Origin: Rubrivirga sp. SAORIC476
GTDB taxonomy: Bacteria; Bacteroidota; Rhodothermia; Rhodothermales; Rubricoccaceae
NCBI RefSeq assembly: GCF_002283555.1
Contig: NZ_MVOI01000003.1
Coordinates: forward strand, 1,476,798-1,540,797
Direction: 5' to 3'
DNA: 64,000 nt
Shown: positions 1-64,000 of the stretch, one piece after another
Position numbering within the stretch: position 1 is the stretch's first letter
Layout of the letters: every line of letters begins with the position of its first letter
The notes under the pieces: generated by a model
What the model saw: only the letters and a program-made list of their open reading frames with translations
Told to the model about the DNA's origin: nothing
Database searches by the model: none
Made by a program: the position numbers and the translations under genes

Positions 1-703
1 ACTGGCGGCGTCGCCCGCCGGGCCGAAGCGCTACGCCGTCAAGGCGCTCTGGCGGACGGTCCAGGGCGAGGGCACCCAGGCCGGGCGCGCGGCCGTCTTT
101 GTCCGCCTGGCGGGCTGCAACCTGTGGAGCGGCTTCGAGGCCGACCGCACGCGCGACGCGGCCCGGTCGGGCGCCGACTGCCCGCTCTGGTGCGACACCG
201 AGTTCACGCCGCCGGACGCGGTCAAGCTCTCCGCCGCCGACCTCGCCCGCGCCGCTGCCGAGGCGGGCGGGGCGGTCCGGTTCTGCGTGCTGACAGGCGG
301 CGAACCGCTCCTCCAGGCCGACGCCGCGCTCCTCCGCGCGCTCCACGCCGAGAGGTTCGTCGTGGCCGTCGAGACCAACGGCACGCAGCGCCTCGCCGAC
401 GCCTTCGGTGAGGACCCCGCCGACCACCCGGACTGGGTCGTGTGCAGCCCCAAGCTGCCCGAGGCTCAGCTCCCGCTGGAGGCGTGCGACGAGCTCAAGC
501 TGGTCGTCCCGGACTACCGGCCGGAGGCCTATGCGTCGATGGCGACCCGCGTCCGCGAGCACGCGGGGCGGCGGGCACTCTGGCTCCAGCCCGAGGACGG
601 CCCGCGGCTGACGGAGGCGACGCGGCTGGCGCTCGACCTCGTGTTTCAGGACCCACGCTGGCGGGTCTCGGTGCAGACACACAAGGCGCTCGGCGTAGAC
701 TGA
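1..703 (+). CDS. queE: 7-carboxy-7-deazaguanine synthase (QueE), 5' end missing
   Basis: This is a radical-SAM enzyme that converts 6-carboxytetrahydropterin to 7-carboxy-7-deazaguanine, a step towards preQ0 and queuosine. The frame is open from base 2, so the start lies outside the window. Visible are the substrate-binding stretch TVQGEGTQAGRAAVFVRLAG, the cysteine cluster, LTGGEPLLQ (the SAM-binding GGE motif), VETNGT, and CSPKLP near the middle. The cluster cysteines are at 116-118, 179-181 and 191-193, giving CX20CX3C. QueE normally has CX3CX2C, or CX14CX2C in the long-loop subgroup, so the spacing is odd. The tgt gene at 43.3 kb acts later in the same pathway. The family call is firm; the activity of the variant motif is not known. 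Confidence 0.9.
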   Translation, partial: LAASPAGPKRYAVKALWRTVQGEGTQAGRAAVFVRLAGCNLWSGFEADRTRDAARSGADCPLWCDTEFTPPDAVKLSAADLARAAAEAGGAVRFCVLTGGEPLLQADAALLRALHAERFVVAVETNGTQRLADAFGEDPADHPDWVVCSPKLPEAQLPLEACDELKLVVPDYRPEAYASMATRVREHAGRRALWLQPEDGPRLTEATRLALDLVFQDPRWRVSVQTHKALGVD

Positions 704-986
704 GGACCGCCAGGCTCACGGGGACCTCACCACCGACTTCTCTGCACGACGATCGGGTGCGCAGCGCGGGCCACGCTGGGCCCAGCTCGACCTTCCGCTC
801 CGCAACGAAGGCCGCAATCTGGGGGGCGTCCTCAATCCTCGGCGGGCGCAAGAGCGGGAAGTTGGGGATCGGACGAGCGTATCACCTCCGACGGCCCCGC
901 GCCGACGGGTCTGGATTGTAACCGTTCGGACAGGCGGGCGTCCCACATCCGGCGGTTCGCCCTTCTCCCCTCTCCCACCACTCCGC
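704..986. other. intergenic stretch, no gene seen
   Basis: There are 283 bases between queE and the barrel gene at 987. No ORF here has convincing composition on either strand. A sequence TAACCGTTCGG around 918 resembles the -7 boxes seen elsewhere and could be the promoter of the next gene, but this is weak. Confidence 0.4.
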
Positions 987-2258
987 ATGCTCGCTGCCGT
1001 CGCCCTCGCCCTCCTCTTCCAGGTGCCCGCCCCGCCGCCCGCGGCTCCCGACACCGTGGACACTCCGGAGGAGGTGATCGAAGAGGCCGTCGAAGACGTG
1101 GCGGACGACCTGGACCGGGCGCGCGTCCGGCCGGTGTTCTCGCCGAGCGCGCTGTACTCCCCGTCGAAGGGGGTCGGTCTCGGCGGCGGGGTCGCGGTGG
1201 ACGGCGTGATCGCGAGCGACGACCACCTTCAGGTCGAGGCGCGGATCGCGCAGCGGCTCCAGGGCGGCCTCGCCGAGTACCTCACCGGCGACCTCGACCG
1301 CGCGCCACTCGTCGGCACCCTCGGCGTGGCCGGGTGGACCACCACGCGGACCGGTTTCGTCGGGCACGGGCCCCACTCCGCCGACGGCGGCGAGCTCTTC
1401 CTCGACCGCCTCTCCGCGCTGGGCGAGGCCCGGCTGGCGTGGGCCCCCGCGGGCCCGCGCGGCCTCCGCCTGCAGCCCACCGTCCGCTACCGATTCGACC
1501 GCCTCCGCGGCTTCACCGAGCGGCGCGACGGCGCGCTGGCGCTCGTCCGGCCGGACGACCTCGCCCGCCTGGAAGCGCTCCAGGGGGCCGACCGGCAGGG
1601 CGTCGAGGTGGCCCTGGCCGCCATCCGCGACACGCGCGACATCCCGGGCATGCCCCGGTACGGGAGCTACACCGAGGCGGAGGTCGCCCGCTTCGAAGCC
1701 ACCGACGCGTCCGGGCTGGGCTTCTGGCGGGCCCAGGCGTCCGGCATCCTGTTCCGCCCGGCCCTCATCCGGCTCCCCTTCCTGCCCGAGCGCGGCGCGC
1801 TGTTCGTCCGCGCCGCGGGCGTGGTGACCCGCCAGGACGGTACCGAGCCGCTGCCGTGGATCTACCTGCCCGAGCTCGACCGCGACCTCCTGATGGGCTA
1901 CCCGAAGGGCGACTTCGTGGGCCGAGACGCCCTGTCGCTGGGCGTCGGCGTGCGGGGCGTGATCGCGGAGGCCATCGGCGCGTTTCTGGTGGAGGGCGTC
2001 GCGATCGGCCTCGTTGGCGCGGCCTATGACGACGTGACGACCGAGTTCACGCCCCGCCTCCAGTTCACCACCGACCGGCCGGCGGAGGGCGAGGCGGTGC
2101 CCCTGCGCCCGTCGGTGGGCGTCGGCCTGAGCCTCCACTACCTCGAACGCGAGCGGGCCATCGTGGACGGACTCATCGGGATCGGGCCGGGCGGCATCAC
2201 GCTGACGTCGCTCCGGCTGGTCTGGGGTCTCGGCGACTTCCGCCCGCGCTTCCGGTAG
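987..2258 (+). CDS. Outer-membrane beta-barrel, surface antigen (D15/BamA-barrel)-like
   Basis: A protein of 423 residues with a short hydrophobic leader (about 1-16), a Pro/Glu/Asp-rich linker (17-45), then alternating amphipathic strands to a C-terminal strand ending DFRPRFR. The stretch LYSPSKGVGLGGGV near residue 55 and the late GIGPGGITLTSLRLVWGLG resemble the barrel of the Omp85/D15 'bacterial surface antigen' family, without POTRA repeats. It probably sits in the outer membrane. The substrate is unknown. It is single, and divergent from the DUF4349 gene family to its right. It could also be another type of barrel. Confidence 0.6.
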   Translation: MLAAVALALLFQVPAPPPAAPDTVDTPEEVIEEAVEDVADDLDRARVRPVFSPSALYSPSKGVGLGGGVAVDGVIASDDHLQVEARIAQRLQGGLAEYLTGDLDRAPLVGTLGVAGWTTTRTGFVGHGPHSADGGELFLDRLSALGEARLAWAPAGPRGLRLQPTVRYRFDRLRGFTERRDGALALVRPDDLARLEALQGADRQGVEVALAAIRDTRDIPGMPRYGSYTEAEVARFEATDASGLGFWRAQASGILFRPALIRLPFLPERGALFVRAAGVVTRQDGTEPLPWIYLPELDRDLLMGYPKGDFVGRDALSLGVGVRGVIAEAIGAFLVEGVAIGLVGAAYDDVTTEFTPRLQFTTDRPAEGEAVPLRPSVGVGLSLHYLERERAIVDGLIGIGPGGITLTSLRLVWGLGDFRPRFR

Positions 2259-2297
2259 GACGGCGAGGGACTGCGGCGGCGACGCTCGCGGTGCTCG

Positions 2298-3011
2298 TCA
2301 GTCCCGGACGAAGAGCCACTTCACGACCTCGTACACGCCCACCAACACGTAGCCCACCGGCCCCGGGCGGACGCCGTCGGCCACGGTCAGGCGCACCGTC
2401 GAGAGCGCGACGCGGTCGGCGAGGCTGCGGAGCTGGCCGTCGAGGCGCTCCACCTCGGTGGTCACGCGGGACAGCTCGCGCTCGACCTCCAGCACCTCCG
2501 TCACCGTCGTCGCCTGCGCGAGGAGCGCCTCCAGGCGGTTGCGGAGGGCGCGGGCGTTGGCGAGGCGGATCTCCAGGTCGGTGTACTGATCGGTCACGTC
2601 GGCCACGCGGACGGCGCGGCGCGTCTCCTTCGCGAGGCCCCCGAGCGCGTCCAGCGCCTCGTCGAGACGGGCGTCGGGGATGCGGAGCGTCATCGCGCGC
2701 GGCTCCTCGGCGGCCACGTAGCCGCCCAGCGCCTCCGTCGTCGCGGCCGCCGCGTCCAGCACGCCAGGGATCGCGTCCCCGTCGCGGACCTCCAGCCCGA
2801 GGTCGGCCGTGCGGACCAGTCGCCGGTCGCCCGCCTGCGCGCGGCCTCGGTCGGCTCCGATCAGGGGGCGCTCGTACGCGACCTCCGCGGAGCGACCGCC
2901 CTGGACCATCACGACCTCACCCAGGACCGGCCCGCTCATGGGGGCCGAGGACGAGGCCGTCCCACAGGCGGAGAGCGTCAGGACGCAGAACAGGACCAGA
3001 GAAGGGCGCAT
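2298..3011 (-). CDS. DUF4349 lipoprotein
   Basis: I chose the ATG at 3011 because it starts a clean lipoprotein signal, MRPSLVLFCVLTLSACG, with the lipobox cysteine near residue 16. The mature part has the DUF4349 pattern: VRTADLGLEVRDGDAIPGVL, then alternating 'GGYVAAEEP' and 'LRIPDARLDEALDALGGL' segments. A long coiled coil follows (LEVERELSRVTTEVERLDGQ, about residues 160-205), and there is a short hydrophobic C-terminus ending KWLFVRD. DUF4349 proteins are envelope-anchored with no settled function. It lies downstream of dnaB, 139 bases away. Confidence 0.7.
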   Translation of the reverse strand: MRPSLVLFCVLTLSACGTASSSAPMSGPVLGEVVMVQGGRSAEVAYERPLIGADRGRAQAGDRRLVRTADLGLEVRDGDAIPGVLDAAAATTEALGGYVAAEEPRAMTLRIPDARLDEALDALGGLAKETRRAVRVADVTDQYTDLEIRLANARALRNRLEALLAQATTVTEVLEVERELSRVTTEVERLDGQLRSLADRVALSTVRLTVADGVRPGPVGYVLVGVYEVVKWLFVRD

Positions 3012-3150
3012 GGCAGATCGAGGCGACGAACCCCGCAAACAACCACCGAAGGAGACCGCCTAGCAGGGCCATCCTCCGCCCCCGCTCCGCATTCCCAAGA
3101 CGCACTCGCACTCGCCGCCCCCGATCCGGACCGGTCCGAGGCGGGCAGGG

Positions 3151-4746
3151 TCAGAACGGCACGTCGGTGGCCGGCGGCGGCAGCGGCGGCGGACCGCCCG
3201 AGTCGAAGCCGTCGCCGCCACTCGGCGGGCCGTCCAGCGACGGATAGTCCGCGTAGCCACCCGACGGGTCCGAGGCGACGTAGCTGGTCAGGTTCTCGAA
3301 GCGCGCGTACTGGTTCACGAACGCCACCTTGACGTCCCCGATCGGGCCGTTTCGCTGCTTGCCGATGAGCAGTTCGCCCAGGCCCTCCGTCGAGTTGCCG
3401 TTCTCGTCCACCGTGATGCCGTAGCGCTCGGCGCGGTAGATGAACATGACCACGTCGGCGTCCTGCTCGATGGAGCCGGACTCGCGAAGGTCGGAGAGCT
3501 GGGGGCGCTTGTCACCACCACGCGTCTCCACGGCGCGCGACAGCTGCGCGAGCGCGATGACGGGCACGTTGAGCTCCTTGGCGAGGCCCTTGAGCGAGCG
3601 CGAGATCTGCGCGATCTCCTGCTCGCGGTTGCCCGCCGTCTGGGACGTCCCGTGCATGAGCTGCAGGTAGTCCACGATCACCATCCCGATGTCGTGCTCG
3701 GCCTTGAGGCGGCGGCACTTGGCACGGAGTTCCAGGATACCGAGCCCGGCCGTGTCGTCGATAAAGATGTTGGCGGCCGACAGGCGCCCGGCGGCGCGCG
3801 CCAGCTTGGGCCAGTCGTCGTCGTGCAGGCGGCCCGTACGGGCGCGCTGGGCGTCGACGCGGGCCTCGGACGTGAGCAGGCGCTGCGCCAGCTGCTGGGC
3901 GGACATCTCCAGCGAGAAGTAGGCCACGCCGGCGGGCTTCTCGGGATGCAGCGCCGCGTTGCGCGTCAGCGCCAGGCTGAAGGCGGTCTTGCCCATCGAG
4001 GGCCGCGCCGCCACGATGACCATGTCCGAGTTCTGCCAGCCGCCGGTCATGGCGTCGAGCGCCGTGAAGCCGGACGGCACGCCCGTGATGCCGCCCTCGC
4101 GCCCGTGGATGGACTCCAGGTGCTGCATCGTCTGGTGCACCACCGAGTTCATGTCGACGGCGCCCTTGCGGAGCTGAGACTCCGAGATCTGAAAGATCTC
4201 CCGCTCGGCGTTGTCCAGCAGGTCGAACGCGTCGGTCGTCGGGTCGAAGGCCTGCCCCACGACGCCCGTCATGGTCGTGATGAGCTTCCGCAGGAGGCTC
4301 TTCTCGGCGATGATGCGGGCGTGGTACTCGACGTTGGCCGCCGACGCGACGCGCGTCGTCAGCTCGGTCAGGTAGTAGCCGCCGATGCCGTCGTAGTCGC
4401 CGCGCCGCTTGAGTTCCTCGGTGAGCGTGATCAGGTCGACCGGGTTGCCGCGCTCGAACAGGGCCTCGACGGCCTCGTAGATGCGCTGGTGCTTGGGGTC
4501 GTAGAACGCGTCCGCGGGGAGGATCTCGATGGCCTTCGGGATCGCCTCGCGCTCGATCAGGAGTGCGCCCAGGACGGACTGCTCCACCTCGACGGCCTGG
4601 GGCGGCATGCGCCCGGCCTGCTGCTGCATCGGCAGCACGTTGAACGGCTTGCGCCGCTTGCCGCCGGCCATCTTCTCGATGGGCACGCCGGGCATGTCCT
4701 CGTCGATGCGGAGGGGGCGCTGGGCGAAGTCGTCAGGGTCGGCCAT
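3151..4746 (-). CDS. dnaB: Replicative DNA helicase DnaB
   Basis: The hexameric 5'-3' helicase of the replication fork, 531 residues. The N-terminal helical domain (QAVEVEQSVLGALLIEREAI, about residue 50) and the RecA-like C-terminal domain are both complete. The Walker A ARPSMGKTAFSLAL lies near residue 250, and IVDYLQLMHG (Walker B/H2) and the arginine-rich SDLRESGSIEQDADVVMFIYR follow. There is no intein, which this gene often carries. A basic N-terminal tail (MAGGKRRKPF) and a Gly/Pro/Ser-rich C-terminal tail of about 35 residues extend beyond the usual family length of about 450-470; the acidic or flexible tail may bind a partner. The start is ATG. Confidence 0.97.
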   Translation of the reverse strand: MADPDDFAQRPLRIDEDMPGVPIEKMAGGKRRKPFNVLPMQQQAGRMPPQAVEVEQSVLGALLIEREAIPKAIEILPADAFYDPKHQRIYEAVEALFERGNPVDLITLTEELKRRGDYDGIGGYYLTELTTRVASAANVEYHARIIAEKSLLRKLITTMTGVVGQAFDPTTDAFDLLDNAEREIFQISESQLRKGAVDMNSVVHQTMQHLESIHGREGGITGVPSGFTALDAMTGGWQNSDMVIVAARPSMGKTAFSLALTRNAALHPEKPAGVAYFSLEMSAQQLAQRLLTSEARVDAQRARTGRLHDDDWPKLARAAGRLSAANIFIDDTAGLGILELRAKCRRLKAEHDIGMVIVDYLQLMHGTSQTAGNREQEIAQISRSLKGLAKELNVPVIALAQLSRAVETRGGDKRPQLSDLRESGSIEQDADVVMFIYRAERYGITVDENGNSTEGLGELLIGKQRNGPIGDVKVAFVNQYARFENLTSYVASDPSGGYADYPSLDGPPSGGDGFDSGGPPPLPPPATDVPF

Positions 4747-4840
4747 GAGGGCTATTGCGCGCTTCGTAGTGCGTGTGGTATCTGACCGGCCGCGCTACAC
4801 GAAACACGCAACATGCGCAGCCGGGACAGAAGAGGAAGGG

Positions 4841-5794
4841 CTACGCGGAGCCCACCAGTTGGTCGTACTTCGTCCGGAGGAGCTTGACGTCCTCCCAGGT
4901 GGGCCGCTTCCACTGGGGATTGCGGAGGAGCGCCGCCGGGTGGTAGGTCACCATCAGCGGGATGCCGTAGTAGTCGTGGAACGAGCCGCGCAGCGAGCCC
5001 AGCGACGAGCTCTTGCCCAGCAGCCCGTTGCCCGCGCTCTTGCCGACGGCCAGGATCAGCTTGGGGCGGACGAGCGCGATCTGCTTGTAGAGGATCGGGA
5101 TGTGGGCCTCAACCTCCTCGGCCAGCGGGTCGCGGTTGTTGGGCGGGCGGCTCTTGAGGATGTTGCAGATGTAGACCTCCTCCCGCTGGAACAGGACGGC
5201 CTCCAGGATCTTGTTCAGCAGCTGGCCCGCGCGGCCCACGAACGGCTCGCCGAGGCGGTCCTCGTCGGCGCCGGGCGCCTCGCCGACGATCATCAGGTCG
5301 GCGTCCGGGTCGCCGGTGCCGAGGACGGGGTTGATGCGGTCGCGGTCGATGGGCACCAGCTCGGTCTCGGCGAGCCAGGCGTAGACCTCGTCGAGGGAGT
5401 GGAGGTCGTGGAGCGGGTGGCCCTCCGGGATGAGGGCTTCGATCCGCTCGTAGGGAGAGAGGGACTCGTCGAGGCTGGGGTCAGGCAGGTCGCCGAAGAG
5501 GTCGGGCACGTCGTCGTCGGAAGATGGGTCGGTGTCTACGGCGACGGGCGGGGCAGGCTCCGTGTGCGGGGTCGCGTCAGGAGACGCCGCCTCGGACGGA
5601 GCCGCCGGCGCGCGCTCCTCCACCTCGCGCACCGCGGCGGTGTCCGGCGAGCCCCCCGAGGCGGGCGCAGCAGGCTGCGGGTCCGGCGCGGGCGGGCCGA
5701 GGTAGCGCACCGGCCCGGCGATCTGGCGCTGGAGAGCGATCAGGGCACGCGCCTCTCGGGCGACGTCGGCGAGAGCAAGGGCGGCGTCGGCCAC
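4841..5794 (-). CDS. Uracil-DNA glycosylase, family 4-like, without Fe-S ligands
   Basis: Removes uracil from DNA (base-excision repair). I take the GTG at 5794 as the start because a good -7 box (TACTTTGC, 5815-5822) lies just upstream; the frame is open further. Residues 1-120 are Pro/Ala/Asp-rich and low in complexity. The glycosylase domain follows: LMIVGEAPGADEDRLGEPFV (motif 1), FVGRAGQLLNKIL, YICNILKSRPPNNRDP, and the motif 2 stretch MVTYHPAALLRNP. Family 4 enzymes hold a 4Fe-4S cluster by four cysteines: two before motif 1, one in K-C-RPP, and one in AAC. Here these positions read W/T, S (KSRPP) and H (EAHIPIL), so the cluster should be absent. The long tail and lost cluster set it apart from textbook enzymes. 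Confidence 0.85.
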   Translation of the reverse strand: MADAALALADVAREARALIALQRQIAGPVRYLGPPAPDPQPAAPASGGSPDTAAVREVEERAPAAPSEAASPDATPHTEPAPPVAVDTDPSSDDDVPDLFGDLPDPSLDESLSPYERIEALIPEGHPLHDLHSLDEVYAWLAETELVPIDRDRINPVLGTGDPDADLMIVGEAPGADEDRLGEPFVGRAGQLLNKILEAVLFQREEVYICNILKSRPPNNRDPLAEEVEAHIPILYKQIALVRPKLILAVGKSAGNGLLGKSSSLGSLRGSFHDYYGIPLMVTYHPAALLRNPQWKRPTWEDVKLLRTKYDQLVGSA

Positions 5795-5814
5795 GCGGGG
5801 GTCGGGGGGGAACA

Positions 5815-5822
5815 GCAAAGTA
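5815..5822 (-). promoter_or_regulatory. Bacteroidota-like -7 box of the uracil-DNA glycosylase gene
   Basis: TACTTTGC on the minus strand matches the TAnnTTTG consensus of the Bacteroidota housekeeping sigma factor with one base less spacing. It lies about 20 bases before the chosen GTG. This is an inference from pattern and position. Confidence 0.45.
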
Positions 5823-5945
5823 GACGGCCCGCCACGGTACCGCAATGCTCCGTGTGCACACCGTGGATAACGGTGTGGACAACTGCCTCTCCAGTGAAGG
5901 CGACGCGGAGACGGTCCAGTGATGCGTGAGGCGGCTCCGCGGAGT

Positions 5946-6626
5946 CTACCTCCTGCTTCCCAGGGCCTCTCGCGCCGCGGGGAGGATCGCCTCGACCCAG
6001 CCCGTGTACGCCTCCCGGCTCGGGTGCAGGCCGTCATCCACGACGAGCGCTCCCTGGGTGCGCGAGAGCGGAGTGACGTCCACCCAGGCGACGCCCGCGG
6101 CCCCGGCCTCCGCGCGGGCGACGGCGTTGAAGGCGTCCACCTCGGCCTCCACCTGGTCGGCCGTCCGCCGGTCGTTGGCCGCGAACGGGGTCACGCCCCA
6201 GTCGGGAAACGACACCGCGACGACACGCGACGGGTCGCCACCCGCGAACCCGATGGCGCGGCCGAGCAGCGCCCGGTACTCCGTCCGGTAGCCCTCCAGC
6301 GAGGTCCCGCGGTACTGGTTGTTGACGCCGATGAGCAGCGTCACGAGTTCGTAGGTGCCCTGCGGGTCGGCCGCGTCGATCCCGGCGTCCAGTTCGTCGG
6401 TCGTCCAGCCGGTCACGGCGACGATCTCGGGCGCGACGGCACCGAGGCGGGCGGCCAGTTGGGCCGGCCAGCGGTCGACGGGCGCGACGCCCTCGCCGAT
6501 GGTGTACGAGTCGCCGAGGGCGAGGACGCGGGCGCCGGACGGAGCCGCCGTGCCGGGGGCAGAAGCAGGAGCGTCGGGCATGCAGCCGGGGGCCAGGAGG
6601 ACGAGGACGGCGAGGAGCCGGATCAC
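5946..6626 (-). CDS. SGNH/GDSL-family hydrolase lipoprotein
   Basis: An esterase of the SGNH fold, 226 residues, exported and probably lipid-anchored (MIRLLAVLVLLAPGC, lipobox Cys at about 15). Block I is VLALGDSYTIGEG (catalytic Ser), block III is LLIGVNNQYRG (Gly and Asn), and block V is DDGLHPSREAY (Asp and His). The fold matches TesA-like acyl esterases; the substrate cannot be told. The start is GTG at 6626, and its first bases overlap the stop of coaBC by 4 bases (GTGA), so the two are likely translationally coupled. Confidence 0.85.
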   Translation of the reverse strand: MIRLLAVLVLLAPGCMPDAPASAPGTAAPSGARVLALGDSYTIGEGVAPVDRWPAQLAARLGAVAPEIVAVTGWTTDELDAGIDAADPQGTYELVTLLIGVNNQYRGTSLEGYRTEYRALLGRAIGFAGGDPSRVVAVSFPDWGVTPFAANDRRTADQVEAEVDAFNAVARAEAGAAGVAWVDVTPLSRTQGALVVDDGLHPSREAYTGWVEAILPAAREALGSRR

Positions 6627-7900
6627 CGGGCGTCCCCTCCGCTGGGGCTGGACGCGAGCACGTCGAGGATCGCCTCGGCGACCTCCGCCTTGGGCGCCGT
6701 CGGGATCTCGACGCGCGCGCCGTCGGCGCCGAGCAGCGTGACACGATTGGTGGCCGCGCCCATGCCCGCGCCGGGCTCGCCCTGCACGTTGAGCGCGATC
6801 CAGTCGAGGTGCTTGCGCGCCAGCTTGCCGCGTGCGTGCGCCTCGCCGTCGTGCGTCTCCAGCGCGAAGCCGACGAGCGTCTGGCCGTCGCGCTTCTGCG
6901 CGCCCAGCGTGCCGAGCACGTCGGGCGTCCGGCGGAGACGGAGCGTCAGGTCGTCGTCGCCCTTCTTGAGCTTGCGGTCAGCGGGCTCGGCGGGCGCGTA
7001 GTCGCTGACGGCGGCGGCGGCGATCACCACGTCCGCCTCAGCGTGGGCGAGGGCCGCCTGGAGCAGGTCGTCGGCCGTGACGATGTCGACGCGCTCGACG
7101 CCGGGCGGGGTATCCAGCGCGACCGGCCCGGCGAGCAGCGTCACGCGAGCGCCGCGGCGGGCGGCGGCGGCGGCGAGCGCGAAGCCCATCTGGCCCGTCG
7201 AGCCGTTGGACAGGAAGCGGACCGGGTCGAGCGCCTCGCGCGTTGGGCCGGCGGTCACGAGGACGTGGCGGCCAGCGAGGGACGCGGGGGCGTCTGCCTC
7301 CGCGCCGAGGCGGGCGGCGTCGTGCCCTATCCCTCGTTCCCCGCTCTCATCGAGCCAGCGGCCGATCTGTGCCACCAGGTCCTCCGGCTCGGGAAGGCGG
7401 CCGTCGCCGATGAGGCCGGACGCCAGCTCGCCGTGCGCGGGGGGGACGACCGTCACGCCGTCGGCCTGGAGCGTCGCCACGTTGCGCCGGGTGGCGGGAT
7501 GGCCCCACATGTCGTGGTCCATGGCCGGGGCGACCAGCACCGGGCAGCGCGCCGAGAGCACCACGGCCGTCAGCATGGAGTCGCAGAAGCCGCCCGCCAG
7601 CTTGGCGAGCGTCTGCGCCGTCGCGGGCGCGATCACGACGCCGTCCGCCCAGAGCCCGAGGTCGACGTGCTTCGTCCAGGCCGTCTGCGCCTCGCCCGCC
7701 TCGGGGAAGAGCTCGGACAGCACCTCGCGGCCGGCCAGCGTGGCGATGGTGAGGGGCGGAATGAACCGCCCCGCGGCGGCCGTCATCACCGGCTGCACCT
7801 CGGCGCCCGCCTTGACGAGGCGACGCGTGAGGTCGGCGGCCTTGTAAGCCGCGATGCTCCCCGTGATGCCGAGGACGATCTTTTTTCCTCTGAGCGACAC
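6623..7900 (-). CDS. coaBC: Bifunctional phosphopantothenoylcysteine decarboxylase / phosphopantothenate-cysteine ligase
   Basis: Two consecutive steps of coenzyme A synthesis, in the cytoplasm. The N-terminal CoaC flavoprotein domain (about 1-190) shows LGITGSIAAYKAADLTRRL, and the PXMNXXMW-type block reads APAMDHDMWGHPAT. The CoaB domain (about 210-420) shows VLVTAGPTREALDPVRFLSN, then KLKKGDDDLTLRLRRTPD (the conserved K-x-K-K region) and GFALET. The length of 425 is slightly over the family's usual 400 because of an inter-domain linker. The start is GTG. It lies 25 bases after rpoZ, and this neighbourhood (rpoZ-coaBC) is common in many bacteria. Confidence 0.96.
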   Translation of the reverse strand: MSLRGKKIVLGITGSIAAYKAADLTRRLVKAGAEVQPVMTAAAGRFIPPLTIATLAGREVLSELFPEAGEAQTAWTKHVDLGLWADGVVIAPATAQTLAKLAGGFCDSMLTAVVLSARCPVLVAPAMDHDMWGHPATRRNVATLQADGVTVVPPAHGELASGLIGDGRLPEPEDLVAQIGRWLDESGERGIGHDAARLGAEADAPASLAGRHVLVTAGPTREALDPVRFLSNGSTGQMGFALAAAAARRGARVTLLAGPVALDTPPGVERVDIVTADDLLQAALAHAEADVVIAAAAVSDYAPAEPADRKLKKGDDDLTLRLRRTPDVLGTLGAQKRDGQTLVGFALETHDGEAHARGKLARKHLDWIALNVQGEPGAGMGAATNRVTLLGADGARVEIPTAPKAEVAEAILDVLASSPSGGDAR

Positions 7901-7925
7901 GGGGCGCGGAGCTTCCGAGGCGGGA

Positions 7926-8255
7926 TTACTCGCCGCGCTCGCGGTCGGCCGCGGCGCTCTCGGCGGCCGTCGGGTTGCGGAAGTAGAGCTCGCCCTGCTC
8001 GATCTCGTCGATGGCGGCGCGGCTGGGCTTCGGCTGGCGCTCGTACTCGAGCGAGATGCGGAGCTGGTCCTCGTTGGAGCGCATCTCCTCGGCGGGGTCC
8101 AGCGAGAGGTCTTCGAAGTAGCTCAGGCGCTGGTCCAGCTCGGCCTTGGTCTTGGCGGAGAGCTGCCGGGCGCGCTTCGAGAGCACGGCCACGGTTTCGT
8201 AGAGGTTGCCGGTCTCGGCGGCCAGTTTGGCCGTGTCGAGGGTCTTGATCGCCAT
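7926..8255 (-). CDS. rpoZ: DNA-directed RNA polymerase omega subunit, Bacteroidota type
   Basis: A 109-residue omega subunit that helps assemble RNA polymerase. The start is the ATG of MAIKTLDTAKLAAETGNLY; the same frame is open far upstream, but that part is not protein-like. It shows NLYETVAVLSKRARQLSAKT (the omega core helix) and an acidic C-terminal half, LSLDPAEEMRSNEDQLRISL, ending RNPTAAES. It lies between gmk and coaBC, as omega often does, which supports the call. A TACTATTC box lies near 8325-8332 on the same strand. Confidence 0.88.
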   Translation of the reverse strand: MAIKTLDTAKLAAETGNLYETVAVLSKRARQLSAKTKAELDQRLSYFEDLSLDPAEEMRSNEDQLRISLEYERQPKPSRAAIDEIEQGELYFRNPTAAESAAADRERGE

Positions 8256-8412
8256 GAGAGTCGCGGGGTGCAGGGACGCAGGGACGGGACAGAGTACCGC
8301 CCGGCGGGCCGCAGGATCGGGAATAGTAGGGGAAGAGGAGCGCAGGAGTGCACGCGGCTTCAGAGGGCGCGTCGGCACGGCCGGCGACCTTGCCTTCTTG
8401 CGTGCCTTCTGC

Positions 8413-8994
8413 CTATCCCTCCATCCCCCTCTCCCCCAGAAACGACCGCACCTGGGCGACGGTCTCGGCCACGGCCACATCGAGGTCGTCGTTGACGATG
8501 ACCGTGTCGAAGTCGGGCGCGTGGGACAGTTCCATCTCGGCCCGCGCGAGGCGCGTCTGAACCTGCTGCTCGGTCTCGGTGCCGCGCGCGTGGAGGCGGT
8601 CGGCGAGGGCCTGGAGGCTGGGCGGCGCGATGAAGAGCGTCCGCACGGCGTCGCCGTAGATGCGCTTCACGTTGAGCGCCCCGATCACGTCCACGTCCAG
8701 CACCACCGCGCGGACGTCCGGCGCGGCGGCGATCTCCTCGACCGACTGCCGGAGCGTGCCGTAGACGCGGCCGGGGTAGACCTCCTCGTACTCCAGGAAG
8801 TCACCCGCGGCGACCCGCGCCTGGAACGCCTCAGGCGTCAGGAAGACGTAGTCGACGCCGTCGGTCTCGCCGGGGCGCGGGGCGCGTGTCGTGGCGGAGA
8901 CCGAGAAGCGGAGACCGTCCACCTCGGCCATCAGGCGGCGCGCGATGGTCGTCTTGCCTGCGCCGCTGGGCGCCGTGAGCACGATGAGGGTCAT
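8413..8994 (-). CDS. gmk: Guanylate kinase
   Basis: Phosphorylates GMP to GDP with ATP; needed for GTP, dGTP and (p)ppGpp pools. The protein is 193 residues from the ATG at 8994. Walker A is LTAPSGAGKTTIARRL. The GMP-binding part reads RFSVSATTRAPRPGETDGVD, with YVFLTPEAF and FLEYEEVYPGRVYGT; the lid is followed by RGTETEQQVQTRLARAEMEL, typical of Gmk. The frame extends upstream without a plausible start. It is 85 bases from yicC, a standard gmk partner. Confidence 0.96.
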   Translation of the reverse strand: MTLIVLTAPSGAGKTTIARRLMAEVDGLRFSVSATTRAPRPGETDGVDYVFLTPEAFQARVAAGDFLEYEEVYPGRVYGTLRQSVEEIAAAPDVRAVVLDVDVIGALNVKRIYGDAVRTLFIAPPSLQALADRLHARGTETEQQVQTRLARAEMELSHAPDFDTVIVNDDLDVAVAETVAQVRSFLGERGMEG

Positions 8995-9079
8995 AAGGGG
9001 AGGGATGCGGGGTGCGGGATGAGAGAGGGACGGGGAGAGCGCTCCGCTCATCCTTCCATCCCGGATCCCTCTATCCCTC

Positions 9080-9961
9080 TCAGACTACGTTCTGCACCTG
9101 CTCGCGGATCTTTTCCAGTTCCTCCTTCATGGAGACCGAAAGACGCGTGATCTCGGCGTCGTTGGCCTTCGACCCGATCGTGTTGACCTCGCGGCCGATC
9201 TCCTGCGACAGGAAGTTGAGCCGCCGCCCGACCGGCTCGGGCGCGGCGAGGGCCTCGCGGACCTGCTCCAAGTGGCTCCGCAGGCGGACCGTCTCTTCGG
9301 TCACGTCCAGTTTGTCGGACAGCAGCACCGCCTCGGTCTCCAGGCGGCCGGGGTCGAGGTCGGGCACGTCGACGAGGTCGGTGAGGCGGTCGCGCAAGCG
9401 CTGGCGGGCGGCCTCCAGGCGGACCGGCGCGCGGGCCTCGACCTCGGCGGTGAGCGCATCAAGGGCGTCGAGGCGGGCGCCGAGATCGTCGGCGAGGGCG
9501 GTGCCCTCGGCCTGGCGCATCGCGTCAAGACGGGTGAGGGCCTCGGCGAGCGCGGCGCGGACGGCGGCCCAGGCAGCCTCGGCGGCGGCGGGGTCCGGCG
9601 GGGCCGGGACCAGCACGTCGCCCGCGCGCAGCAGGTCGGCCACGGTGACCGACTCGGGGGCCAGCCCGGCCGCGGCGGCGGCGTGGCGGAGCAGCGCGCC
9701 CAGCGCCGACGCCGCGGCGGTGTCGACCTGGAGCGGACCGCTGGCGGCGCCCGTCGCCAGCGTCACATGGACGGTCGCGTTGCCGCGCTCGATGGCGTCT
9801 TTGACGAGGCTCTGCACGGCGGCCTCGTGCTCGGCGAGGTCGCCCAGGCCGCGGACCGTGACCTCGGCGTAGCGCCCGTTCACCGTGCGGACCTCCACGG
9901 TGGCGTCGGCGGCGCCCTCGCGGGCGGTGCCTCGGCCGAATCCTGTCATGCTGCGGAGCAT
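9080..9961 (-). CDS. yicC: YicC-family endoribonuclease-like protein
   Basis: A 293-residue member of the YicC/YloC family, with the YicC_N domain (MLRSMTGFGRGTAREGAADA, VRTVNGRYAEVTVRG) and the DUF1732 C-terminal domain (GRRLNFLSQEIGREVNTIGS, residues about 240-290). E. coli YicC is an endoribonuclease that acts with PNPase on the small RNA RyhB; here that role is only inferred. The start at 9961 matches the family MIRSMT beginning; MTGFG at 9949 is the alternative. The gene sits directly before gmk. A 12-base tandem repeat lies in its leader. Confidence 0.9.
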   Translation of the reverse strand: MLRSMTGFGRGTAREGAADATVEVRTVNGRYAEVTVRGLGDLAEHEAAVQSLVKDAIERGNATVHVTLATGAASGPLQVDTAAASALGALLRHAAAAAGLAPESVTVADLLRAGDVLVPAPPDPAAAEAAWAAVRAALAEALTRLDAMRQAEGTALADDLGARLDALDALTAEVEARAPVRLEAARQRLRDRLTDLVDVPDLDPGRLETEAVLLSDKLDVTEETVRLRSHLEQVREALAAPEPVGRRLNFLSQEIGREVNTIGSKANDAEITRLSVSMKEELEKIREQVQNVV

Positions 9962-9966
9962 CGGGG

Positions 9967-10000
9967 AACGGGGAAGGGAACGGGGAAGGGAACGGGGAAG
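9967..10000. repeat. 12-base tandem repeat in the yicC leader
   Basis: The unit AACGGGGAAGGG occurs about 2.8 times in direct order just upstream of the yicC start. On the mRNA sense it gives a C/T-rich leader with CCTTCCCCGTT units. A TAGCTTCC box (9996-10003, minus) lies at its distal edge and may be the promoter -7 element. Confidence 0.7.
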
Positions 10001-10159
10001 CTACCGCCTCGTCTGCGGCGAGCGCTCTGCGCCTGACAGACGCAGGGCTCTGCCTTCGCTGCGCTCAGATTCCACGAGGCGTTCGGCGAAGCGGCGGGTC
10101 CGTTCGGCACCGGGTCCTGTTGGACACCACTCAGGCTCTGGCGCCCGTCGGCCGCGGTA

Positions 10160-12763
10160 ATGACGATGCGCGCCACTGCGTCCGTCTCGCAACCGTCTGT
10201 TCCGATGCCCTCCTCCACGCTGCCCGATGCCCCGCCCGTCTCCGGAGACGGTGCCCCCGGCCCCGACGACTCTCTGTCGCGGGCGACGCTGGCCGTCGAG
10301 GGCATGACCTGCGCCGCGTGCTCGGGCCGCGTCGAAAAGGCGCTGGCAGCCGTGCCGGGCGTCGCCGAGGCGACGGTCAACCTCGCCACCGAGCGCGCCA
10401 CGGTCCACTTCGACGCCGCCGAGACCTCGCCGCTGGCCCTCGCCGAGGCCGTCCAGCGGGCGGGCTACGACGTGCGCACCGAGGAGATGACCTTCGCCGT
10501 CGGCGGGATGACGTGCGCGGCCTGCGTCGGGCGCGTCGAGACCGCGCTCCAGCGTGCCGACGGCGTGGTCGAGGCGAACGTCAACCTCGCCACCGAGCGC
10601 GCCACGGTCCGCTACGCCGCGGGGACCGACGTCGACTCTCTCTACGAGGCCGTCCGCCGGACGGGCTACGACGTGGTCGAGGGCGCCGACGGGACGAGCG
10701 CGGCGGACGCCGAGCAGGCGGCGCGTGCCCAGAGCCGCGCGGCGCTCCGCCGCCGCCTCCTCTGGGCTGCCGGGCTGACCCTCCCGCTGTTCCTGCTGGA
10801 GATGGTCCCGATGGTGATCCCCGGCGGGATGGCCTGGATCGACGGGCTGATCCCGATGCAGACGCGGTGGTGGGTCGCGTTCGCGCTCGCGACTGCGGTC
10901 CAGTTCGGACCGGGCGCGCGGTTCTACCGGGCAGGCTGGGCCGCGGCACGCCATGGGGCGCCCGACATGAACACGCTGGTCGCCCTCGGCACGTCAGCGG
11001 CGTACGGCTACTCGGTCGTCGCGACGTTCCTGCCCGGCGTTCTGCCCCCCGACGCGGTCCACGTCTACTACGAGGCGTCGGCGACGATCATCACGCTGAT
11101 CCTGCTCGGCAAATGGTTCGAGGCGCGGGCCAAGGGCCAGACCTCGGACGCCGTCCGCGCGCTGCTTGGGCTCCGCGCCGACACCGCCCGCGTGGTCCGC
11201 GACGGCGCCGAGGTAGAGGTCCCCCTCGACGCGGTCGCCGTCGGCGACGTGGTGCGCGTCCGCCCCGGCGAGAAGGTGGCCGTCGACGGCGTCGTGGTGG
11301 ACGGCACGAGCTACGTCGACGAGTCGATGGTGACGGGCGAGCCGGTCCCGGTCGAGAAGGCGGCCGACGCCGAGGTCGTCGGCGGGACTGTCAACCAGGC
11401 CGGGTCGCTGCTCGTCCGCACGACGCACGTCGGGGCGGACACCGTGCTGGCCCAGATCGTCCGGCTCGTGGAGGACGCGCAGGCGTCGCGCCCGGCCATT
11501 CAGGCCCTCGCGGACCGCGTCGTGGCGGTGTTCGTGCCCGTCGTGCTGGTCGTCGCCGCGCTCGTGTTCGCCGTCTGGCTGGCCGTCGGGCCGAGCCCGG
11601 CGCTGACGCACGCGCTCGTGGCGGCCGTGAGCGTGCTCATCATCGCCTGCCCGTGCGCGATGGGCCTCGCGACGCCCGTCTCCGTGATGGTCGGCACGGG
11701 CAAAGCGGCCGAACTGGGTGTCCTGTTTCGCAAGGGCGAGGCGCTCCAAACGCTCTCCGAGGCCGAGGTGGTTGCGCTCGACAAGACGGGCACACTCACC
11801 GAGGGCCGCCCGACGCTGACCGACGTGGCGCTCGCGCTGGATGCCAGGCTGGACGAAGCCGCCCTGCTCCGCCTCGTGGCCGCCGTCGAGGGACCCAGCG
11901 AGCACCCCGTCGCCCGCGCCATCGTCCGCGCCGCCGCCGACCGCAGGCTGGACGTGCCGCCCGTGGCCGCCTTCGAAGCCGTGCCCGGCTTCGGCGTCCG
12001 CGGGACCGTCGAAGGCCACCGCGTTGAGGTCGGCGCCGACCGGTTTATGCGGCAGGTCGGGCTGGACGTGGACGCCCTGGCGGAGGCGTCGGACGCGCTC
12101 GCCGCCGAGGGCAAGACGCCCCTCTACGCCGCCGTCGACGGCGTGCTCGTCGCCGCGCTCGCCGTGGCCGACCCCGTCAAGGCGACCACGCCCGCCGCCA
12201 TCGCGGCGCTCCACCACGTCGGGCTGCGCGTGGCGATGATCACCGGCGACCACCGCCAGACGGCCGAGGCGGTCGCCCGGCGCCTCGGCATCGACGAGGT
12301 GCGGGCGGAGGTGCTCCCGGCCGATAAGGCGCAGGCTGTTCGCGACCTCCAGCGCGAGGGCGGGCAGGACGGCGGCCCGGCCCGCGTCGCGTTCGTGGGC
12401 GACGGCATCAACGACGCGCCTGCGCTGGCCCAGGCCGACGTGGGCGTCGCCATCGGCACCGGCACCGACGTGGCCATCGAGGCGGCCGACGTGGTGCTCA
12501 TGCGCGGCGACCTGGCGGCCCTCGTCGACGCCCGCGCGCTGTCGGCCGCGACGCTCCACAACGTCAAGCAGAACCTGTTCTGGGCGTTCGCCTACAACGT
12601 AGTTCTGATCCCGGTCGCGGCGGGCGCGCTGTACCCCGTGCTCGGGGTGATGCTCTCGCCCGTGCTCGGGGCCGCCGCGATGGGCCTCTCGTCCGTCTTC
12701 GTGCTTACGAACGCGCTTCGCCTCCGCCGCTTCCGACCGCCCGCCCTCGCGGACGCCCGATAG
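10160..12763 (+). CDS. copA: Copper-exporting P1B-type ATPase CopA
   Basis: Pumps Cu(I) out of the cytoplasm with ATP. The protein is 867 residues, the normal size for a two-HMA pump. HMA domains carry GMTCAACSG (Cys 51/54) and GMTCAACVG (Cys 119/122). The transmembrane CPC motif [16 protein letters not shown] is at about 497-499, the phosphorylated Asp in DKTGTLTEG at 541, SEHPVARAI near 580, and [20 protein letters not shown] at 747. The start may be 10160 or 10166 (ATGACGATG). A short gap separates it from the copper-chaperone-like gene at 12785. The CPC type transports Cu(I) or Ag(I); a Zn/Cd pump would also have CPC, but the CAAC pairs and the context favour copper. Confidence 0.95.
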
Positions 12764-12784
12764 CCTCACACGCCTCCCCCTCCC

Positions 12785-13012
12785 ATGGACACTCAGACAC
12801 CCGACACCCTCCGCTTCGGCATCGAGGGCATGACCTGCGGCGGCTGCGTCGCCTCGGCCACCCGCGCGCTGGAGCGCACGCCCGGCGTGACCGTCGAGCA
12901 GCTCACCCTAGACGGCCCGGCCATCGTCCGCCTCGCCGACGGCGCAGACCAGAACACTGTGCGCGGCGCCGTCGAGGGCGCGGGCTTCCAGGCCGTGTTC
13001 GACGCCGAGTAG
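12785..13012 (+). CDS. copZ: CopZ-like heavy-metal-associated (HMA) domain protein
   Basis: A single free HMA domain of 75 residues, FGIEGMTCGGCVASATRALE with the metal-binding Cys pair (CGGC, near residue 18-21), and the closing AVEGAGFQAVF. Free HMA proteins deliver Cu(I) to CopA. The gene starts 21 bases after the copA stop, on the same strand, so it is almost certainly cotranscribed. CGGC rather than CAAC is a common variant in chaperones, and the N-terminus extends by about 10 residues. The family is certain; the role of chaperone is inferred from context. Confidence 0.85.
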   Translation: MDTQTPDTLRFGIEGMTCGGCVASATRALERTPGVTVEQLTLDGPAIVRLADGADQNTVRGAVEGAGFQAVFDAE

Positions 13013-13046
13013 CGCGCATCGCGCCGTCCAACCCCGCCGGAACGCG

Positions 13047-13088
13047 CCGCGCCCCGTCCACCTCGGTGCCGAGGCGGACGGGGCGCGG
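13047..13088. terminator. Large hairpin between convergent copZ and the LVIVD gene
   Basis: Arms CCGCGCCCCGTCC-a-CCTCGG and CCGAGG-c-GGACGGGGCGCGG pair over nearly 20 bases with one mismatch, leaving a very small loop. It lies exactly between two convergent genes, so it can serve both. There is no T-run. The centre is one of the CCTCGG/CCGAGG palindromes that recur in this window. Confidence 0.6.
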
Positions 13089-13109
13089 TCGCTCCGTCGG
13101 TGGGAGTGA

Positions 13110-15032
13110 TCAGCCCGCCATCGCGAGGTCGCGGACGGCCTGGGCCAGCATCGTCACCTTGGCGGCCTGATCGCCACTGGCGCGCTGCGCGATGGCGTCG
13201 GCCAGCGACATCAGCATCTGGCGCCGTGCGGCGCCGCTGGCGGCCTCCGCCTGATCGAGCATCTGGCGGCCCTGGGCGAGGTCACCCGCCGAGAACTGTC
13301 CCGAGCGCTCGATCTGGTCCATGTAGGCCCGCGCGAGGGCGAACGAGGCCGGCCACTCGTTGACCGGCTGGCCCTGCGCGTTCAGGTAGGCCAGCTCGAC
13401 GGTGTTAGCGGCGTCGATCTCGTTCTGCGTCAGGTGCTCGCTCGGGACGAGTTGGAAGACGTCCAGCCCACGCGCGATCTCGGAGCTGACGATGTTGCCG
13501 TTGTACCAGTACACCGACCAACTGCCGCCCATCTGGAACTGGTCCGCGTCGATCGGTCCGCGGTCGTGGTAGCCGATCTCGACCGGGTTGGCCGGGTCGG
13601 TGAAGTCGAAGAGCGAGATGCCGCCCTGGTACCAGGACTGGACCATGATGTCGCGGCCGGGCACCGGGATCAGCGAGCCGTTGTGAGCCACGCAGTTCTC
13701 CTGCGAGGTCTGGACGGCGGGCATCTTGAAGTAGCTCTGGAAGTCCAGATCGCCGTCCTCGATGGTAAAGATGGCGTTGGCGCCCCACTCGTAGGGGTCG
13801 TCCGCGCGGCACTTCGGGCCGCCGCCGCCGCCCCACTCGTCGGTGAAGACGACCGCCGAGCCGTCGTTGTTGAACGTCGCCGAGTGCCAGTAGGAGAAGT
13901 TCGAGTCGGCGACCGCCGCCAGGCGGAACGGCTGGGCCGGGTTCGAGATGTCGAGCAGGAGGCCGTAGCCCTCACAGGCGCCGCCCGCGAGCCCGATCTG
14001 CGGGTAGAGCGTGATGTCGTGGCACTGGTTCGGACCGGGCTCGGGACCGCTGTCTTCGTCGTCGCCGGTGCCGAAGCGGGCCGCGATGATGGCCGGGAGC
14101 TGCTCGCGGAGCATCGTCGAGTCCGCGGCCGTCGGCGTGCCCTCTCCGCCGCGCTGGGCGACCATCTGGCCGAGCAGCTGCTGCGCGAAGCCGTCCGGCA
14201 GGACACGGTCCTGGCCGCCGACGAAGACGATGAACTTGCCCGAGGCGCGAGCGGCCTCGATCTCGGCGAGGTCGGCCGGCGAGGGGCCGTGCTCCGGCGG
14301 GGCCTCCAGGCCCTCGAAGATGCGCGGCGACGACACGATGGCCGCGGCGGCGGGGTTGGCCAGCGGCACCTGGATCACCTCGATCCGGAAACGCGCCGAG
14401 TTGGGGTCCTCGTCGGGGTCGGCCGAGACGCAGCCTGGGAGCTCGTCGGCGGGGCGGACGGGCGCCGAGCCGGAGACGTAGATGTAGACGTTCTCGTCGT
14501 CGTTGGGGTCTTTCAGGACCGAGTGCGTGTGCGAGCCCCGGCACGTCTGGACGTTCGAGATGTACTGCGGGTCGCGGATGTCCGAGATGTCGAAGATCCG
14601 GATGCCGCGCAGGCGGTCGGCGCTGACGGCCTCCTGAACGCCCTGGGTGCCGCAGTCGAGGCGGCCACCGAGGCCCTCGCCCGACACGAACAGCAGGTCG
14701 CCGTAGACCGAGACGTCGCTCTGCGACGCCGGGCAGACGTACTCCGTCACGATCTCCGGGGCCGAGGGGTTGCTCAGGTCCCAGACGATCACGCCGTTGT
14801 AGTTCCCCTGGATGGCGTAGTCGCCGGTGAAGGCGAGGTCCGAGTTGGTGAAGCCGACGAAGGCCTCCGGCGGCGGCGTGGACGACATTTTCTGGAGGCC
14901 GAAGAGGGCCTCTTCCGCATCGAACAGACCGGCGCGGAGCCCGACGCGCGGGTCGTCCAGAGTCTGCGCGCTGACGGGCGCGGCGAGGGCCACCGCGAGC
15001 GCGAGGGCGAGGGGCGTAAAGAGAAGGCGCAT
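13110..15032 (-). CDS. Secreted LVIVD-repeat beta-propeller-like protein
   Basis: A 640-residue exported protein with a clear signal peptide (MRLLFTPLALALAVALAAPVSAQ). The body holds LVIVD-type repeats, for example YNGVIVWDLSNPSAPEIV, LRGIRIFDISDIRDPQYI, GLLLDISNPAQPFRLAAVAD and GISLFDFTDPANPVEIGYHD, spaced about 60-100 residues apart as blades of a propeller. Conserved Cys pairs and HTHSV/CHDITLYP segments are present. The last about 75 residues are helical (AYMDQIERSGQFSAGDL). LVIVD proteins are secreted, with no clear activity. The gene shares an operon with the DUF305 protein upstream and faces copA-copZ, so a link to metal stress is an inference only. Confidence 0.8.
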   Translation of the reverse strand: MRLLFTPLALALAVALAAPVSAQTLDDPRVGLRAGLFDAEEALFGLQKMSSTPPPEAFVGFTNSDLAFTGDYAIQGNYNGVIVWDLSNPSAPEIVTEYVCPASQSDVSVYGDLLFVSGEGLGGRLDCGTQGVQEAVSADRLRGIRIFDISDIRDPQYISNVQTCRGSHTHSVLKDPNDDENVYIYVSGSAPVRPADELPGCVSADPDEDPNSARFRIEVIQVPLANPAAAAIVSSPRIFEGLEAPPEHGPSPADLAEIEAARASGKFIVFVGGQDRVLPDGFAQQLLGQMVAQRGGEGTPTAADSTMLREQLPAIIAARFGTGDDEDSGPEPGPNQCHDITLYPQIGLAGGACEGYGLLLDISNPAQPFRLAAVADSNFSYWHSATFNNDGSAVVFTDEWGGGGGPKCRADDPYEWGANAIFTIEDGDLDFQSYFKMPAVQTSQENCVAHNGSLIPVPGRDIMVQSWYQGGISLFDFTDPANPVEIGYHDRGPIDADQFQMGGSWSVYWYNGNIVSSEIARGLDVFQLVPSEHLTQNEIDAANTVELAYLNAQGQPVNEWPASFALARAYMDQIERSGQFSAGDLAQGRQMLDQAEAASGAARRQMLMSLADAIAQRASGDQAAKVTMLAQAVRDLAMAG

Positions 15033-15069
15033 GGAGGCGTCGGCGGGGAGTGGGGAAGAACGGATCGCT

Positions 15070-15089
15070 CCGCCTCGGGCCCGAGGCGG
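15070..15089. repeat. Perfect 20-base palindrome between the DUF305 and LVIVD genes
   Basis: The sequence reads CCGCCTCGGG followed directly by its complement CCCGAGGCGG. It lies in the 69-base gap between two same-strand genes. It could act as a partial terminator or a processing hairpin, or be a recognition site. It belongs to the recurrent CCGAGGCGG family described in the findings. Confidence 0.75.
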
Positions 15090-15101
15090 GCGGGGTGGGG
15101 T

Positions 15102-16079
15102 CTAGTCGGTGGTGGAGATCGCCCCGGCGGGCCGCGGCAGGCTGTCGAGCATCTGCTGCATCCGCGCGATCTCGGTCCGCTGGTCGACCTGAATGTCGGA
15201 GGCGACCTTGAAGGTGTTGCCGCCCTGGGCCGCGCCGTCGGCCGCGAACAGCGTGTCGACCATCGTCACGGCGCCGCGGTGGTGGCCGATCATGTAGCGC
15301 AGGAAGAGGCGGTCGAAGTCGACGCCGCGGGCGGCCGCGAGCTCGTCGAGCTGGGCCTGGGTGAGCATGCCCGGCATGGCGGAGTGGTCCATGCCGCCGT
15401 GGTCCATGCCGCCGTGGTCCATGCCGCCGTGGTCCATGCCGCCGTGGTCCATGCCGCCGTGGTCCATGCCGCCATGGTCCATCCCCTCATGGCCCATCGC
15501 AGCGTGGTCCATCGCAGCGTGGTCCATCTGCCCGTGGTCCATGCCCTCATGCGCCGTCGCACCGTGGTCCATGCCACCGTGCCCCTCTTCCATCGCGCCA
15601 TGGTGGATGGCGCCGGTGGTGTGGTGGTCCATCGCCACGTGCTCGTCGGCGTCCACCATCTGGAGCGTCAGCATGGTGCCCTCGATGTGGACGTGAGGGA
15701 CGGGCTGCCCGCGGTCGGCGAGCCAGCGCTGCATGAGCGCGATCTCGTCCTGCTGCGCGTTGATGATGCGCGCGGCGAGGCGCTGCACCGCCGGGCTGGC
15801 GCCGTTGGCAGGCGCGAGGTCCGACATGATGAGGGCCTGCGCGTGGTGCCCGATCATGCCCGTCATGAAGGCCACGTCCGCCTCGGTGTAGCGCTCGGCG
15901 GCCTCCTGCTGGCGGGTCCAGTAGAGAGCCTCGAGGTCAGCGGTCGTCGGACGGTCGGACGACGTGGTACTCGGTGCCGCGCTCGGGGCGGCCGGGTCGG
16001 CGGCCGGAGCGGAGCCGCTGCATCCGGCGAGGACGGCCAGGGCCACGACGAGTCCCGGTCGAGCGAATCCTGTTCTCAT
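15102..16079 (-). CDS. DUF305 lipoprotein with Met/His-rich tandem repeats
   Basis: A protein of 325 residues with a lipoprotein signal (MRTGFARPGLVVALAVLAGC), start ATG at 16079. DUF305 is a ferritin-like helical fold. The two halves are seen as ADVAFMTGMIGHHAQALIMS (with RIINAQQDEIALMQRWLADRG after it) and YMIGHHRGAVTMVDTLF (with QRTEIARMQQMLDSL). Between them is a long stretch of M-D-H-G-G units (about residues 160-245), rich in Met and His, that looks like a metal-binding (copper) tract. DUF305 genes commonly sit in copper-resistance loci, and copA-copZ are 3 kb away. A near-consensus -7 box (16118-16125) precedes it. Function: periplasmic or surface copper sequestration, inferred. Confidence 0.85.
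   Translation of the reverse strand: MRTGFARPGLVVALAVLAGCSGSAPAADPAAPSAAPSTTSSDRPTTADLEALYWTRQQEAAERYTEADVAFMTGMIGHHAQALIMSDLAPANGASPAVQRLAARIINAQQDEIALMQRWLADRGQPVPHVHIEGTMLTLQMVDADEHVAMDHHTTGAIHHGAMEEGHGGMDHGATAHEGMDHGQMDHAAMDHAAMGHEGMDHGGMDHGGMDHGGMDHGGMDHGGMDHGGMDHSAMPGMLTQAQLDELAAARGVDFDRLFLRYMIGHHRGAVTMVDTLFAADGAAQGGNTFKVASDIQVDQRTEIARMQQMLDSLPRPAGAISTTD
15391..15480. repeat. 15-base tandem repeat, five perfect units plus one near-perfect
   Basis: The unit ATGCCGCCGTGGTCC (plus strand) is repeated five times exactly from 15391 to 15465, with a sixth copy (15466-15480) differing by one base. It encodes the M-D-H-G-G units of the DUF305 protein on the minus strand; diverged units continue to about 15600. 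The identical copies suggest recent slippage or gene-length variation. Confidence 0.95.
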
Positions 16080-16117
16080 GCTGGAGACGGTCCGTGCCGT
16101 CGTCTGGTCGTTGGCGC

Positions 16118-16125
16118 CCAAAGTA
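16118..16125 (-). promoter_or_regulatory. Strong -7 box TACTTTGG upstream of the DUF305 gene
   Basis: TACTTTGG (minus) is close to the Bacteroidota TAnnTTTG consensus and lies 39 bases upstream of the ATG at 16079. It is the best promoter candidate in this part. No clear -33 TTTG element could be placed. Confidence 0.5.
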
Positions 16126-16226
16126 CGGGGTGATGGCTTCCAGGATGCAGGAGCGGCCCCTCCAGGTCACGAACCGCACGCCCGTGCGCACGAACGGCCG
16201 CCCCGGGTGGGGCCCGGCCCGACAGG

Positions 16227-17081
16227 TCACTCGCGACCGGACAGCGACGCGTCCAGAAAGCCGAGCACGCGGGCCCGGTAGGCCTCAGGCGCGAACCGGT
16301 AGAGGTCCTGATGGGCGGCGCCCTCGACCTCCCAGAGCACCGTCGACGCGGGCGCGGCGTCGGCGATGGCGCGGGCCTCGTCCGGGTGCGCGTGGGCGTC
16401 CTCCGAGCCGACCAGCACGAACAGCGGGACGGCCACCGTGGCCGCGGCGCGGGCCGGGGCGAGGTCGTCCACGGCGATGCCGAGGCGGGGGCCGAACTGG
16501 GCGGTGAGGAGCGGCGTCAGCCGCCCGCCCAGCGTGCCGAGCATGCGCTCCATGCGGTTGCGCGTCGCGCGCTCGATGTCGGCATAGACGGCCTCCACCA
16601 CGAGCGCGTCGGCCTCGAGGCGCGGACCGGCGAGCAGCGCCGCCGCGCCACCCATCGACTGGCCGACCACGGCGACCGGACCGCCGAACCGCTCCCGCGC
16701 GAACGCCACTGCCGCGATGGCATCCTCTCGCTCTCGGGCGCCGAACGTGATCGCGTCCCCCGGGCTCTCGCCGTGCGCCTGGAAGTCGAACGCGACCACG
16801 TCGTAGCCCGCCCCGTGGAAGAGCCGCATCCGGTCCACTTGCGAGTCCCGAGCGGCGCGGACGCCGTGCATCAGGACGACCGTCCCGCGCGCCGAGTCGA
16901 CCGCGAGCGTCCAGGCAGCGAGCGGACCGTTCGGGCTCTCGATGGTCGCCTCGCCGACCTGTAGGCCCGTGGGTGGGGAGATCGGGCGCAGGGCCGGTGC
17001 CACCAGCATCCCCCCGACCACCCAGACCGCGAGCGCGCCGGCAGCCAGCGCCGTCACGAGCGCGAGGCCCAGCCGCCTCAC
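16227..17081 (-). CDS. Alpha/beta hydrolase with N-terminal membrane anchor
   Basis: A serine hydrolase of the BEM46/abhydrolase type, 284 residues. I chose the GTG at 17081 because it overlaps the previous gene's stop by 4 bases (GTGA) and is followed by a transmembrane segment, GLALVTALAAGALAVWVVGG. Further upstream the frame only gives Arg/Pro-rich text. The oxyanion region is VVLMHGVRAARDS, the nucleophile elbow VVGQSMGGAAALL, the acid Asp in LVGSEDAHAHP, and the His in VEGAAHQDLY. The enzyme is anchored in a membrane, with the catalytic domain probably outside. The substrate is unknown; translation is coupled to the DinB-like gene. Confidence 0.85.
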   Translation of the reverse strand: MRRLGLALVTALAAGALAVWVVGGMLVAPALRPISPPTGLQVGEATIESPNGPLAAWTLAVDSARGTVVLMHGVRAARDSQVDRMRLFHGAGYDVVAFDFQAHGESPGDAITFGAREREDAIAAVAFARERFGGPVAVVGQSMGGAAALLAGPRLEADALVVEAVYADIERATRNRMERMLGTLGGRLTPLLTAQFGPRLGIAVDDLAPARAAATVAVPLFVLVGSEDAHAHPDEARAIADAAPASTVLWEVEGAAHQDLYRFAPEAYRARVLGFLDASLSGRE

Positions 17082-17638
17082 GCCTCCGGCCGACGCGGGA
17101 GATCGTCGCCGGGCTTCGGCGGGCGGAGGTCGGCCTGATGGAGGCGGTAGGCGAGCGTCTTCAGGTGGTCGGCGTCGCGCTGGACGATGCTCAGGGCGAG
17201 GCCGTACAGGTCGGTCGCCTCGCCGTCGAGGGTGGCCGCACGGCTCCACGCCTCCGCCGGGACCGCCGTCATCGCCTCGCGGAACGCGGCGCGGGCGGCG
17301 CGGAGATCGGTCAGCAGGTCGGCCAGCGACCGGTCGTTGGCCCCCTCGGGCCCGGCCGGGGCCGGGGAGGTGAAGGCGGGCGCCTCCTCGGCCTGGAGGC
17401 GCGCGACCCAGTCAGGGTACACGTCGCGGTCGAGCGCGGCGAGCGCGGCGAACGTCTCCTTGGCCGTCAGGTCGCCCGGCATCGGCGCCTGCTCGACGGC
17501 CCACGTCGGCAGGGCAGCCAGCAGCGGAGCGAGCGCGGTGGACTCGTCCTCCAGCCAGCCGAGTTGGTCGAGGAGCGCCTCGCGGCGGGCGGCCAACGTG
17601 GAAGCGTCGCGGCGGGGCTCAGCGTAACGGTCCAGCAT
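17078..17638 (-). CDS. DinB-like four-helix-bundle protein
   Basis: 186 residues, start ATG at 17638 (MLDRYAEPRRDASTLAARRE). It reads like the DinB/YfiT fold: an N-terminal helix, GWLEDESTALAPLLAAL, then WAVEQAPMPGDLTAKETFAALAAL and the closing LSIVQRDADHLKTLAYRL. Typical members hold a metal with three His; here only the final DADH is clear, so it may be a non-metal or diverged member. DinB-like proteins include thiol S-transferases and mycothiol-dependent enzymes; the exact function cannot be assigned. It is coupled to the alpha/beta hydrolase by a GTGA overlap. Confidence 0.6.
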   Translation of the reverse strand: MLDRYAEPRRDASTLAARREALLDQLGWLEDESTALAPLLAALPTWAVEQAPMPGDLTAKETFAALAALDRDVYPDWVARLQAEEAPAFTSPAPAGPEGANDRSLADLLTDLRAARAAFREAMTAVPAEAWSRAATLDGEATDLYGLALSIVQRDADHLKTLAYRLHQADLRPPKPGDDLPRRPEA

Positions 17639-17715
17639 AGCGGGCAAGGGGGATCAGACACAGGGCAGGGAGCGGAGGACAGCCTCTTGCCCTGTGCCCC
17701 CTCACCCGTGCCGTT

Positions 17716-18360
17716 CTAGGCGTGCGCCGGGTTGGAGGCCTGGGCGCCGTCGACGGCGTCCTCCACCTCGGCGACGAACGCGAGGCGGTCGCGGAGGGTG
17801 TGGACGTTGTTCTCCGGCTTGTGCTGCCAGTCCCCCGCGGGCTGGCCGTTCTTGCGGCGCTCCAGGAAGTCGAGCCGGTCCTCCAGGCGGGCCTTGGGCA
17901 CGAGCAGCTTGTCGAGCCCGAAGTGGGCCTCGTCGCGCGACATGAAGGTCAGGTCGTACTCCTTCGACATGACGATGGCCTCCTCGGGGCAGACCTCCTC
18001 GCAGAAGCCGCAGTAGATGCAGCGCAGCATGTTGATCTCGAACCACTCCGGCTCGCGCTCCTTGATGTCGTCGGCGACCTCGTGGGCCTGCATCGAGATG
18101 GCGAGCGGCGGGCAGGACCGGGCGCAGAGGCCGCAGGCGACGCAGCGCGGGCGGCCCTGCTCCTCGACGAGGACTGGACGGCCGCGATACGAGTCCGGCG
18201 GGTACCACTGCTCCTCGGGGTACTCGAAGGCGTAGCTGTCGAGCGACATCTTCGAGGCCGAGTAGCCGAGGCCCTTGAAGATCTCCGGCAGGTAGAGGCG
18301 CTCCCAGAAGTTGAGCGTCCGCTCGTCGGGCGTGGCGTTGTTGACGGGCGTTCCGGGCAT
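17716..18360 (-). CDS. nuoI: NADH-quinone oxidoreductase subunit I (NuoI)
   Basis: The peripheral two-cluster subunit of complex I that passes electrons between 4Fe-4S clusters N6a and N6b. 214 residues. Both clusters are intact: CVACGLCARSCPPLAISM and CIYCGFCEEVCPEEAIVMSK (about residues 75-130). The N-terminal part (LNFWERLYLPEIFKGLGYSA) is the amphipathic membrane contact. No other nuo gene is adjacent, so the complex I operon is elsewhere or split; the C-terminal 60 residues are longer than in many NuoI. The start is ATG at 18360. Confidence 0.93.
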   Translation of the reverse strand: MPGTPVNNATPDERTLNFWERLYLPEIFKGLGYSASKMSLDSYAFEYPEEQWYPPDSYRGRPVLVEEQGRPRCVACGLCARSCPPLAISMQAHEVADDIKEREPEWFEINMLRCIYCGFCEEVCPEEAIVMSKEYDLTFMSRDEAHFGLDKLLVPKARLEDRLDFLERRKNGQPAGDWQHKPENNVHTLRDRLAFVAEVEDAVDGAQASNPAHA

Positions 18361-18412
18361 CGGTCAGGCAGAGGGCGAGGACTCGGAAGCTACGCTGCCT
18401 CGTGCGCCGGGT

Positions 18413-18982
18413 TCACGGCCCGCCGTCGGCTTGACGCGGCCTTCCCGGTCCCTCGGCGTCCGCGTCCGGCTCCTCCGGCCGCACGAACGTCCACCGATCG
18501 ACCGGGTCGGCGACCGCACCGATGACGCCTCCCCAGAACGCTCCGCTGGGCGTCGACAAGGCGCCGAGCCCCAGGACGATGAACGGCGTCTCCTCCCCGC
18601 ACCCGACGTCGGAGCAGATCAGCAGGCCCAGCGCCGCCCCGGCGATGCCCGTCACGAGCGCGCCCGTGCCCGCCCCTCGGAACATGCTTCGCCGCCGGTT
18701 CCGCGACTCGAAGGCGGCGACGAACGGCGTGCCGACCAGCCGCAGGTCGCCCGTCTGCGGGTCCACCCAGGAGGTCGTGTCCGGCTCGATGCGCAGCCCC
18801 TCGACCAGGTACCGCGTCCCATCTACCAGTGACAGGATGCCCTGGCCTCCGGCCACCTCCGCCGCGACCTCCCCGAGGCGGTCGGGCCCGACGATGTGGG
18901 ACGAGCCCTGAACGCTCGCACAGCCGGTGAGCACCAGCAGGGCGAGAAGGACGAACGGACGGAGAAGCGAGACCTGAAGCAT
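18413..18982 (-). CDS. Uncharacterised lipoprotein
   Basis: 189 residues. The signal peptide LRPFVLLALLVLTGCASVQG ends in a lipobox Cys. A positively charged stretch (SRNRRRSMFRGAGTGALVTG) leads into Gly/Ala-rich helices (GIAGAALGLLICSDVGCGE and LGALSTPSGAFWGGVIGAVA), which are probably membrane-associated, and the tail is charged. No domain is recognised. The start ATG at 18982 follows a -7-like box (GACTTTGG, 19006-19013). It is a neighbour of a similar small exported gene at 19072, with no obvious shared role. Confidence 0.65.
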   Translation of the reverse strand: MLQVSLLRPFVLLALLVLTGCASVQGSSHIVGPDRLGEVAAEVAGGQGILSLVDGTRYLVEGLRIEPDTTSWVDPQTGDLRLVGTPFVAAFESRNRRRSMFRGAGTGALVTGIAGAALGLLICSDVGCGEETPFIVLGLGALSTPSGAFWGGVIGAVADPVDRWTFVRPEEPDADAEGPGRPRQADGGP

Positions 18983-19005
18983 CGGGCGACAGCGAGAGTG
19001 TCCGT

Positions 19006-19013
19006 CCAAAGTC
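19006..19013 (-). promoter_or_regulatory. -7-like box GACTTTGG upstream of the lipoprotein gene
   Basis: The minus-strand sequence GACTTTGG lies 24 bases before the ATG at 18982. It differs from TACTTTGG, found at 16118, in one base. Pattern evidence only. Confidence 0.35.
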
Positions 19014-19053
19014 CCCCACGACGAGGCGCCCGTCCTGATCCGATCCTACCAGT

Positions 19054-19083
19054 CCGCCCGCCTCGGCACGATCACCGAGGCGG
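19054..19083 (-). terminator. Hairpin at the end of the 19072 gene
   Basis: The left arm CCGCCCGCCTCGG (19054-19066) is identical to that of the hairpin at 19722. The loop is CACGATCA and the right arm CCGAGGCGG is inside the last codons of the gene. No T-run follows. Its paired position after a gene suggests a factor-assisted stop, but this is inferred. Confidence 0.5.
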
Positions 19084-19632
19084 CAGCACAGCGCGGGGCA
19101 GACGCCCGACCACGATGGTCGGCCCGAAGCCGACCACCGGAAGCGCGTCGTTGACGTGCGCGAAGCCGACCATGCCGAGGCCGACCGACGGCCCCCGCCC
19201 CGCGGCGGGGATGATGGAGACGAGGGCCTGCATGCCCACGTAGGCGCCCGGGACCACGCGGGAGCGCCCCTCGGCGTAGCGGGGATCATCGTACTCGGAC
19301 CGCGTCGCGCGCACCAGCGACGGCCCGGCGACGGCCGCGAGGAGAAACGGGCCCCGCTGGCCCCGCACGCCGACGGCGACGTGTCCCTCCCCGAACCCAT
19401 CGCTCCCGAACAGGTCGCCGCCTCCCGAGACGCCGACCTGCACGACGAGCGGACCGCCGCCCAGCGGCCGCGTCACCTGGAGGCTCGCGCCCAGGAGGTC
19501 CCACCCGGGGTCCTCGCCGTCCGCGAGGACGTAGCCGATCTCGGACCCGAGCCCACCCCACGCTGGCGGACGGTCCTGCGCCGACACGGCGACGGCGACC
19601 AGCATGACCAGGACGAGGAGAAGGGGGCGCAT
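19072..19632 (-). CDS. Secreted protein, probable outer-membrane barrel
   Basis: 186 residues from the ATG at 19632, with a signal peptide MRPLLLVLVMLVAVAVSAQ. The mature part is a run of Gly-rich amphipathic strands (GLGSEIGYVLADGEDPGWDL, LLGASLQVTRPLGGGPLVVQ, VGVRGQRGPFLLAAVAGPSL), ending VVGFGPTIVVGRLPRAVL. This pattern fits an 8-stranded porin-like fold, but I cannot name a family. The gene is separated by a hairpin from the lipoprotein downstream. A TAGTCTGA box is at about 19692. Confidence 0.55.
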   Translation of the reverse strand: MRPLLLVLVMLVAVAVSAQDRPPAWGGLGSEIGYVLADGEDPGWDLLGASLQVTRPLGGGPLVVQVGVSGGGDLFGSDGFGEGHVAVGVRGQRGPFLLAAVAGPSLVRATRSEYDDPRYAEGRSRVVPGAYVGMQALVSIIPAAGRGPSVGLGMVGFAHVNDALPVVGFGPTIVVGRLPRAVLPPR

Positions 19633-19721
19633 GGAGGCGGGATGGAAGGAGGCGGCCAAGAACGCCTGCCCCGTCACCCCCCCTCTGATCCAATCAGACT
19701 AGACCATGCCCCGAACGCAGA

Positions 19722-19755
19722 CCGCCCGCCTCGGCACGGTCACCGAGGCGGGCGG
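19722..19755 (-). terminator. 13-base-pair perfect hairpin after the 19784 gene
   Basis: The arms CCGCCCGCCTCGG (19722-19734) and CCGAGGCGGGCGG (19743-19755) pair perfectly around the loop CACGGTCA. It lies 29 bases past the stop of the 19784 gene on the minus strand. It is a near-copy of the hairpin at 19054 (same left arm, loop differing by one base). There is no T-run. It is part of the recurrent CCGAGGCGG family. Confidence 0.6.
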
Positions 19756-19783
19756 AACAGGGTCACGCGGAGGCGCCGGGCGC

Positions 19784-20239
19784 TTAGCGCGGGTCAATCT
19801 CCGAGATGAACAGCGTCGCCTCGACGAGGTCGTCGCCGTAGGTACCGACCCAGATGTCGTAGAGCCCGGCGTCGGCGCCCGGGATGACGAGGATCGGGTC
19901 GCCGTCGCCGTAGCTGTCGTCGTCGCAGGCCCAGGAGCCGTCCGGCAGGTTCACGAGGATGGTCGTGTCCTCGCTGGAGACGGCGTAGATGTAGAGGGTG
20001 CTGCTCCCGGACGTGGTGTAGTAGAGGTCCACGTCGGGCGCGTCGGCCACGAAGCCGTAGTTGCAGCCCCGCTCGCTGACCTCCTCGGTGCCACCGGCGG
20101 TGACCTCGATGTCGTAGGGGTCGTTCGGGAAGCCCTCTTCGAGGCGGACGTCGCCGTAGAGCGGCTCGGCGCCGGGGTCCTGGGCGAGGGCCGGGGCCGC
20201 CGTCAGGGCGAGGAGGGCGAGGGGAAGGAGGAAGCGCAT
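19784..20239 (-). CDS. Small secreted beta-rich protein (PPC-like)
   Basis: 151 residues with the signal peptide MRFLLPLALLALTAAPALAQ. The mature protein is acidic and beta-rich: DPYDIEVTAGGTEEVSERGC, VDLYYTTSGSSTLYIYAVSS, ILVNLPDGSWACDDDSYGDG, GADAGLYDIWVGTYGDDLVE. The DVDLYY and YDIWVGTY blocks resemble a pre-peptidase C-terminal (PPC) beta-sandwich that often decorates secreted proteins in this phylum. One Cys pair may be bridged. A free-standing PPC-like domain is unusual; the role may be binding or adhesion. The start is ATG at 20239. Confidence 0.6.
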   Translation of the reverse strand: MRFLLPLALLALTAAPALAQDPGAEPLYGDVRLEEGFPNDPYDIEVTAGGTEEVSERGCNYGFVADAPDVDLYYTTSGSSTLYIYAVSSEDTTILVNLPDGSWACDDDSYGDGDPILVIPGADAGLYDIWVGTYGDDLVEATLFISEIDPR

Positions 20240-20635
20240 GAGGGGTGCGAGAGTGTGGGGGAAAACCCGGTGAGCCGGGACTGCAGAATCCCTCTCCTGC
20301 GTCCAAAAGGCAAGAGCCCCGGCAGGATTGGAACCGAGGACCCAGCCGCCGGACGACGTAAACTGGTCACGTGAAGCCCCTGATTTTTTTGCAGAAGGAG
20401 GACAGGTCCCGACGAAGCATCTTCGATCAGGCCTCTCTGCCGAGCCCAGGCTACCTGTTCACAGAGTCCAGCGAGAGCCGGGGCGAGGACTTGCGACGGC
20501 ATGCTCCCTGGGACCTACACGTCCTCACGCACCACAGCATACCCTTGCCCAAACTCCACCTTGACATGATCGAAGGGGAGATATACAATTAACATACTAT
20601 TTTTTCCCCTACGCCCCACACTTGATCAGACGTTG
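20240..20635. other. Gene-poor stretch with lower G+C and a tRNA-like remnant
   Basis: Nearly 400 bases without a convincing gene. On the minus strand from about 20300 to 20375 there is a degenerate tRNA-like segment: GGTTCCAATCCTGCCGGGGCT resembles a T-arm and acceptor 3' half, but the loop has C at the purine position and the stem is broken, so it is not a working tRNA. From about 20530 to 20635 the base composition falls sharply (TACAATTAACATACTATTTT). The combination fits a scar of an old integration, though I see no integrase. Confidence 0.4.
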
Positions 20636-20797
20636 ATGACATCCACAGTAAAAGCATGCCGTGCGGCCGTCCTGTCGCTCATGATCCTGATCGGCTCCGT
20701 CCCTGCGTTCGGTGCGGAATCTTGTTACCAGGACGGAGGCAATTCGGGCTGCGACACGGACGCGTACTACGATCAGTCGGAGGACAGGACGTACTGA
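20636..20797 (+). CDS. Tiny exported Cys-containing protein, possibly cut short by an in-frame TGA
   Basis: 53 residues, too short for usual gene calling. A good signal peptide (VKACRAAVLSLMILIGSVPA, cut after FGA) is followed by ESCYQDGGNSGCDTDAYYDQ and then SEDRTY, ending at TGA (20795-20797). If the TGA is read through, the same frame continues to 20920 with SRFCGDGEYFSGSLGGKAKR, which is equally protein-like and has a third Cys. A W codon (TGG) mutated to TGA would explain it. No family is recognised. The upstream region is A+T-rich, as expected for a promoter. Confidence 0.45.
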   Translation: MTSTVKACRAAVLSLMILIGSVPAFGAESCYQDGGNSGCDTDAYYDQSEDRTY

Positions 20798-20940
20798 TCC
20801 AGGTTCTGCGGCGACGGCGAATACTTCTCAGGCTCTCTGGGTGGGAAGGCCAAGCGGCGGCCGTCTGCGACTGGCCCTTCTGGATCCGTCTGCTGGCCCC
20901 CTGCCCTTCACTCTCCATGACCTTTGCCCATCAATCTCGC

Positions 20941-21613
20941 ATGACACGTCCCGTCTCCTTCATCGCTGCCGCCCTCCTCCTCGTCGGGTGCGAACCTCAA
21001 CACCGCCGACCTCGGCCTCCGGGACGGAGACGCCCCTGTCCTTGTCCGCTCCTACATCGCACCCGAAGACCGGCCCCAGACGCCCGAAGCGCGCCGTGCA
21101 TTGAATGAGGCGGGCCGCGCCGCGCTGATGGAGACCGAGGACATCTTTCAGACCTCCACCTCCTGGGCCGAGGCTGACCGCCGCCTCCGTGTCCTCATCG
21201 ACCAGCAGGAGGACCCGCTCTACCGCCGCCGGTTTGAGGAGGCCGCGGCGGCCCGGATGCTCCGTCTGGGTGTGCTCCAGCGATCGGACGCGCCCGAGGC
21301 TCTGGAGACTACTGGCCACTACACGCAGATGCTGGTCCGCCATGGAAGCCCCGACACGCCCCTGCTCGCGGACGCGATCAGCCGGCTGGACGGTCACTGG
21401 TCGGCAGATCGTGTCGCCGAGGTGGCCTCGGGGGCACTCCGAGCGGCCGAGGCGTACGCGGCACGCGGCGAGACCTGCGACGACTGCCGGTCCGGCGACG
21501 CGTCTTCCTCGACTCCACCAGAGGTCGTCGCCACGTCGGCGTCCCAGGGGACCTTCGACGCCGAGGGGGCCGAGGCGGTCCGTCGCCTCCAGGCTCTGGC
21601 AGCGAGGTCGTAG
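20941..21613 (+). pseudogene. Frameshifted lipoprotein gene
   Basis: The ATG at 20941 starts a perfect lipoprotein signal, MTRPVSFIAAALLLVGC, but the frame then runs into Arg/Pro nonsense and stops at 21108. From the base after the lipobox (20990) a second frame reads ANLNTADLGLRDGDAPVLVR and YIAPEDRPQTPEARRALNEA and continues cleanly to 21613, with helical text such as DRRLRVLIDQQEDPLYRRRF. A loss of two bases at the GCGC of the lipobox region (tgc-gcg-aac to tgc-gaa-c) explains both. The sequence may be a pseudogene or contain an assembly error. Translation could otherwise begin only at a TTG at 21101. No domain is recognised. Confidence 0.7.
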
Positions 21614-21622
21614 CGCCCACAG

Positions 21623-22240
21623 TCAGGTCGCCTTGACGATGCCATTCTCCCAGGCCCACGCCACCGCCTCGCGCGCCGAGCCGACGCCCAGCTTCGAGTA
21701 GACCGCCGCGAGGTGGTTGCGGACGGTGTTCTCAGCGATCCGCAGGCGCTCGCCAATGGAAGCGTTGTCGAGGCCGCGCGCCATCAGCACCAGCACCTCG
21801 TGCTCGCGGCCGGTCAGCGGGGAGAGCATCTCGGGCTTGCGCGGGATCGGCACGAACCAGCGGCCCTCGCCGCGGTGCACCGCCAGCACCGCCTCACGGA
21901 CGGCCGTCGGGTGCTGGTCCTTGGTGATGTAGCCCGCCGCACCCGCCTCCAGCAGCCCGTGGATGGTCGCCGAGTCGTTGTACGCCGAGAGCGCCAGGAT
22001 GCGCGGCGCCTCGGGATCCTCGCCGAGCGCGGCGGCCACTTCCGGGCCGGTCACCTCGGGCATGTTCATGTCGAGCAGCAGCACGTCCGGGCGGAGGCGG
22101 CGGACCACCTTGAGCGCCTCGGCGCCGTCGGCGGCCTCCCCGACCACCTCCACCTGACCGCCCTTTTCGAGCGCGTCGCGGATGCCGGCGCGGAAGACGG
22201 GATGATCGTCGGCGACGACGACGGTAACGGGAGTGGACAT
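21623..22240 (-). CDS. LuxR/NarL-family response regulator
   Basis: 205 residues from the ATG at 22240 (MSTPVTVVVADDHPVFRAGI). A CheY-like receiver (acidic DD, phospho-Asp in LLLDMNMPEVTGPEV, Lys in YITKDQHPTAV) is followed by a LuxR-type winged helix-turn-helix (LTGREHEVLVLMARGLDNAS, then ENTVRNHLAAVYSKLGVGSA). It acts as the DNA-binding partner of the histidine kinase 39 bases upstream (22280). The regulated genes are not visible; the target may be close by. The frame is open upstream but non-protein. Confidence 0.93.
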   Translation of the reverse strand: MSTPVTVVVADDHPVFRAGIRDALEKGGQVEVVGEAADGAEALKVVRRLRPDVLLLDMNMPEVTGPEVAAALGEDPEAPRILALSAYNDSATIHGLLEAGAAGYITKDQHPTAVREAVLAVHRGEGRWFVPIPRKPEMLSPLTGREHEVLVLMARGLDNASIGERLRIAENTVRNHLAAVYSKLGVGSAREAVAWAWENGIVKAT

Positions 22241-22279
22241 GGCGGGAGTCGAAAGAGGAGGCCGCATGGACGGCGAGAG

Positions 22280-23416
22280 CTAGGAGAGGGAGGCGGGCTC
22301 GCGGGCGACCGTGGGCCCCGGCATCGCGGCCTCGGCGACGGGACGCACGCGGACGGGAATCGAGAGGGCGACGCGGGTGCCGCCGAGTGGGCTGCGCCCC
22401 AGCGAGAGATCGGCCCGCAGCAGGTCGGCCCGCTCCTGGATGCCGAGCAGGCCGTAGTGGCCGCGGGCGGCGTAGTCGAGCGCGTCGTCGGCCGGAGGGC
22501 CCACGCCATCGTCGTCGACGGTGAGCAGGAGCGCGCCGTCGGCGGCCTCCAGCCTCACCTCGATGCGCACGCCGCCTGCGTGCTGGACGGCGTTGTTGAG
22601 CGCCTCCTGCGCGATGCGGTAGAGGGCGAGGCGCTTCTCGTCGGACAGCGCCGGCCCCTCGGCGACGGTGCGGGCCGTCGCGTCGGCGCGAAAACGGACG
22701 TCGAGGCGGTGGTCCTCGCCCCACCCGGCGCGGTCGGCGAGGGCAGCCAGCGCGGCGGTCACGCCGAAGGCGTCGAGCGCCGACGGCCGGAGCTCGTCGC
22801 AGAGCGCCCGCAGTTCACCGACGACCGAGGTGACAGCCTCGCGCGCCGTCTCGCCGCCGGGCGTCCCGCCGAGCGCCATCTGCACGGCGCAGAGGTCCTG
22901 CACGGGACCATCGTGGAGCTCGCGCGCGACGTGGGCGCGCTCGGCCTCGCGCGCCGCCGCCAGCCGCCGCCGGAACGCGGACCGCGTGCGCCGCGCCTTG
23001 CGCGCCCGCCGCTCCCAGACCACGGCGCCGCCCAGCAGCCCGATCAGCCCGAACGCCAACAGGCCCAGCGCGAGCGTCCCCACGGGGACCGCCGTCGCCA
23101 GCCGGACCACCGCCCGGTCGTCCACGTCGAGCGCGAACGGGGCCGAGGTGGGGCCGGACAGCGCGCTCACGTCGAGGGCGCCTGCCCGCGAGGCGCGGTC
23201 GAGGGCGTCCACGAAGGCCGCGTAGGGCAGGGTCACGGCGGGTCGCCCCTCGGCGCCCTGCCCGAACACGACCACGCTGTCGCGCACGACGCGGAAGTGG
23301 ACCAGCCGCCCGCCGCTCTCGACGAACCCCGCCACCTCAGGCCGCGCGCCGGCCGACTGCGCCGAGGCGGGCAGGGCCGACGCCACCAGGGCGAGCACGA
23401 GAAGGAGCGGACGCAC
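22280..23416 (-). CDS. Membrane sensor histidine kinase, HisKA_3 (NarX/DegS) type
   Basis: 378 residues. A signal sequence (VLALVASALPASAQ) and a periplasmic domain (about 20-125, FRVVRDSVVVFGQGAEG) are followed by one membrane helix (LALGLLAFGLIGLLGGAVVW). Phospho-acceptor His lies in AHVARELHDGPVQDLCAVQM. The ATPase domain shows IAQEALNNAVQHAG (N box), VDDDGVGPP (G1) and HYGLLGIQERADLL (G2). The start is GTG at 23416. A TAGCTTGC box lies about 20 bases upstream, on the minus strand. It pairs with the NarL regulator next to it; the signal is unknown. Confidence 0.92.
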   Translation of the reverse strand: MRPLLLVLALVASALPASAQSAGARPEVAGFVESGGRLVHFRVVRDSVVVFGQGAEGRPAVTLPYAAFVDALDRASRAGALDVSALSGPTSAPFALDVDDRAVVRLATAVPVGTLALGLLAFGLIGLLGGAVVWERRARKARRTRSAFRRRLAAAREAERAHVARELHDGPVQDLCAVQMALGGTPGGETAREAVTSVVGELRALCDELRPSALDAFGVTAALAALADRAGWGEDHRLDVRFRADATARTVAEGPALSDEKRLALYRIAQEALNNAVQHAGGVRIEVRLEAADGALLLTVDDDGVGPPADDALDYAARGHYGLLGIQERADLLRADLSLGRSPLGGTRVALSIPVRVRPVAEAAMPGPTVAREPASLS

Positions 23417-23540
23417 GGATGTGGGAGGGGGACCTCTGCAAGCTAGGCCTGTCCCCCGCTGCGCCCTGGTGCGGATGGACTACAGACTAGAAAGGGAAGG
23501 CGAGCGACCTCGCCTCCCCCTGGCGCTGCGCGCCCCAACG

Positions 23541-24467
23541 CTACGCCGCCTGAGCGCCGTCGACGAAGGTGAGCCAGCCGCGCGCGTTGGCCGTGTCGCG
23601 GAGCGCCTCGAAGTACGCCGCCTGGAGGTCGGCCGTGATCGGGCCGCGGCTGCCCGAGCCCACCGTGTAGTGGTCCACCGAGCGGACCGGCGTGACCTCG
23701 GCGGCCGTCCCGGTGAAGAACACCTCGTCGGCGATGTAGAGCGCCTCGCGCGGGAGGCTCCGCTCGATGACCTCGTAGCCGCGCTCGCGGGCGATCGTCA
23801 TCACCGAGTCGCGCGTGATGCCGGGCAGGATGGAGAGCGTCTGCGGCGGCGTCGCGATCACGCCGTCGCGGATCACGAACAGGTTCTCGCCCGAGCCCTC
23901 CGAGAGGAGCCCGTCGACGCTCAGCGCGATGCCCTCCGAGAAGCCGTTCTTGATGGCTTCCATCTTGATGAGGCTGCCACCGAGGTAGTTGCCGCCCGCC
24001 TTCGCCATCGCCGGGAGCGTGTTGGGCGCCGGGCGGTTCCACGACGACACCTGCACGTCGACGCCCTGCTCCAGGGCCTCTGTGCCGAGGTACTGGCCCC
24101 ACTCCCAGACGGCGATCGCCGTGTGGACCGGGTTGTTGAGCGGGTTGACGCCCATCGGGCCGTGCCCACGGAACGACACCGGGCGGATGTAGCACGACTG
24201 CAACCCGCTCGCCGCGACCGTCTCGATGACGGCCTCGCACAGCTCGTCGACGGTGTAGCCCAGCTCCATCCGGTGGATCTTCGCCGAGTCGACCAGCCGC
24301 GCCATGTGCTCCTCCAGGCGGAAGATCGCCGGGCCGCGGTCGGTGTCGTACGCGCGGATGCCCTCGAACACGGACGAGCCGTAGTGGACGACGTGGGAGA
24401 GCACGTGGATGGTGGCGTCCTCGTAGGCGACCAGGTCGCCGTTGAACCAGATGCGGGGCTTCGACAT
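23541..24467 (-). CDS. ilvE: Branched-chain amino acid aminotransferase
   Basis: A class IV PLP aminotransferase, 308 residues, acting on valine, leucine and isoleucine with 2-oxoglutarate. The start [20 protein letters not shown] is the family's start; the frame is open far upstream, but with no such content. Clear blocks: [50 protein letters not shown], the PLP-lysine region [20 protein letters not shown], and [13 protein letters not shown]. It is the shorter (about 300-residue) bacterial type. It stands alone; a TATCCTTTTTTG box is at 24537-24548. Confidence 0.93.
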
Positions 24468-24792
24468 GGGAGGGGGGAGAGGGGAGCCGGTCTCGCTCGC
24501 CGGACCGTGGCGGCGCCAGCGGGATCCGCGTGGGCGCAAAAAAGGATAGCGAGCCCCCGCAAGCCGGAAGCGCTTCCGAGTGCGTTTCGGCGCAGTCTTC
24601 GCCGTTGGCCGGTGCACTGGAGCCCCCCCGGCCGGAGGCTCTGTGGCAATGGAAGATTCCGTCGTGACCTTTGTGGGCCGAGGGAGGTAAGAGATTCCCC
24701 TGTTCTGTGGGGTCCGGCGAACGGGCCTGCCTGTGTCCTGTTCGTCCCGCCCTCGATTTCCGCCCCGTCTGTCGGGCCGAGCCCTCTCTCTC
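24468..24792. other. Intergenic stretch between divergent ilvE and a lipoprotein gene
   Basis: 325 bases with no gene found in any frame. It should hold the promoters of both neighbours. On the minus strand there is TATCCTTTTTTG at 24537-24548, next to the ilvE start. On the plus strand the sequence CTTTGTGGG (about 24670) followed by GTAAGAGATT is a possible but weak promoter for the lipoprotein at 24793. Confidence 0.4.
24537..24548 (-). promoter_or_regulatory. Probable ilvE promoter box
   Basis: The minus-strand sequence TATCCTTTTTTG resembles TATCTTTT upstream of rpmH and fits the TAnnTTTG class. It lies 70 bases upstream of the ilvE start. Confidence 0.4.
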
Positions 24793-25305
24793 ATGCGCCT
24801 CTCCCTGCTCTCCCTCGTCGCCTTGGCGACGGTCGCCCTCACCGCCTGCGACTCCGGCGACGCCATCGACCCGCCGACCCCGGCCGACGTCGCGGGCGTC
24901 TACGCGTTCGAGGCCTTCCGCTTCCAGCCGACCTCGACGGCGCTGGTGGGCGTGAGCGTGCTGGACACGCTCGTGGCGGCCGAGTCCTTCATCGAACTGC
25001 TCGACAGCGGACAGGCCACGCTCCGCTTCCGGCGCGTCGGCGGCACGACACGCTTCGTCGCGGCCGACTTCGAGGTCCGCCGCCAGCAGATCCGGCTGAC
25101 GTTCCAGGGCGGCAACGAGGACACGCTGGGGCGCTTGGTGCTGCCCAACGTGCTCACGTTCGACCGCGGCGACGGCGGCGTGCTGACGCTCTCGGAGTCG
25201 TTCACGGCCAACCTGGAGGCCTACGACGCGACCCGCTACGGCGGCTTTACCGCCATCCCGGGCACCCTCACGCTCCGGGTCCGGACCTCCGCGGCCTCCC
25301 TCTAG
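24793..25305 (+). CDS. Uncharacterised lipoprotein
   Basis: 170 residues from the ATG at 24793 ([19 protein letters not shown], lipobox Cys at 19). The mature region is a compact beta-rich domain, with [20 protein letters not shown] near its start, [20 protein letters not shown] in the middle and [10 protein letters not shown] at the end. It looks like a lipocalin-like or calycin fold, but I cannot assign one. The gene lies 49 bases before the large barrel gene and may be cotranscribed with it. Confidence 0.65.
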
Positions 25306-25354
25306 GCCCGTCCTCGTCTCTCGTCTCTCGCCGTCCGCGACTCCCCCCGTCCGC

Positions 25355-27910
25355 ATGACCTCCGTTCGCTTCCCCTCCACCCGCCTCGTCCTCGCCGTCG
25401 GCCTGGCCGCGCTGGTGGCCTCCGCTCCGCTCGCCCAGGTCCAGGGCGTCGGCTACCGGCTCTCTCCGTCGGCGACCTACGTCCTGTTCGACGGCGACGC
25501 GGCGCTCTCTGACGGCCTCCTCTACGGCGGGGGCGCCGGGCTCTCGTTCGGCGAGTTCCTGGAACTCAACGGCGCCTACCTGCTCGGCGACGTCGACACC
25601 GACTACTCCGACCTCTCCGGCGCCGAGGCGGACCTGCTGGCGGCGCTGCAGGCACTCGACGCGCGGGGCGTCAACGTGCAGCGCTACGGCGGCGATCTGA
25701 AGCTGAACTTGGCGACGGGCGCCGTGGTGCCGTTCCTGACGGGCGGCGCGGGCGTCGTCCGCTTCTCGCCCGACGGCTCGGCGGCCTCGCGGAGCCTCTA
25801 CCTGCTCGGCGGCGCGGGCCTCCAGTTCGCCGCGGCCGATCGGTACACGGTCTCGATCTCCGGCGAAGCCTTCGGCTACCGCTACAACCCCGGCACGGCG
25901 TTCTTCACGCCCGAGCAGCTGGAGGAGATCGGGCTCGGAATCGGGTCCTTCAACCAGACGGAGGTGATCAACCCGTCGGTGCGGGCCGCGCTGCAGCTCT
26001 ACCTGGGCGGTCGGCGACCGGGCCAGCTGACCGACATCGACCGGGCCTTCCAGAGCCAGTTCTCGGGCGGCCTCTCGGGCCTCAGCCTCGTCGTCGAGCC
26101 GTTCTACTCGCGTGCCGAGTTCGACCCGGCGTTCAACTATTCCGACCAGACGTTCGTGGGAGTCGAGGCGGGCTTCGACGTCGGACCGCTCATCGGGCTG
26201 CGCGGCTTCTACGGCCGCGGCACGGCGTCCGACGACCCGACCTCGTTCGAAGACATCCAGATGGTCGGCGGCGACCTTCGGCTTCGGCTCAGCGACGGCG
26301 ACGGCTTCGTCCCGTTCCTGACCGTCGGCGCGGGCTACCTCGACGTGCTCTCCGAGTACGGGCTCACGGCGGACGACGACCCGGAGACGAACCGGGCGCT
26401 GGCCGAGGACCGGCCGTTCGCGGTCGGCGGGGCGGGTCTCGAAATCCCGTTCGGGCGCCGCTTCCGCGCCATCGGCGAGGTGCGGGCGCTCGTGATGAGC
26501 ACGCAGGACGAGGGCGACCTCAGCCAGCCGGATGATGTGTACCTGAGCCCCGTCTACCGGGCCGGCCTCTCGTTCGGGCTGGGCGGAAGCGCGGGCCGCG
26601 AGGTCGCCGTGGTGCGCCAGAGCGAACTGGACGCCGAGCGTGCCCGCGCTCAGGCGGACCTGGAGATCGAGCGCGCCCGCTACGAGGCCGAACTGGCTGC
26701 CCAGCAGGCGGCCGCCGAGGCGCGCGAGGCCGAGCTCCAGCTCGCCATCGAGCAGGCCCGCGCCGACGGCGACTCGATGGCCGTCGCGCGCCTCGAACTC
26801 CAGCGCGCCTCGACCCCGCTCGTCGCCCCCACCGCGACGCTCGCTGCCGACGCGGTGGACGGCGGCCGTGTCGGCGGGGATGGCGTGGCGACCTCGCTGC
26901 CGACGCCGATTCGCACGACGCGCGGCGAGCGCATCGTGACGATCCCGCTGCCGGAGCGCGGCGAACTGTACGTTCGCTACGGCGACGTGGAGGGCGGCTC
27001 CGTGGTCGGCCCCCTGGACGGGACCGGAGCCGCTCCGTCGCCCTACACCCAGCCCGCACCCAGCGCCCTGGCCCCACAGGCGCAGGCCGCACCGGCCGAG
27101 GCCGTCACCGAGGCGGACCTCCGGCAGGCCGTCCGTGACGCGCTGCGCGAGGCCCTCGCCGCCCAGAACGCGACGGGCGCCGCCCTCACCGACGCCGACG
27201 TGGCGGCCATCGAGCGGCGCGTCGAGAACCAGCTCGCCGACCGCATCGGGGACCGCCTCCGGTCGTCCGACACCGGCATCACGGCCGCCGATCTCGCGGC
27301 GATGGAGCGTCGCCTGGAGCAGCGCATCGCGCTCTCGGCGGCTCCGCGCGAGGCCGCGCCCGTCGTGGTGGCGACGCCGACGCCAGACGTGGTGACGCCG
27401 GTTGCCCCCGCGCCGACGGTCGTGACGCCACCAGGCGAGATCGTGGCGCCGACCGTCGCCGCCCGGCAGGGCGTGACCTCGCTCTCGCCCACGATCGGGC
27501 TCGGGTTCGGGCGGAGCGAGAACGCGCTCGTCGGCGCGCGGGCGACCTACCGGATGGGCACGATCACCTACCTCCCGGAGCTGCTCGTCGGCGTGACCGG
27601 CCGCCGGTCGCTGACGGCCACCATGGACGCGGCGTTCACGCTGCCCGCGGCGTCGTTCGCCGAGTACGGGGCGCCCTACCTCCGCCTCGGCGTCGGCCTC
27701 GTCAACACGGGCGCGAGCGACGAGATTCCGGACACGTTCGACGAGGAGATCGACGACGGCGGCACGGCGCTGACGCTCAACCTCGGGCTGGGGGCGGACG
27801 TGGTGTACGGCGGCGGTCGCTTCTTCGCCGACTTCAGCACGGGCAACTTCGGCCGCTACAACCGCCTCACGGCGGGCTACCGGTTCCCGTTCGGAACGCC
27901 GTCGTACTAG
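25355..27910 (+). CDS. Large outer-membrane barrel / coiled-coil protein
   Basis: 851 residues, exported (VLAVGLAALVASAPLAQ). About residues 30-225 and 230-410 are two barrel-like regions rich in Gly and aromatic residues (GAGLSFGEFLELNGAYLLGD; LSLVVEPFYSRAEFDPAFNY). A charged coiled coil follows (QSELDAERARAQADLEIERA to about residue 490), then the motif IVTIPLPERGELYVRYG (527-543), helical segments about 580-660, a Pro/Val linker, and a final barrel (ITYLPELLVGVTGRRSLTAT to the C-terminal ...GYRFPFGTPSY). The very similar motif in the next protein suggests a joint surface structure. No family name can be given. Confidence 0.65.
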   Translation: MTSVRFPSTRLVLAVGLAALVASAPLAQVQGVGYRLSPSATYVLFDGDAALSDGLLYGGGAGLSFGEFLELNGAYLLGDVDTDYSDLSGAEADLLAALQALDARGVNVQRYGGDLKLNLATGAVVPFLTGGAGVVRFSPDGSAASRSLYLLGGAGLQFAAADRYTVSISGEAFGYRYNPGTAFFTPEQLEEIGLGIGSFNQTEVINPSVRAALQLYLGGRRPGQLTDIDRAFQSQFSGGLSGLSLVVEPFYSRAEFDPAFNYSDQTFVGVEAGFDVGPLIGLRGFYGRGTASDDPTSFEDIQMVGGDLRLRLSDGDGFVPFLTVGAGYLDVLSEYGLTADDDPETNRALAEDRPFAVGGAGLEIPFGRRFRAIGEVRALVMSTQDEGDLSQPDDVYLSPVYRAGLSFGLGGSAGREVAVVRQSELDAERARAQADLEIERARYEAELAAQQAAAEAREAELQLAIEQARADGDSMAVARLELQRASTPLVAPTATLAADAVDGGRVGGDGVATSLPTPIRTTRGERIVTIPLPERGELYVRYGDVEGGSVVGPLDGTGAAPSPYTQPAPSALAPQAQAAPAEAVTEADLRQAVRDALREALAAQNATGAALTDADVAAIERRVENQLADRIGDRLRSSDTGITAADLAAMERRLEQRIALSAAPREAAPVVVATPTPDVVTPVAPAPTVVTPPGEIVAPTVAARQGVTSLSPTIGLGFGRSENALVGARATYRMGTITYLPELLVGVTGRRSLTATMDAAFTLPAASFAEYGAPYLRLGVGLVNTGASDEIPDTFDEEIDDGGTALTLNLGLGADVVYGGGRFFADFSTGNFGRYNRLTAGYRFPFGTPSY

Positions 27911-27961
27911 GGCTCCCCTCCTCACGCTCAGTCCTCCGAACGCGCCGCCGCGCCCTATCCG

Positions 27962-29017
27962 ATGACGCTGTCTCGCCCGCTGCTCCTGGCCACCGCCGTC
28001 CTGCTGGCCGTGCCCGCCTCGGCGCAGGCGCCGGACACGGTGGCCGTGCGGGTGGATTCCGTGTCGGCCATGAGCGGACCGAGGCCGACGGTAACGGTGC
28101 CGCTGCCCAACGGACCCGGCGTGCTCTACTACCGCGCGGGCTCCGTCGGCTCAGCGTTCCGGCCCACCCCGGGCCGACGCGCACCGGTCGCCGCCGCCGC
28201 GCGCCCCGTCACGCAGGCCGCTCCGGCGGCGAACGTGGAGGCGGCGCGCGAAGCCCTCGGCCTCCCGCCGTCGGCCCAGCCGCGGGCGGCGACGGTGACG
28301 GAGGGCGTGAGCCGACTGGACCTGCTCCTGCTGGAGCGCGACCTGCTGGACGCCATCGACCGGCGCCTCGCCCGCCTCGACCTCGGCGCGGCGCCCCTGC
28401 CGGCCGCGCCCCAGGCGCCGACGGTGCTCGTGGTGCCCGGTCAGACGCCCGCGTCACCGCTGACGCCGGCTTCTCCCACCCCGGAGCCGGATCCTGTCGT
28501 GGCTCCGCCGGTGGTCGGCCCCGCGGTCCCGCGCCCCGCACCCGGTCCGGTGACCGTGGAGACGATCGAGCGGGCGATCCTCGAAACCGGCCTCTTCCGC
28601 ACGACGACGGTCAACTTCGAGTTCGCGAAGGCGGCGCTGCTGCCGACCTCGGCGGCGACGCTGGATGTCCTCGCCGACGTGCTCCGCCGCTACCCCGACC
28701 TGCGTGTCGAGGTGGGCGGGCATACCGACGACCGCGGCTCGGACGCGACCAACGACGCGCTCTCGCAGCGCCGTGCGGAGTCGGTGCGCGACTACCTCGT
28801 GGCCTCGGGCGTGACGTCCGACCGGCTGACGGCCGTGGGCTACGGCGAGCGGCGGCCGGTGGCGGACAACGGCAACGATACAGGCCGCGCGCTGAACCGG
28901 CGCGTCGAGTTCGTGGTGCTCAGCCCCGAGGGCGCCACGAGCACCCGCCCGGCGGAGGCGCCCACCGTGCGAGACGTGATCCGCGAGGAACTGGAGCGGA
29001 TGCGCGGCGACGGCTAG
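27962..29017 (+). CDS. OmpA-family peptidoglycan-binding protein
   Basis: 351 residues with the signal MTLSRPLLLATAVLLAVPAS. An N-terminal Pro/Ala-rich half (with VTVPLPNGPGVLYYRAG at 44-60) leads to an OmpA C-terminal domain (about residues 205-330): TVNFEFAKAALLPTSAATLD, VEVGGHTDDRGSDATNDALS, RRAESVRDYLVASGVTSDRL, and GYGERRPVADN. The TDDRGS and GRALNRRVEF motifs place the diaminopimelate-binding Asp and Arg. It tethers the outer membrane to the cell wall, and the preceding barrel protein is likely its partner (51-base gap). Confidence 0.85.
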   Translation: MTLSRPLLLATAVLLAVPASAQAPDTVAVRVDSVSAMSGPRPTVTVPLPNGPGVLYYRAGSVGSAFRPTPGRRAPVAAAARPVTQAAPAANVEAAREALGLPPSAQPRAATVTEGVSRLDLLLLERDLLDAIDRRLARLDLGAAPLPAAPQAPTVLVVPGQTPASPLTPASPTPEPDPVVAPPVVGPAVPRPAPGPVTVETIERAILETGLFRTTTVNFEFAKAALLPTSAATLDVLADVLRRYPDLRVEVGGHTDDRGSDATNDALSQRRAESVRDYLVASGVTSDRLTAVGYGERRPVADNGNDTGRALNRRVEFVVLSPEGATSTRPAEAPTVRDVIREELERMRGDG

Positions 29018-29027
29018 ATCCGGCGTG

Positions 29028-29101
29028 TGGGCGGTGAGGGATTCGAACCCCCGACCCCCTCGGTGTAAACGAGGTGCTCTAACCAGCTGAGCTAACCGCC
29101 C
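29028..29101 (-). tRNA. tRNA-Val (anticodon TAC)
   Basis: 74 bases on the minus strand. The 7-base acceptor stem (GGGCGGT with ACCGCCC), D-arm TAGCTCAGCTGGTTAGAGC, anticodon loop with TAC, and GGTTCGAATCC T-arm are all canonical. The 3' CCA is not encoded. It reads GUA/GUG (and possibly other Val) codons. Confidence 0.96.
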
Positions 29102-29108
29102 GCGCCCG

Positions 29109-29128
29109 CCTCGGCGAATCCGCCGAGG
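29109..29128. repeat. CCTCGGCG/CGCCGAGG hairpin between two tRNA genes
   Basis: An 8-base inverted repeat with loop AATC sits between the tRNA-Val and tRNA-Gly genes. It could end the tRNA-Gly transcript or be a tRNA-spacer feature. It is one of the CCTCGG/CCGAGG hairpins in the window. Confidence 0.5.
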
Positions 29129-29195
29129 TCGGCGGCGGGGTGCCCGAGGCGGCACAACCAAAAAAGGCCGGTCGGTGGCGTGCCGACCGGCCCGG

Positions 29196-29268
29196 AGCGG
29201 GAAACGGGACTCGAACCCGCGACCCTCAGCTTGGGAAGCTGATGCTCTACCAACTGAGCTATTCCCGC
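29196..29268 (-). tRNA. tRNA-Gly (anticodon CCC)
   Basis: 73 bases on the minus strand. The acceptor stem GCGGGAA pairs with TTCCCGC. The D-arm is TAGCTCAGTTGGTAGAGC, the anticodon loop is TTCCCAA (anticodon CCC, reading GGG), and the T-arm GGTTCGAGTCC is standard. No CCA is encoded. It probably shares a transcript with tRNA-Val downstream (94 bases away). Confidence 0.95.
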
Positions 29269-29388
29269 AGTACGCGCCCCCGGGGACGCGGATCGAGAAG
29301 GTACGGGATCCGCGAGAGACGAGTCAACACGGGGGGCGCAGGGTGCACGAAGTCAACGGCCCTTCACGGGCGCCTCGCGGCGGCACGG

Positions 29389-29396
29389 TATCTTTT
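29389..29396 (+). promoter_or_regulatory. Probable -7 box of the rpmH operon
   Basis: TATCTTTT, followed by CGG, lies about 120 bases before the rpmH ATG. It matches the TAnnTTTG class of Bacteroidota promoters. The long leader is usual for rpmH. Confidence 0.5.
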
Positions 29397-29514
29397 CGGC
29401 CCGCCGCCCGTGCCCCCGTGGCCCGAGCGGCGCTCTCGTGTTTCCCCCGTCGGCTCGCAACCGGGCACTCTGCCCGCCGCGACGCCGCTGCCGCCGCGCC
29501 CCAGGCGCCCCCCG

Positions 29515-29670
29515 ATGAAGCGCACCTACCAGCCCAGCCGCCGCAAGCGCGCCAACAAGCACGGCTTCCGCTCGCGCATGGCCACCAAGAACGGCCGCAA
29601 CGTCCTCGCCCGCCGCCGGGCCAAGGGCCGCCACGCCCTGACCGTCAGCGACACGAAGCCGGGCAAGTAG
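29515..29670 (+). CDS. rpmH: 50S ribosomal protein L34
   Basis: 51 residues, [20 protein letters not shown] followed by [19 protein letters not shown]: the universal L34 sequence of the large ribosomal subunit. The C-terminus [12 protein letters not shown] is a few residues longer than E. coli L34, as in other Bacteroidota-group bacteria. The start is the ATG of MKRTYQ. It begins the conserved rpmH-rnpA-yidC-mnmE block. Confidence 0.98.
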
Positions 29671-29687
29671 CCCCGGCTCGCGTCGCC

Positions 29688-30146
29688 ATGCCGCGGCCGA
29701 CCGCCTTCCCGCGCTCGCGTCGCCTCAAGCGGCGTCGCCTGATCCGCCCGCTCTTCGAGCGGGACCGGACCGACGTGCAGCGGGTTCGCGCCGGGACCGT
29801 CGTCCTGCTGACGCGCACCGTGCCGCGCGCCGACACCGGCCACGACGTGGGCCTGCAGGTCGGCTTCGCGCCGGGACGCCGCCGGACGAACGCGCTGCGG
29901 ACGCAGGTCCGCCGCCACCTCCGGGAGACGTTTCGGCTGCATCAGGAGGCCTTGCTCGGCCGCTTCGGCGACCGTCCGGACGCGCTCACGGTGATGGTCC
30001 TCTTCCGGGGCCGCGACGCCGACGCCGGGGCGGCTATCCGCCGCGACCTCCCGCGCGCCCTCGCCCGACTGGCCGACGCCGACCTCCAGGTCGCCGACCG
30101 TCCGCTCTCGACGCCCGACGCACCTCCGGAGACGCGGCCCTCGTAG
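29688..30146 (+). CDS. rnpA: Ribonuclease P protein component
   Basis: The protein cofactor of RNase P, which matures tRNA 5' ends. 152 residues. N-terminal RSRRLKRRRLIRPLFERDRT, the GLQVGFAPGRRRTNALR stretch (the RNR motif region, here RRRTNALRTQVRRHLRETFR) and a long C-terminal tail are seen. The basic central helix is the RNA-binding part. Its start lies 17 bases after the L34 stop. The yidD gene that often follows is absent; yidC comes next, 26 bases on. Confidence 0.93.
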   Translation: MPRPTAFPRSRRLKRRRLIRPLFERDRTDVQRVRAGTVVLLTRTVPRADTGHDVGLQVGFAPGRRRTNALRTQVRRHLRETFRLHQEALLGRFGDRPDALTVMVLFRGRDADAGAAIRRDLPRALARLADADLQVADRPLSTPDAPPETRPS

Positions 30147-30172
30147 CCGCCCCTCGACCTCCCCCAACGCAC

Positions 30173-32077
30173 GTGGAACCCCAGGGCCTCGACCGCACCG
30201 CCATCGCGGGCATCCTCCTCATGTCCCTCATCCTGGGACTGTGGCTGATCCAGACCGCGCCGACGCCCGAGCAGGTCGAGGCGCAGCGCGCCGCCGCCGA
30301 CTCGATCGCCGCCGTCCAGGCCGACGCCGCAGAGCCCGAGGCCGTCGAGGAGACCCCGGAGGAGGGCATCGTGACGCCCACCGACTCGACGTTCGCGCGG
30401 GCGCTGAACCGGCCCGAGCGGCGCGTGACCGTCGTCACCGACCGCGTCGTCGCGACGTTCTCGACGCAGGGCGGTACACCGGTCTCCTACAAGCTCCGCA
30501 GCTACGACCGCGCGAGCACCGACGAGCCCGTCGAGCTGGTGTCCAACGAGGACGGCGCGCTCGCCATCGGCGTGCTGCCGTCGCGCGGAGAGTATCTGGA
30601 CACGCGGGCGCTCTCGTTCACGCCCATCGTGAACGGGCAGCCGTTCGCCGACGACACGCTGCGAATTGAAGAGGGTGAGGCGGAGCTTCGCTTCGAGGCA
30701 CCGATCGGGCAGGGCGCGCTGCGACTCGTGTACGGCTTCCACCACGACGCCTACGACCTCGACTTCCGCGTCGAGACGCCCGGCACGAACCTGCTCTCGC
30801 AGGGCGGGGGCTACGAGATCCTCTGGGACGGCGCCCTCCCGCTGGCCGAGGCCGACCCCCAGGGCGAGTCCCAGCAGGCAGGCGCCTTCGTCCGCACCGG
30901 CGGCGAGGACACCGAGTCGGTCAAGTTCACCAAGGCGGGCGAGGCCGAGCCCCTCGTCCTCGGCGGGCAGGTGGACTGGGTCGCCGTCAAGACCAAGTTC
31001 TTCATCGCCGCCCTGATCCCGGACGCCGGCACGACCACCGAGGCGGGCCGGGTGGAGGGCTCCCAGGTGGGCGAGGCCGACGAGCCGGACAGCGGCTTCG
31101 CGCAGGACTACCGCGCCGCCATTGAGATGCCACGCCTGCCGGCGGGCGAGTCGGCCGCGTTCACGCTCTACCTCGGCCCCCTGGAGCTGCGCCGCCTCGC
31201 GGACTACGGCCTCTACGACACCGTCGACTTCGGCGCCTGGGTCGGGTTCATGATCCGCCCCATCGCGCAGTACGTCGTCGCGCCCACGTTCGCGTTCCTG
31301 TCGACGTTCATCCCGAACTACGGGTACGTCATCCTCGTGTTCGCGCTGCTGGTCAAGCTGCTGCTCTGGCCGCTGACGGCGGTGAGCTACCGGAGCGCGG
31401 CCAAGATGCGCGAGCTGCAGCCCCAGCTGGCCGCCGTCAAGGAGAAGTATGGCGACGACCCGCAGAAGATGCAGGAGGCGACCATGCGGGTCTACAAGGA
31501 GGCGGGCGTGAACCCGCTCGGTGGCTGCCTCCCGATGCTGCTCCAGTATCCGCTGCTGATCGCGCTGTGGCGCTTCTTCCAGTCGACGCTGGTGCTGCGC
31601 GGCGAGTCGTTCCTGTGGGCGGCCGACCTCTCGGCGCCCGACCCGGTCCTGAACCTGCCATTCACGATCCCCTTCGTGGGCGACTTCCTGGCGGGCTTCA
31701 CCATCCTGATGGCCATCTCGATGGTGATCTCGATGAAGCTCTCCATGTCGTCGTCGAGCGCGATGGGCGGGCAGCAGAAGGTGCTCATGTACCTGATGCC
31801 GATCATGTTCTTCGTCTTCTTCAACCGCTTCCCGTCGGGCCTGTCGCTGTACTACCTGGCGTTCAACATCTTCTCGATCGTCCAGCAGCGCCTCATCAAC
31901 AAGCAGGTCCACGACGCGCACCTGCGCGGGGAGACGCCGGAGATCGACAAGGCGGCCGCGGTGGCCGACAAGGCGGCGGGCAAGGGCAAGCGCTCCAAAC
32001 GACCGGGCCGCCGCAGCCTCACCTCGCAGGTGGTCTCGAAGAACGGCCGCGCGGACACGAAGAAGGGCAAGAAGTAG
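30173..32077 (+). CDS. yidC: Membrane protein insertase YidC
   Basis: Inserts and folds inner-membrane proteins. 634 residues with the GTG start at 30173. An N-terminal membrane helix (AIAGILLMSLILGLWLIQ) is followed by a large periplasmic beta domain (about 60-340, FSTQGGTPVSYKLRSYDRAS). The conserved translocase core has five helices (YGYVILVFALLVKLLLWPLT; MRVYKEAGVNPLGGCLPMLL; ITIEM-like MVISMKLSMSSSSA; LMPIMFFVFFNRFPSGLSLY). The C-terminal tail is Lys-rich (KGKRSKRPGRRSL), as is usual for interaction with ribosomes. Confidence 0.97.
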   Translation: MEPQGLDRTAIAGILLMSLILGLWLIQTAPTPEQVEAQRAAADSIAAVQADAAEPEAVEETPEEGIVTPTDSTFARALNRPERRVTVVTDRVVATFSTQGGTPVSYKLRSYDRASTDEPVELVSNEDGALAIGVLPSRGEYLDTRALSFTPIVNGQPFADDTLRIEEGEAELRFEAPIGQGALRLVYGFHHDAYDLDFRVETPGTNLLSQGGGYEILWDGALPLAEADPQGESQQAGAFVRTGGEDTESVKFTKAGEAEPLVLGGQVDWVAVKTKFFIAALIPDAGTTTEAGRVEGSQVGEADEPDSGFAQDYRAAIEMPRLPAGESAAFTLYLGPLELRRLADYGLYDTVDFGAWVGFMIRPIAQYVVAPTFAFLSTFIPNYGYVILVFALLVKLLLWPLTAVSYRSAAKMRELQPQLAAVKEKYGDDPQKMQEATMRVYKEAGVNPLGGCLPMLLQYPLLIALWRFFQSTLVLRGESFLWAADLSAPDPVLNLPFTIPFVGDFLAGFTILMAISMVISMKLSMSSSSAMGGQQKVLMYLMPIMFFVFFNRFPSGLSLYYLAFNIFSIVQQRLINKQVHDAHLRGETPEIDKAAAVADKAAGKGKRSKRPGRRSLTSQVVSKNGRADTKKGKK

Positions 32078-32112
32078 GACGTGCGTCGGCGGCCATGACG
32101 CGTTCCAGCCTA

Positions 32113-32166
32113 GCGACTCGCTCTCGCTGACGGAGCACTGCGTCTCTGTTGCGCGTTGCGAGTCGC
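32113..32166. repeat. Inverted repeat GCGACTCGC / GCGAGTCGC between yidC and mnmE
   Basis: The 9-base arms (32113-32121 and 32158-32166) are 36 bases apart. It lies in the only long gap of this operon. It may affect mnmE expression, but no T-run is present. Confidence 0.35.
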
Positions 32167-32183
32167 GCCTCCGACCTGCGGCC

Positions 32184-33578
32184 TTGACCACGCAACACGA
32201 ACCGCGCACCACCGAGACCATCGCCGCCCTGGCGACGGCCCGAGGCACGGCAGCGCTGGCGGTCCTGCGCGTGAGCGGACCGGACGCGGTCGCCATCGTG
32301 GACGCGATGTTCTCCGGCGACCTCACCGAGGCCGAGGGGCGGACGGTCCACGTGGGATGGGTCACGGGAGCAGACGGGCGACGGGTGGATCAGGTCGTGT
32401 GCGTCGTCTGGCGCGGGCCGCACTCGTCGACCGGCGAGGACGTGGTTGAGGTGACCTGCCACGGTGGCGACGTGGTCGCGGGCGCCGTCCTCCGAGCGCT
32501 GTTCGACGCTGGGGCCACCCCCGCGACGCCGGGCGCCTTCACGCAGCGCGCCTTCCTCAACGGCAAGCTGGACCTCGCGCAGGCCGAGGCCGTGGCGGAC
32601 CTGATCCACGCCGAGAGCCGACTCGGCCACCGCGCCGCCGTCTCGGCGCTCCGCGGGCGCGTGTCCGAGGCCGTCGGCGCGGTCCGCGAGGCGCTCGTGC
32701 AGACGGCGGCGCTGGTCGAGTTGGAACTCGACTTCGGCGAAGAGGACGTCGCCTTCGCCGACCGCACCCAACTCCGCGACTTGCTCGACACTGCCGACCG
32801 CGAGCTGGCCGACCTCATCGGCACCGCCCGCCTCGGGGCGCTCGCGCGCGATGGCGTCCGCGTCGTGCTCGGCGGCCGGCCCAACGCAGGCAAGTCGACG
32901 CTGCTGAACGCGCTCGTGGGCGACGACCGCGCCATCGTGAGCCCGACGCCCGGGACCACGCGCGACGCGGTCGAGGCGGAGGCCGAGATCGGGGGCTTGC
33001 GGGTCCGCTTCGTGGACACGGCGGGCCTGCGCGAGACGGCCGACGCCATCGAGGCCGAGGGCACGCGCCGCGCCCGCGCCGCCATCGACCGCGCCGACGT
33101 GCTGCTCTACGTCGTCGACGCGACCGTCGGCCTGGACGCCGAGGAGCGAACCTTCCTCGCCGACCTCGCCGAGCGCCAGCCCGAGGTGGCCGTGCTCGTG
33201 GTGGCGAACAAAACCGACCTCCTCGCGGCCCCCCTCGGCCCCGAGGCGGGGCCCCTCGCGCTGTCGGCGCAGGCCGCGCTCGCCGACGATGCCCGCCTGG
33301 ACGCGCTCCGCGCCGCGCTGCTCGACGCCGTCCGCGCGGGCGGGCTGGACGCGGCCGAGGGCGGGCTCGTCGCCGTCAACGAGCGGCACCGGGCCCACCT
33401 GGAGGCGGCGCGCGAGGCCATCGGGCGGGCGCGCACCTCGCTCGACGCGGGCGACGGCGGCGACACGCTAGCGCTCGACCTCCGCGACGCGCTCCACCAC
33501 CTCGGCCTCGTGACCGGCGCCGTCACCACCGAGCACGTCCTCGACGCCGTGTTCTCGCAGTTCTGCATCGGCAAGTAG
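32184..33578 (+). CDS. mnmE: tRNA uridine-5-carboxymethylaminomethyl GTPase MnmE
   Basis: With MnmG makes cmnm5U34 in tRNAs reading A/G-ending codons. 464 residues; the start is TTG at 32184. The N-terminal THF-binding domain (IAALATARGTAALAVLRVSG) and helical part are followed by a G domain (RPNAGKSTLLNALVG, TPGTTRDAV, VDTAGLRE, VANKTDL). The C-terminal FCIGK carries the catalytic cysteine. It follows yidC by 106 bases. Confidence 0.97.
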   Translation: MTTQHEPRTTETIAALATARGTAALAVLRVSGPDAVAIVDAMFSGDLTEAEGRTVHVGWVTGADGRRVDQVVCVVWRGPHSSTGEDVVEVTCHGGDVVAGAVLRALFDAGATPATPGAFTQRAFLNGKLDLAQAEAVADLIHAESRLGHRAAVSALRGRVSEAVGAVREALVQTAALVELELDFGEEDVAFADRTQLRDLLDTADRELADLIGTARLGALARDGVRVVLGGRPNAGKSTLLNALVGDDRAIVSPTPGTTRDAVEAEAEIGGLRVRFVDTAGLRETADAIEAEGTRRARAAIDRADVLLYVVDATVGLDAEERTFLADLAERQPEVAVLVVANKTDLLAAPLGPEAGPLALSAQAALADDARLDALRAALLDAVRAGGLDAAEGGLVAVNERHRAHLEAAREAIGRARTSLDAGDGGDTLALDLRDALHHLGLVTGAVTTEHVLDAVFSQFCIGK

Positions 33579-33614
33579 CGGAGAACGGAGCGGCGCCTCA
33601 GACGTTCGGACGCC

Positions 33615-34043
33615 GTGGACCTCTCCGATCTCCTCCCCGCCGAGACCGACTCCGCCGACGCCACCCGCGCGCTCGGCCGGGCGCTCGCTGCGCACCTCGA
33701 ACCGGGAGACGTGATCGCTCTCTCCGGCGACCTCGGCGCGGGCAAGACGCACCTCGTCCAGGGCGTCGCCGAGGGCCTCGGGCTGGACGGCGGCGCGGTC
33801 ACCTCGCCCACGTTCGCGCTCGTCCAAGAGCACGGCGACGGCGCCCTGCTCCACCTCGACCTCTACCGCATCGAGTCAGACGCCGAGGCGGGACGCCTCG
33901 GACTGGACGAACTGCTCGACGGCGACGCCATCGCCTTCGTCGAGTGGCCCGAGCGCGCGGCCGACTGGCTTCCGCCCCGCACCCTCTGGCTGCGGCTCAC
34001 CCACCTCGGCGGCGACCGAAGACGCGTGGAGACGGCGGAATGA
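33615..34043 (+). CDS. tsaE: tRNA threonylcarbamoyladenosine biosynthesis ATPase TsaE
   Basis: An ATPase that acts with TsaB/TsaD in t6A37 modification of tRNAs. 142 residues, GTG start. The P-loop is LSGDLGAGKTHLVQGVAEGL; VTSPTFALVQEHGDG and LLHLDLYRIESDAEAGRLGL carry the conserved DxYR motif, followed by ELLDGDAIAFVEWPERAAD. Small and complete; the following gene folC begins 16-94 bases later. Confidence 0.95.
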   Translation: MDLSDLLPAETDSADATRALGRALAAHLEPGDVIALSGDLGAGKTHLVQGVAEGLGLDGGAVTSPTFALVQEHGDGALLHLDLYRIESDAEAGRLGLDELLDGDAIAFVEWPERAADWLPPRTLWLRLTHLGGDRRRVETAE

Positions 34044-34137
34044 GACGGGAGCGCCGGGTATGCGACGACCTGCGCCCTCGACGCCACGCGAAGGAGACGC
34101 CACGCACACCTCCCCCTTCACCTCTCTCTCCGCATCT

Positions 34138-35433
34138 GTGACCGACGCCGAGCGCCGCCTGCTCGCCCTCCCGCGCTTCGCAACCAGCACGGCCGCCTAC
34201 CGCCCGGGCCTGGAGCGGATGAACGCCTTGCTCGCCGCGCTCGGCGACCCGCAGGAAACGGTCCCCGTGATCCACGTGGCCGGGACGAATGGCAAGGGGT
34301 CCACGGCATCCCTGGCGGCCTCGGTCGCGAGCGCAGCGGGGCTGCGCGTCGGTCTCCACACCTCGCCACACCTCCTGAGCATCCACGAACGGATGCGCGT
34401 GGATGGCGCCCCGGCACCGGACGCGTGGCTGGCAGGCGCGCTCGACCGGGTCGGCGATGCCCTCGAAGCGGTCGCCCCCAGCTTCTTCGAAGCCACCGTC
34501 GCGCTGTCGCTGCTGTACTTCGCTGAGGCGGCGGTGGACCTGGCCGTCGTCGAGGTCGGGCTCGGCGGGCGCCTCGACGGCACGAACGTGGTCCGACCGG
34601 TGGCGAGCGTGGTCACGCACGTCGGGCTGGACCACACCGACCTGCTGGGCGACACGACAGCGGCCATCGCTCGCGAGAAGGCGGGGATCGCGAAGCCGGG
34701 GGTCCCGCTGCTCCACGCCGTCGCGGAGGCGGAGGCACAGGCAGCGCTGACCGCCGAGGCCACCCGCCTCGGCGCCCCCGTCGAGCGGGTGCGCGAGACG
34801 TGTACGGCCGCGGTCCTCGACGCCGCGCCGCTGCGGATCCGGCTCCGCACGCCGGCCGCCGACTACGGCGAGGCCGCGATCGGGCTGCCTGGCGCCCACC
34901 AGGCATGGAACGCCGCGTTGGCCGTCCGGGCCGTCGAGGTCGCTGTCGGGCGATTGGGAGGCCCGGCGCCCGAGGCAGTGCGGGCCGGACTGGCCGAGGT
35001 CGTAACGCGATCCGGCCTGCGGGGCCGTGGTGAGTCGCTTCCCGAGGATCCGCGCGTGGTACTGGACGTCGCCCACAATGCCGACGGCTGGCGCGCGGCC
35101 CTCGACGGCCTCCCTGTCCCCGAGGGCGGGCGCCTCTGGGCACTCGTCGGCGTGATGGCCGACAAGGACGCAGGCGCCCTCGCCGACGCCCTGGCCTCGC
35201 ATGACACTCGCGCGCTCGTGATGCCGCTGGATGGCGACCGTGCCCTCCCCGCCGAGATCCTGGCGGAGACGCTCCAGGCGCGTGGCGTCCCCGCCCTCGT
35301 CGTCGCCGATGCCCGGGCCGCGCTGGAGGCCTTCACTGAGGCTGCGGCCCCAGCCGACCGCCTGCTCGTGACGGGGTCCCACCTGACCGTTGCTGCTGTT
35401 CTCGCGCGAACCCGTTCGGCGCCGGTAGGTTAG
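34138..35433 (+). CDS. folC: Folylpolyglutamate synthase / dihydrofolate synthase
   Basis: Adds glutamate to dihydropteroate and folates. 431 residues. The P-loop is [38 protein letters not shown] and [20 protein letters not shown] follow, then [28 protein letters not shown], and [14 protein letters not shown]. The C-terminal ligase domain starts at about 290 ([16 protein letters not shown]). I chose the GTG at 34138, since [20 protein letters not shown] then begins at the usual distance; an ATG at 34060 in the same frame would add 26 residues without domain character. Confidence 0.93.
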
Positions 35434-35456
35434 AACTTCTCTATTCGACTCGTCCG

Positions 35457-35490
35457 ACCGGCCACCCGTCCCTTCTCGCCGGTCTTTTCT
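35457..35490 (+). promoter_or_regulatory. Possible attenuator hairpin in the rho leader
   Basis: ACCGGC and GCCGGT (35457-35462 and 35478-35483) pair with a 15-base loop, followed by CTTTTCT. It lies between the TAGGTTAG box (about 35426) and the rho start at 35537. Rho is known to control its own synthesis by termination in the leader in other bacteria. The short stem makes this a weak candidate. Confidence 0.3.
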
Positions 35491-35536
35491 AGCCCCTCCC
35501 ACCCGTCCCACCCTGGGGTCGCGGGTCTCCCCTTCC

Positions 35537-36964
35537 ATGACCATTGCTGCGCTCGAGCAGAAGAAAGTCGCCGAACTCTACGAGATCGCGCGCCGACTTG
35601 GCATCGAGAGATACACGGACCTCCGCCGACGCGACCTGATCTACGCGATCCTGAGCGCACAGGCCGATGCCGACGCCTCGGACCCCCGCGTGGTGGAGGG
35701 GGAGGACCGGCCGTCCGCGCGATCGGTGCCCCGGTTGCGCCCCTCGGACCCCGGTGCCCGCCGCGACGCCCGCCGCCCGCGCGCCCCGCGTCCGCGCCAG
35801 CCCATCGGCGAGCACTGGCCGGCCTACATGCATGGGTACGACCCGATGGCCGTGCCGCTGGACGGGCTCGTCCGGAAGACCGGCATCCTGGAGATCCTGC
35901 CCGACGGCTACGGCTTCCTCCGCTCGGTGGAGTACAGCTACCTGCCCTCGCCCGACGACATCTACGTCTCCCCGAGCCAGATCAAGCGCTTCTCCCTGCG
36001 CGTCGGCGACACCGTGGACGGGCAGATCCGGCCGCCCAAGGAGGGACAGCGCTTCTTCGCGCTCATCCGCGTCCACTCCATCAACGGCCGGACGCCGGAG
36101 GCCTTCGACGAGCGGACGAGCTACGACTTCCTGACCCCCGCCTACCCCGACCAGCCGCTCCGCCTGGAGACGACCCCGGACGAACTCTCGACCCGCGTGA
36201 TCGACCTCGTCGCGCCCATCGGGAAGGGTCAGCGAGGCCTCATCGTCGCCCCCCCGCAGTCGGGCCGGACGACCCTGCTGCAGAAGATCGCGCGTGGGCT
36301 CCTCGTCAACGAGCCCGAGGCCATCGTGATCGTGCTCCTGGTGGACGAGCGGCCCGAGGAGGTGACCGACTTCCAGCGCGCCGTGCCCGCTGCCGAGGTC
36401 GTCGCCTCCACCTTCGACGACGACCCCGAGCGGCAGGTCCACATCGCCGACGTGGTGCTCGAGAAGGCCAAGCGCCTCGTCGAGGCGGGCCAGGACGTGG
36501 TGATCCTGCTCGACTCCATCACCCGCCTCGGCCGCGCCCACATCGCGACGGCGGAGGGCGGCGGGCGCACCGCCTCCGGCGACATCGAGGCCGCGGCGCT
36601 GCGCGGGCCCAAGCGCCTCTTCGGCGCCGCCCGCGCCGTCGAGGAGGGCGGCAGCCTCACCGTCATCGCGACGGCCCTCGTCGACACCGGATCCGACCTC
36701 GACGTCGCCCTCCTGGCCGCCTTCAAGGGCTCGGGCAACATGGAGCTGGTGCTCGACCGGTCTCTGGCCGACCGCCACCTGTTCCCGGCCGTGGACCTCG
36801 CCGCGAGCCACACGCGCCGCGAGGAGATCCTCATCCCGGCCGACCGTCTCGCCCGCGTTCGCACGTTGCGCCAGCGCCTCGCGGGCCTCGACGACCCGCT
36901 GGCCGCGCTCCTCGACGCCCTCCGCGCGACCGACGGCAACGACGCGCTGCTGGCACAGGAGTAA
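35537..36964 (+). CDS. rho: Transcription termination factor Rho, with variant P-loop
   Basis: A hexameric RNA translocase that terminates transcripts. 475 residues. RHO_N ([20 protein letters not shown]) is followed by an Arg/Pro-rich insertion, the cold-shock RNA-binding domain ([20 protein letters not shown]), and the ATPase. The P-loop reads [15 protein letters not shown] (residues 238-252): Q241 and R244 occupy the positions of E. coli K181 and the essential K184. [23 protein letters not shown] (Walker B), GNMELVLDR and HTRREE (arginine finger) are preserved. The R-loop also has R in place of K. So it is a clear Rho, with an unusual ATP site. Confidence 0.92.
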
Positions 36965-37006
36965 CGTGCGGGCGACCGCGTGCTCCCTCCTCCGGTCCTC
37001 TTCGGC

Positions 37007-37459
37007 ATGACACCGACTCTCGCCCGCGCCGACCTCGTCCACCTTGACGCCCTCGCGGAGCTGTTCGACCGCTATCGCCGGTTCTACCGCCAGCCGTCCG
37101 ACGTAGCCGCCGCGCGGGCCTTCCTCCAGGCCCGGCTCGACGCCGACGAGTCGGTGATCTTCGTCGCCACGCTGCCCGACCGGGAGGGCCTCGTCGGGTT
37201 CACGCAGCTCTACCCCTTCTTCTCGTCCGTGCAGATGCGGCGCGTGTGGGTGCTCAACGACCTGTTCGTGGCCGAGGACGCCCGGCGCCGTGGTGTCGCA
37301 CGGGCGCTGATGGATGCGGCCCGGACCTTCGCCGCCTCGACCGGCGCCGCCAGTCTGGAGTTGGCGACGGAACGCGACAACGTCTCTGCGCAGGCGCTCT
37401 ACGAGGACCTCGGCTACGCGCGCGACGACGCCTACCGGCACTACGCGCTCTCCCTCTGA
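37007..37459 (+). CDS. GNAT-family N-acetyltransferase
   Basis: 150 residues, start ATG at 37007. Acetyl-CoA binding is shown by VLNDLFVAEDARRRGVARAL (motif A, R-R-G-V-A), with LELATERDNVSAQALYEDLG (motif B), and VGFTQLYPFFSSVQMRRVWV earlier. The beginning (ARADLVHLDALAELFDRYRR, YRQPSDVAAARAFLQARLDA) fits the small GNATs that acetylate amines or amino acids. The acceptor is unknown. It lies 42 bases after rho and 119 before the HAD gene. Confidence 0.88.
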   Translation: MTPTLARADLVHLDALAELFDRYRRFYRQPSDVAAARAFLQARLDADESVIFVATLPDREGLVGFTQLYPFFSSVQMRRVWVLNDLFVAEDARRRGVARALMDAARTFAASTGAASLELATERDNVSAQALYEDLGYARDDAYRHYALSL

Positions 37460-37578
37460 GCCAGCCGAGGCCGACCGTGACCGCGCCGGGGTGGGCCGGA
37501 CGAGGCGGCGTCGCTATGCTCTGGGTCCGCCCCACGGGTCGCACCTGCTGCGCCCCTCACCGCTTCCCTCCTGACTTC

Positions 37579-38268
37579 GTGAAAGCCCTCCTCCTCGACA
37601 TGGACGGCGTCCTCGTGGATGTCCGCGGCTCGTACCGCCGCGCCATCGCCGAGACCGTCGCCCACTTTACCGGCACCCCGCCGACCCCCGAGGCCATCCA
37701 GGCCAAGAAGGACCTCGGAGGGTTCAACAACGACTGGGTGCTGTCCGAGGCGCTCGTCCGCGAGGCGGGCGGCGACGCGCCGTTCGAGGCCATCAAGGAC
37801 CATTTCAACAGCGTCTACCAGGGCGAGGACTTCGACGGGCTGATCGCCACCGAGCCCGCAGCCATCCGGACCGCCACGCTGGAGGACCTGGCCGAGACCT
37901 ACGCCCTCGGCCTCGTCACCGGGCGCCCCGAGGCGGACGCCCAGTGGACTCTCGACCGCTTCGGCTGGGGCGCGCTGGTGCCGGTCGTCGTGGGGATGGG
38001 CCGGCAGGCAGGGCGCGAGAAGCCCGACCCCTATGGCCTGACGCTCGCCCTCGCCGACCTCGGCGTAGACGCGACAGACGCCGCCTTCGCAGGCGACACC
38101 GTCGATGACATGCACGCGGCGGTCGCCGCCGGGTGCCTCGGCATCGGCGTGGTCCCGCCCGGGCACGAACTCGGCCCCCACGGCCGAACGCTCATGCGAG
38201 CGGGCGCCCACGTCGTCGTCTCGACGCCGGACGCCCTGCCCGCCCTGCTCGCCTCAGGGCTGGGCTGA
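37579..38268 (+). CDS. HAD-family hydrolase, subfamily IA (TIGR01548-like)
   Basis: 229 residues, start GTG at 37579 (VKALLLDMDGVLVDVRGSYR). DxDGV with Asp nucleophile, GFNNDWVLSEALVREAGGDA (cap), LGLVTGRPEADAQW (motif II), GREKPDPYGL (Lys, motif III), and AFAGDTVDDMHAAVAAGCLG (motif IV). The FNNDW and RGSYRRAI blocks are characteristic of the group found mainly in Cyanobacteria, Halobacteria and some Bacteroidota-group bacteria. It is a phosphatase or dehydratase-like hydrolase; the substrate is not known. Confidence 0.85.
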   Translation: MKALLLDMDGVLVDVRGSYRRAIAETVAHFTGTPPTPEAIQAKKDLGGFNNDWVLSEALVREAGGDAPFEAIKDHFNSVYQGEDFDGLIATEPAAIRTATLEDLAETYALGLVTGRPEADAQWTLDRFGWGALVPVVVGMGRQAGREKPDPYGLTLALADLGVDATDAAFAGDTVDDMHAAVAAGCLGIGVVPPGHELGPHGRTLMRAGAHVVVSTPDALPALLASGLG

Positions 38269-38350
38269 CAAGAGGCAAACGAGGGACGGGCTGTGGGCGG
38301 GAGCCCCCGTTTCATTCCCCCGTTCGGTTCGGTATCCCGTGCGCCTCTCG

Positions 38351-38821
38351 CTATCGGTCTCCGTACAGCGTGTGCGTCCGGATCTTCTCGCACAGCTCCA
38401 GCGCCCGCCTCTCGCGGGTGGCCGGGCGCTTGGCCTGATCCACGTGGACGCCCAGGGAGCGGCGGCGGCCGGGCGTGAACGTCTCGAAGCGCGCCGACGC
38501 GGCGGGGTCCTGCGCGAGCGCCGCCGTCAGTTCCTCAGGCAGGTAGACGGCGTCGGGGTCGGGCGCAGCGGAGAGTTCGACGAACGCGGTGTCCCCGAAG
38601 CCCAGCCCCGCCCTCGCCAGCACGTTCTTTCCGAACAACAGCTTCGGCACGCCGTCGCCCCGACCGTGGACGACCCGGCGGAAGGGCACGCCGCAGAGCG
38701 TCCCGACCACGATGCGCGCGTCGCCGAGCGCCGCGTCCACCTCGGCGGGGAGCGGGACGTAGTGCATCCGCATCCCGGCGTCGGTGCGGAGGACAGGACC
38801 GGCGAAGACGTGCTCGGACAT
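38351..38821 (-). CDS. DUF1905 / YdeI (OmpD-associated) family protein
   Basis: 156 residues. DUF1905 beta-barrel start (FAGPVLRTDAGMRMHYVPLP, EVDAALGDARIVVGTLCGVP) and the YdeI-type central part (FRRVVHGRGDGVPKLLFGKN, DPDAVYLPEELTAALAQDPA), then the 'SLGVHVDQAKRPATRERRAL' helix common to this family. Function is unknown; family names refer to bacteriocin protection or OmpD association. It lies last in a set of minus-strand genes running from 40263, 26 bases after the previous one. Confidence 0.8.
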   Translation of the reverse strand: MSEHVFAGPVLRTDAGMRMHYVPLPAEVDAALGDARIVVGTLCGVPFRRVVHGRGDGVPKLLFGKNVLARAGLGFGDTAFVELSAAPDPDAVYLPEELTAALAQDPAASARFETFTPGRRRSLGVHVDQAKRPATRERRALELCEKIRTHTLYGDR

Positions 38822-38847
38822 GGCGGGTGGCGCGGCTCCCTCGGAGA

Positions 38848-39198
38848 CTACGCCGAGGTGGGCGACACCGGCACATCAGGCCGGACGGCGTGGAGGCGCG
38901 CGACGAGCGCCTCGGCGTCCTCGCGCGTGCGGCACCGGAGGAGCCAGTCGTAGGCCCGGCGGCGCCGGATCCAGACGACGCGCCCGGACCACTCGATGCC
39001 CTCGATGGTCTTCAGGGTCATGTAGTGCGGCACGACGCCCTCGAACGCGAGCTGATGGTCGGAGAGGCTCAGGAAGCCTGCATCCGACCAGCCTTCCAGC
39101 CGGGCCAGTTGCTCGCGGAGCCCCTGGCGCGTGCGCTCTCCACGCCAGGACATGCCCGCCTCCAGGATGTCGTCCACGAGGAGCTTGCGCCAACGCAC
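38848..39198 (-). CDS. Small PH-like domain protein
   Basis: 116 residues. After a charged N-terminal helix (WRGERTRQGLREQLARLEGW) it has beta strands FLSLSDHQLAFEGVVPHYMT, KTIEGIEWSGRVVWIRRRRA, ending in a helix CRTREDAEALVARLHAV. The arrangement is like a PH or GRAM domain and resembles the C-terminal part of the neighbouring 39217 protein, though identity is low. The start ATG (39198) is 18 bases after that gene. No function assigned. Confidence 0.6.
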   Translation of the reverse strand: MRWRKLLVDDILEAGMSWRGERTRQGLREQLARLEGWSDAGFLSLSDHQLAFEGVVPHYMTLKTIEGIEWSGRVVWIRRRRAYDWLLRCRTREDAEALVARLHAVRPDVPVSPTSA

Positions 39199-39216
39199 AC
39201 CGGTCGCCGCGACCTC

Positions 39217-40263
39217 TCAGTCGGGCGCGGCGGCCCGTTCGCGGAACAGGGTGTGGTGGAGCAGCGAGTAGAAGACCTCGTTCTGCGCGCCCGGGTCGAT
39301 GTAGACGTGGCGCTCGCTCTTCGTCCGCAGCACGGTCCCGTTGCGGAAGCGGAGGATCTGGAAGAGGTGCTCCACGCGGATCTCGTCCGGCAAGCCCACC
39401 TCGGGCTGGAGGACGATGCGGCGGTCGGTAAGGATGGCATGTCCGGGGCGCGCCCTCTTCCTGTGGAGGTGCGCCGGGACCGTCAGGCTGGCCGTGCGCC
39501 CCGACATCAGCGCCTGCTCGCCGACGTGGCGCTGAAACCGGCGAACGTCGAGTGGCGCCCAGTCCGCCTCGGTCCGCATCCGGCCGACCTCGCCGCGCGC
39601 CAGGGAGAGGCCCACGTCGGCGACGGGAAGCTCGCCCTGGCGCAGCTTCCAGCGGTCGCGCGCGTGGTCCAGCATCGTCCGCACGCGGGCCGGGATGTCG
39701 AGGCTGAGGGCGACGCGGACGCGCTCGATCTCGGCCTCCTCCTCGGGCGTGAGGACTCCGTCGCAGAGCGCCCCTGCGATGGTCTTCGTGAGGCGCTCCC
39801 GCGCGAGCACGTCGTAGGCGCCGTCGGCCAGGCGCGGGTCGAGGCCGAGCAGGTGCTGGAGCTTGTAGAGCAGCAGCCGCTCCTCGACCGAGAGGCAGTC
39901 GTCGGAGACGGCCTCGGAGACGGCCGTCCCGAAGGCGCGCTCGTGGGCCGGGCGTAGGTCGGCCGCGCTCAGCGCGAGCGTCGCGGCGACGTGGCCGAGG
40001 ATCCGCCGGTCCTCGGCATCGAGGTCGCCATTGGCGAGGCGGTCGTCGAGGAGGGCCTGGTACAGCGCCTGACGCTCGGCGCCGAACGAGAACGCGAGGT
40101 CCACGTTGTGGCGCCGCGAGATGCGGACCCGGTCGGCCGGGCCGAACTCGCCCAGGGTCTCGGCCGCCGCGATCAGGTTGTGGAGCTCCACGTAGGCGTT
40201 CCGCGGGGGCGCAGCTCCGAAGCGGCTGGCGGGTTCCGGGCGGAGCAGGTCGAGCGGTCCCAT
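39217..40263 (-). CDS. TerB-like helical protein with C-terminal PH-like domain
   Basis: 348 residues from the ATG at 40263. Two or three TerB/DnaJ-associated type helical repeats are seen: YQALLDDRLANGDLDAEDRR (about 85), VSDDCLSVEERLLLYKLQHL (about 130), and ALCDGVLTPEEEAEIERVRV (about 180), each with an acidic 'D-G-x-L-x-x-E-E' signature as in the tellurite-resistance TerB family. The C-terminal part (RPGHAILTDRRIVLQPEVGL, HLFQILRFRNGTVLRTKSER) is a PH/GRAM-like domain. It heads an operon with two small genes. The leader contains seven tandem heptamers ending seven bases from the start codon. Role unknown. Confidence 0.65.
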   Translation of the reverse strand: MGPLDLLRPEPASRFGAAPPRNAYVELHNLIAAAETLGEFGPADRVRISRRHNVDLAFSFGAERQALYQALLDDRLANGDLDAEDRRILGHVAATLALSAADLRPAHERAFGTAVSEAVSDDCLSVEERLLLYKLQHLLGLDPRLADGAYDVLARERLTKTIAGALCDGVLTPEEEAEIERVRVALSLDIPARVRTMLDHARDRWKLRQGELPVADVGLSLARGEVGRMRTEADWAPLDVRRFQRHVGEQALMSGRTASLTVPAHLHRKRARPGHAILTDRRIVLQPEVGLPDEIRVEHLFQILRFRNGTVLRTKSERHVYIDPGAQNEVFYSLLHHTLFRERAAAPD

Positions 40264-40270
40264 TCGGTGA

Positions 40271-40319
40271 GGCGTGAGGCGTGAGGCGTGAGGCGTGAGG
40301 CGTGAGGCGTGAGGCGTGA
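40271..40319. repeat. Heptanucleotide (GGCGTGA)7 tract abutting a start codon
   Basis: Seven exact copies of GGCGTGA. It ends seven bases before the ATG of the TerB-like gene (minus strand, sense TCACGCC). A seven-base unit is not a multiple of three, so changes in number would shift any upstream-started frame; an open frame does run through it (TPHASRL repeated). Confidence 0.95.
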
Positions 40320-40372
40320 AGATGGCCCGCCTCGGCACCGCGGTGGAAGCAGGCCCCGGCCGTTTCCGCGCG

Positions 40373-41086
40373 CTACAGCAGGCGTGCGACGTGAAAGCTG
40401 ACGACCGGCGTCCAGAAGACCTGGCGGGACGGGTCCTCGACGTCCGGGCGGATCTCCAGCAGGTCCACCTCGATGGGGAAGTACGTCCCCTCGAAGCCGA
40501 AGCGGACGGCCTGCGTGGTCGTGCGCCCGCGCCCGAAGAAGGCGCCGACAGCGAGCACCGTCCCCACGCCGACCCGCGCCTGCGCGTCGCCGACCGTCGC
40601 CAGCGGGCCGCGCGCCTCCTCGGTGGCGTCGCGGCGCCCGTCGCCGTCGAGGTCGTCGAAGTAAGGCCACTGTAGCGCCAGCGTCGGGCCGACGGAGGCC
40701 TGGACGAACGGCCGGAAGTTGTCCTCCACGGACGCCCGGAAGAGGCGCCGCTCCAGCCCCACGTGCAGCGGGATCAGCGCCACGTAGTTGCGCTTGAACG
40801 GCGTCACGCGCTCGCCGAAGAAGCCGAGGAAGCTCTGCTCGCGCTCGTCGCGCCCGGCGCCGACGGACAGCTCCGTGAGGAACGACACGTCGTCAGTGAG
40901 CCGCGCGCGGACGCTGCCGCCGACGCCGAAGCCGTACTCGGTGAGGACCAGCACGAGCGCCCCGGTGGAGCCGTAGCGCGCGGCGGTCGTGTCGGGCAGC
41001 GGCGGCGCGACGCGGTCCTGCGCGCCCGCAGGCCCGGCGGCGAGGGCCACCAGAAAGAGAGAGACGACGATCCGCAGCGCGCACAT
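40373..41086 (-). CDS. Outer-membrane beta-barrel protein
   Basis: 237 residues with a signal peptide (LRIVVSLFLVALAAGPAGAQ). Strands such as LVLVLTEYGFGVGGSVRARL, RNYVALIPLHVGLERRLFRA, PFVQASVGPTLALQWPYFDD, and a C-terminal aromatic-free VVSFHVARLL. It resembles the OmpW/porin-like 8-12-strand barrels of Rhodothermota without a family name. A calcium-binding-like DDLDGDGRRDATEE loop stands in the middle. It is divergent from the AI-2E permease gene, with a -7 box only five bases before the ATG. Confidence 0.6.
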   Translation of the reverse strand: MCALRIVVSLFLVALAAGPAGAQDRVAPPLPDTTAARYGSTGALVLVLTEYGFGVGGSVRARLTDDVSFLTELSVGAGRDEREQSFLGFFGERVTPFKRNYVALIPLHVGLERRLFRASVEDNFRPFVQASVGPTLALQWPYFDDLDGDGRRDATEEARGPLATVGDAQARVGVGTVLAVGAFFGRGRTTTQAVRFGFEGTYFPIEVDLLEIRPDVEDPSRQVFWTPVVSFHVARLL

Positions 41087-41090
41087 GTCT

Positions 41091-41098
41091 GGAACGTA
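41091..41098 (-). promoter_or_regulatory. -7 box TACGTTCC of the barrel gene (near-leaderless)
   Basis: TACGTTCC on the minus strand ends five bases before the ATG at 41086. The transcript would then start at or very near the start codon. The pair with the box at 41133 on the opposite strand makes a divergent promoter. Confidence 0.55.
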
Positions 41099-41132
41099 CC
41101 CATCCCGCCGACCAGCCGCCGCCGCCTCGGCG

Positions 41133-41140
41133 TACGTTTC
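41133..41140 (+). promoter_or_regulatory. -7 box TACGTTTC of the permease gene (near-leaderless)
   Basis: TACGTTTC lies four bases before the ATG at 41144. It is close to TAnnTTTG. The same pattern occurs at 62421 and 41091, supporting the idea that transcripts can begin at the start codon. Confidence 0.55.
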
Positions 41141-41143
41141 GGC

Positions 41144-42397
41144 ATGCCCGAGCCCCGTCCTGCCCTGGTCCCGGCGCGCACCGTCCTGCTGGCGGGCGGC
41201 GTGCTGACGCTGCTCGCGCTCTTGTGGACGCTCCGGGACGGGCTGGGTCCGTTCTGGGTGGCCGTCGCCGGGGCGGCCTTGCTGTGGCCGCTGCGCCGCG
41301 AGCGCCCGGCGCAAGCCGTGCTGTGGGCGGGCGGCCTCGTGTTCGGGGCGTACCTGCTGAGCCGCCTGTCCGGGGTGCTGGCGCCGTTCATCGCGGTGTT
41401 CGTGGTGGCCTACCTGCTGGACCCCGCCGTGACCGCCGCCGAGCGCCGGTGGCACGTTCCCCGCTGGGCGTCCACCCTCGTGCTGACGCTGGCCGTCGTG
41501 GCCGTCGTCGCGGTGGTGCTCGTGCAAGGCGTGCCGATGGTGGCCAGCCAGGCCGAAGACCTCGCCTCGCAGGCGATCGCACTCGCCATGCAGGCCCCGG
41601 ACTGGGTCGCCAACTCGTCGGCCCTCGCCGAAGCCGAGGCGGCCGGGCTTCTGGATCGCGCCGCGCTCGTCGAGCAGCTGACGACGTTCATCCCCGGCCA
41701 GATCCAGGGCGCGCTGGGCCGCGTCCCCGCCTTCCTCGGGGGCCTCTTTCGACAGGTCGGCGCGCTGCTCGGGCTGGTGACCACGGCCGCGCTCGTCCCG
41801 GTGCTGCTGTTCTTCACCCTGAAGGACTTCCGCCAGCTGCGCGACGGGCTCGTGTCCCTGCTGCCCCGGGTCGACGGCGAGCGCACGTACCTGACGCGCG
41901 CGGCGAGCGTGTTCGGCAGCTACGTCCGTGGGCAGCTCACGATCTCGGCACTGAGCGGCGTGCTGGTGGCCGTCCCCCTGACGCTCTTCGGCGTGCCGTA
42001 CTCGCTGCTGCTGGGGCTGGCGGCCGGGCTCCTCAACCTGATCCCGAGCCTGGGCTCGGTGCTGACCTACGTACTCGGCGTGACGCTCATGCTCGCCTTC
42101 GGGACGTTCAGCGACGTGCTGATCGTGCTGGCGGTGCTGGCCGTGCAGGCGCTCATCGAGCAGGCCGTCCTGACGCCCAACATCATGAGCCAGCAGGTGG
42201 GGCTCCACCCGGTCGTGATTCTGCTGGCCCTGTTCGTATCCGGGGCGCTGTTCGGCCTGCTCGGGCTGGTGCTGGCCGTCCCCGCGGCGGCGCTGGTGGC
42301 CGGGGCCGTCCGCGCCCGCCGCGAGTCGCTGGTCATCGACCTCGGCGACGACGAGGAGGACGCCGACACACCCGGCGCCCTCCCCGAGGCGGGCTAG
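41144..42397 (+). CDS. AI-2E family transporter (UPF0118)
   Basis: A permease of 417 residues with about eight helices (VLLAGGVLTLLALLWTL, FWVAVAGAALLWPLRR, LLSRLSGVLAPFIAVFVVAY, VLTLAVVAVVAVVLVQGVPM, VTTAALVPVLLFFTLKDFRQ, and the conserved PYSLLLGLAAGLLNLIPSLG block) and an acidic end. The family includes TqsA and sodium/proton antiporters; the true cargo is uncertain. The start is ATG at 41144, close behind a -7 box. The stop overlaps the convergent gene by 4 bases. Confidence 0.88.
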   Translation: MPEPRPALVPARTVLLAGGVLTLLALLWTLRDGLGPFWVAVAGAALLWPLRRERPAQAVLWAGGLVFGAYLLSRLSGVLAPFIAVFVVAYLLDPAVTAAERRWHVPRWASTLVLTLAVVAVVAVVLVQGVPMVASQAEDLASQAIALAMQAPDWVANSSALAEAEAAGLLDRAALVEQLTTFIPGQIQGALGRVPAFLGGLFRQVGALLGLVTTAALVPVLLFFTLKDFRQLRDGLVSLLPRVDGERTYLTRAASVFGSYVRGQLTISALSGVLVAVPLTLFGVPYSLLLGLAAGLLNLIPSLGSVLTYVLGVTLMLAFGTFSDVLIVLAVLAVQALIEQAVLTPNIMSQQVGLHPVVILLALFVSGALFGLLGLVLAVPAAALVAGAVRARRESLVIDLGDDEEDADTPGALPEAG

Positions 42398-42609
42398 GGC
42401 AGCACCAGGGCCTGCGCTGTAGCGTCCGAGGCGGGGGCCTGCGGAGCGGCCTCGACGGTCGGGGTGGGCTCGTCGGCGGGCGGGTACGTCGCGCCGCACT
42501 GGCCGAGCACGACCCAGATGATGACGAAGACGAGGATGGTCGAGAAGCAGCCGCCACCGAGCTTCTTGGCGCCGTAGCCGGCGATGAGACCGCGAAAGAG
42601 GTTGTTCAT
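42394..42609 (-). CDS. Small single-span membrane protein
   Basis: 71 residues (MNNLFRGLIAGYGAKKLGGG) with one hydrophobic helix (FSTILVFVIIWVVLGQ). A Pro/Ala/Thr-rich tail extends to the end (PTVEAAPQAPASDATAQAL). The N-terminal GAKKLGGGCFSTILVFVIIW is a conserved-looking signature of small proteins in this phylum. No function known. Its stop overlaps the permease gene by 4 bases. Confidence 0.6.
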   Translation of the reverse strand: MNNLFRGLIAGYGAKKLGGGCFSTILVFVIIWVVLGQCGATYPPADEPTPTVEAAPQAPASDATAQALVLP

Positions 42610-42707
42610 GTCGAGAGGGGGAGAGAGAAGGGAGGGCTCGTACGGCGGGACTGCCGACGGGGTCCGGCCACGACCCGACGCTCGCCTCCCTCGGCTCCGA
42701 GGCGGGG

Positions 42708-43208
42708 TCACCCGGCCCCCGCGCGGCGTCGCCAGGCGACGGCTCCGGCGACGGCGGCGACCAGGAGTTCGACGCCGAACGTCCAGTGCAGCACCATGCT
42801 CACGATCCAGTGGGCGTACCGCGCGGGCACCTCCACCAGCGTCGTCTCATGGTCCGAGAACGGCGCGCCCCAGCGCACCGCTCCCGCGATGCTGTCCAGC
42901 GAGAGGTGGAGGAACGCCGCCGCGCCGATGGTGAGCGCCAGCCACGCGATCCACCGGCTCCGCCGAACCGCGGCGACCGCGAGCCCGGCTCCGGTCACCG
43001 CGAGCCACGTCAGCGGCCAGTGCGTCGGGAAGGCGTGGTGGTGGACCTGCCCGCCGGTCGCGTAAAAGGCCAGCACGTCGAGGTCGGGCGCGACGCTGGC
43101 GACGAGCGCGACGGTGAGGAGCGTCCGCCGACGGCGCGGCGTCAGACCCAGGCGGTCGAGGACGGGCGTCGCCGCGAGGTACCCGGCGGGGATGTGGCCG
43201 ATGAGCAT
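42708..43208 (-). CDS. YdjM-like membrane-bound metal-dependent hydrolase family protein
   Basis: 166 residues with about four helices. His and Asp residues typical of the family lie in IGHIPAGYLA, VASVAPDLDVLAFYATG, HHHAFPTHWPLTWL (HHH), and FLHLSLDSIAGAVRW. In the family these residues are proposed to bind metal; the name comes from the LexA-regulated YdjM of E. coli. The real substrate is unknown. It is divergent to tgt, with a hairpin in between. Confidence 0.75.
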   Translation of the reverse strand: MLIGHIPAGYLAATPVLDRLGLTPRRRRTLLTVALVASVAPDLDVLAFYATGGQVHHHAFPTHWPLTWLAVTGAGLAVAAVRRSRWIAWLALTIGAAAFLHLSLDSIAGAVRWGAPFSDHETTLVEVPARYAHWIVSMVLHWTFGVELLVAAVAGAVAWRRRAGAG

Positions 43209-43227
43209 GGTGCAAGATCCGGCCCCG

Positions 43228-43249
43228 CCCGCCTCGGCGCCGAGGTGGG
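43228..43249. repeat. CCCGCCTCGGC/GCCGAGGTGGG inverted repeat between divergent genes
   Basis: The arms of 11 bases, with one G-T wobble, are directly adjacent. It is in the 110-base gap upstream of both tgt and the YdjM-like gene, so it cannot be a terminator for either. It may be a regulatory site or belong to the window-wide palindrome family. Confidence 0.5.
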
Positions 43250-43318
43250 ATGTTTCGCCGACGCTTGCCGGGCTGACGGCGTACGCCGTGGTAGCCTGCT
43301 CCGAACGCTCTCCGACCC

Positions 43319-44452
43319 ATGCCCCTGACCTTCGAGCTCCAGGCCGAGTGCCCCGAGACCGGCGCCCGCGCCGGCCTCCTCCACACCGACCACGGGACCG
43401 TCGAGACGCCGACGTTCCAGCCCGTCGGGACGGTCGGGAGCGTCAAGGGCGTCGCGCCGCGGACGCTGCGCGAGATCGGCGTCCAGCAGATCCTGGCCAA
43501 CACCTACCACCTCGCGCTGCGGCCCGGCCGCGAGGTGCTGCGCGCGATGGGTGGCCTGCACCGGTTCATGCAGTGGGACGGCCCCATCCTGACCGACAGC
43601 GGCGGCTTCCAGGTATTCTCCCTCGCCGAGCTGCGCAAGGTCACCGAGGAGGGTGTCCGCTTCCAGAGCCACCTCGACGGGACGCCGCTCCACTTCACGC
43701 CCGAAACCGTCGTCGACACCCAGCGCGACATCGGGTCGGACATCATGATGGTGCTGGACGAGCTCACGCCTGCGACCGTCGACGAGACCGAGGCGCGGCG
43801 CGCGAACGGGCGGACGTTGCGGTGGGCCGAGCGTGCCTTCGCCCACTACCGCGCCACCGAGCCGCTCTACGGCCACCACCAAGCCCTCTTCCCCATCGTC
43901 CAGGGCGCCACCTTCCCGGCCATCCGCCGCGAGTCGGCGGACGCGTTGATGCAGCTCGGCGCCGAGGGGTACGCCATCGGCGGGCTCTCCGTCGGCGAGG
44001 CGGCGCCGGTGATGTACGAGATGGTGGAGATCGTCAACGCGGTGCTGCCCGCCGACCGACCGCGCTACTTGATGGGCGTCGGGACGCCGCAGAACCTGAT
44101 CGAGAACGTGGCCCGCGGCGTCGACCTGTTCGACTGCGTCATGCCGACGCGCAACGCGCGCACCGGGACGCTGTTCACGACCGACGGGATGGTCAACATC
44201 AAGAACGCCCGCTGGAAGACCGAGCAGGCGCCGGTCGACGCGGGCCTCGACGTGTACCACTCGCAGACGTTCTCGAAGGGCTACCTCCGGCACCTCACCA
44301 AGGCCAACGAGCCGCTCTTCATCGAGATCGCCAGCGTCCAGAACCTGGCCCTCTACCTCTGGACGATGCGCCAGATGCGGACGGCGATTCTGGAGGGCCG
44401 CTTCCCGGCGTGGCGCCGCGAGTGGGCCGACCGACTGGCGCGGAAGGCGTGA
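43319..44452 (+). CDS. tgt: Queuine/preQ1 tRNA-ribosyltransferase Tgt, zinc ligands replaced
   Basis: Exchanges guanine 34 in tRNA for preQ1 or queuine. 377 residues. The catalytic LTDSGGFQVFSLAELRKV, GLSVGEAAPVMYEMV, MGVGTPQNLIENVARGVDLF and FDCVMPTRNARTGTLFT (nucleophile Asp) are intact. The zinc site CxCx2Cx25H is gone: those positions read L310, V312, S315 and Q341, exactly matching the positions of Cys318, Cys320, Cys323 and His349 of the Zymomonas enzyme. The start is ATG at 43319. It may fold without zinc, as inferred. Confidence 0.95.
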   Translation: MPLTFELQAECPETGARAGLLHTDHGTVETPTFQPVGTVGSVKGVAPRTLREIGVQQILANTYHLALRPGREVLRAMGGLHRFMQWDGPILTDSGGFQVFSLAELRKVTEEGVRFQSHLDGTPLHFTPETVVDTQRDIGSDIMMVLDELTPATVDETEARRANGRTLRWAERAFAHYRATEPLYGHHQALFPIVQGATFPAIRRESADALMQLGAEGYAIGGLSVGEAAPVMYEMVEIVNAVLPADRPRYLMGVGTPQNLIENVARGVDLFDCVMPTRNARTGTLFTTDGMVNIKNARWKTEQAPVDAGLDVYHSQTFSKGYLRHLTKANEPLFIEIASVQNLALYLWTMRQMRTAILEGRFPAWRREWADRLARKA

Positions 44453-44460
44453 CGAGGGCG

Positions 44461-44506
44461 GGGCTCCGCGTTGGCCCAGGTGCAGCACCTCGCCAACGCG
44501 GAGCCC
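44461..44506. terminator. Nested hairpin between convergent tgt and serine hydrolase genes
   Basis: A perfect 15-base stem (GGGCTCCGCGTTGGC, 44461-44475, with its complement at 44492-44506) encloses a second 6-base stem (AGGTGC/GCACCT). It lies 8 bases after the tgt stop and 6 bases before the stop of the opposite gene. A bidirectional terminator is likely; there is no T-run. Confidence 0.75.
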
Positions 44507-44512
44507 TGAACG

Positions 44513-46483
44513 CTACTCGAACCGCTCGAAGCGGATGCCCCGCGTGCGGCCGAAGTCGACTACGAAGGCGGTCACCTCGCCGTCGGCGTCGCGCTCGAAC
44601 TCGAGCGTGGGGCCGCTGCCGGTGAACGTGTCGCCGGAGACGTGCGAGAGCGTGACGTCGCCCGTGCGGAGGTGGCGCGACACCAGGTCGCCGTCCTCCA
44701 TGACGACCGTGTAGAAGGTCTCCAGTTCGTCGCTGAAGTAGCGGCCCTCGTAGGCCGCGAGGTCGAGCGCCTCGGTGGGCTCCTCGATGCGCGTCGCCGG
44801 GTGGTCGCCGTTCTGGTGGAGCGTCGCCGAACGGACCCGGCCGTCGGGTCCGCGGTGGAACGTGACGGCCGCCTCGACGGCGGTCAACACGAACGAGGAG
44901 TCCGACCGGGGGACGATCTCCAGCGCCGCCTGGCCCGTCGCCTGGGTCTCGTAGCCCCCGTCGCCATCGCGGCGGAACTCGAGCACGAAGGCGGGCGCCT
45001 CGTCGAGCGAGTAGCGGCCGGCGTAGCCGTCGAAGAGCGCGTCGTCGAAGTCGGCCGGGTCGAAGTCGGCGGCCTCGGCGACAGGCTCATCGGAGTCGGC
45101 GTCGTCGGAGAAGGCCTCCGGGAAGAAGGCCTGCGCGGTGCGGTAGGCGATGGCGTCTGTGTTGGTGGCCGAGTTCGTGAGCACGAGCACGCCCGCGTCG
45201 AGCGTCGGGAAGACGACGAACGCAGAGCGGTGCGCGTTGTCGGCGCCGCCGTGGTGGACCGTCGGGACGCCCTCGAACTCGCTCAGGAAGAGGCCCAGCC
45301 CGTAGCTGGTCGTGTCGCCGGTCGTGAGCACGGCGCGCTCCGTCATCTGCGCGTAGCGCGCCGGGAAGGCGTCGCCCAGGTGCACGGTCGCCATCCAACG
45401 GGCGAGGTCGCGCGCGGTCGTGTAGATGCCGCCTGCGCCCATGGCGCCGCCGAGGTCGGGCACGTCGGCCCACGCGCCGTTCTCGCCGCGCGCGTAGCCC
45501 GCCGCCCGGTTCGGCACGATGGCCTGCGGCGAAGTCCGGAAGCGTGTGTCGGCCATGCCCGCCGGCGCGAACACGTTCTCGGCGACCCACTCGTCGAACG
45601 GCTGATCGGCGACGCGCTCCACGACGAGCGTGGCCAGCGCGAAGCCCGAGTTGTTGTAGTTCCACTCGGCGCCGGGCGCGTTCTGCAGGTCCGGCTGCCG
45701 CTGGATCATGCGGATGATCTCGTCGCGGTGGATGGCGTCGCCCTCGCCCAGCCGACGACCGGCGACGACGAGCGTGTTGAGGAACTCGCGGTAGCCCGAC
45801 GTGTGGGTCAGCAGGTTGCGGAGCGTGACGGTCTCGCCGAAGTCGGGGAGCTCCGGGATGTAGTCCCGGACGTCGTCGTCCAGGTCGAGAAGGCCCTGCT
45901 CGGCGAGCGTCACGAGGGCGAAGGCCGTGAACTGCTTCGAGGTCGAGCCGATGTTGGTCGGCGTGTCGAGCGTGTACGGGCGCATGGTGGTGAGGTCGGC
46001 CAGGCCGAAGGCCTCCTCGAAGACCACCGCGCCATCCTCCACCACGACGACGATGCCGCCGGGCGCGTCCGGCCGGTCGAACGCCGCCATCAGCTGGCGG
46101 GCCGTGCCCGCGGGGGTGATTGCGACCGGCTCGGCGCGGTCGATGCGGAGCGCGTAGGCGCCCTCGCCGTCCTCGAACGGGGTGATCGTGATCGTGTAGT
46201 CCCCGGCCGCCTCGGCCTCGAACTGGAACACCTCGGGGCCGCGCGCGGGGCCGTCCACCTCGAGGACCTCGGCGCCGTCCGGGCCGGTGACCGTCACCAC
46301 CACGTCGACGGTCTGCTGGTCGGCCGCGCCGAAGACGAACTGGTCGGCGCCGAGGGCGAGCGTGTAGGCGTCGGCGTCGCCGGTGGCGAGCGTGCCCTCG
46401 ACCGACTGGCCCACGGTCAGGGAGGTCTGGGCAGCGACCGAGGTAGCCAGGAGCAGGAGCAGAACAGTCGGCGCGAGACGCAT
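44513..46483 (-). CDS. Serine hydrolase of the beta-lactamase/PBP4-like family
   Basis: 656 residues with signal peptide (LAPTVLLLLLATSVAAQ). An N-terminal PPC-like beta-sandwich (LTVGQSVEGTLATGDADAYT to about 120) precedes the catalytic domain (about 130-460): SxxK in NIGSTSKQFTAFALV, the YxN motif WNYNNSGFALATLVVERV, and HHGGADNAHRSA (HxG). The C-terminal part (ADFDDALFDGYAGRYSLDEA) is a DUF3471-like domain. It may be an esterase, D-aminopeptidase or beta-lactam hydrolase. The start is ATG at 46483; a TAGGAGGC box is just upstream. Confidence 0.85.
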   Translation of the reverse strand: MRLAPTVLLLLLATSVAAQTSLTVGQSVEGTLATGDADAYTLALGADQFVFGAADQQTVDVVVTVTGPDGAEVLEVDGPARGPEVFQFEAEAAGDYTITITPFEDGEGAYALRIDRAEPVAITPAGTARQLMAAFDRPDAPGGIVVVVEDGAVVFEEAFGLADLTTMRPYTLDTPTNIGSTSKQFTAFALVTLAEQGLLDLDDDVRDYIPELPDFGETVTLRNLLTHTSGYREFLNTLVVAGRRLGEGDAIHRDEIIRMIQRQPDLQNAPGAEWNYNNSGFALATLVVERVADQPFDEWVAENVFAPAGMADTRFRTSPQAIVPNRAAGYARGENGAWADVPDLGGAMGAGGIYTTARDLARWMATVHLGDAFPARYAQMTERAVLTTGDTTSYGLGLFLSEFEGVPTVHHGGADNAHRSAFVVFPTLDAGVLVLTNSATNTDAIAYRTAQAFFPEAFSDDADSDEPVAEAADFDPADFDDALFDGYAGRYSLDEAPAFVLEFRRDGDGGYETQATGQAALEIVPRSDSSFVLTAVEAAVTFHRGPDGRVRSATLHQNGDHPATRIEEPTEALDLAAYEGRYFSDELETFYTVVMEDGDLVSRHLRTGDVTLSHVSGDTFTGSGPTLEFERDADGEVTAFVVDFGRTRGIRFERFE

Positions 46484-46542
46484 CGGGGAGCGGGTGTGTG
46501 TCGCCTCCTATCGTCGCACACGGCCCGCGAGTTGCGCCACAC

Positions 46543-46584
46543 AAAAAAGCAGCGGGGCGGAGCCCGAAGGCCCCGCCCCGCTGC
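46543..46584 (-). terminator. Rho-independent terminator of the 46607 gene
   Basis: On the minus strand a 16-base stem (GCAGCGGGGCGGGGCC with one A-C mismatch in the other arm), capped by a TTCG loop, is followed by six T. It lies 22 bases after the stop of the 992-residue gene. One of two conventional terminators in this window. Confidence 0.85.
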
Positions 46585-46606
46585 GGTCTGTCGAGACGAG
46601 GGTTCG

Positions 46607-49585
46607 CTAGCGAACCACGGTCACCGTCTCCGTCAGCGCGACGTCCTCGGTCTGCATGCGCAGCACGTAGACGCCGGACGAGAGCGAGGTCGCGTCGAGC
46701 GAGACCGTCTGGGCACCCGAGACGGGGCCATCGACGAGCGTCGCCACGCGGCGGCCGAGCATGTCGTACAGCGCGACCGAGACCTCCGAGGAGGTGCCCG
46801 CCGAGAAGCGGACCGTCGCCATGCCGCGGAGCGGGTTGGCGACCGTCAGCGACACAACCGAGCCGTCCGGACGGGTCTCCGACGCGACGGCCGGGAGGGC
46901 CTCGATGTCCTCCGCCTCGATGACGAGCAGCTGGTAGCCCGTCGTCGGGTCGTCGAAGTTGAACTGCCCGACGACGGCCGTGACATCGGCGCGCGGCGGG
47001 ACGTCTTCGCCGTCCACGGTGGTGTCGGCCGCGTTGGGCACGCGGAGCGAGACCGCGCCCGTGGCGTCCGAGGCGTCGGTGATGGCGTAGGTCGTCCGCT
47101 CGGTGAAGATGCCGCCGTTGTTGTCGCCGGCGCCGATGGTGACCTCCTGGACGGTCACGAGCTCGGCCTCGTAGGCCTCGCCATTGGCCGCCAGTTCAGC
47201 GAGCGTGACCACCTGCGCGGCCGGGATCGGCTGGTCGCCGCCGACCGCGTAGCTGTCGAGGTCGCTGTCGTTGATCTGGAGCAGGCTGGCGAACTCGGAG
47301 AGCTCACCCGTCACGCGGATGAACGACCCGGGGTGAATGCTGCCGTCGGCGACGCCGTCGAAGAAGCCGCCGCTGGTCTGGCGGATCGTCAGCGCACCTG
47401 TCGCATCCTGGATGTAGGTGAACGCACCCTCGGTCCGGGTCACCGTCGCACGGATCGAGACGTACTCCCCGGCGCCGAGCGCGCGAGCGTCAGCGATGGT
47501 GTAAAACTCGAACGGGTCCGTGTCGACGATCGAGAACGTGAACACGCTCGGGTCGCCGACCGTGGCCACGCCGTCCGTAACGGTGAGACCGAAGAGGGCC
47601 GTCTCGTTCGGCTCGTCGCCGTCGTTCCCGACCGCGGTGAGCGTGGCCGAGAGGATCTCGCCGTCCGTGTTGCCGCTGAAGGTGAGCGTCATCGGGGTCG
47701 GCATGGTCACGTCGTCCATGGACGCCGAGCCGCCGGTGTAGCCGATGGTCACGGAGACCGGGAGGCCCGTCGGGACGCCGCCGTCGAAGTCGATGCGGAC
47801 CTTCACGGTGGCGAAGCCGCCGCCCTCGTTCCACGTGATCTCAGGCGTCTCGAAGGAGACGACCGGGTCGTTCCCTTCGACGATCGTGCCGTCGGAGTAC
47901 GTGCCGATGGGCCACGGGTTGGTGGCCGTGCCCTGCGCCGTGTCGTCGTCGTTGGCGTCGACGCCACTGAACGTCCAGTTGCCGATCACGAACGAGGAGC
48001 CGTCGGGGCCGGTCTCGTCGGTCCGGTAGGCCCAGCCGTCGAGGTACTCCCAGGGCTGACCGCTGCCGTCGACCAGAATGTCGCCGAACACGTCGATGAC
48101 CTCGCCTTCGCCGCCGACCGTCGCGCCACCGGGCGCGTAAAACAGCTCGATGGCGTCATCGCCGTTGATGCCCGCGGCGCCACCGGCGTCGAAGGTCGGG
48201 GCGAAGCCGAAGAACTGCGTGAACCCGGTGGTCTCGGAGGCCGCGTAGAGGTAGTCCCCTGCCGACGCCGAGCCCGAGAACTGGAACTCGATGCCGTCGG
48301 TGTCCTCACCGTTGTTCGCCGAGCCGAAGCCGTAGAGGCTCAGATCCGCGATGTCTTCGGTGACGTAGAACTCGATCGCCTTCGGGATGCCACCCGGGAG
48401 CGGGCCGTCGAAGACGCCCGTGATGATCAGGGGCGAGTCCGTTCCGCCGCCCATCTCGACACCGAAGGCCACGTCGTCCCAGTAGTAGGTCCGCGTCGCC
48501 GCCGGAAGCGTCGAGGCCGGGACGTTGTCGCACTGGAAGTCGAAGAAGATCGACGCCTTGTTGTAGTTGCCGCCGACCTGGATCGGGTTCGTGTTGGGCT
48601 TCGGATCGGCGAAGTCGAACACCATCGTCTCCCATCCGCCGGCGACGGTCGTGTAGGTGTACGTCTCGGCGTTGAGGCCCGGGTTGCCGACCTCTTCCAC
48701 CTTGAACAGCACGAGCGCGCCCGCCTCGGGCGACCACACGCGCACGCTCATCCGCTGCTCATCCTCCGTGAAGGGGATGCGCTCGGTGAAGCCGTTGGCG
48801 TCGGCGACCGTGGTGCCCGCGAAGCACTCGGCCGTGGCCGGGCGGGTGGTCTGGACGACACGGTTGGTCGCGTCGGTCGGGTCAGTGATGATCACCGACT
48901 GCTCGGTGCCGCCGAAGTCCTGCAACTCGTAGTTGATGTCCTCCTCGAAGGAGATCGGCAGCGCGATGTCATCGCCGCCGCTGGTGCTCTCACCACCGAA
49001 GGTGATGTCGTCCCAGTAGAACGTCTCCGCCATCGGGGAGTCGGCGCGGCCGAAGTCGAAGAAGGCGACCAGCTTGTTGTACGCCTCAGCGGGGTTGACG
49101 GGCGGCGACCCGGCGGCCGGAGCCGCGAAGTCGAACACCAGCGTCTCCCACTGCATCGCGACCGTCGTGAGCGTCTCCGTCTCGGAGAACGCGCCGCCGG
49201 CGGTCTGCTCGATCTTGAGCCGCACCGGGACGCCCGCGCGGGGAGACCAGACGCGCATCGACATCGTCGTCGCGTCGGCCGTGAAGGGGACCGGCGTGGC
49301 GAGGCCAGTCACATCCGCGACGACGGTACCGGCGAACGTCGCCGCGCCCGCTCCGCGGACGGTCTGTGCGACCATGTTGGCACCGTCCGTCGGGTCGGCC
49401 ACGAGGGTCGTAGCGGTCCCCTCGAAGTCGCGGATCTCGTAGTTGATGTCCTCCTCGAACGTGATCGGGAGGTCGAGCGCCGCCTGCGCCTTCGGGCTGG
49501 CGGCGGTGCCCACGAGGGCGAGAAGCAGAAAGAGGCCCGACGCCGTCCGGTAGGAGGCGCGGAGCGCGTGAGTAGAGAGTCGCAT
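46607..49585 (-). CDS. Large secreted protein with T9SS-type sorting domain
   Basis: 992 residues from ATG at 49585 (SYRTASGLFLLLALVGTAAS signal). Two homologous N-terminal modules begin LPITFEEDINYEIRDFEGTA (about 38) and LPISFEEDINYELQDFGGTE (about 212). Next comes LIITGVFDGPLPGGIPKAIE (lamin-tail-like, about 385), a Calx-beta-like stretch (EGGGFATVKVRIDFDGGVPT, about 585), an OB-fold-like segment (EYVSIRATVTRTEGAFTYIQ, about 710), and a C-terminal sorting domain (LYDMLGRRVATLVDGPVSGA, TSLSSGVYVLRM). It is exported across both membranes and attached to the surface by the type IX system. It may bind or cut polymers; no catalytic site is clear. Confidence 0.75.
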   Translation of the reverse strand: MRLSTHALRASYRTASGLFLLLALVGTAASPKAQAALDLPITFEEDINYEIRDFEGTATTLVADPTDGANMVAQTVRGAGAATFAGTVVADVTGLATPVPFTADATTMSMRVWSPRAGVPVRLKIEQTAGGAFSETETLTTVAMQWETLVFDFAAPAAGSPPVNPAEAYNKLVAFFDFGRADSPMAETFYWDDITFGGESTSGGDDIALPISFEEDINYELQDFGGTEQSVIITDPTDATNRVVQTTRPATAECFAGTTVADANGFTERIPFTEDEQRMSVRVWSPEAGALVLFKVEEVGNPGLNAETYTYTTVAGGWETMVFDFADPKPNTNPIQVGGNYNKASIFFDFQCDNVPASTLPAATRTYYWDDVAFGVEMGGGTDSPLIITGVFDGPLPGGIPKAIEFYVTEDIADLSLYGFGSANNGEDTDGIEFQFSGSASAGDYLYAASETTGFTQFFGFAPTFDAGGAAGINGDDAIELFYAPGGATVGGEGEVIDVFGDILVDGSGQPWEYLDGWAYRTDETGPDGSSFVIGNWTFSGVDANDDDTAQGTATNPWPIGTYSDGTIVEGNDPVVSFETPEITWNEGGGFATVKVRIDFDGGVPTGLPVSVTIGYTGGSASMDDVTMPTPMTLTFSGNTDGEILSATLTAVGNDGDEPNETALFGLTVTDGVATVGDPSVFTFSIVDTDPFEFYTIADARALGAGEYVSIRATVTRTEGAFTYIQDATGALTIRQTSGGFFDGVADGSIHPGSFIRVTGELSEFASLLQINDSDLDSYAVGGDQPIPAAQVVTLAELAANGEAYEAELVTVQEVTIGAGDNNGGIFTERTTYAITDASDATGAVSLRVPNAADTTVDGEDVPPRADVTAVVGQFNFDDPTTGYQLLVIEAEDIEALPAVASETRPDGSVVSLTVANPLRGMATVRFSAGTSSEVSVALYDMLGRRVATLVDGPVSGAQTVSLDATSLSSGVYVLRMQTEDVALTETVTVVR

Positions 49586-49620
49586 ACAGGGGGAGGGAGA
49601 AAGAGGAGAGACCAGGGGGA

Positions 49621-49628
49621 TCAACCTA
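49621..49628 (-). promoter_or_regulatory. -7 box TAGGTTGA of the T9SS gene
   Basis: TAGGTTGA on the minus strand lies 36 bases before the ATG at 49585. Same family as TAGGTTCC (62421) and TAGGTTAG (35426). Confidence 0.4.
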
Positions 49629-49755
49629 CGTCGCACATTCCCCCAGGGTCCGCCGCGGCGGGGCATTCCAGACCGCCAATTCTGTGCAGAGGACGCGCCA
49701 GACGGCACCGACACGCCCTTCGCCCGTTGATCCCCTGCTTTCCCCACGCGCTCGC

Positions 49756-51003
49756 ATGGCCCGCCAGTTCGACGTCCCCGCCTTTTACCGGAGCCCCATC
49801 GTGACGCGCGTCAAGGCCGCGCGCACGGCGGCCGACCCCCGCAAGAAGGACCTCTCTCCGAGCGTGCTGGACTTCGGCCCGCTGCGCGTGAAGCTGGCCC
49901 GCCACTTCGGGTTCTGCTTCGGCGTCGAGAATGCCATCGAGATCGCGTACCGCGCCCTCGCCGAGAACCCCGACATGGCCGCGGCCGGACGGATCTTCCT
50001 CCTGTCGGAGATGATCCACAACCCGCACGTCAACGAGGACCTGCTGGCGCGGGGGATCCGCTTCCTGCGCACGACCTCGGGCGAGCCCCTCCTGCCACTC
50101 GACACGCTCACCCCCGGCGACCTCGTCATCGTGCCAGCCTTCGGCGCCCCCACCGAGGTCCTGGACGACCTCTCGTCGCGGGGCGTGGACGTGCAGGCCT
50201 ACGACACCACCTGCCCGTTCGTCGTCCGCGTCTGGAAGAAGGGCGCGAGCATCGGCGCGAAGGGCTACACGGTGATCGTCCACGGCAAGCGGACGCACGA
50301 GGAGACGCGGGCCACGTTCAGCCGTGCCGCTGCGTCGGCGCCCGTGGTGGTCGTCCGCGACGAGGCCGAGACGGAGACCCTGGCGGCTGTCATCGAGGGC
50401 CGCGAGGACGCGGCGTTCTTCTGGGACCACTTCACGGGCAAGACCTCCGAGGGCTTCGACCCGGCCCGCGACCTCGCCCGCCTCGGCGTCGTCAACCAGA
50501 CCACCATGCTGGCCTCTGAGACGGCCGCCATCGCCGAGCGCATCCGCCAGGCCGTCGTCACGCGTGACGGCGACGATGCGAACATCGCCGACACGTCGGA
50601 CACGCTCTGCTACGCGACCAAGGAGAACCAGGACGCCACTGAGGCCCTCATCGCGTCCGGCGCCGACGTGGCGATCGTGGTCGGCGGTTACAACTCGTCC
50701 AACACGTCGCACCTCGTGGAGCTCTGCGAGGACGCGGGCCTGCCCACCTACTTCGTCTCGGACGCCGACCAACTCGTCTCGCCGGGCCTCATCCGCCACT
50801 TCGACTGGCGCACCAAGACGCCCCGCGAGACGGCCGACTGGCTGCCCGAGGTGGACGGGCGGCCCCTCGACGTGATCCTGACGGCGGGCGCCTCGTGCCC
50901 GGACGCACTCCTGGACGCGGTCATCCAGACGCTGTTGTCGTGGACACCGAGCACGCGGCCCGTCGACGAAGCGCTGGCACCGTTCGAGGCCGCGCCGGCC
51001 TGA
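49756..51003 (+). CDS. ispH: 4-hydroxy-3-methylbut-2-enyl diphosphate reductase (IspH)
   Basis: The last step of the MEP isoprenoid pathway, giving IPP and DMAPP. 415 residues, the longer type shared with Bacteroidota, cyanobacteria and plants. Cysteines that hold the Fe-S cluster lie in HFGFCFGVENAIEIAYRA, YDTTCPFVVRVWKK and TSDTLCYATKENQDA. HNPHVNEDLL and HGKRTHEETRATF carry the substrate histidines. The start is ATG at 49756; the frame is open upstream without character. Confidence 0.95.
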   Translation: MARQFDVPAFYRSPIVTRVKAARTAADPRKKDLSPSVLDFGPLRVKLARHFGFCFGVENAIEIAYRALAENPDMAAAGRIFLLSEMIHNPHVNEDLLARGIRFLRTTSGEPLLPLDTLTPGDLVIVPAFGAPTEVLDDLSSRGVDVQAYDTTCPFVVRVWKKGASIGAKGYTVIVHGKRTHEETRATFSRAAASAPVVVVRDEAETETLAAVIEGREDAAFFWDHFTGKTSEGFDPARDLARLGVVNQTTMLASETAAIAERIRQAVVTRDGDDANIADTSDTLCYATKENQDATEALIASGADVAIVVGGYNSSNTSHLVELCEDAGLPTYFVSDADQLVSPGLIRHFDWRTKTPRETADWLPEVDGRPLDVILTAGASCPDALLDAVIQTLLSWTPSTRPVDEALAPFEAAPA

Positions 51004-51004
51004 G

Positions 51005-51280
51005 TCAGTTCCGGAGGGCTACCTCAGCCGCGAGCCCCTCCTCGCGGTGGCCGGCGCGCGAGACGGCGTAGAGCCGGAAGCCGCCCAGGTCCCACCACGG
51101 CCAGCCAGACGCCGAGGCGACCTGCTCCATCAGGAACGACACGTCTGACTGGACGGCCCAGTAGCCGCGGTCGCGCAGTTCGCGCTTGACGTCGAGCGTG
51201 GTGGTGGTTCCGGCCTCGGTGGCGGCCAGGAGGGCGGCGGCGCGGACGGCGGAGGCGGTGAGGCGGGAGAAGCGGGTCAT
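51005..51280 (-). CDS. Small protein next to the PARP gene, winged-helix-like
   Basis: 91 residues from the ATG at 51280 (MTRFSRLTASAVRAAALLAA). The body TTTTLDVKRELRDRGYWAVQ continues as SDVSFLMEQVASASGWPWWD and ends in LGGFRLYAVSRAGHREEGL. The pattern helix-helix-helix followed by a two-strand wing suggests a winged-helix DNA-binding module, but this is a visual guess. It lies 41 bases after the PARP gene and on the same strand, so the two are probably cotranscribed. No family was recognised. Confidence 0.6.
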   Translation of the reverse strand: MTRFSRLTASAVRAAALLAATEAGTTTTLDVKRELRDRGYWAVQSDVSFLMEQVASASGWPWWDLGGFRLYAVSRAGHREEGLAAEVALRN

Positions 51281-51321
51281 CTGGAGGGGGTGCAAAGGGA
51301 AGAGATGCGAGGCGAGGTCGT

Positions 51322-52560
51322 TCAGTCCGCCGCGACTTCGACGAGGTAGCGCGGGCAGGCCTGCGCCTCGCGGTAGACCACGATCTCGTCGTGGCGGAGC
51401 ATGGTCCCCGCGCGGGCGTGGAGCGAGTCCGGCGTGCCGAAGAGCCGGTGCTGGCCGAGACGGTCGGCGGTCAGTTCGTAGCACCACGCCTCGTGCTTGC
51501 GGACGACCAGCGGGGAGCCGACGTGCACGTCGTACAGCGCCAGGACCCCGCGGCTAGCGGCCTGATCGGTCCAGAAGGCACCCCGCAGCGAGGTGTAGCC
51601 GAGCGACTTCTGGAAGTCGGACGCGAAGTAGAGACCGTGGCCGAACATCTTGCCTGTGATGACGGCGCGCGCCGGGTTGAGCACGAGACCGGTCTCCAGG
51701 ATCGAGAGCCAGTTCTCGGACCGCGAGCCGTGCCACAGCAGCCGCGTCTGCTTGCGCCGCGCCGCCGCGACGTGGGTCTCGAACCGCGCCCGTTGCGCCG
51801 GGTGCACCACCTCGACGACGCTCTGGAGCCGGTCGGCGTGCACGCCCATCATCGAGCGGACGCGCGCCAGCACGGCCTCGTCGGTGACGCGCTGCAGGTC
51901 CACGCCGAGCGCGTCGAGCAACGTCGGGCGCGCGGCCTCGCCGCCCAATCGGACGCGCTGGGCCATCCGGTCCAGGGCCTCCTGCTCGGCGTCGAGCACG
52001 TCGGCCAGGTTCTCGGGATCGAGGGCCTGCCCGAGCAGGTGCTCGCGGACGTTGCCCATCTTGCGCGGGATCGTCCGGTAGAGGTCGAGCAGGTGAGCAT
52101 CGAAGGCCGCGACCAGGTCGGGCTGGTCGGCGGGCGGACCGGTGAGGCGACCGGCTAGGTCGGCCAGGGCGTCGAGGTGGGTCTGCGCCTCCGTCACCTG
52201 GCGCGCGCTGACGGCGTCCGGGGCGACGAGGTACTGGGCGCTCAGCGCGGCGTCGGCGGCGGCGCGGAGGCGGTCCACCAGCGCGGCCACGGCGGGGTCG
52301 TCGATGGCGAAGCCGCCGTCGCCCTCCTCGGCCGCGAGGGCCGTGATGTCGACGTAGCCCTTGCGGGTCTTCGCGCGGTAGGTGGCGTCCCACCGGCTGG
52401 CGTCGTAGGTGCGCTCCTGGAGGCGGGCGCCGATGCGGCCGAAGCGGGCGGTGAAGGTCCCATCGCCGTTCTCGGCCATCTCGTAGACCTTGTTGTTGTT
52501 CTCGCCCGTCACCATGACGAGGCGGACGGCGGGGCGGCGGTCGGGGGCGTGTGCGGACAT
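51322..52560 (-). CDS. Bacterial PARP: WGR domain plus ADP-ribosyltransferase
   Basis: 412 residues. WGR-like nucleic-acid domain at about 10-80 (NNKVYEMAENGDGTFTARFG; the name motif reads F40-G41-R42). A helical regulatory region (about 100-240; DLYRTIPRKMGNVREHLLG) precedes the catalytic domain (about 250-412). The triad of DNA-dependent eukaryotic PARPs is complete: His277 in LLWHGSRSENW, Tyr311 in GHGLYFASD, Glu392 in RHDEIVVYRE. It therefore should make poly(ADP-ribose). Such enzymes are rare in bacteria and are probably activated by broken DNA. The start is ATG at 52560. Confidence 0.93.
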   Translation of the reverse strand: MSAHAPDRRPAVRLVMVTGENNNKVYEMAENGDGTFTARFGRIGARLQERTYDASRWDATYRAKTRKGYVDITALAAEEGDGGFAIDDPAVAALVDRLRAAADAALSAQYLVAPDAVSARQVTEAQTHLDALADLAGRLTGPPADQPDLVAAFDAHLLDLYRTIPRKMGNVREHLLGQALDPENLADVLDAEQEALDRMAQRVRLGGEAARPTLLDALGVDLQRVTDEAVLARVRSMMGVHADRLQSVVEVVHPAQRARFETHVAAARRKQTRLLWHGSRSENWLSILETGLVLNPARAVITGKMFGHGLYFASDFQKSLGYTSLRGAFWTDQAASRGVLALYDVHVGSPLVVRKHEAWCYELTADRLGQHRLFGTPDSLHARAGTMLRHDEIVVYREAQACPRYLVEVAAD

Positions 52561-52668
52561 GATCTCGGGGGCTTGCGGATACGTGATGGACCCAAGATCC
52601 GGCGACGCAGTGACACCAAAATGTCACACTCTGCCCGACCCGTTCGCTTTTCCGCTTCCGGCCAGACT

Positions 52669-52709
52669 GGCTCCGCCTCGATGCGCCGACGAAGGCCCGA
52701 GGCGGAGCC
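52669..52709. repeat. 12-base-pair inverted repeat between PARP and M20 genes
   Basis: The arms GGCTCCGCCTCG (52669-52680) and CGAGGCGGAGCC (52698-52709) are perfect, with a 17-base loop. It lies between divergent genes, so it is not a simple terminator. It ends 57 bases before the -7 box of the M20 gene. Could be an operator for both genes. Confidence 0.6.
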
Positions 52710-52766
52710 GCCTGCCCGGCTGCGGAGCCCGGCGCGAGAACCCGGAGCCGGGGCGCCGCCCGCGCG

Positions 52767-52774
52767 TACGTTCC
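52767..52774 (+). promoter_or_regulatory. -7 box TACGTTCC of the M20 gene
   Basis: TACGTTCC is identical to the box before the 40373 gene. It lies 36 bases before the ATG at 52803, so the transcript has a leader of about 20-25 bases. Confidence 0.5.
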
Positions 52775-52802
52775 AGGCCTGCCCCTCTCCGACCGCTCTC
52801 TC

Positions 52803-54194
52803 ATGAACGCCGCTCTCCAGTTCGCCACCGACCACGCCGACGACGCCGTCGACCAGCTCAAAGACTGGCTCCGCATCCCGTCCATCTCGACGGACCCGGC
52901 CCGCAACACCGACACCCGCCGCGCGGCCCACTGGCTGGCCGACCACCTCCGTGCCATCGGCATGGAGACGGTCGAGGTGATGGAGACCGGCACGCCCGAC
53001 GCGCCCGGCCACCCGGTCGTCTACGCCGAGCACCACGTCTCCGACGACGCCCGGACGGTGCTCGTCTACGGCCACTACGACGTGCAGCCGCCGGACCCGC
53101 TGGAGTTGTGGGACCAGGACCCCTTCGAGCCCGTCGTCAGGGACGGCAACTTGGTCGCGCGCGGCTCGGCCGACGACAAGGGCCAGGCCTTCATGCACGT
53201 CAAGGCCGCCGAGGCGTACTTGAAGTCGGACGACGCCCTGCCGGTCAACCTCAAGATGATGATCGAGGGCGAGGAGGAGAACGGCAGCGCCCACCTCCCG
53301 GCGTGGCTCCGCGCCAACACCGACCGCCTCGCGGCCGACGTGGTGCTGGTCTCCGACACGTCGCTGTTCGCGCCCGGCGTGCCGTCGATCGCCTACGGCC
53401 TGCGCGGGCTGGCCTACGTCGAGGTGTCCCTGACGGGCCCGGCCAAGGACCTCCACTCGGGGGTCTACGGCGGCGGCGTCGAGAACCCGATCAACGCGCT
53501 CGCCGCGATGATCGCGGACCTCCACGACGACGACCATCGCGTCACCGTCGAGGGCTTCTACGACGACGTGCGCGACCTCGACGAGGATGAGCGCGAGGCG
53601 TACCGCGCGCTGCCGTTCGACGAGGCGGCGTGGAAGGAGGAGATCGGGGTCTCCGAGACGAAGACCGAGGCGGGCTTCTCGGTGCTCGAAGGCACGACCG
53701 GCCGGCCGACGCTCGACGTGAACGGCATCTGGGGCGGCTACACCGGCGAGGGCGCCAAGACCGTCCTCCCCTCCAAGGCGACCGCCAAGATCTCGTGCCG
53801 CCTCGTGGCCGATCAGACGCCGGGCGACATCACGGACAAGCTGCGCCGCCATTTCGAGGCTCACGTCCCGGACACCATGACGCTGACGTTCACCGACCTC
53901 CACGGCGGGCACGGCGTCATCGTCGACCGCGAGGCGCCCGCCATGCAGGCCGCCGCCGAGGCCATGGAAGGCGTCTTCGGCCAGACGCCCTTCTTCACCC
54001 GCGAGGGCGGCTCCATCCCCGTCGTCGCCGACTTCAAGGCCATCCTCGGGTTGGACACCGTCCTGATGGGCTTCGGCCTCGACTCGGACTCGATCCACTC
54101 GCCGAACGAGAAGTTCGGGCTCGACCGCTTCCACCAGGGCATCGAGGCGTCGATCCGGTTCCTCGACGCCTACGCCCGGCAGGAGGCCGCCTGA
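52803..54194 (+). CDS. M20-family dipeptidase
   Basis: A zinc peptidase of the carnosinase/PepV-like group, 463 residues. Metal ligands are shown by LVYGHYDVQPPDPLELWDQD (HxD), ARGSADDKGQAFMHVKAAEA (Asp), and MIEGEEENGSAHLPAWL (catalytic Glu-Glu). The dimerisation domain includes GLRGLAYVEVSLTGPAKDLH; the last His is in SDSIHSPNEKFGLD. It cleaves dipeptides or peptide-like compounds in the cytoplasm. The ATG at 52803 is clear. It has no close operon partner; the L,D-transpeptidase follows after 107 bases. Confidence 0.92.
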   Translation: MNAALQFATDHADDAVDQLKDWLRIPSISTDPARNTDTRRAAHWLADHLRAIGMETVEVMETGTPDAPGHPVVYAEHHVSDDARTVLVYGHYDVQPPDPLELWDQDPFEPVVRDGNLVARGSADDKGQAFMHVKAAEAYLKSDDALPVNLKMMIEGEEENGSAHLPAWLRANTDRLAADVVLVSDTSLFAPGVPSIAYGLRGLAYVEVSLTGPAKDLHSGVYGGGVENPINALAAMIADLHDDDHRVTVEGFYDDVRDLDEDEREAYRALPFDEAAWKEEIGVSETKTEAGFSVLEGTTGRPTLDVNGIWGGYTGEGAKTVLPSKATAKISCRLVADQTPGDITDKLRRHFEAHVPDTMTLTFTDLHGGHGVIVDREAPAMQAAAEAMEGVFGQTPFFTREGGSIPVVADFKAILGLDTVLMGFGLDSDSIHSPNEKFGLDRFHQGIEASIRFLDAYARQEAA

Positions 54195-54301
54195 GCATCG
54201 GCTGGCGTGGCCGCCTGGCCCGTCAGCGCATGAATTGCCGCAGACCAGGGGTCCCCTGGGACAGGCCCGGCGTTGATCCGGTCCTGTCTCCCCTGCTCCT
54301 C

Positions 54302-55552
54302 ATGCGCGCTTTTCTCCTCCTCCTCGGCCTCGGTGTGACCGTCGCCGCCTGCCAGCTCGACGCCGACACGCCGACGCCGCCCGCCGACCCGGCGCCCTCC
54401 TCCGACGCCCCGATCACCCGCGTCACCACCATCGGCGACGACCGCGTCCCCTCCGACGACGAGGTCGAGGCGAACCGCCTCGCGGGCCGCGGCCGGGCGC
54501 TCTCCCAGACCGACACGACTGGTCGCGCCGCCGCCGAGCGCGCCAACCCCGAGACGCTCGCCTCGCTCGACTCGACGCGCGACTGGTCCGCCCAGATGCA
54601 CCTGCCCCTCGGGGGCAACGTCGAAGGGCCGAGCGTGCTCAAGCTCCAGGTGCTCCTCGACCGCGCGGGCTTCACGCCCGGCCAGATCGACGGCCGCTGG
54701 GGCGACAACACCGAGCTGGCCGTGACGTGGGCGCAGACCGCCGAGGGCCTCAAAGCCACCGGCATCGCCGACGAGGCGACCGTCCGCGCCCTTGCCCGCC
54801 TCGGCGGCGCCCCGGACTCGCTCCTCACCACCGTCACCCTCACCGAGGCGGACGTGGCCGGGCCCTTCGAGACGCTCCCGGACGACGTGTACGCCAAGGC
54901 CGAGCTGGACGCGCTCGGCTACGAGTCGCTGGGCGAGAAGCTCGGCGAGACGTACCACGCCGCCCCCGCCCTCCTGGCCCGCCTCAACCCCGGCGTCACC
55001 CTCGACAGCCTCCGCGCGGGCGACAGGCTGCGCGTGCCCCACGTGATGGGCATGCCGTCCGCACGCGGCACCGTCGACCGGATCGAGATCTCGGCCGAGG
55101 GAGGCTTCCTCCACGCCGTCGCCGCCGACGGCACCGTCCTCTTCCACGCCCCCGTGACGGTCGGGTCCAGCTACGACCCGTCGCCGGACGGCGATTTCCG
55201 CGTCACGGCCATCGCGCACGACCCGTCGTGGCACTACCAGCCGTCGATTCTGGAGAGCGTGCCGGACGACCAGCCGGAGGCGACGCTCCCGGGCGGACCC
55301 AACAACGCCGTCGGCGTGGTGTGGATGGCGCTTTCGAAGGAGCACTACGGCATCCACGGCACCAGCGCGCCCGGCACGATCGGCTACGCGTCGTCGGCCG
55401 GGTGCGTGCGGCTGACCAACTGGGACGCCGAGCGCCTCGCGGGCCTGATCCAGCCCGGCGTGACGGTCCGCTTCCTGGAGGGGACCACGCCGAGTAGCCC
55501 CGCCTCGGGGGGCTCGTCGGGCGCCCGCCGCGACTCCACGCAGACGGTGTGA
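54302..55552 (+). CDS. L,D-transpeptidase lipoprotein with peptidoglycan-binding domain
   Basis: 416 residues, start ATG 54302 (MRAFLLLLGLGVTVAACQ, lipobox Cys at 17). A PG_binding_1 domain (VLKLQVLLDRAGFTPGQIDG, about 115-170) and a region like LysM (AALL-LNPGV-type) precede the YkuD catalytic domain (about 250-390): RIEISAEGGFLHAVAADGTV, GVVWMALSKEHYGIHGTSAP, and the active-site SSAGCVRLTNWDAERLAGLI (Cys in SAGCVRL). It forms 3-3 crosslinks or links proteins to peptidoglycan. Exported and membrane-anchored. Confidence 0.9.
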   Translation: MRAFLLLLGLGVTVAACQLDADTPTPPADPAPSSDAPITRVTTIGDDRVPSDDEVEANRLAGRGRALSQTDTTGRAAAERANPETLASLDSTRDWSAQMHLPLGGNVEGPSVLKLQVLLDRAGFTPGQIDGRWGDNTELAVTWAQTAEGLKATGIADEATVRALARLGGAPDSLLTTVTLTEADVAGPFETLPDDVYAKAELDALGYESLGEKLGETYHAAPALLARLNPGVTLDSLRAGDRLRVPHVMGMPSARGTVDRIEISAEGGFLHAVAADGTVLFHAPVTVGSSYDPSPDGDFRVTAIAHDPSWHYQPSILESVPDDQPEATLPGGPNNAVGVVWMALSKEHYGIHGTSAPGTIGYASSAGCVRLTNWDAERLAGLIQPGVTVRFLEGTTPSSPASGGSSGARRDSTQTV

Positions 55553-55574
55553 CGCCACCGCGTCGAGGGTACGG

Positions 55575-55605
55575 GGCCTGCGGGACGGAGCGACGTCCTC
55601 AGGCC
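55575..55605. terminator. Hairpin between convergent L,D-transpeptidase and M23 genes
   Basis: GGCCTG-c-GGGACG pairs with CGTCCT-CAGGCC with one bulge. It lies 23 bases after the L,D-transpeptidase stop and 20 bases from the stop of the opposite gene. CCCCTTTCTGTTTCC follows on the plus strand. Confidence 0.45.
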
Positions 55606-55624
55606 TCTCGCCCCTTTCTGTTTC

Positions 55625-56290
55625 CTACCTCGCCAGCAGCGGGTAGGGGTTGACCGGGGTGCCGTCCCAGAAGTCGGCGGAGTCCTCGGTCCGCCAGAGG
55701 GCGAAGTGGAGGTGCGTGTTGCCGGGCGCTGCGTTGCCCGTATCGCCCACTTCCCCCAACACCTGCCCACGGCGGACGCGCTGGCCCGTGCGGAGGCCGG
55801 GCGCGTAGGCGTCGAGGTGGGCGTAATAGGACACCGTCTGGCGGTCGTCGCCGAGCACGTAGACGGTCAGCCCGCCCTTGTCGCTTGTGAACAGGCGCAT
55901 CACCTCGCCCGGCGCCGCAGCCACGACCGGGGTCCCGCGCGGTGCCAGGATGTCGATGGCGTTGTGGGTCCGGCCCTCACTGCGCGCGGCCTGGAACGTG
56001 TCCACGAGGTCGTCCGCCTCGACGCCCGCGACGGGGATGGCGAGCCCGGCCGCGCTCACGGACGGCACGAGGTCGGCGGGCGGATCGAACGAGCCCGCCT
56101 CGTCCGGCGTCACGCGCGCCGTGTCGCCCGCGGCCACCGGCGGCGCCTCGGGCGCCGCGTCGGCGACGTCTCGGCCATCGGCGCAGTCGCAGGACGCCGA
56201 GTCGGCCGACGCCGCCTCCGAGGCCGGAGAGGCTTCGAAGCGGCATCCGGCGAGCAGGACCAGAGCGGCGAACAGGAACGCAGAGCGCAT
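55625..56290 (-). CDS. M23-family metallopeptidase lipoprotein
   Basis: 221 residues with a lipoprotein signal (MRSAFLFAALVLLAGC). After an acidic linker the M23 (LytM/NlpD) domain runs from about 105: GRTHNAIDILAPRGTPVVAA carries the HxxxD zinc ligands and NTHLHFALW the HxH. GEVMRLFTSDKGGLTVYVLG and QTVSYYAHLDAYAPGLRTGQ complete the beta-core. It may cut peptidoglycan crosslinks. The gene faces the L,D-transpeptidase, so cell-wall genes cluster here. Confidence 0.9.
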   Translation of the reverse strand: MRSAFLFAALVLLAGCRFEASPASEAASADSASCDCADGRDVADAAPEAPPVAAGDTARVTPDEAGSFDPPADLVPSVSAAGLAIPVAGVEADDLVDTFQAARSEGRTHNAIDILAPRGTPVVAAAPGEVMRLFTSDKGGLTVYVLGDDRQTVSYYAHLDAYAPGLRTGQRVRRGQVLGEVGDTGNAAPGNTHLHFALWRTEDSADFWDGTPVNPYPLLAR

Positions 56291-56344
56291 GCGACAGCGA
56301 AGAGGAGACCCGGTGTACGCGTGCGGCCTCCTCCCGTTCGTCGG

Positions 56345-57220
56345 CTACCGCGCCCGGTCCGGGTCGACGGGGCGGATCAACCCCTCCTGGGCGACGCTCG
56401 CCACCAGCACGCCGTCGGCGTCGGTGACCTGGCCGCGGCCGAAGCCGCGGGCGCCCGCCGCCGTCGGCGCGTCCATGGCGTAGAGCAACCACTCGTCGGC
56501 GCGGAAGGGGCGGTGGAACCAGATCGCGTGGTCCAGCGACGCCGCCTGCACGGTACCGTCGAACACCGACCGGCCGTGCGGCAGGAGCGTCGCCGAGAGG
56601 ATGCCCCAGTCGCTGGCGTAGGCGAGGATGGCCTGGTGGATGAGTGGGTCGTCCGGGAGCGGACCGGTCGCCCGGAGCCACGACGCCGCCCGCGCGTCGC
56701 GAGGCTGTGGGCGGAAGGGGTCCACCGGGTCGATGGGCCGGAAGTCGATGGGCCGCTCGCGCGTGAGGACTGTCCGGAGCGGCTCCGGGATGCGCTCGGC
56801 GACCGCGCGGGCCAGGTCGCGCTCGGACGTGACGGCGTCAGGCGCGGGCGCCTCGGGCGCCGCCTCGGTCTGGTGGTCCAGGCCCGGCTCCTCGCGGTGG
56901 AACGACAGCGACGCGTTGAAGATGGGCCGCCCGTGCTGGATGGCCGTCACGCGGCGCGTCGTGAACGAGCCGCCGTCGCGCAGCGACTCGACCTCGTACA
57001 CGATGGGCGCCTTGACGTCACCCGGCAGGATGAAGTAGGCGTGCAAGGAGTGGCAGAGGCGGTCCGCGTCGACCGTCCGCCCGGCGGCGACGAGGGCCTG
57101 CGCGAGCACCTGCCCGCCGAAGACGCGGGGGCTGGCGAGAGGCCGGTTGCGCCCGCGGAAGATGCGGACCTCGATGGGTTCGAGGTCGAGCAGGTCGAGG
57201 AGGTCGTCGAGAGCAGTCAT
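56345..57220 (-). CDS. tesB: Acyl-CoA thioesterase II (TesB)
   Basis: A double-hotdog thioesterase of 291 residues that hydrolyses medium and long acyl-CoA. N-terminal hotdog: FRGRNRPLASPRVFGGQVLA (GGQVLAQAL), LHAYFILPGDVKAPIVYEVE, YTTRRVTA-like SFTTRRVTAIQHGRPIFNAS. C-terminal hotdog: LAYASDWGILSATLLPHGRS (catalytic Asp), ASLDHAIWFHRPFRADEWLL, and GRGQVTDADGVLVASVAQEG with GLIRPVD at the end. The start ATG at 57220 is preceded by TAGGGTCC (about 57247). Confidence 0.95.
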   Translation of the reverse strand: MTALDDLLDLLDLEPIEVRIFRGRNRPLASPRVFGGQVLAQALVAAGRTVDADRLCHSLHAYFILPGDVKAPIVYEVESLRDGGSFTTRRVTAIQHGRPIFNASLSFHREEPGLDHQTEAAPEAPAPDAVTSERDLARAVAERIPEPLRTVLTRERPIDFRPIDPVDPFRPQPRDARAASWLRATGPLPDDPLIHQAILAYASDWGILSATLLPHGRSVFDGTVQAASLDHAIWFHRPFRADEWLLYAMDAPTAAGARGFGRGQVTDADGVLVASVAQEGLIRPVDPDRAR

Positions 57221-57424
57221 GGGGCGTCCGGGGGCGAGCCGGACCCTACGCCCGTGCGTCAGGCTTCGACGGCAGGTCGATGGGTTTTCACGGAGCAGGC
57301 TTGCGTTGAGAACCCCAGATCGGGTTACTTGGCGCGCTGCGCGCCGGTCCGCCTGGACGGCTGCGCCGGGCCGTATCGCTCCGGCCCGTCCTGCTCACCC
57401 CACCTGCGCCTCGCGCACCCTGCT

Positions 57425-57637
57425 ATGAAGAAGTTCCTGCCCCTGATTGCTGCTCTCGCGTTCGTCGGCTGCGCCGAGGAGCCCGCCGAGGCCCCCGTCG
57501 TCGACACCCCGGCCGAGGTGGTCACCCCGCCGGCCGACACGATGATGGTGGACGACACCATGATGGAGGACACCATGATGGTCGACGACACGATGATGGA
57601 GGGCGAGATGATGGAGGACACCACGTCCACCATGTAA
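57425..57637 (+). CDS. Met/Asp-rich mini-lipoprotein
   Basis: 70 residues. The signal MKKFLPLIAALAFVGC gives a lipidated Cys at 16. The mature protein is very simple: a Pro/Val/Ala part and then repeats of D-T-M-M-x-D (DDTMMEDTMMVDDTMMEGEM). Twelve Met residues in the last 35, together with Asp/Glu, might bind copper, silver or calcium, but nothing else supports it. It has its own strong terminator and no operon partner. Small Met-rich lipoproteins are known near copper genes; no metal gene is near here. Confidence 0.6.
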   Translation: MKKFLPLIAALAFVGCAEEPAEAPVVDTPAEVVTPPADTMMVDDTMMEDTMMVDDTMMEGEMMEDTTSTM

Positions 57638-57660
57638 GCTCGCGGGCTCCGGCCCACGGT

Positions 57661-57695
57661 GCGCCCCGGTGGTTCGTCCGCCGGGGCGCTTTTTT
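57661..57695 (+). terminator. Rho-independent terminator of the mini-lipoprotein gene
   Basis: GCGCCCCGG (57661-57669) pairs perfectly with CCGGGGCGC (57681-57689), with an 11-base loop. Six T follow, giving a canonical intrinsic terminator 23 bases after the stop at 57637. It also lies just past the end of the GH15 gene on the opposite strand. Confidence 0.9.
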
Positions 57696-57700
57696 GTGCG

Positions 57701-59698
57701 TCAGCGGGCGCCGGTCGGCCCCGGGTGCGCGGAGGGCTCGGCGCCGGGGTGGCCCGCCTCGGGGACGGTCCGCGCCTGCTCGGGGGCCTCGGGCGTCTGG
57801 CCGGAGCGGCGGCTCGGGCCGTGCTCGTCGAGCGCGCGGTCGATGTTGTAGGCCGCCGAGATGAGGCCGAGGTGGCTGAAGGCCTGCGGGAAGTTGCCGA
57901 GCGCCTGCCCCGAGAGGCCCGTCATCTCCGCGAACAGCCCGAGGTGGTTGGAGTACCCGAGCATCTTCTCGAACATGACGCGCGCCTTCTCCAGGTACGC
58001 CGGCTCGATCCGCCCGGCCCGAGCGAGCGCCTCCACGAGCCAGAACGAGCACAGGTTGAAGGCGCCCTCCTCCCCCCCGACGCCGTCGTCCACCTCGCCG
58101 GTGTTGTAGCGCCACACGAGGCAGTCAGAGGTCAGGCCGCCGTCCTCGGGCGCCTTGAGCGTCTCCTCCAGCGTCGCGATCATGCGCGGGTCGTTGGGGC
58201 CGGTGAAGAAGACCAGCGGCATCAGCAGGTTGGACGCGTCGAGGGTGGTCCCGCCGAAGGCCTGCACGAAGGCGCCGCGCTCCTCGCTCCAGCCGCGTTC
58301 CATGATGGCCGTGTAGATGGCGTCGCGCGTGGCCAGCCAGCGCTCCCGCGGTGCCGGGAGCGACCGTTTGTCGGCCAGCCGCAGGCCGCGGTCGAGGGCG
58401 ACCCAGCACATCAGCTTCGAGTAGACGAAGTGCTCACGGTCGCCGCGCACCTCCCAGATGCCCTCGTCCGGCCGGTCCCAGTTGGCGCACACCCAGTCGA
58501 CGTAGGTCACGATGTCCTGCCAGAACTCCCACGCCAGCGGCGTGCCGTACTTGTCGTAGAGGTAGACGGCGTCCAGCAGCTCGCCGTAGATGTCGAGCTG
58601 GAGCTGCCCGGCGGCGCCGTTGCCCACGCGGACTGGCGCCGAGCCGCGGTAGCCCTCCAGGTGCGGCAGCTCGAACTCGGTCAGCGTGCGGCGACCGTCG
58701 ATGCCGTAGACGATCTGGAGCGGCCCGTTGGGATCGTCGGGGATGCCCGCCTCGCAGCGGTCGCGGAGCCACCCAATGAAGGAGCGCACCTCGGCCGTGA
58801 AGCCGATCCGCAGGAGGCCGTAGAGCGTGAACGCGGCGTCGCGGATCCAGGAGTAGCGGTAGTCCCAGTTGCGGTGCCCGCCGATGTGCTCGGGCAGGCT
58901 GGTCGTCGGCGCGGCGACGATGGCGCCGGTCGGCTCGAAGGTGAGCAGCTTGAGCGCGAGCGCGCTCCGGCGGACTGTCTCGCGCCAGCGCCCGGTGTAC
59001 GAGCACCCGACGAGCCAGTCGCGCCAGTAGTCGGTCGTCTGGCGGAAGAGGGCATACTCGGTCTCGCGGGAGAGCGGTTCGTCGAGCACCGCGTCGGCAT
59101 CGAGGTGGCGCAGTTCGAGCGTCACGCGGTCGCCGCGCGTCAGTTCGAAGTCGCGGACGACCGCTGGGTGGTCGGCGTCGGCGTCGTCGATGTGGAGCGT
59201 GCGGACGGTCGAGAGGGCCACACGGAGCGGCCCGCCATCGGGGCCGCCCGTCTCGGACGTGAACACGGCGCCCTCGTCGGTCAGTTCGACCGTGTGCGTG
59301 CTCCGGCCGTAGTCGAACGCAGGCGCGACGCGGACGCGGAGGCTCACCGTCCCACGGAGGACGCGGATGTGGCGGATCAGGCCGTGGTACCCGGTGTCCG
59401 GCCCGACCTCGCCCACGGGCATGTAGTCCACGACTTCGGCGGCGCCTTCTTCGCCGGTGAAGCGCGTCACGAGGACGTTCGAGTCGGGCAGGTAGGTCTG
59501 GCGGCACGAGTAGTTGCCGTCCACCTCGACCTTGAAGTGGCCGCCCTTCGCATCGTCGAGGATGCCCGCGAAGACCGACGGCGAGTCGAAGTGGGGCAGA
59601 CAGAGCCAGTCGACGGAGCCGTTCTTGCCGACGAGCGCGGCCGTCCGCATGTTGCCGACGAGGCCGTAGTCGCCGATGGGGAGGTAGGAGGAGGGCAC
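57701..59698 (-). CDS. Glycoside hydrolase family 15 (glucoamylase/trehalase-like)
   Basis: 665 residues. An N-terminal super-beta-sandwich (YLPIGDYGLVGNMRTAALVG, SVDWLCLPHFDSPSVFAGIL) is followed by the (alpha/alpha)6 barrel: HRNWDYRYSWIRDAAFTLYG, GSAPVRVGNGAAGQLQLDIY, WEVRGDREHFVYSKLMCWVA (general-acid Glu region) and GEEGAFNLCSFWLVEALARA (general-base Glu). This group includes trehalases and glucan 1,4-alpha-glucosidases. Cytoplasmic. The start is GTG at 59698 (VPSSYLPIGDYG); the upstream frame is not protein-like. It lies downstream of otsB and otsA, so it probably acts in trehalose turnover. Confidence 0.9.
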   Translation of the reverse strand: MPSSYLPIGDYGLVGNMRTAALVGKNGSVDWLCLPHFDSPSVFAGILDDAKGGHFKVEVDGNYSCRQTYLPDSNVLVTRFTGEEGAAEVVDYMPVGEVGPDTGYHGLIRHIRVLRGTVSLRVRVAPAFDYGRSTHTVELTDEGAVFTSETGGPDGGPLRVALSTVRTLHIDDADADHPAVVRDFELTRGDRVTLELRHLDADAVLDEPLSRETEYALFRQTTDYWRDWLVGCSYTGRWRETVRRSALALKLLTFEPTGAIVAAPTTSLPEHIGGHRNWDYRYSWIRDAAFTLYGLLRIGFTAEVRSFIGWLRDRCEAGIPDDPNGPLQIVYGIDGRRTLTEFELPHLEGYRGSAPVRVGNGAAGQLQLDIYGELLDAVYLYDKYGTPLAWEFWQDIVTYVDWVCANWDRPDEGIWEVRGDREHFVYSKLMCWVALDRGLRLADKRSLPAPRERWLATRDAIYTAIMERGWSEERGAFVQAFGGTTLDASNLLMPLVFFTGPNDPRMIATLEETLKAPEDGGLTSDCLVWRYNTGEVDDGVGGEEGAFNLCSFWLVEALARAGRIEPAYLEKARVMFEKMLGYSNHLGLFAEMTGLSGQALGNFPQAFSHLGLISAAYNIDRALDEHGPSRRSGQTPEAPEQARTVPEAGHPGAEPSAHPGPTGAR

Positions 59699-59839
59699 GG
59701 GCGCAGCGGGGGACAAAGGCCCCCAACCGGCATGGACCGAACGGGGTTCGCCACCGAGACGGCTCCGCGCCGCACCGAGGCGGAGGGGTGCGCAGAGCGA
59801 GCGTCCACACCGTGGATGGAGTGTGGACAACGCCAGGCG

Positions 59840-60547
59840 TCAGTCCAGATACCGGCGGAGGTACGCGACGACGGCCTCCACGTCAGGCAGGCGATGTCCG
59901 GCGGCGGTGTCGCCCTCGCCGACCTTGACGGTGACTGACGGTGTGCGGAGCGCCTGGAGCGCACGAAACGCGTCCTCGTCGGTCACGTCGTCGCCGATGT
60001 AGACCGGCTCGCGGTCCGGGTGGGAGGCCGCGATGCGGGTGACGGCGGTGCCTTTGGAGACGCCCTCGGCGCGGAGTTCGACGACGGCCTTGCCCCAGAT
60101 CGGGACGAGGCCGTCCGGGACCGCCTCGGCCCAGCGTTCGAGCGCCGCGCGGGCGGCGTCCGGGTCGGGCGCGGTCCGGTAGTGGACGGCGAACGCGGCC
60201 CCCTTGTCCTCCACCCAGGCGCCCGCGTCGGTAGGGACGGCGTCGCGGAGGCGGCGGAGGGCCTCCGCGTGGGACTCGGTGGCGCGGTGCTCGATGGTGC
60301 CGTCGGTCCACCCCTCCTCGGCGCCGTGGAGGCCGACGGCACGGACGCGGACGTGGCCGCCGAGCAGGCGGCTCACCATGTCGAGCGCGCGTCCGGTGAT
60401 GACCACGACCTCGTGCGCCTCGGCGAGGGCGACGAGCAGGTCCGGCACAGCCGGGTGCGGGTGCGCCTGCGCGGGATCATCGACGATGGGCGACAGCGTG
60501 CCGTCGAAATCGAGGAAGAGGAGCGGCCGGTCGGGAACGGGGATCAT
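59840..60547 (-). CDS. otsB: Trehalose-6-phosphate phosphatase
   Basis: Removes the phosphate from trehalose-6-phosphate. 235 residues, HAD fold: LLFLDFDGTLSPIVDDPAQA (motif I, DxDGT), HEVVVITGRALDMVSRLLGG (motif II), GKAVVELRAEGVSKGTAVTR (motif III, Lys), and PVYIGDDVTDEDAFRALQAL (motif IV). The start is ATG. Standing between otsA (75 bases) and the GH15 gene, it is in the order used by many trehalose operons. Confidence 0.95.
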   Translation of the reverse strand: MIPVPDRPLLFLDFDGTLSPIVDDPAQAHPHPAVPDLLVALAEAHEVVVITGRALDMVSRLLGGHVRVRAVGLHGAEEGWTDGTIEHRATESHAEALRRLRDAVPTDAGAWVEDKGAAFAVHYRTAPDPDAARAALERWAEAVPDGLVPIWGKAVVELRAEGVSKGTAVTRIAASHPDREPVYIGDDVTDEDAFRALQALRTPSVTVKVGEGDTAAGHRLPDVEAVVAYLRRYLD

Positions 60548-60622
60548 GTCAGGTTGAGGCGGTGGCAGGGGCGGATCGATCGCCAGAAGCCATGGAATCG
60601 GCGTCGGCGCCCGGCACCCTTT

Positions 60623-62038
60623 TTACGGGCCGATGGCTTCCCCCGCGTCCAGCGACTCCAGAAAGCGGCGGGCCCATTCGTGGACGTTGAGATCGCGGGT
60701 GGCGGCCTGCATCCGCGCGAGGCGGTCGCGGCGGTCGGCATCGGGGAGGTCGAGGGCCTCAGCGAGCGAGCGGGCGAGGCCGTCGGCGTCGTAGGGGTTG
60801 ACGAGGAGGGCGCCGTCGAGGTAGTCGGCTGCACCGGTGAGCTCGCTCAGGACAAGCGCCCCTGGACGTCCGCCGTGCTCGGCGCGGATGGCGCTGACGG
60901 CGGCGAACTCGTGGGCGACGAGGTTCATGCCGTCGCGGAGAGGCGTCACGAAGGCCACGTCGGCGGCCTGGTAGAAGGCCGCGAGGTCGGGCTGGTCGAA
61001 GGACTGGTAGCGGTAGCGGACCGGCGCCCAGGCGCCGCGCGCGAAGCGGCCGTTGATGCGGCCGGACGCCTCGTCCATGTCTCGCTTGAGACGGTCGTAG
61101 GCGGGCACGCCGGTGCGGCTGGGCGTGGCGATCTGGAGGAAGGTGACCTCGCCGTGACGCTCGGGGTAGATCTCCAGAAAGCGCTCGTAGGCTTCCATCC
61201 GCAGCAGCAGGCCCTTGGTGTAGTCGAGACGGTCGACGCCGAGCACGATCTGCCCGCCGCCCAGGTCGTGACGCAGCGACGCGGCCTCCTCGGCGGCCTC
61301 GGGCGCCATCGCGAGCCCCTCGAAGCGGGCCACGTCGATCCCGATCGGGTGCGACTCGGCGCGGCAGCGGTGGCCGTCGAGCACGACCGTCTCGCCCTCG
61401 ATGGTCGCGCCGAGCAGGTCGCGGGCCGACTCGCGAAAGTTCTCGGCGTAGCCCTCGGTGTGGAAGCCGATCAGGTCCGAGCCCAGCATCCCGCGGATCA
61501 GGTCCCGTGCGGACGGCAGGATCCGGAACACTTCCGAGGCGGGCCAGGGCACGTGCCAGAAGAAGCCGATCCGCGCGTCCGGCATCCCGGCGCGCAGCGT
61601 CTCCGGGACGAGCATCATGTGGTAGTCCTGAACCCAGAACGTCGGGTCGGTCTCCCCCGCCGCCCGCGCCACGTCCAGCGCCGCATGTGCGAACCGCCGG
61701 TTGACGGCGCGGTAGGCATCCCGGAAGCCGCGATCCGGCTCGACGTACTCGACGAGGTAGTGGGACAGCGGCCAGAGCACGCGGTTGGCCATGCCCTGGT
61801 AGAAGGCCTCGTACTCGGGCTCCTCCAGCGGGACCCGCCGGACGGTGAAGGCGGGCGCCTCGTCGGGGTAGCCCTGCGTCAGCGGCGTCTCCTCGTCGGG
61901 CCCGCGCATGGCGACCCACGCGCCGCCGCGGGCTTCGAGAACGGGCAGCAGCGCCGAGGCGAGGCCTCCCAGGCTGGGCGCCCAGCCGTCGGCGGTCGGG
62001 CGAATGGGGGCGCGGTTGGCGACGAGGACGAGCGACAC
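60623..62038 (-). CDS. otsA: Trehalose-6-phosphate synthase
   Basis: A GT20 glycosyltransferase that joins UDP-glucose (or another NDP-glucose) to glucose-6-phosphate. 471 residues. The N-terminal LVLVANRAPIRPTADGWAPS shows the usual R of the acceptor site (NRAPI), then GGLASALLPVLEARGGAWVA. Conserved blocks: WVQDYHMMLVPETLR, IGFFWHVPWPASEVFRILPS, LGVDRLDYTKGLLLRMEAYE, and VTPLRDGMNLVAHEFAAVSA (donor site). The chosen start is GTG at 62038 (VSLVLVANRAP); 62068 is another GTG. A TAGGTCCA box is at about 62069. First gene of a trehalose operon. Confidence 0.95.
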   Translation of the reverse strand: MSLVLVANRAPIRPTADGWAPSLGGLASALLPVLEARGGAWVAMRGPDEETPLTQGYPDEAPAFTVRRVPLEEPEYEAFYQGMANRVLWPLSHYLVEYVEPDRGFRDAYRAVNRRFAHAALDVARAAGETDPTFWVQDYHMMLVPETLRAGMPDARIGFFWHVPWPASEVFRILPSARDLIRGMLGSDLIGFHTEGYAENFRESARDLLGATIEGETVVLDGHRCRAESHPIGIDVARFEGLAMAPEAAEEAASLRHDLGGGQIVLGVDRLDYTKGLLLRMEAYERFLEIYPERHGEVTFLQIATPSRTGVPAYDRLKRDMDEASGRINGRFARGAWAPVRYRYQSFDQPDLAAFYQAADVAFVTPLRDGMNLVAHEFAAVSAIRAEHGGRPGALVLSELTGAADYLDGALLVNPYDADGLARSLAEALDLPDADRRDRLARMQAATRDLNVHEWARRFLESLDAGEAIGP

Positions 62039-62144
62039 GAGGCAGTGGGCGGACCCGGGGGGAGACACTGGACCTACGCACCGTGCCGGATGCTGTTCAG
62101 CGTTTTTGCGTGATCCCCGGTCTTTCCCGGCGTCCGCGCGCCCG

Positions 62145-62152
62145 TAGCTTGG
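62145..62152 (+). promoter_or_regulatory. -7 box TAGCTTGG of the tRNA-Leu gene
   Basis: TAGCTTGG lies 6 bases before the 5' end of the tRNA, the right distance for transcription to start at or next to the mature end. This is good support for the box class because the tRNA end is certain. Confidence 0.55.
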
Positions 62153-62158
62153 CGCCGC

Positions 62159-62242
62159 GCCCGGATGGCGGAATTGGTAGACGCGGCGGTCTCAAACACC
62201 GCTGGCCGCAAGGCCTTGTGGGTTCGAGTCCCACTCCGGGCA
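62159..62242 (+). tRNA. tRNA-Leu (anticodon CAA)
   Basis: 84 bases including a long variable arm (TGGCCGCAAGGCCTTG region). The acceptor GCCCGGA pairs with TCCGGGC; the anticodon loop is CTCAAAC (anticodon CAA, reading UUG). The T-arm is GGTTCGAGTCC. The 3' end is followed by CCC, so CCA is not encoded. Confidence 0.97.
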
Positions 62243-62420
62243 CCCCGCCTCGGTCGGGCGATGGGGACACGCCCTGCAGGGGCCGGCGCCGCATGAGAGA
62301 GCAGCGCAACGTCCATGTGGCTCCAAGTGCCGAGTCGAGCCGTCTCCCCGGGCGACCGGTGGGCACCTTCCACGCAGCCTGCCGCGGTGATGAGACGGGC
62401 CGGGGCGAACGGCCACGCGC

Positions 62421-62428
62421 TAGGTTCC
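62421..62428 (+). promoter_or_regulatory. -7 box TAGGTTCC of the glycerate kinase gene (near-leaderless)
   Basis: TAGGTTCC lies three bases before the ATG at 62432. A transcript from here would have almost no leader. Same arrangement as the box at 41133. Confidence 0.55.
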
Positions 62429-62431
62429 GGC

Positions 62432-63757
62432 ATGGACCGAGACGCCCTGGCCCTGGACGCCCGACGCATCTTCGACGCCGCCGTCCGCGCGGTGCAGGCG
62501 CCTGCGCTACTCCATCAGGTCGACCTCGGCGATCTGCTCGGCCGCCCCGCGGACACCTTCGACCGCGTGCTCGTGGTCGGAGCGGGCAAGGCGTCGGTCC
62601 CGTTCGCAGGGGCGCTGGAGGCGTGCCTCGGGGAGGTCGTCCCGGTGGAGGGCGCCGTCGCCGTCCCGGCCGGGGTGCCCGACACCGTACCGGACGGCAT
62701 GCCCCGCCCGACGCGCATCCGCGTGCTCGAAGGCGGCCACCCGGTCCCGACAGCGGCGGGTACGCAGGCAGCGACCGACGCGCTCGCGCTCGCCCGGTCG
62801 GCCGGGCCCGACGACCTCGTCGTCGCCTTGATCTCCGGCGGCGGCTCGGCCCTGTGGACGCTCCCCCCCGACGGTGTCTCCCTCGACGACCTCCGCGCCA
62901 CGACGCACCTCCTGCTGGCATCGGGCGTCCCCATCGAAGGCGTCAACACGGTCCGCAAGCACCTCTCCCGGCTCTCCGGCGGACGCTTGGCGCTGGCCGC
63001 CGCGCCCGCGACGCTGCTGGCGCTCGTCCTGTCCGATGTGGTCGGCGACGACCCGGCCGTGATCGCCTCCGGCCCAACCGTCCCCGACCCGACCTCGTTC
63101 GCCGACGCCACCGCCGTGCTCAATGCGGCGGGCCTCACGGACCATGTCCCGCCGAGCGTCCGCGCGTACCTGTCGGCCGGGTCTGCGGGCGCGATCCCCG
63201 AGACGCCGGGCCCCGACCACCCGGCCTTCTGGACCGTGACGACCGCCGTCATCGGAACGAACGGGACGGCGCTGTCGGCGGCGGCGGCCGAGGCGGTCCG
63301 CCTCGGGTACGCCGTCGAAGGCGTCGAGGCAGGCGTCGAGGGAGAGGCGCGCGACCTGGGCCGTCGGGTCGCGGAGGCGATGGCAGGCCCCACGACCGGC
63401 GGGTCCGTGTGCCGTCTCTGGGGCGGCGAGACCACGGTCACGGTCACGGGCGGCGGGCGCGGCGGGCGCAACCAGGAGGTCGCCCTCGCGGCGGCCCTCG
63501 CGCTCGACACCGCCGAGGCGGACGTGGTCGTCCTCAGCGGCGGCACCGACGGCATCGACGGGCCGACGGACGCGGCGGGCGGCTCTATCTCCCCGGCGAC
63601 GGCCGCCCGCATCCGGGACGCCGGACTGGACCCCGCTGCGCGCCTCGCCGACAATGACGCCTACCCCGCGCTCGCCGCCGCCGACGCCCTCGTCCGCACC
63701 GGTCCCACGCACACGAACGTCGCCGACGTGGTGGTCGGCCTTCGCGTCGGATCCTGA
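62432..63757 (+). CDS. Glycerate 2-kinase (GckA/MOFRL family)
   Basis: ATP-dependent phosphorylation of glycerate (to 2-phosphoglycerate) in the cytoplasm. 441 residues, the usual family length. DUF4147: LDARRIFDAAVRAVQAPALL, VVGAGKASVPFAGALEA (nucleotide-binding), VLEGGHPVPTAAGTQAATDA, LISGGGSALWTLPPDGVSLD, KHLSRLSGGRLALAAAPATL (Lys and Arg active site) and SDVVGDDPAVIASGPTVPDP. The C-terminal MOFRL domain shows CRLWGGETTVTVTGGGRGGR. The ATG at 62432 is preceded closely by a -7 box; another upstream ATG in frame lacks family character. Related enzymes can be hydroxypyruvate reductases. Confidence 0.93.
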   Translation: MDRDALALDARRIFDAAVRAVQAPALLHQVDLGDLLGRPADTFDRVLVVGAGKASVPFAGALEACLGEVVPVEGAVAVPAGVPDTVPDGMPRPTRIRVLEGGHPVPTAAGTQAATDALALARSAGPDDLVVALISGGGSALWTLPPDGVSLDDLRATTHLLLASGVPIEGVNTVRKHLSRLSGGRLALAAAPATLLALVLSDVVGDDPAVIASGPTVPDPTSFADATAVLNAAGLTDHVPPSVRAYLSAGSAGAIPETPGPDHPAFWTVTTAVIGTNGTALSAAAAEAVRLGYAVEGVEAGVEGEARDLGRRVAEAMAGPTTGGSVCRLWGGETTVTVTGGGRGGRNQEVALAAALALDTAEADVVVLSGGTDGIDGPTDAAGGSISPATAARIRDAGLDPAARLADNDAYPALAAADALVRTGPTHTNVADVVVGLRVGS

Positions 63758-63810
63758 CCACGCGGTCGCGGGTCCGTACCCCTCCACATGAGCCGAACCG
63801 CCCGCGTCCC

Positions 63811-64000
63811 ATGACCGACCCCGTCGAGATCCTCGGCCACGAGCCCGATCCGCTGCACGCCCTCGCCTACCTCTCGACGCCCACCGTGCCGTTTTCCGAC
63901 GACGCCGTGAACGACCTGCTGCTTGCCTCGCGCACCTGGAACGCGATGCACGCGATTACGGGCAAGCTCATCGTGCTCGAAGACGACGGCGAGGTGGTGC
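63811..64000 (+). CDS. BLUF-domain photoreceptor (3' end missing)
   Basis: Begins at ATG 63811 and runs off the window. The 63 visible residues fit the start of a BLUF (blue light, FAD) domain: after MTDPVEILGHEPDPLHALAY comes LSTPTVPFSDDAVNDLLLAS, then RTWNAMHAITGKLIVLEDDG. The key Tyr (LAYLS) and Asn (WNAMHAITG) of the flavin site are present. It could be a short stand-alone BLUF or be fused to a further domain beyond the end. The call rests on part of one domain. Confidence 0.75.
   Translation, partial: MTDPVEILGHEPDPLHALAYLSTPTVPFSDDAVNDLLLASRTWNAMHAITGKLIVLEDDGEVV

Follow-up and report, generated by a model that had tools for sequence, protein, structure and literature searches.

DNA-dependent PARPs such as human PARP1/2/3 and the Herpetosiphon aurantiacus PARP share a WGR domain, a helical domain and an ART domain with an H-Y-E triad, and the Herpetosiphon enzyme is a DNA-dependent poly(ADP-ribose) synthase (PMC4245714). 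In bacteria PARPs are rare, scattered and without an agreed role. Those of 'Clade 1' (Cytophagales/Clostridiales) have WGR plus a catalytic domain without a Pfam-defined PARP_reg, although models show a helical domain, and carry Y or F in place of the W of WGR (PMC5966428). In phages only scattered cases have been noted, in jumbo phages (PMC7824862) and in Cellulophaga phage phi4:1 (PMC4245714). ADP-ribosyltransferases encoded with a small partner and showing patchy distribution are known from the DarTG and DarT-NADAR toxin-antitoxin systems (PMC11125620), where the antitoxin usually reverses the mark (DarG macrodomain, NADAR). The pPIWI-RE three-gene systems of PIWI-RE, DinG helicase and REase genes, in which the Z domain lies N-terminal to the DinG helicase (PMC3702460), are of interest because of neighbouring genes described below.

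Here we examined a PARP gene and its small neighbour in a 64,000-nt stretch of Rubrivirga sp. SAORIC476, hereafter the window. A preliminary description had reported a complete PARP with WGR domain and full triad, a 91-residue winged-helix-like protein of no recognised family encoded just downstream, and no macrodomain or glycohydrolase gene alongside, and we confirmed this observation, the last point as regards the macrodomain. Its interpretation was only partly supported; it had proposed a two-gene unit and listed a damage-triggered switch, a defence module and a toxin with its regulator without choosing among them, and while the unit and a predicted DNA-binding controller are supported and the module is placed in phage-conflict contexts, the evidence does not decide how the partner acts. 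The window PARP resembles the PARP1/2/3 type in its domains and triad, but it has no zinc fingers or BRCT and no Pfam PARP_reg match, and it is accompanied by the small winged-helix gene (here wH). The lack of a PARP_reg match despite a helical domain is the known state of the 'Clade 1' bacterial PARPs. We found no partner gene described in PMC5966428 or PMC4245714. Unlike in DarTG-type systems, the partner is a predicted winged helix and not a macrodomain or NADAR hydrolase, and the enzyme is PARP-type with WGR. The features are collected in the table below.

Features of the PARP-wH locus (positions in the window; residues are those of the encoded protein)
Feature	Coordinates	Strand	Details
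IspH gene	49684-51003		convergent to the pair, stop at 51003
wH gene	51005-51280	-	91 aa, ATG; 41 nt after the PARP stop, ends 1 base from the IspH stop; predicted H1 9-19, H2 28-37, H3 44-58, wing strands 62-64 and 69-72
PARP gene	51322-52560	-	412 aa, ATG; WGR, helical domain, PARP catalytic domain
ART catalytic domain	51325-51921	-	residues 214-412; H277 at 51730-51732, Y311 at 51628-51630, E392 at 51385-51387
Helical (regulatory-like) domain	51943-52296	-	residues 89-206; predicted helices 89-109, 119-138, 147-163, 171-174, 182-206
WGR domain	52348-52530	-	residues 11-71, FGRIG in place of WGR; predicted strands 11-18, 22-30, 35-42, 48-53, helix 54-66
Inverted repeat GTGACA-N6-TGTCAC, candidate operator	52610-52627		67 bp upstream of the PARP start
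M20 dipeptidase gene	52803-54194		divergent from the pair

The Pfam search found the PARP catalytic domain (PF00644) above cut-off (E 3.9e-24), while WGR reached only 0.011, below cut-off. The WGR model was however above cut-off in the aligned relatives L004, L014, L114, L117, L184, L185 and L173 (numbers with L and G are our labels for loci and genome records, respectively). PHROG 23333 'polymerase' matched at 3.2e-43, and the phmmer alignment to PARP1 begins at residue 161. The AF2 model (pLDDT 85) shows a four-strand-plus-helix N-terminal domain, a helical domain and the ART fold, and the best Foldseek hits among solved structures were human PARP1 and PARP2 bound to DNA (E 1.9e-18), a whole-length match to these WGR-containing enzymes. 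H277 and E392 are invariant in 29 relatives and Y311 nearly so, hence the triad alignment is right. Short PARPs without the helical domain and with GYGIHF in place of GLYF, losing the triad tyrosine, were seen in L026 (654-1484) and L194 (1736-2566), still followed by an intact wH.

Searches with the small protein in Pfam, NCBIfam, PHROGs and PADLOC gave no match. A profile of the partner against PDB sequences gave only weak wHTH hits (DsvD 0.025, ArgR 0.07), and a mixed alignment of wH sequences was too divergent for a scan. The AF2 model is a confident winged helix with pLDDT about 94 over residues 10-70, and the nearest solved folds were the BlaI/MecI and Fur/Zur DNA-binding domains. The conserved core reads G-x-TTTLEVK-xx-LR-xx-GY-x-A-x-Q-xx-VS ... 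W ... NG-x-FR-x-Y. In family f4 (our label for a group of genomes) wH is under purifying selection (dN/dS 0.05-0.08), so it is a real gene, although selection between the window and the relative G004 looks relaxed (dN/dS 0.82).

Co-occurrence in relatives had been named beforehand as the point on which the pairing could fail, and the pair passed. Searching 60 relatives separately with each protein gave the same five genomes, with the genes adjacent in each. In 395 Bacteroidota genomes PARP above the family cut-off occurred in 6 and wH in 7; all 6 PARPs were followed by wH, and only one wH lacked a PARP. Weak PARP hits in family f27 and G366 were below cut-off and not counted. Further genome contigs added Saprospiraceae pairs (L014 and L016). 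The PARP of L015 ends 2 bases from its contig end, and the genome of the Cytophagales locus L012 has its partner domain elsewhere, at the start of a 304-aa protein with an unidentified remainder (L138, 823-1737). An apparent WGR domain after wH in this protein was not supported by Pfam.

In viral contigs the PARP scan returned at least 109 relatives. Scans with wH alone returned 16 loci (L117 and L118-L132), all with a PARP, six of them on contigs not among the loci returned by the PARP scan. In the phage collection a tblastn search with wH found one record, LR756500.1, which was also the top PARP hit. In the cultured Cellulophaga phage phi17:2 the hypothetical gp30 directly after the annotated PARP (gp31) is a wH (E 1.8e-13) and is followed by a DNA ligase; ligase genes near the pair were confirmed by Pfam in L119 and phi17:2. 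Searching 44 whole phage records found wH in 8, including two not seen near PARP before (G429 and G425), and in none of those in the clade that also holds the Clostridial PARPs. Nine phage records in PARP clade A gave no wH, though several are fragments. Unlinked co-occurrence in the phage records G429 and LR756500.1 and in the Cytophagales genome G418 argues for a functional tie beyond shared position. In the tree the Bacteroidota PARPs form one supported group (99/96) among phage PARPs. Pairwise distances of PARP and wH correlate over 34 pairs (Mantel r 0.898, 0 of 5000 permutations; Bacteroidota 0.894, phages 0.801); it should be noted that this correlation and the co-occurrence show co-inheritance, not physical interaction. 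Upstream of the phage pair of L124 (3208-6710) lie a weak macrodomain-like gene (0.0036), a NADAR gene (8.7e-49), a nucleoside deoxyribosyltransferase-like gene and a nicotinate/nicotinamide phosphoribosyltransferase-family gene, which is an apparent NAD/ADP-ribose cluster. In Lacrimispora (L017, 5534-8568) the related PARP has no wH, but lies between a macrodomain gene and an ARH gene.

All 43 pairs measured are on one strand. All 27 bacterial pairs have wH downstream with gaps of -4 to 241 nt, and two phage loci (L038 and L131) have it upstream. Of the 19 Spirosomaceae pairs described below, 16, along with L026, have gaps of -4 to 22 nt, which suggests translational coupling. No fused PARP-wH protein was seen in any fetched locus. 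At the site of the window pair, the IspH-M20 synteny persists without the pair in G001, G003, G005, G006 and G008, with other genes or none between, while G004 has the pair at the same place. The intergenic site (51003-52803 in the window, and loci L145-L152) thus holds different cargo in relatives, being the PARP-wH pair, a small ORF or a methyltransferase-like gene, and no remnants of the pair were found in the gaps of relatives without it.

In a family (f48) that we infer to be Spirosomaceae from its gene content and the published Spirosoma/Fibrella PARPs, wH was found in 33 of 150 genomes. Of 28 loci read, 19 have PARP adjacent (two of these truncated, one cut by the contig end) and 9 do not. 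With 20 kb of context, 8 of 8 PARP-bearing loci have two Z genes by PARP-wH beside a divergent WYL regulator, in the order Z1-PARP-wH-Z2 in seven and with both Z genes upstream in one. The Z proteins match pPIWI_RE_Z (9.4e-17 and 1.4e-19) and the regulator matches WYL plus WCX. Here the two Z proteins stand alone, whereas Z is a domain of a larger protein in the pPIWI-RE systems. Of 12 PARP-less wH loci read, 9 keep Z and WYL next to wH, so PARP was probably lost in place while wH stayed. L216, L217, L197 and L200 have two wH copies close together, in L216 and L217 alternating with the Z genes and without PARP. A Z-domain model built from the Spirosomaceae proteins found nothing in the window, which has neither Z nor WYL of this kind, so the shared core is the pair.

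The inverted repeat was first seen upstream of PARP in the f4 genomes and then found in the window and in G004. It is perfect in the window and G036 and has one mismatch in G004, G011 and G025, at -66 to -92 from PARP, and thereby occurs in all five genomes found with the pair in the window's order. Among about 2 Mb of fetched loci (235 loci, many overlapping) there are six distinct sites within one mismatch; five are these PARP promoters and the sixth is about 7 kb from its PARP. The palindrome is conserved only in two families of one order, and was absent from the Saprospiraceae loci L014 and L016 and from the Cytophagales locus L012. A search for a shared palindrome in the Spirosomaceae WYL-Z intergenic regions found none. 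In f4 the repeat is flanked by A and T runs and may also terminate the upstream transcript. As the window and G004 keep it without a T run, we do not regard it as only a terminator and treat it as a candidate operator, although this is not proven.

The absence of a macrodomain alongside the pair holds for the whole genome, which had no PF01661 match. The genome carries two ARH-family genes and one NADAR gene, all outside the window. Relatives without PARP also have ARH genes, so this is not a linked partner.

Taken together, we suggest a two-gene ADP-ribosylation module used in DNA damage or phage conflict, a reading that remains tentative as a whole. The domain architecture and triad of the enzyme, the winged-helix fold as modelled, the pairing, gene order, co-inheritance and the palindrome come directly from our analysis, while DNA dependence, NAD+ use and polymer synthesis are inferred from related enzymes, and DNA binding by wH, its control of the operon and the role in damage or conflict are our own inference. 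In this view the enzyme would sense DNA ends or nicks through its WGR and helical domains and then use NAD+ to modify targets and itself. The wH protein would most likely bind the palindrome in the PARP promoter, probably as a dimer, to hold the operon low. When DNA is broken, for instance during phage attack, PARP activated on DNA could modify its DNA-bound partner and release it. Bacteroidota hold the module on the chromosome and large phages carry the same pair, where it would act on host or phage DNA transactions. We are nearly certain of the conserved unit, highly confident of the winged helix and fairly confident of a catalytically competent PARP, whereas regulation of the operon by wH is as likely as not, and a role of wH as direct cofactor or target of PARP, which does not exclude the former, is possible but less likely. 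The BlaI/Fur-like fold and the conserved palindrome speak for a controller, the Z and WYL neighbours for a conflict context, as WYL regulators co-localise with phage defence and respond to DNA damage (PMC9122601, PMC11804915), and the phage DNA ligases for break sensing. On the other hand, a WYL regulator is already present in Spirosomaceae, and a dedicated repressor would not need to persist without PARP as wH does in 9 of 28 loci there. The lack of wH in the large clade with Clostridial PARPs shows that it is not essential for PARP function in general.

The strongest rival, though we consider it doubtful, is that wH is a direct cofactor or principal target of PARP, bringing it to particular DNA or completing its activation, by functional analogy with HPF1 or with a zinc-finger module supplied in trans. 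The unlinked co-occurrence and strong co-variation favour this, as do the extra C-terminal parts of the phage partners, not needed by a simple repressor, and the fact that WGR is the only recognised DNA-binding domain in the bacterial and phage PARPs studied here. The promoter palindrome, however, points to regulation, wH survives alone in Spirosomaceae, the Clostridial clade (clade C) does without it, and no fusion was seen. Further, we speculate that wH chooses the DNA on which PARP fires, the two forming an undescribed two-protein machine shared and contested between Bacteroidota and their phages as a DNA-break-triggered conflict system; the evidence does not exclude this, but it seems unlikely.

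A toxin-antitoxin pair, in which PARP would be toxic through NAD+ use or target modification and wH would be antitoxin and autorepressor, is less likely still. It would fit the asymmetry in bacteria, as no searched Bacteroidota genome with an intact contig has PARP without wH, while wH often remains where PARP is truncated (L194, L205 and L026) or gone, at the same place between the same Z and WYL genes, and it would fit the patchy presence at the IspH-M20 site. But wH is no hydrolase and the pair lacks an eraser activity, many phages keep a related PARP with no wH detected, and there was no sign of plasmid addiction, the plasmid PARPs found being distant relatives. Least likely seems an ordinary DNA-repair PARP in housekeeping single-strand-break signalling with an incidental regulator, for which the ligases beside the phage pairs and the activity of the Herpetosiphon enzyme speak, but against which stand the very patchy distribution within genus and family, the abundance in phages and the WYL and pPIWI_RE_Z neighbours.

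Bacterial and a few phage PARPs are thus already published; what appears to be new is the partner, of which we found no description in the papers searched, although these left out most of the subscription literature and a prior description cannot be excluded. What PARPs do in bacteria and phages is an open question, and a partner family that tracks PARP across chromosomes and phages, found from either gene, turns this into a testable two-gene system, with the cultured Cellulophaga phages phi17:2 / phi4:1 as a laboratory handle. Large phages carry this PARP type far more often than the few published cases we read suggest, so phage-bacterium conflict is a plausible setting for its evolution.
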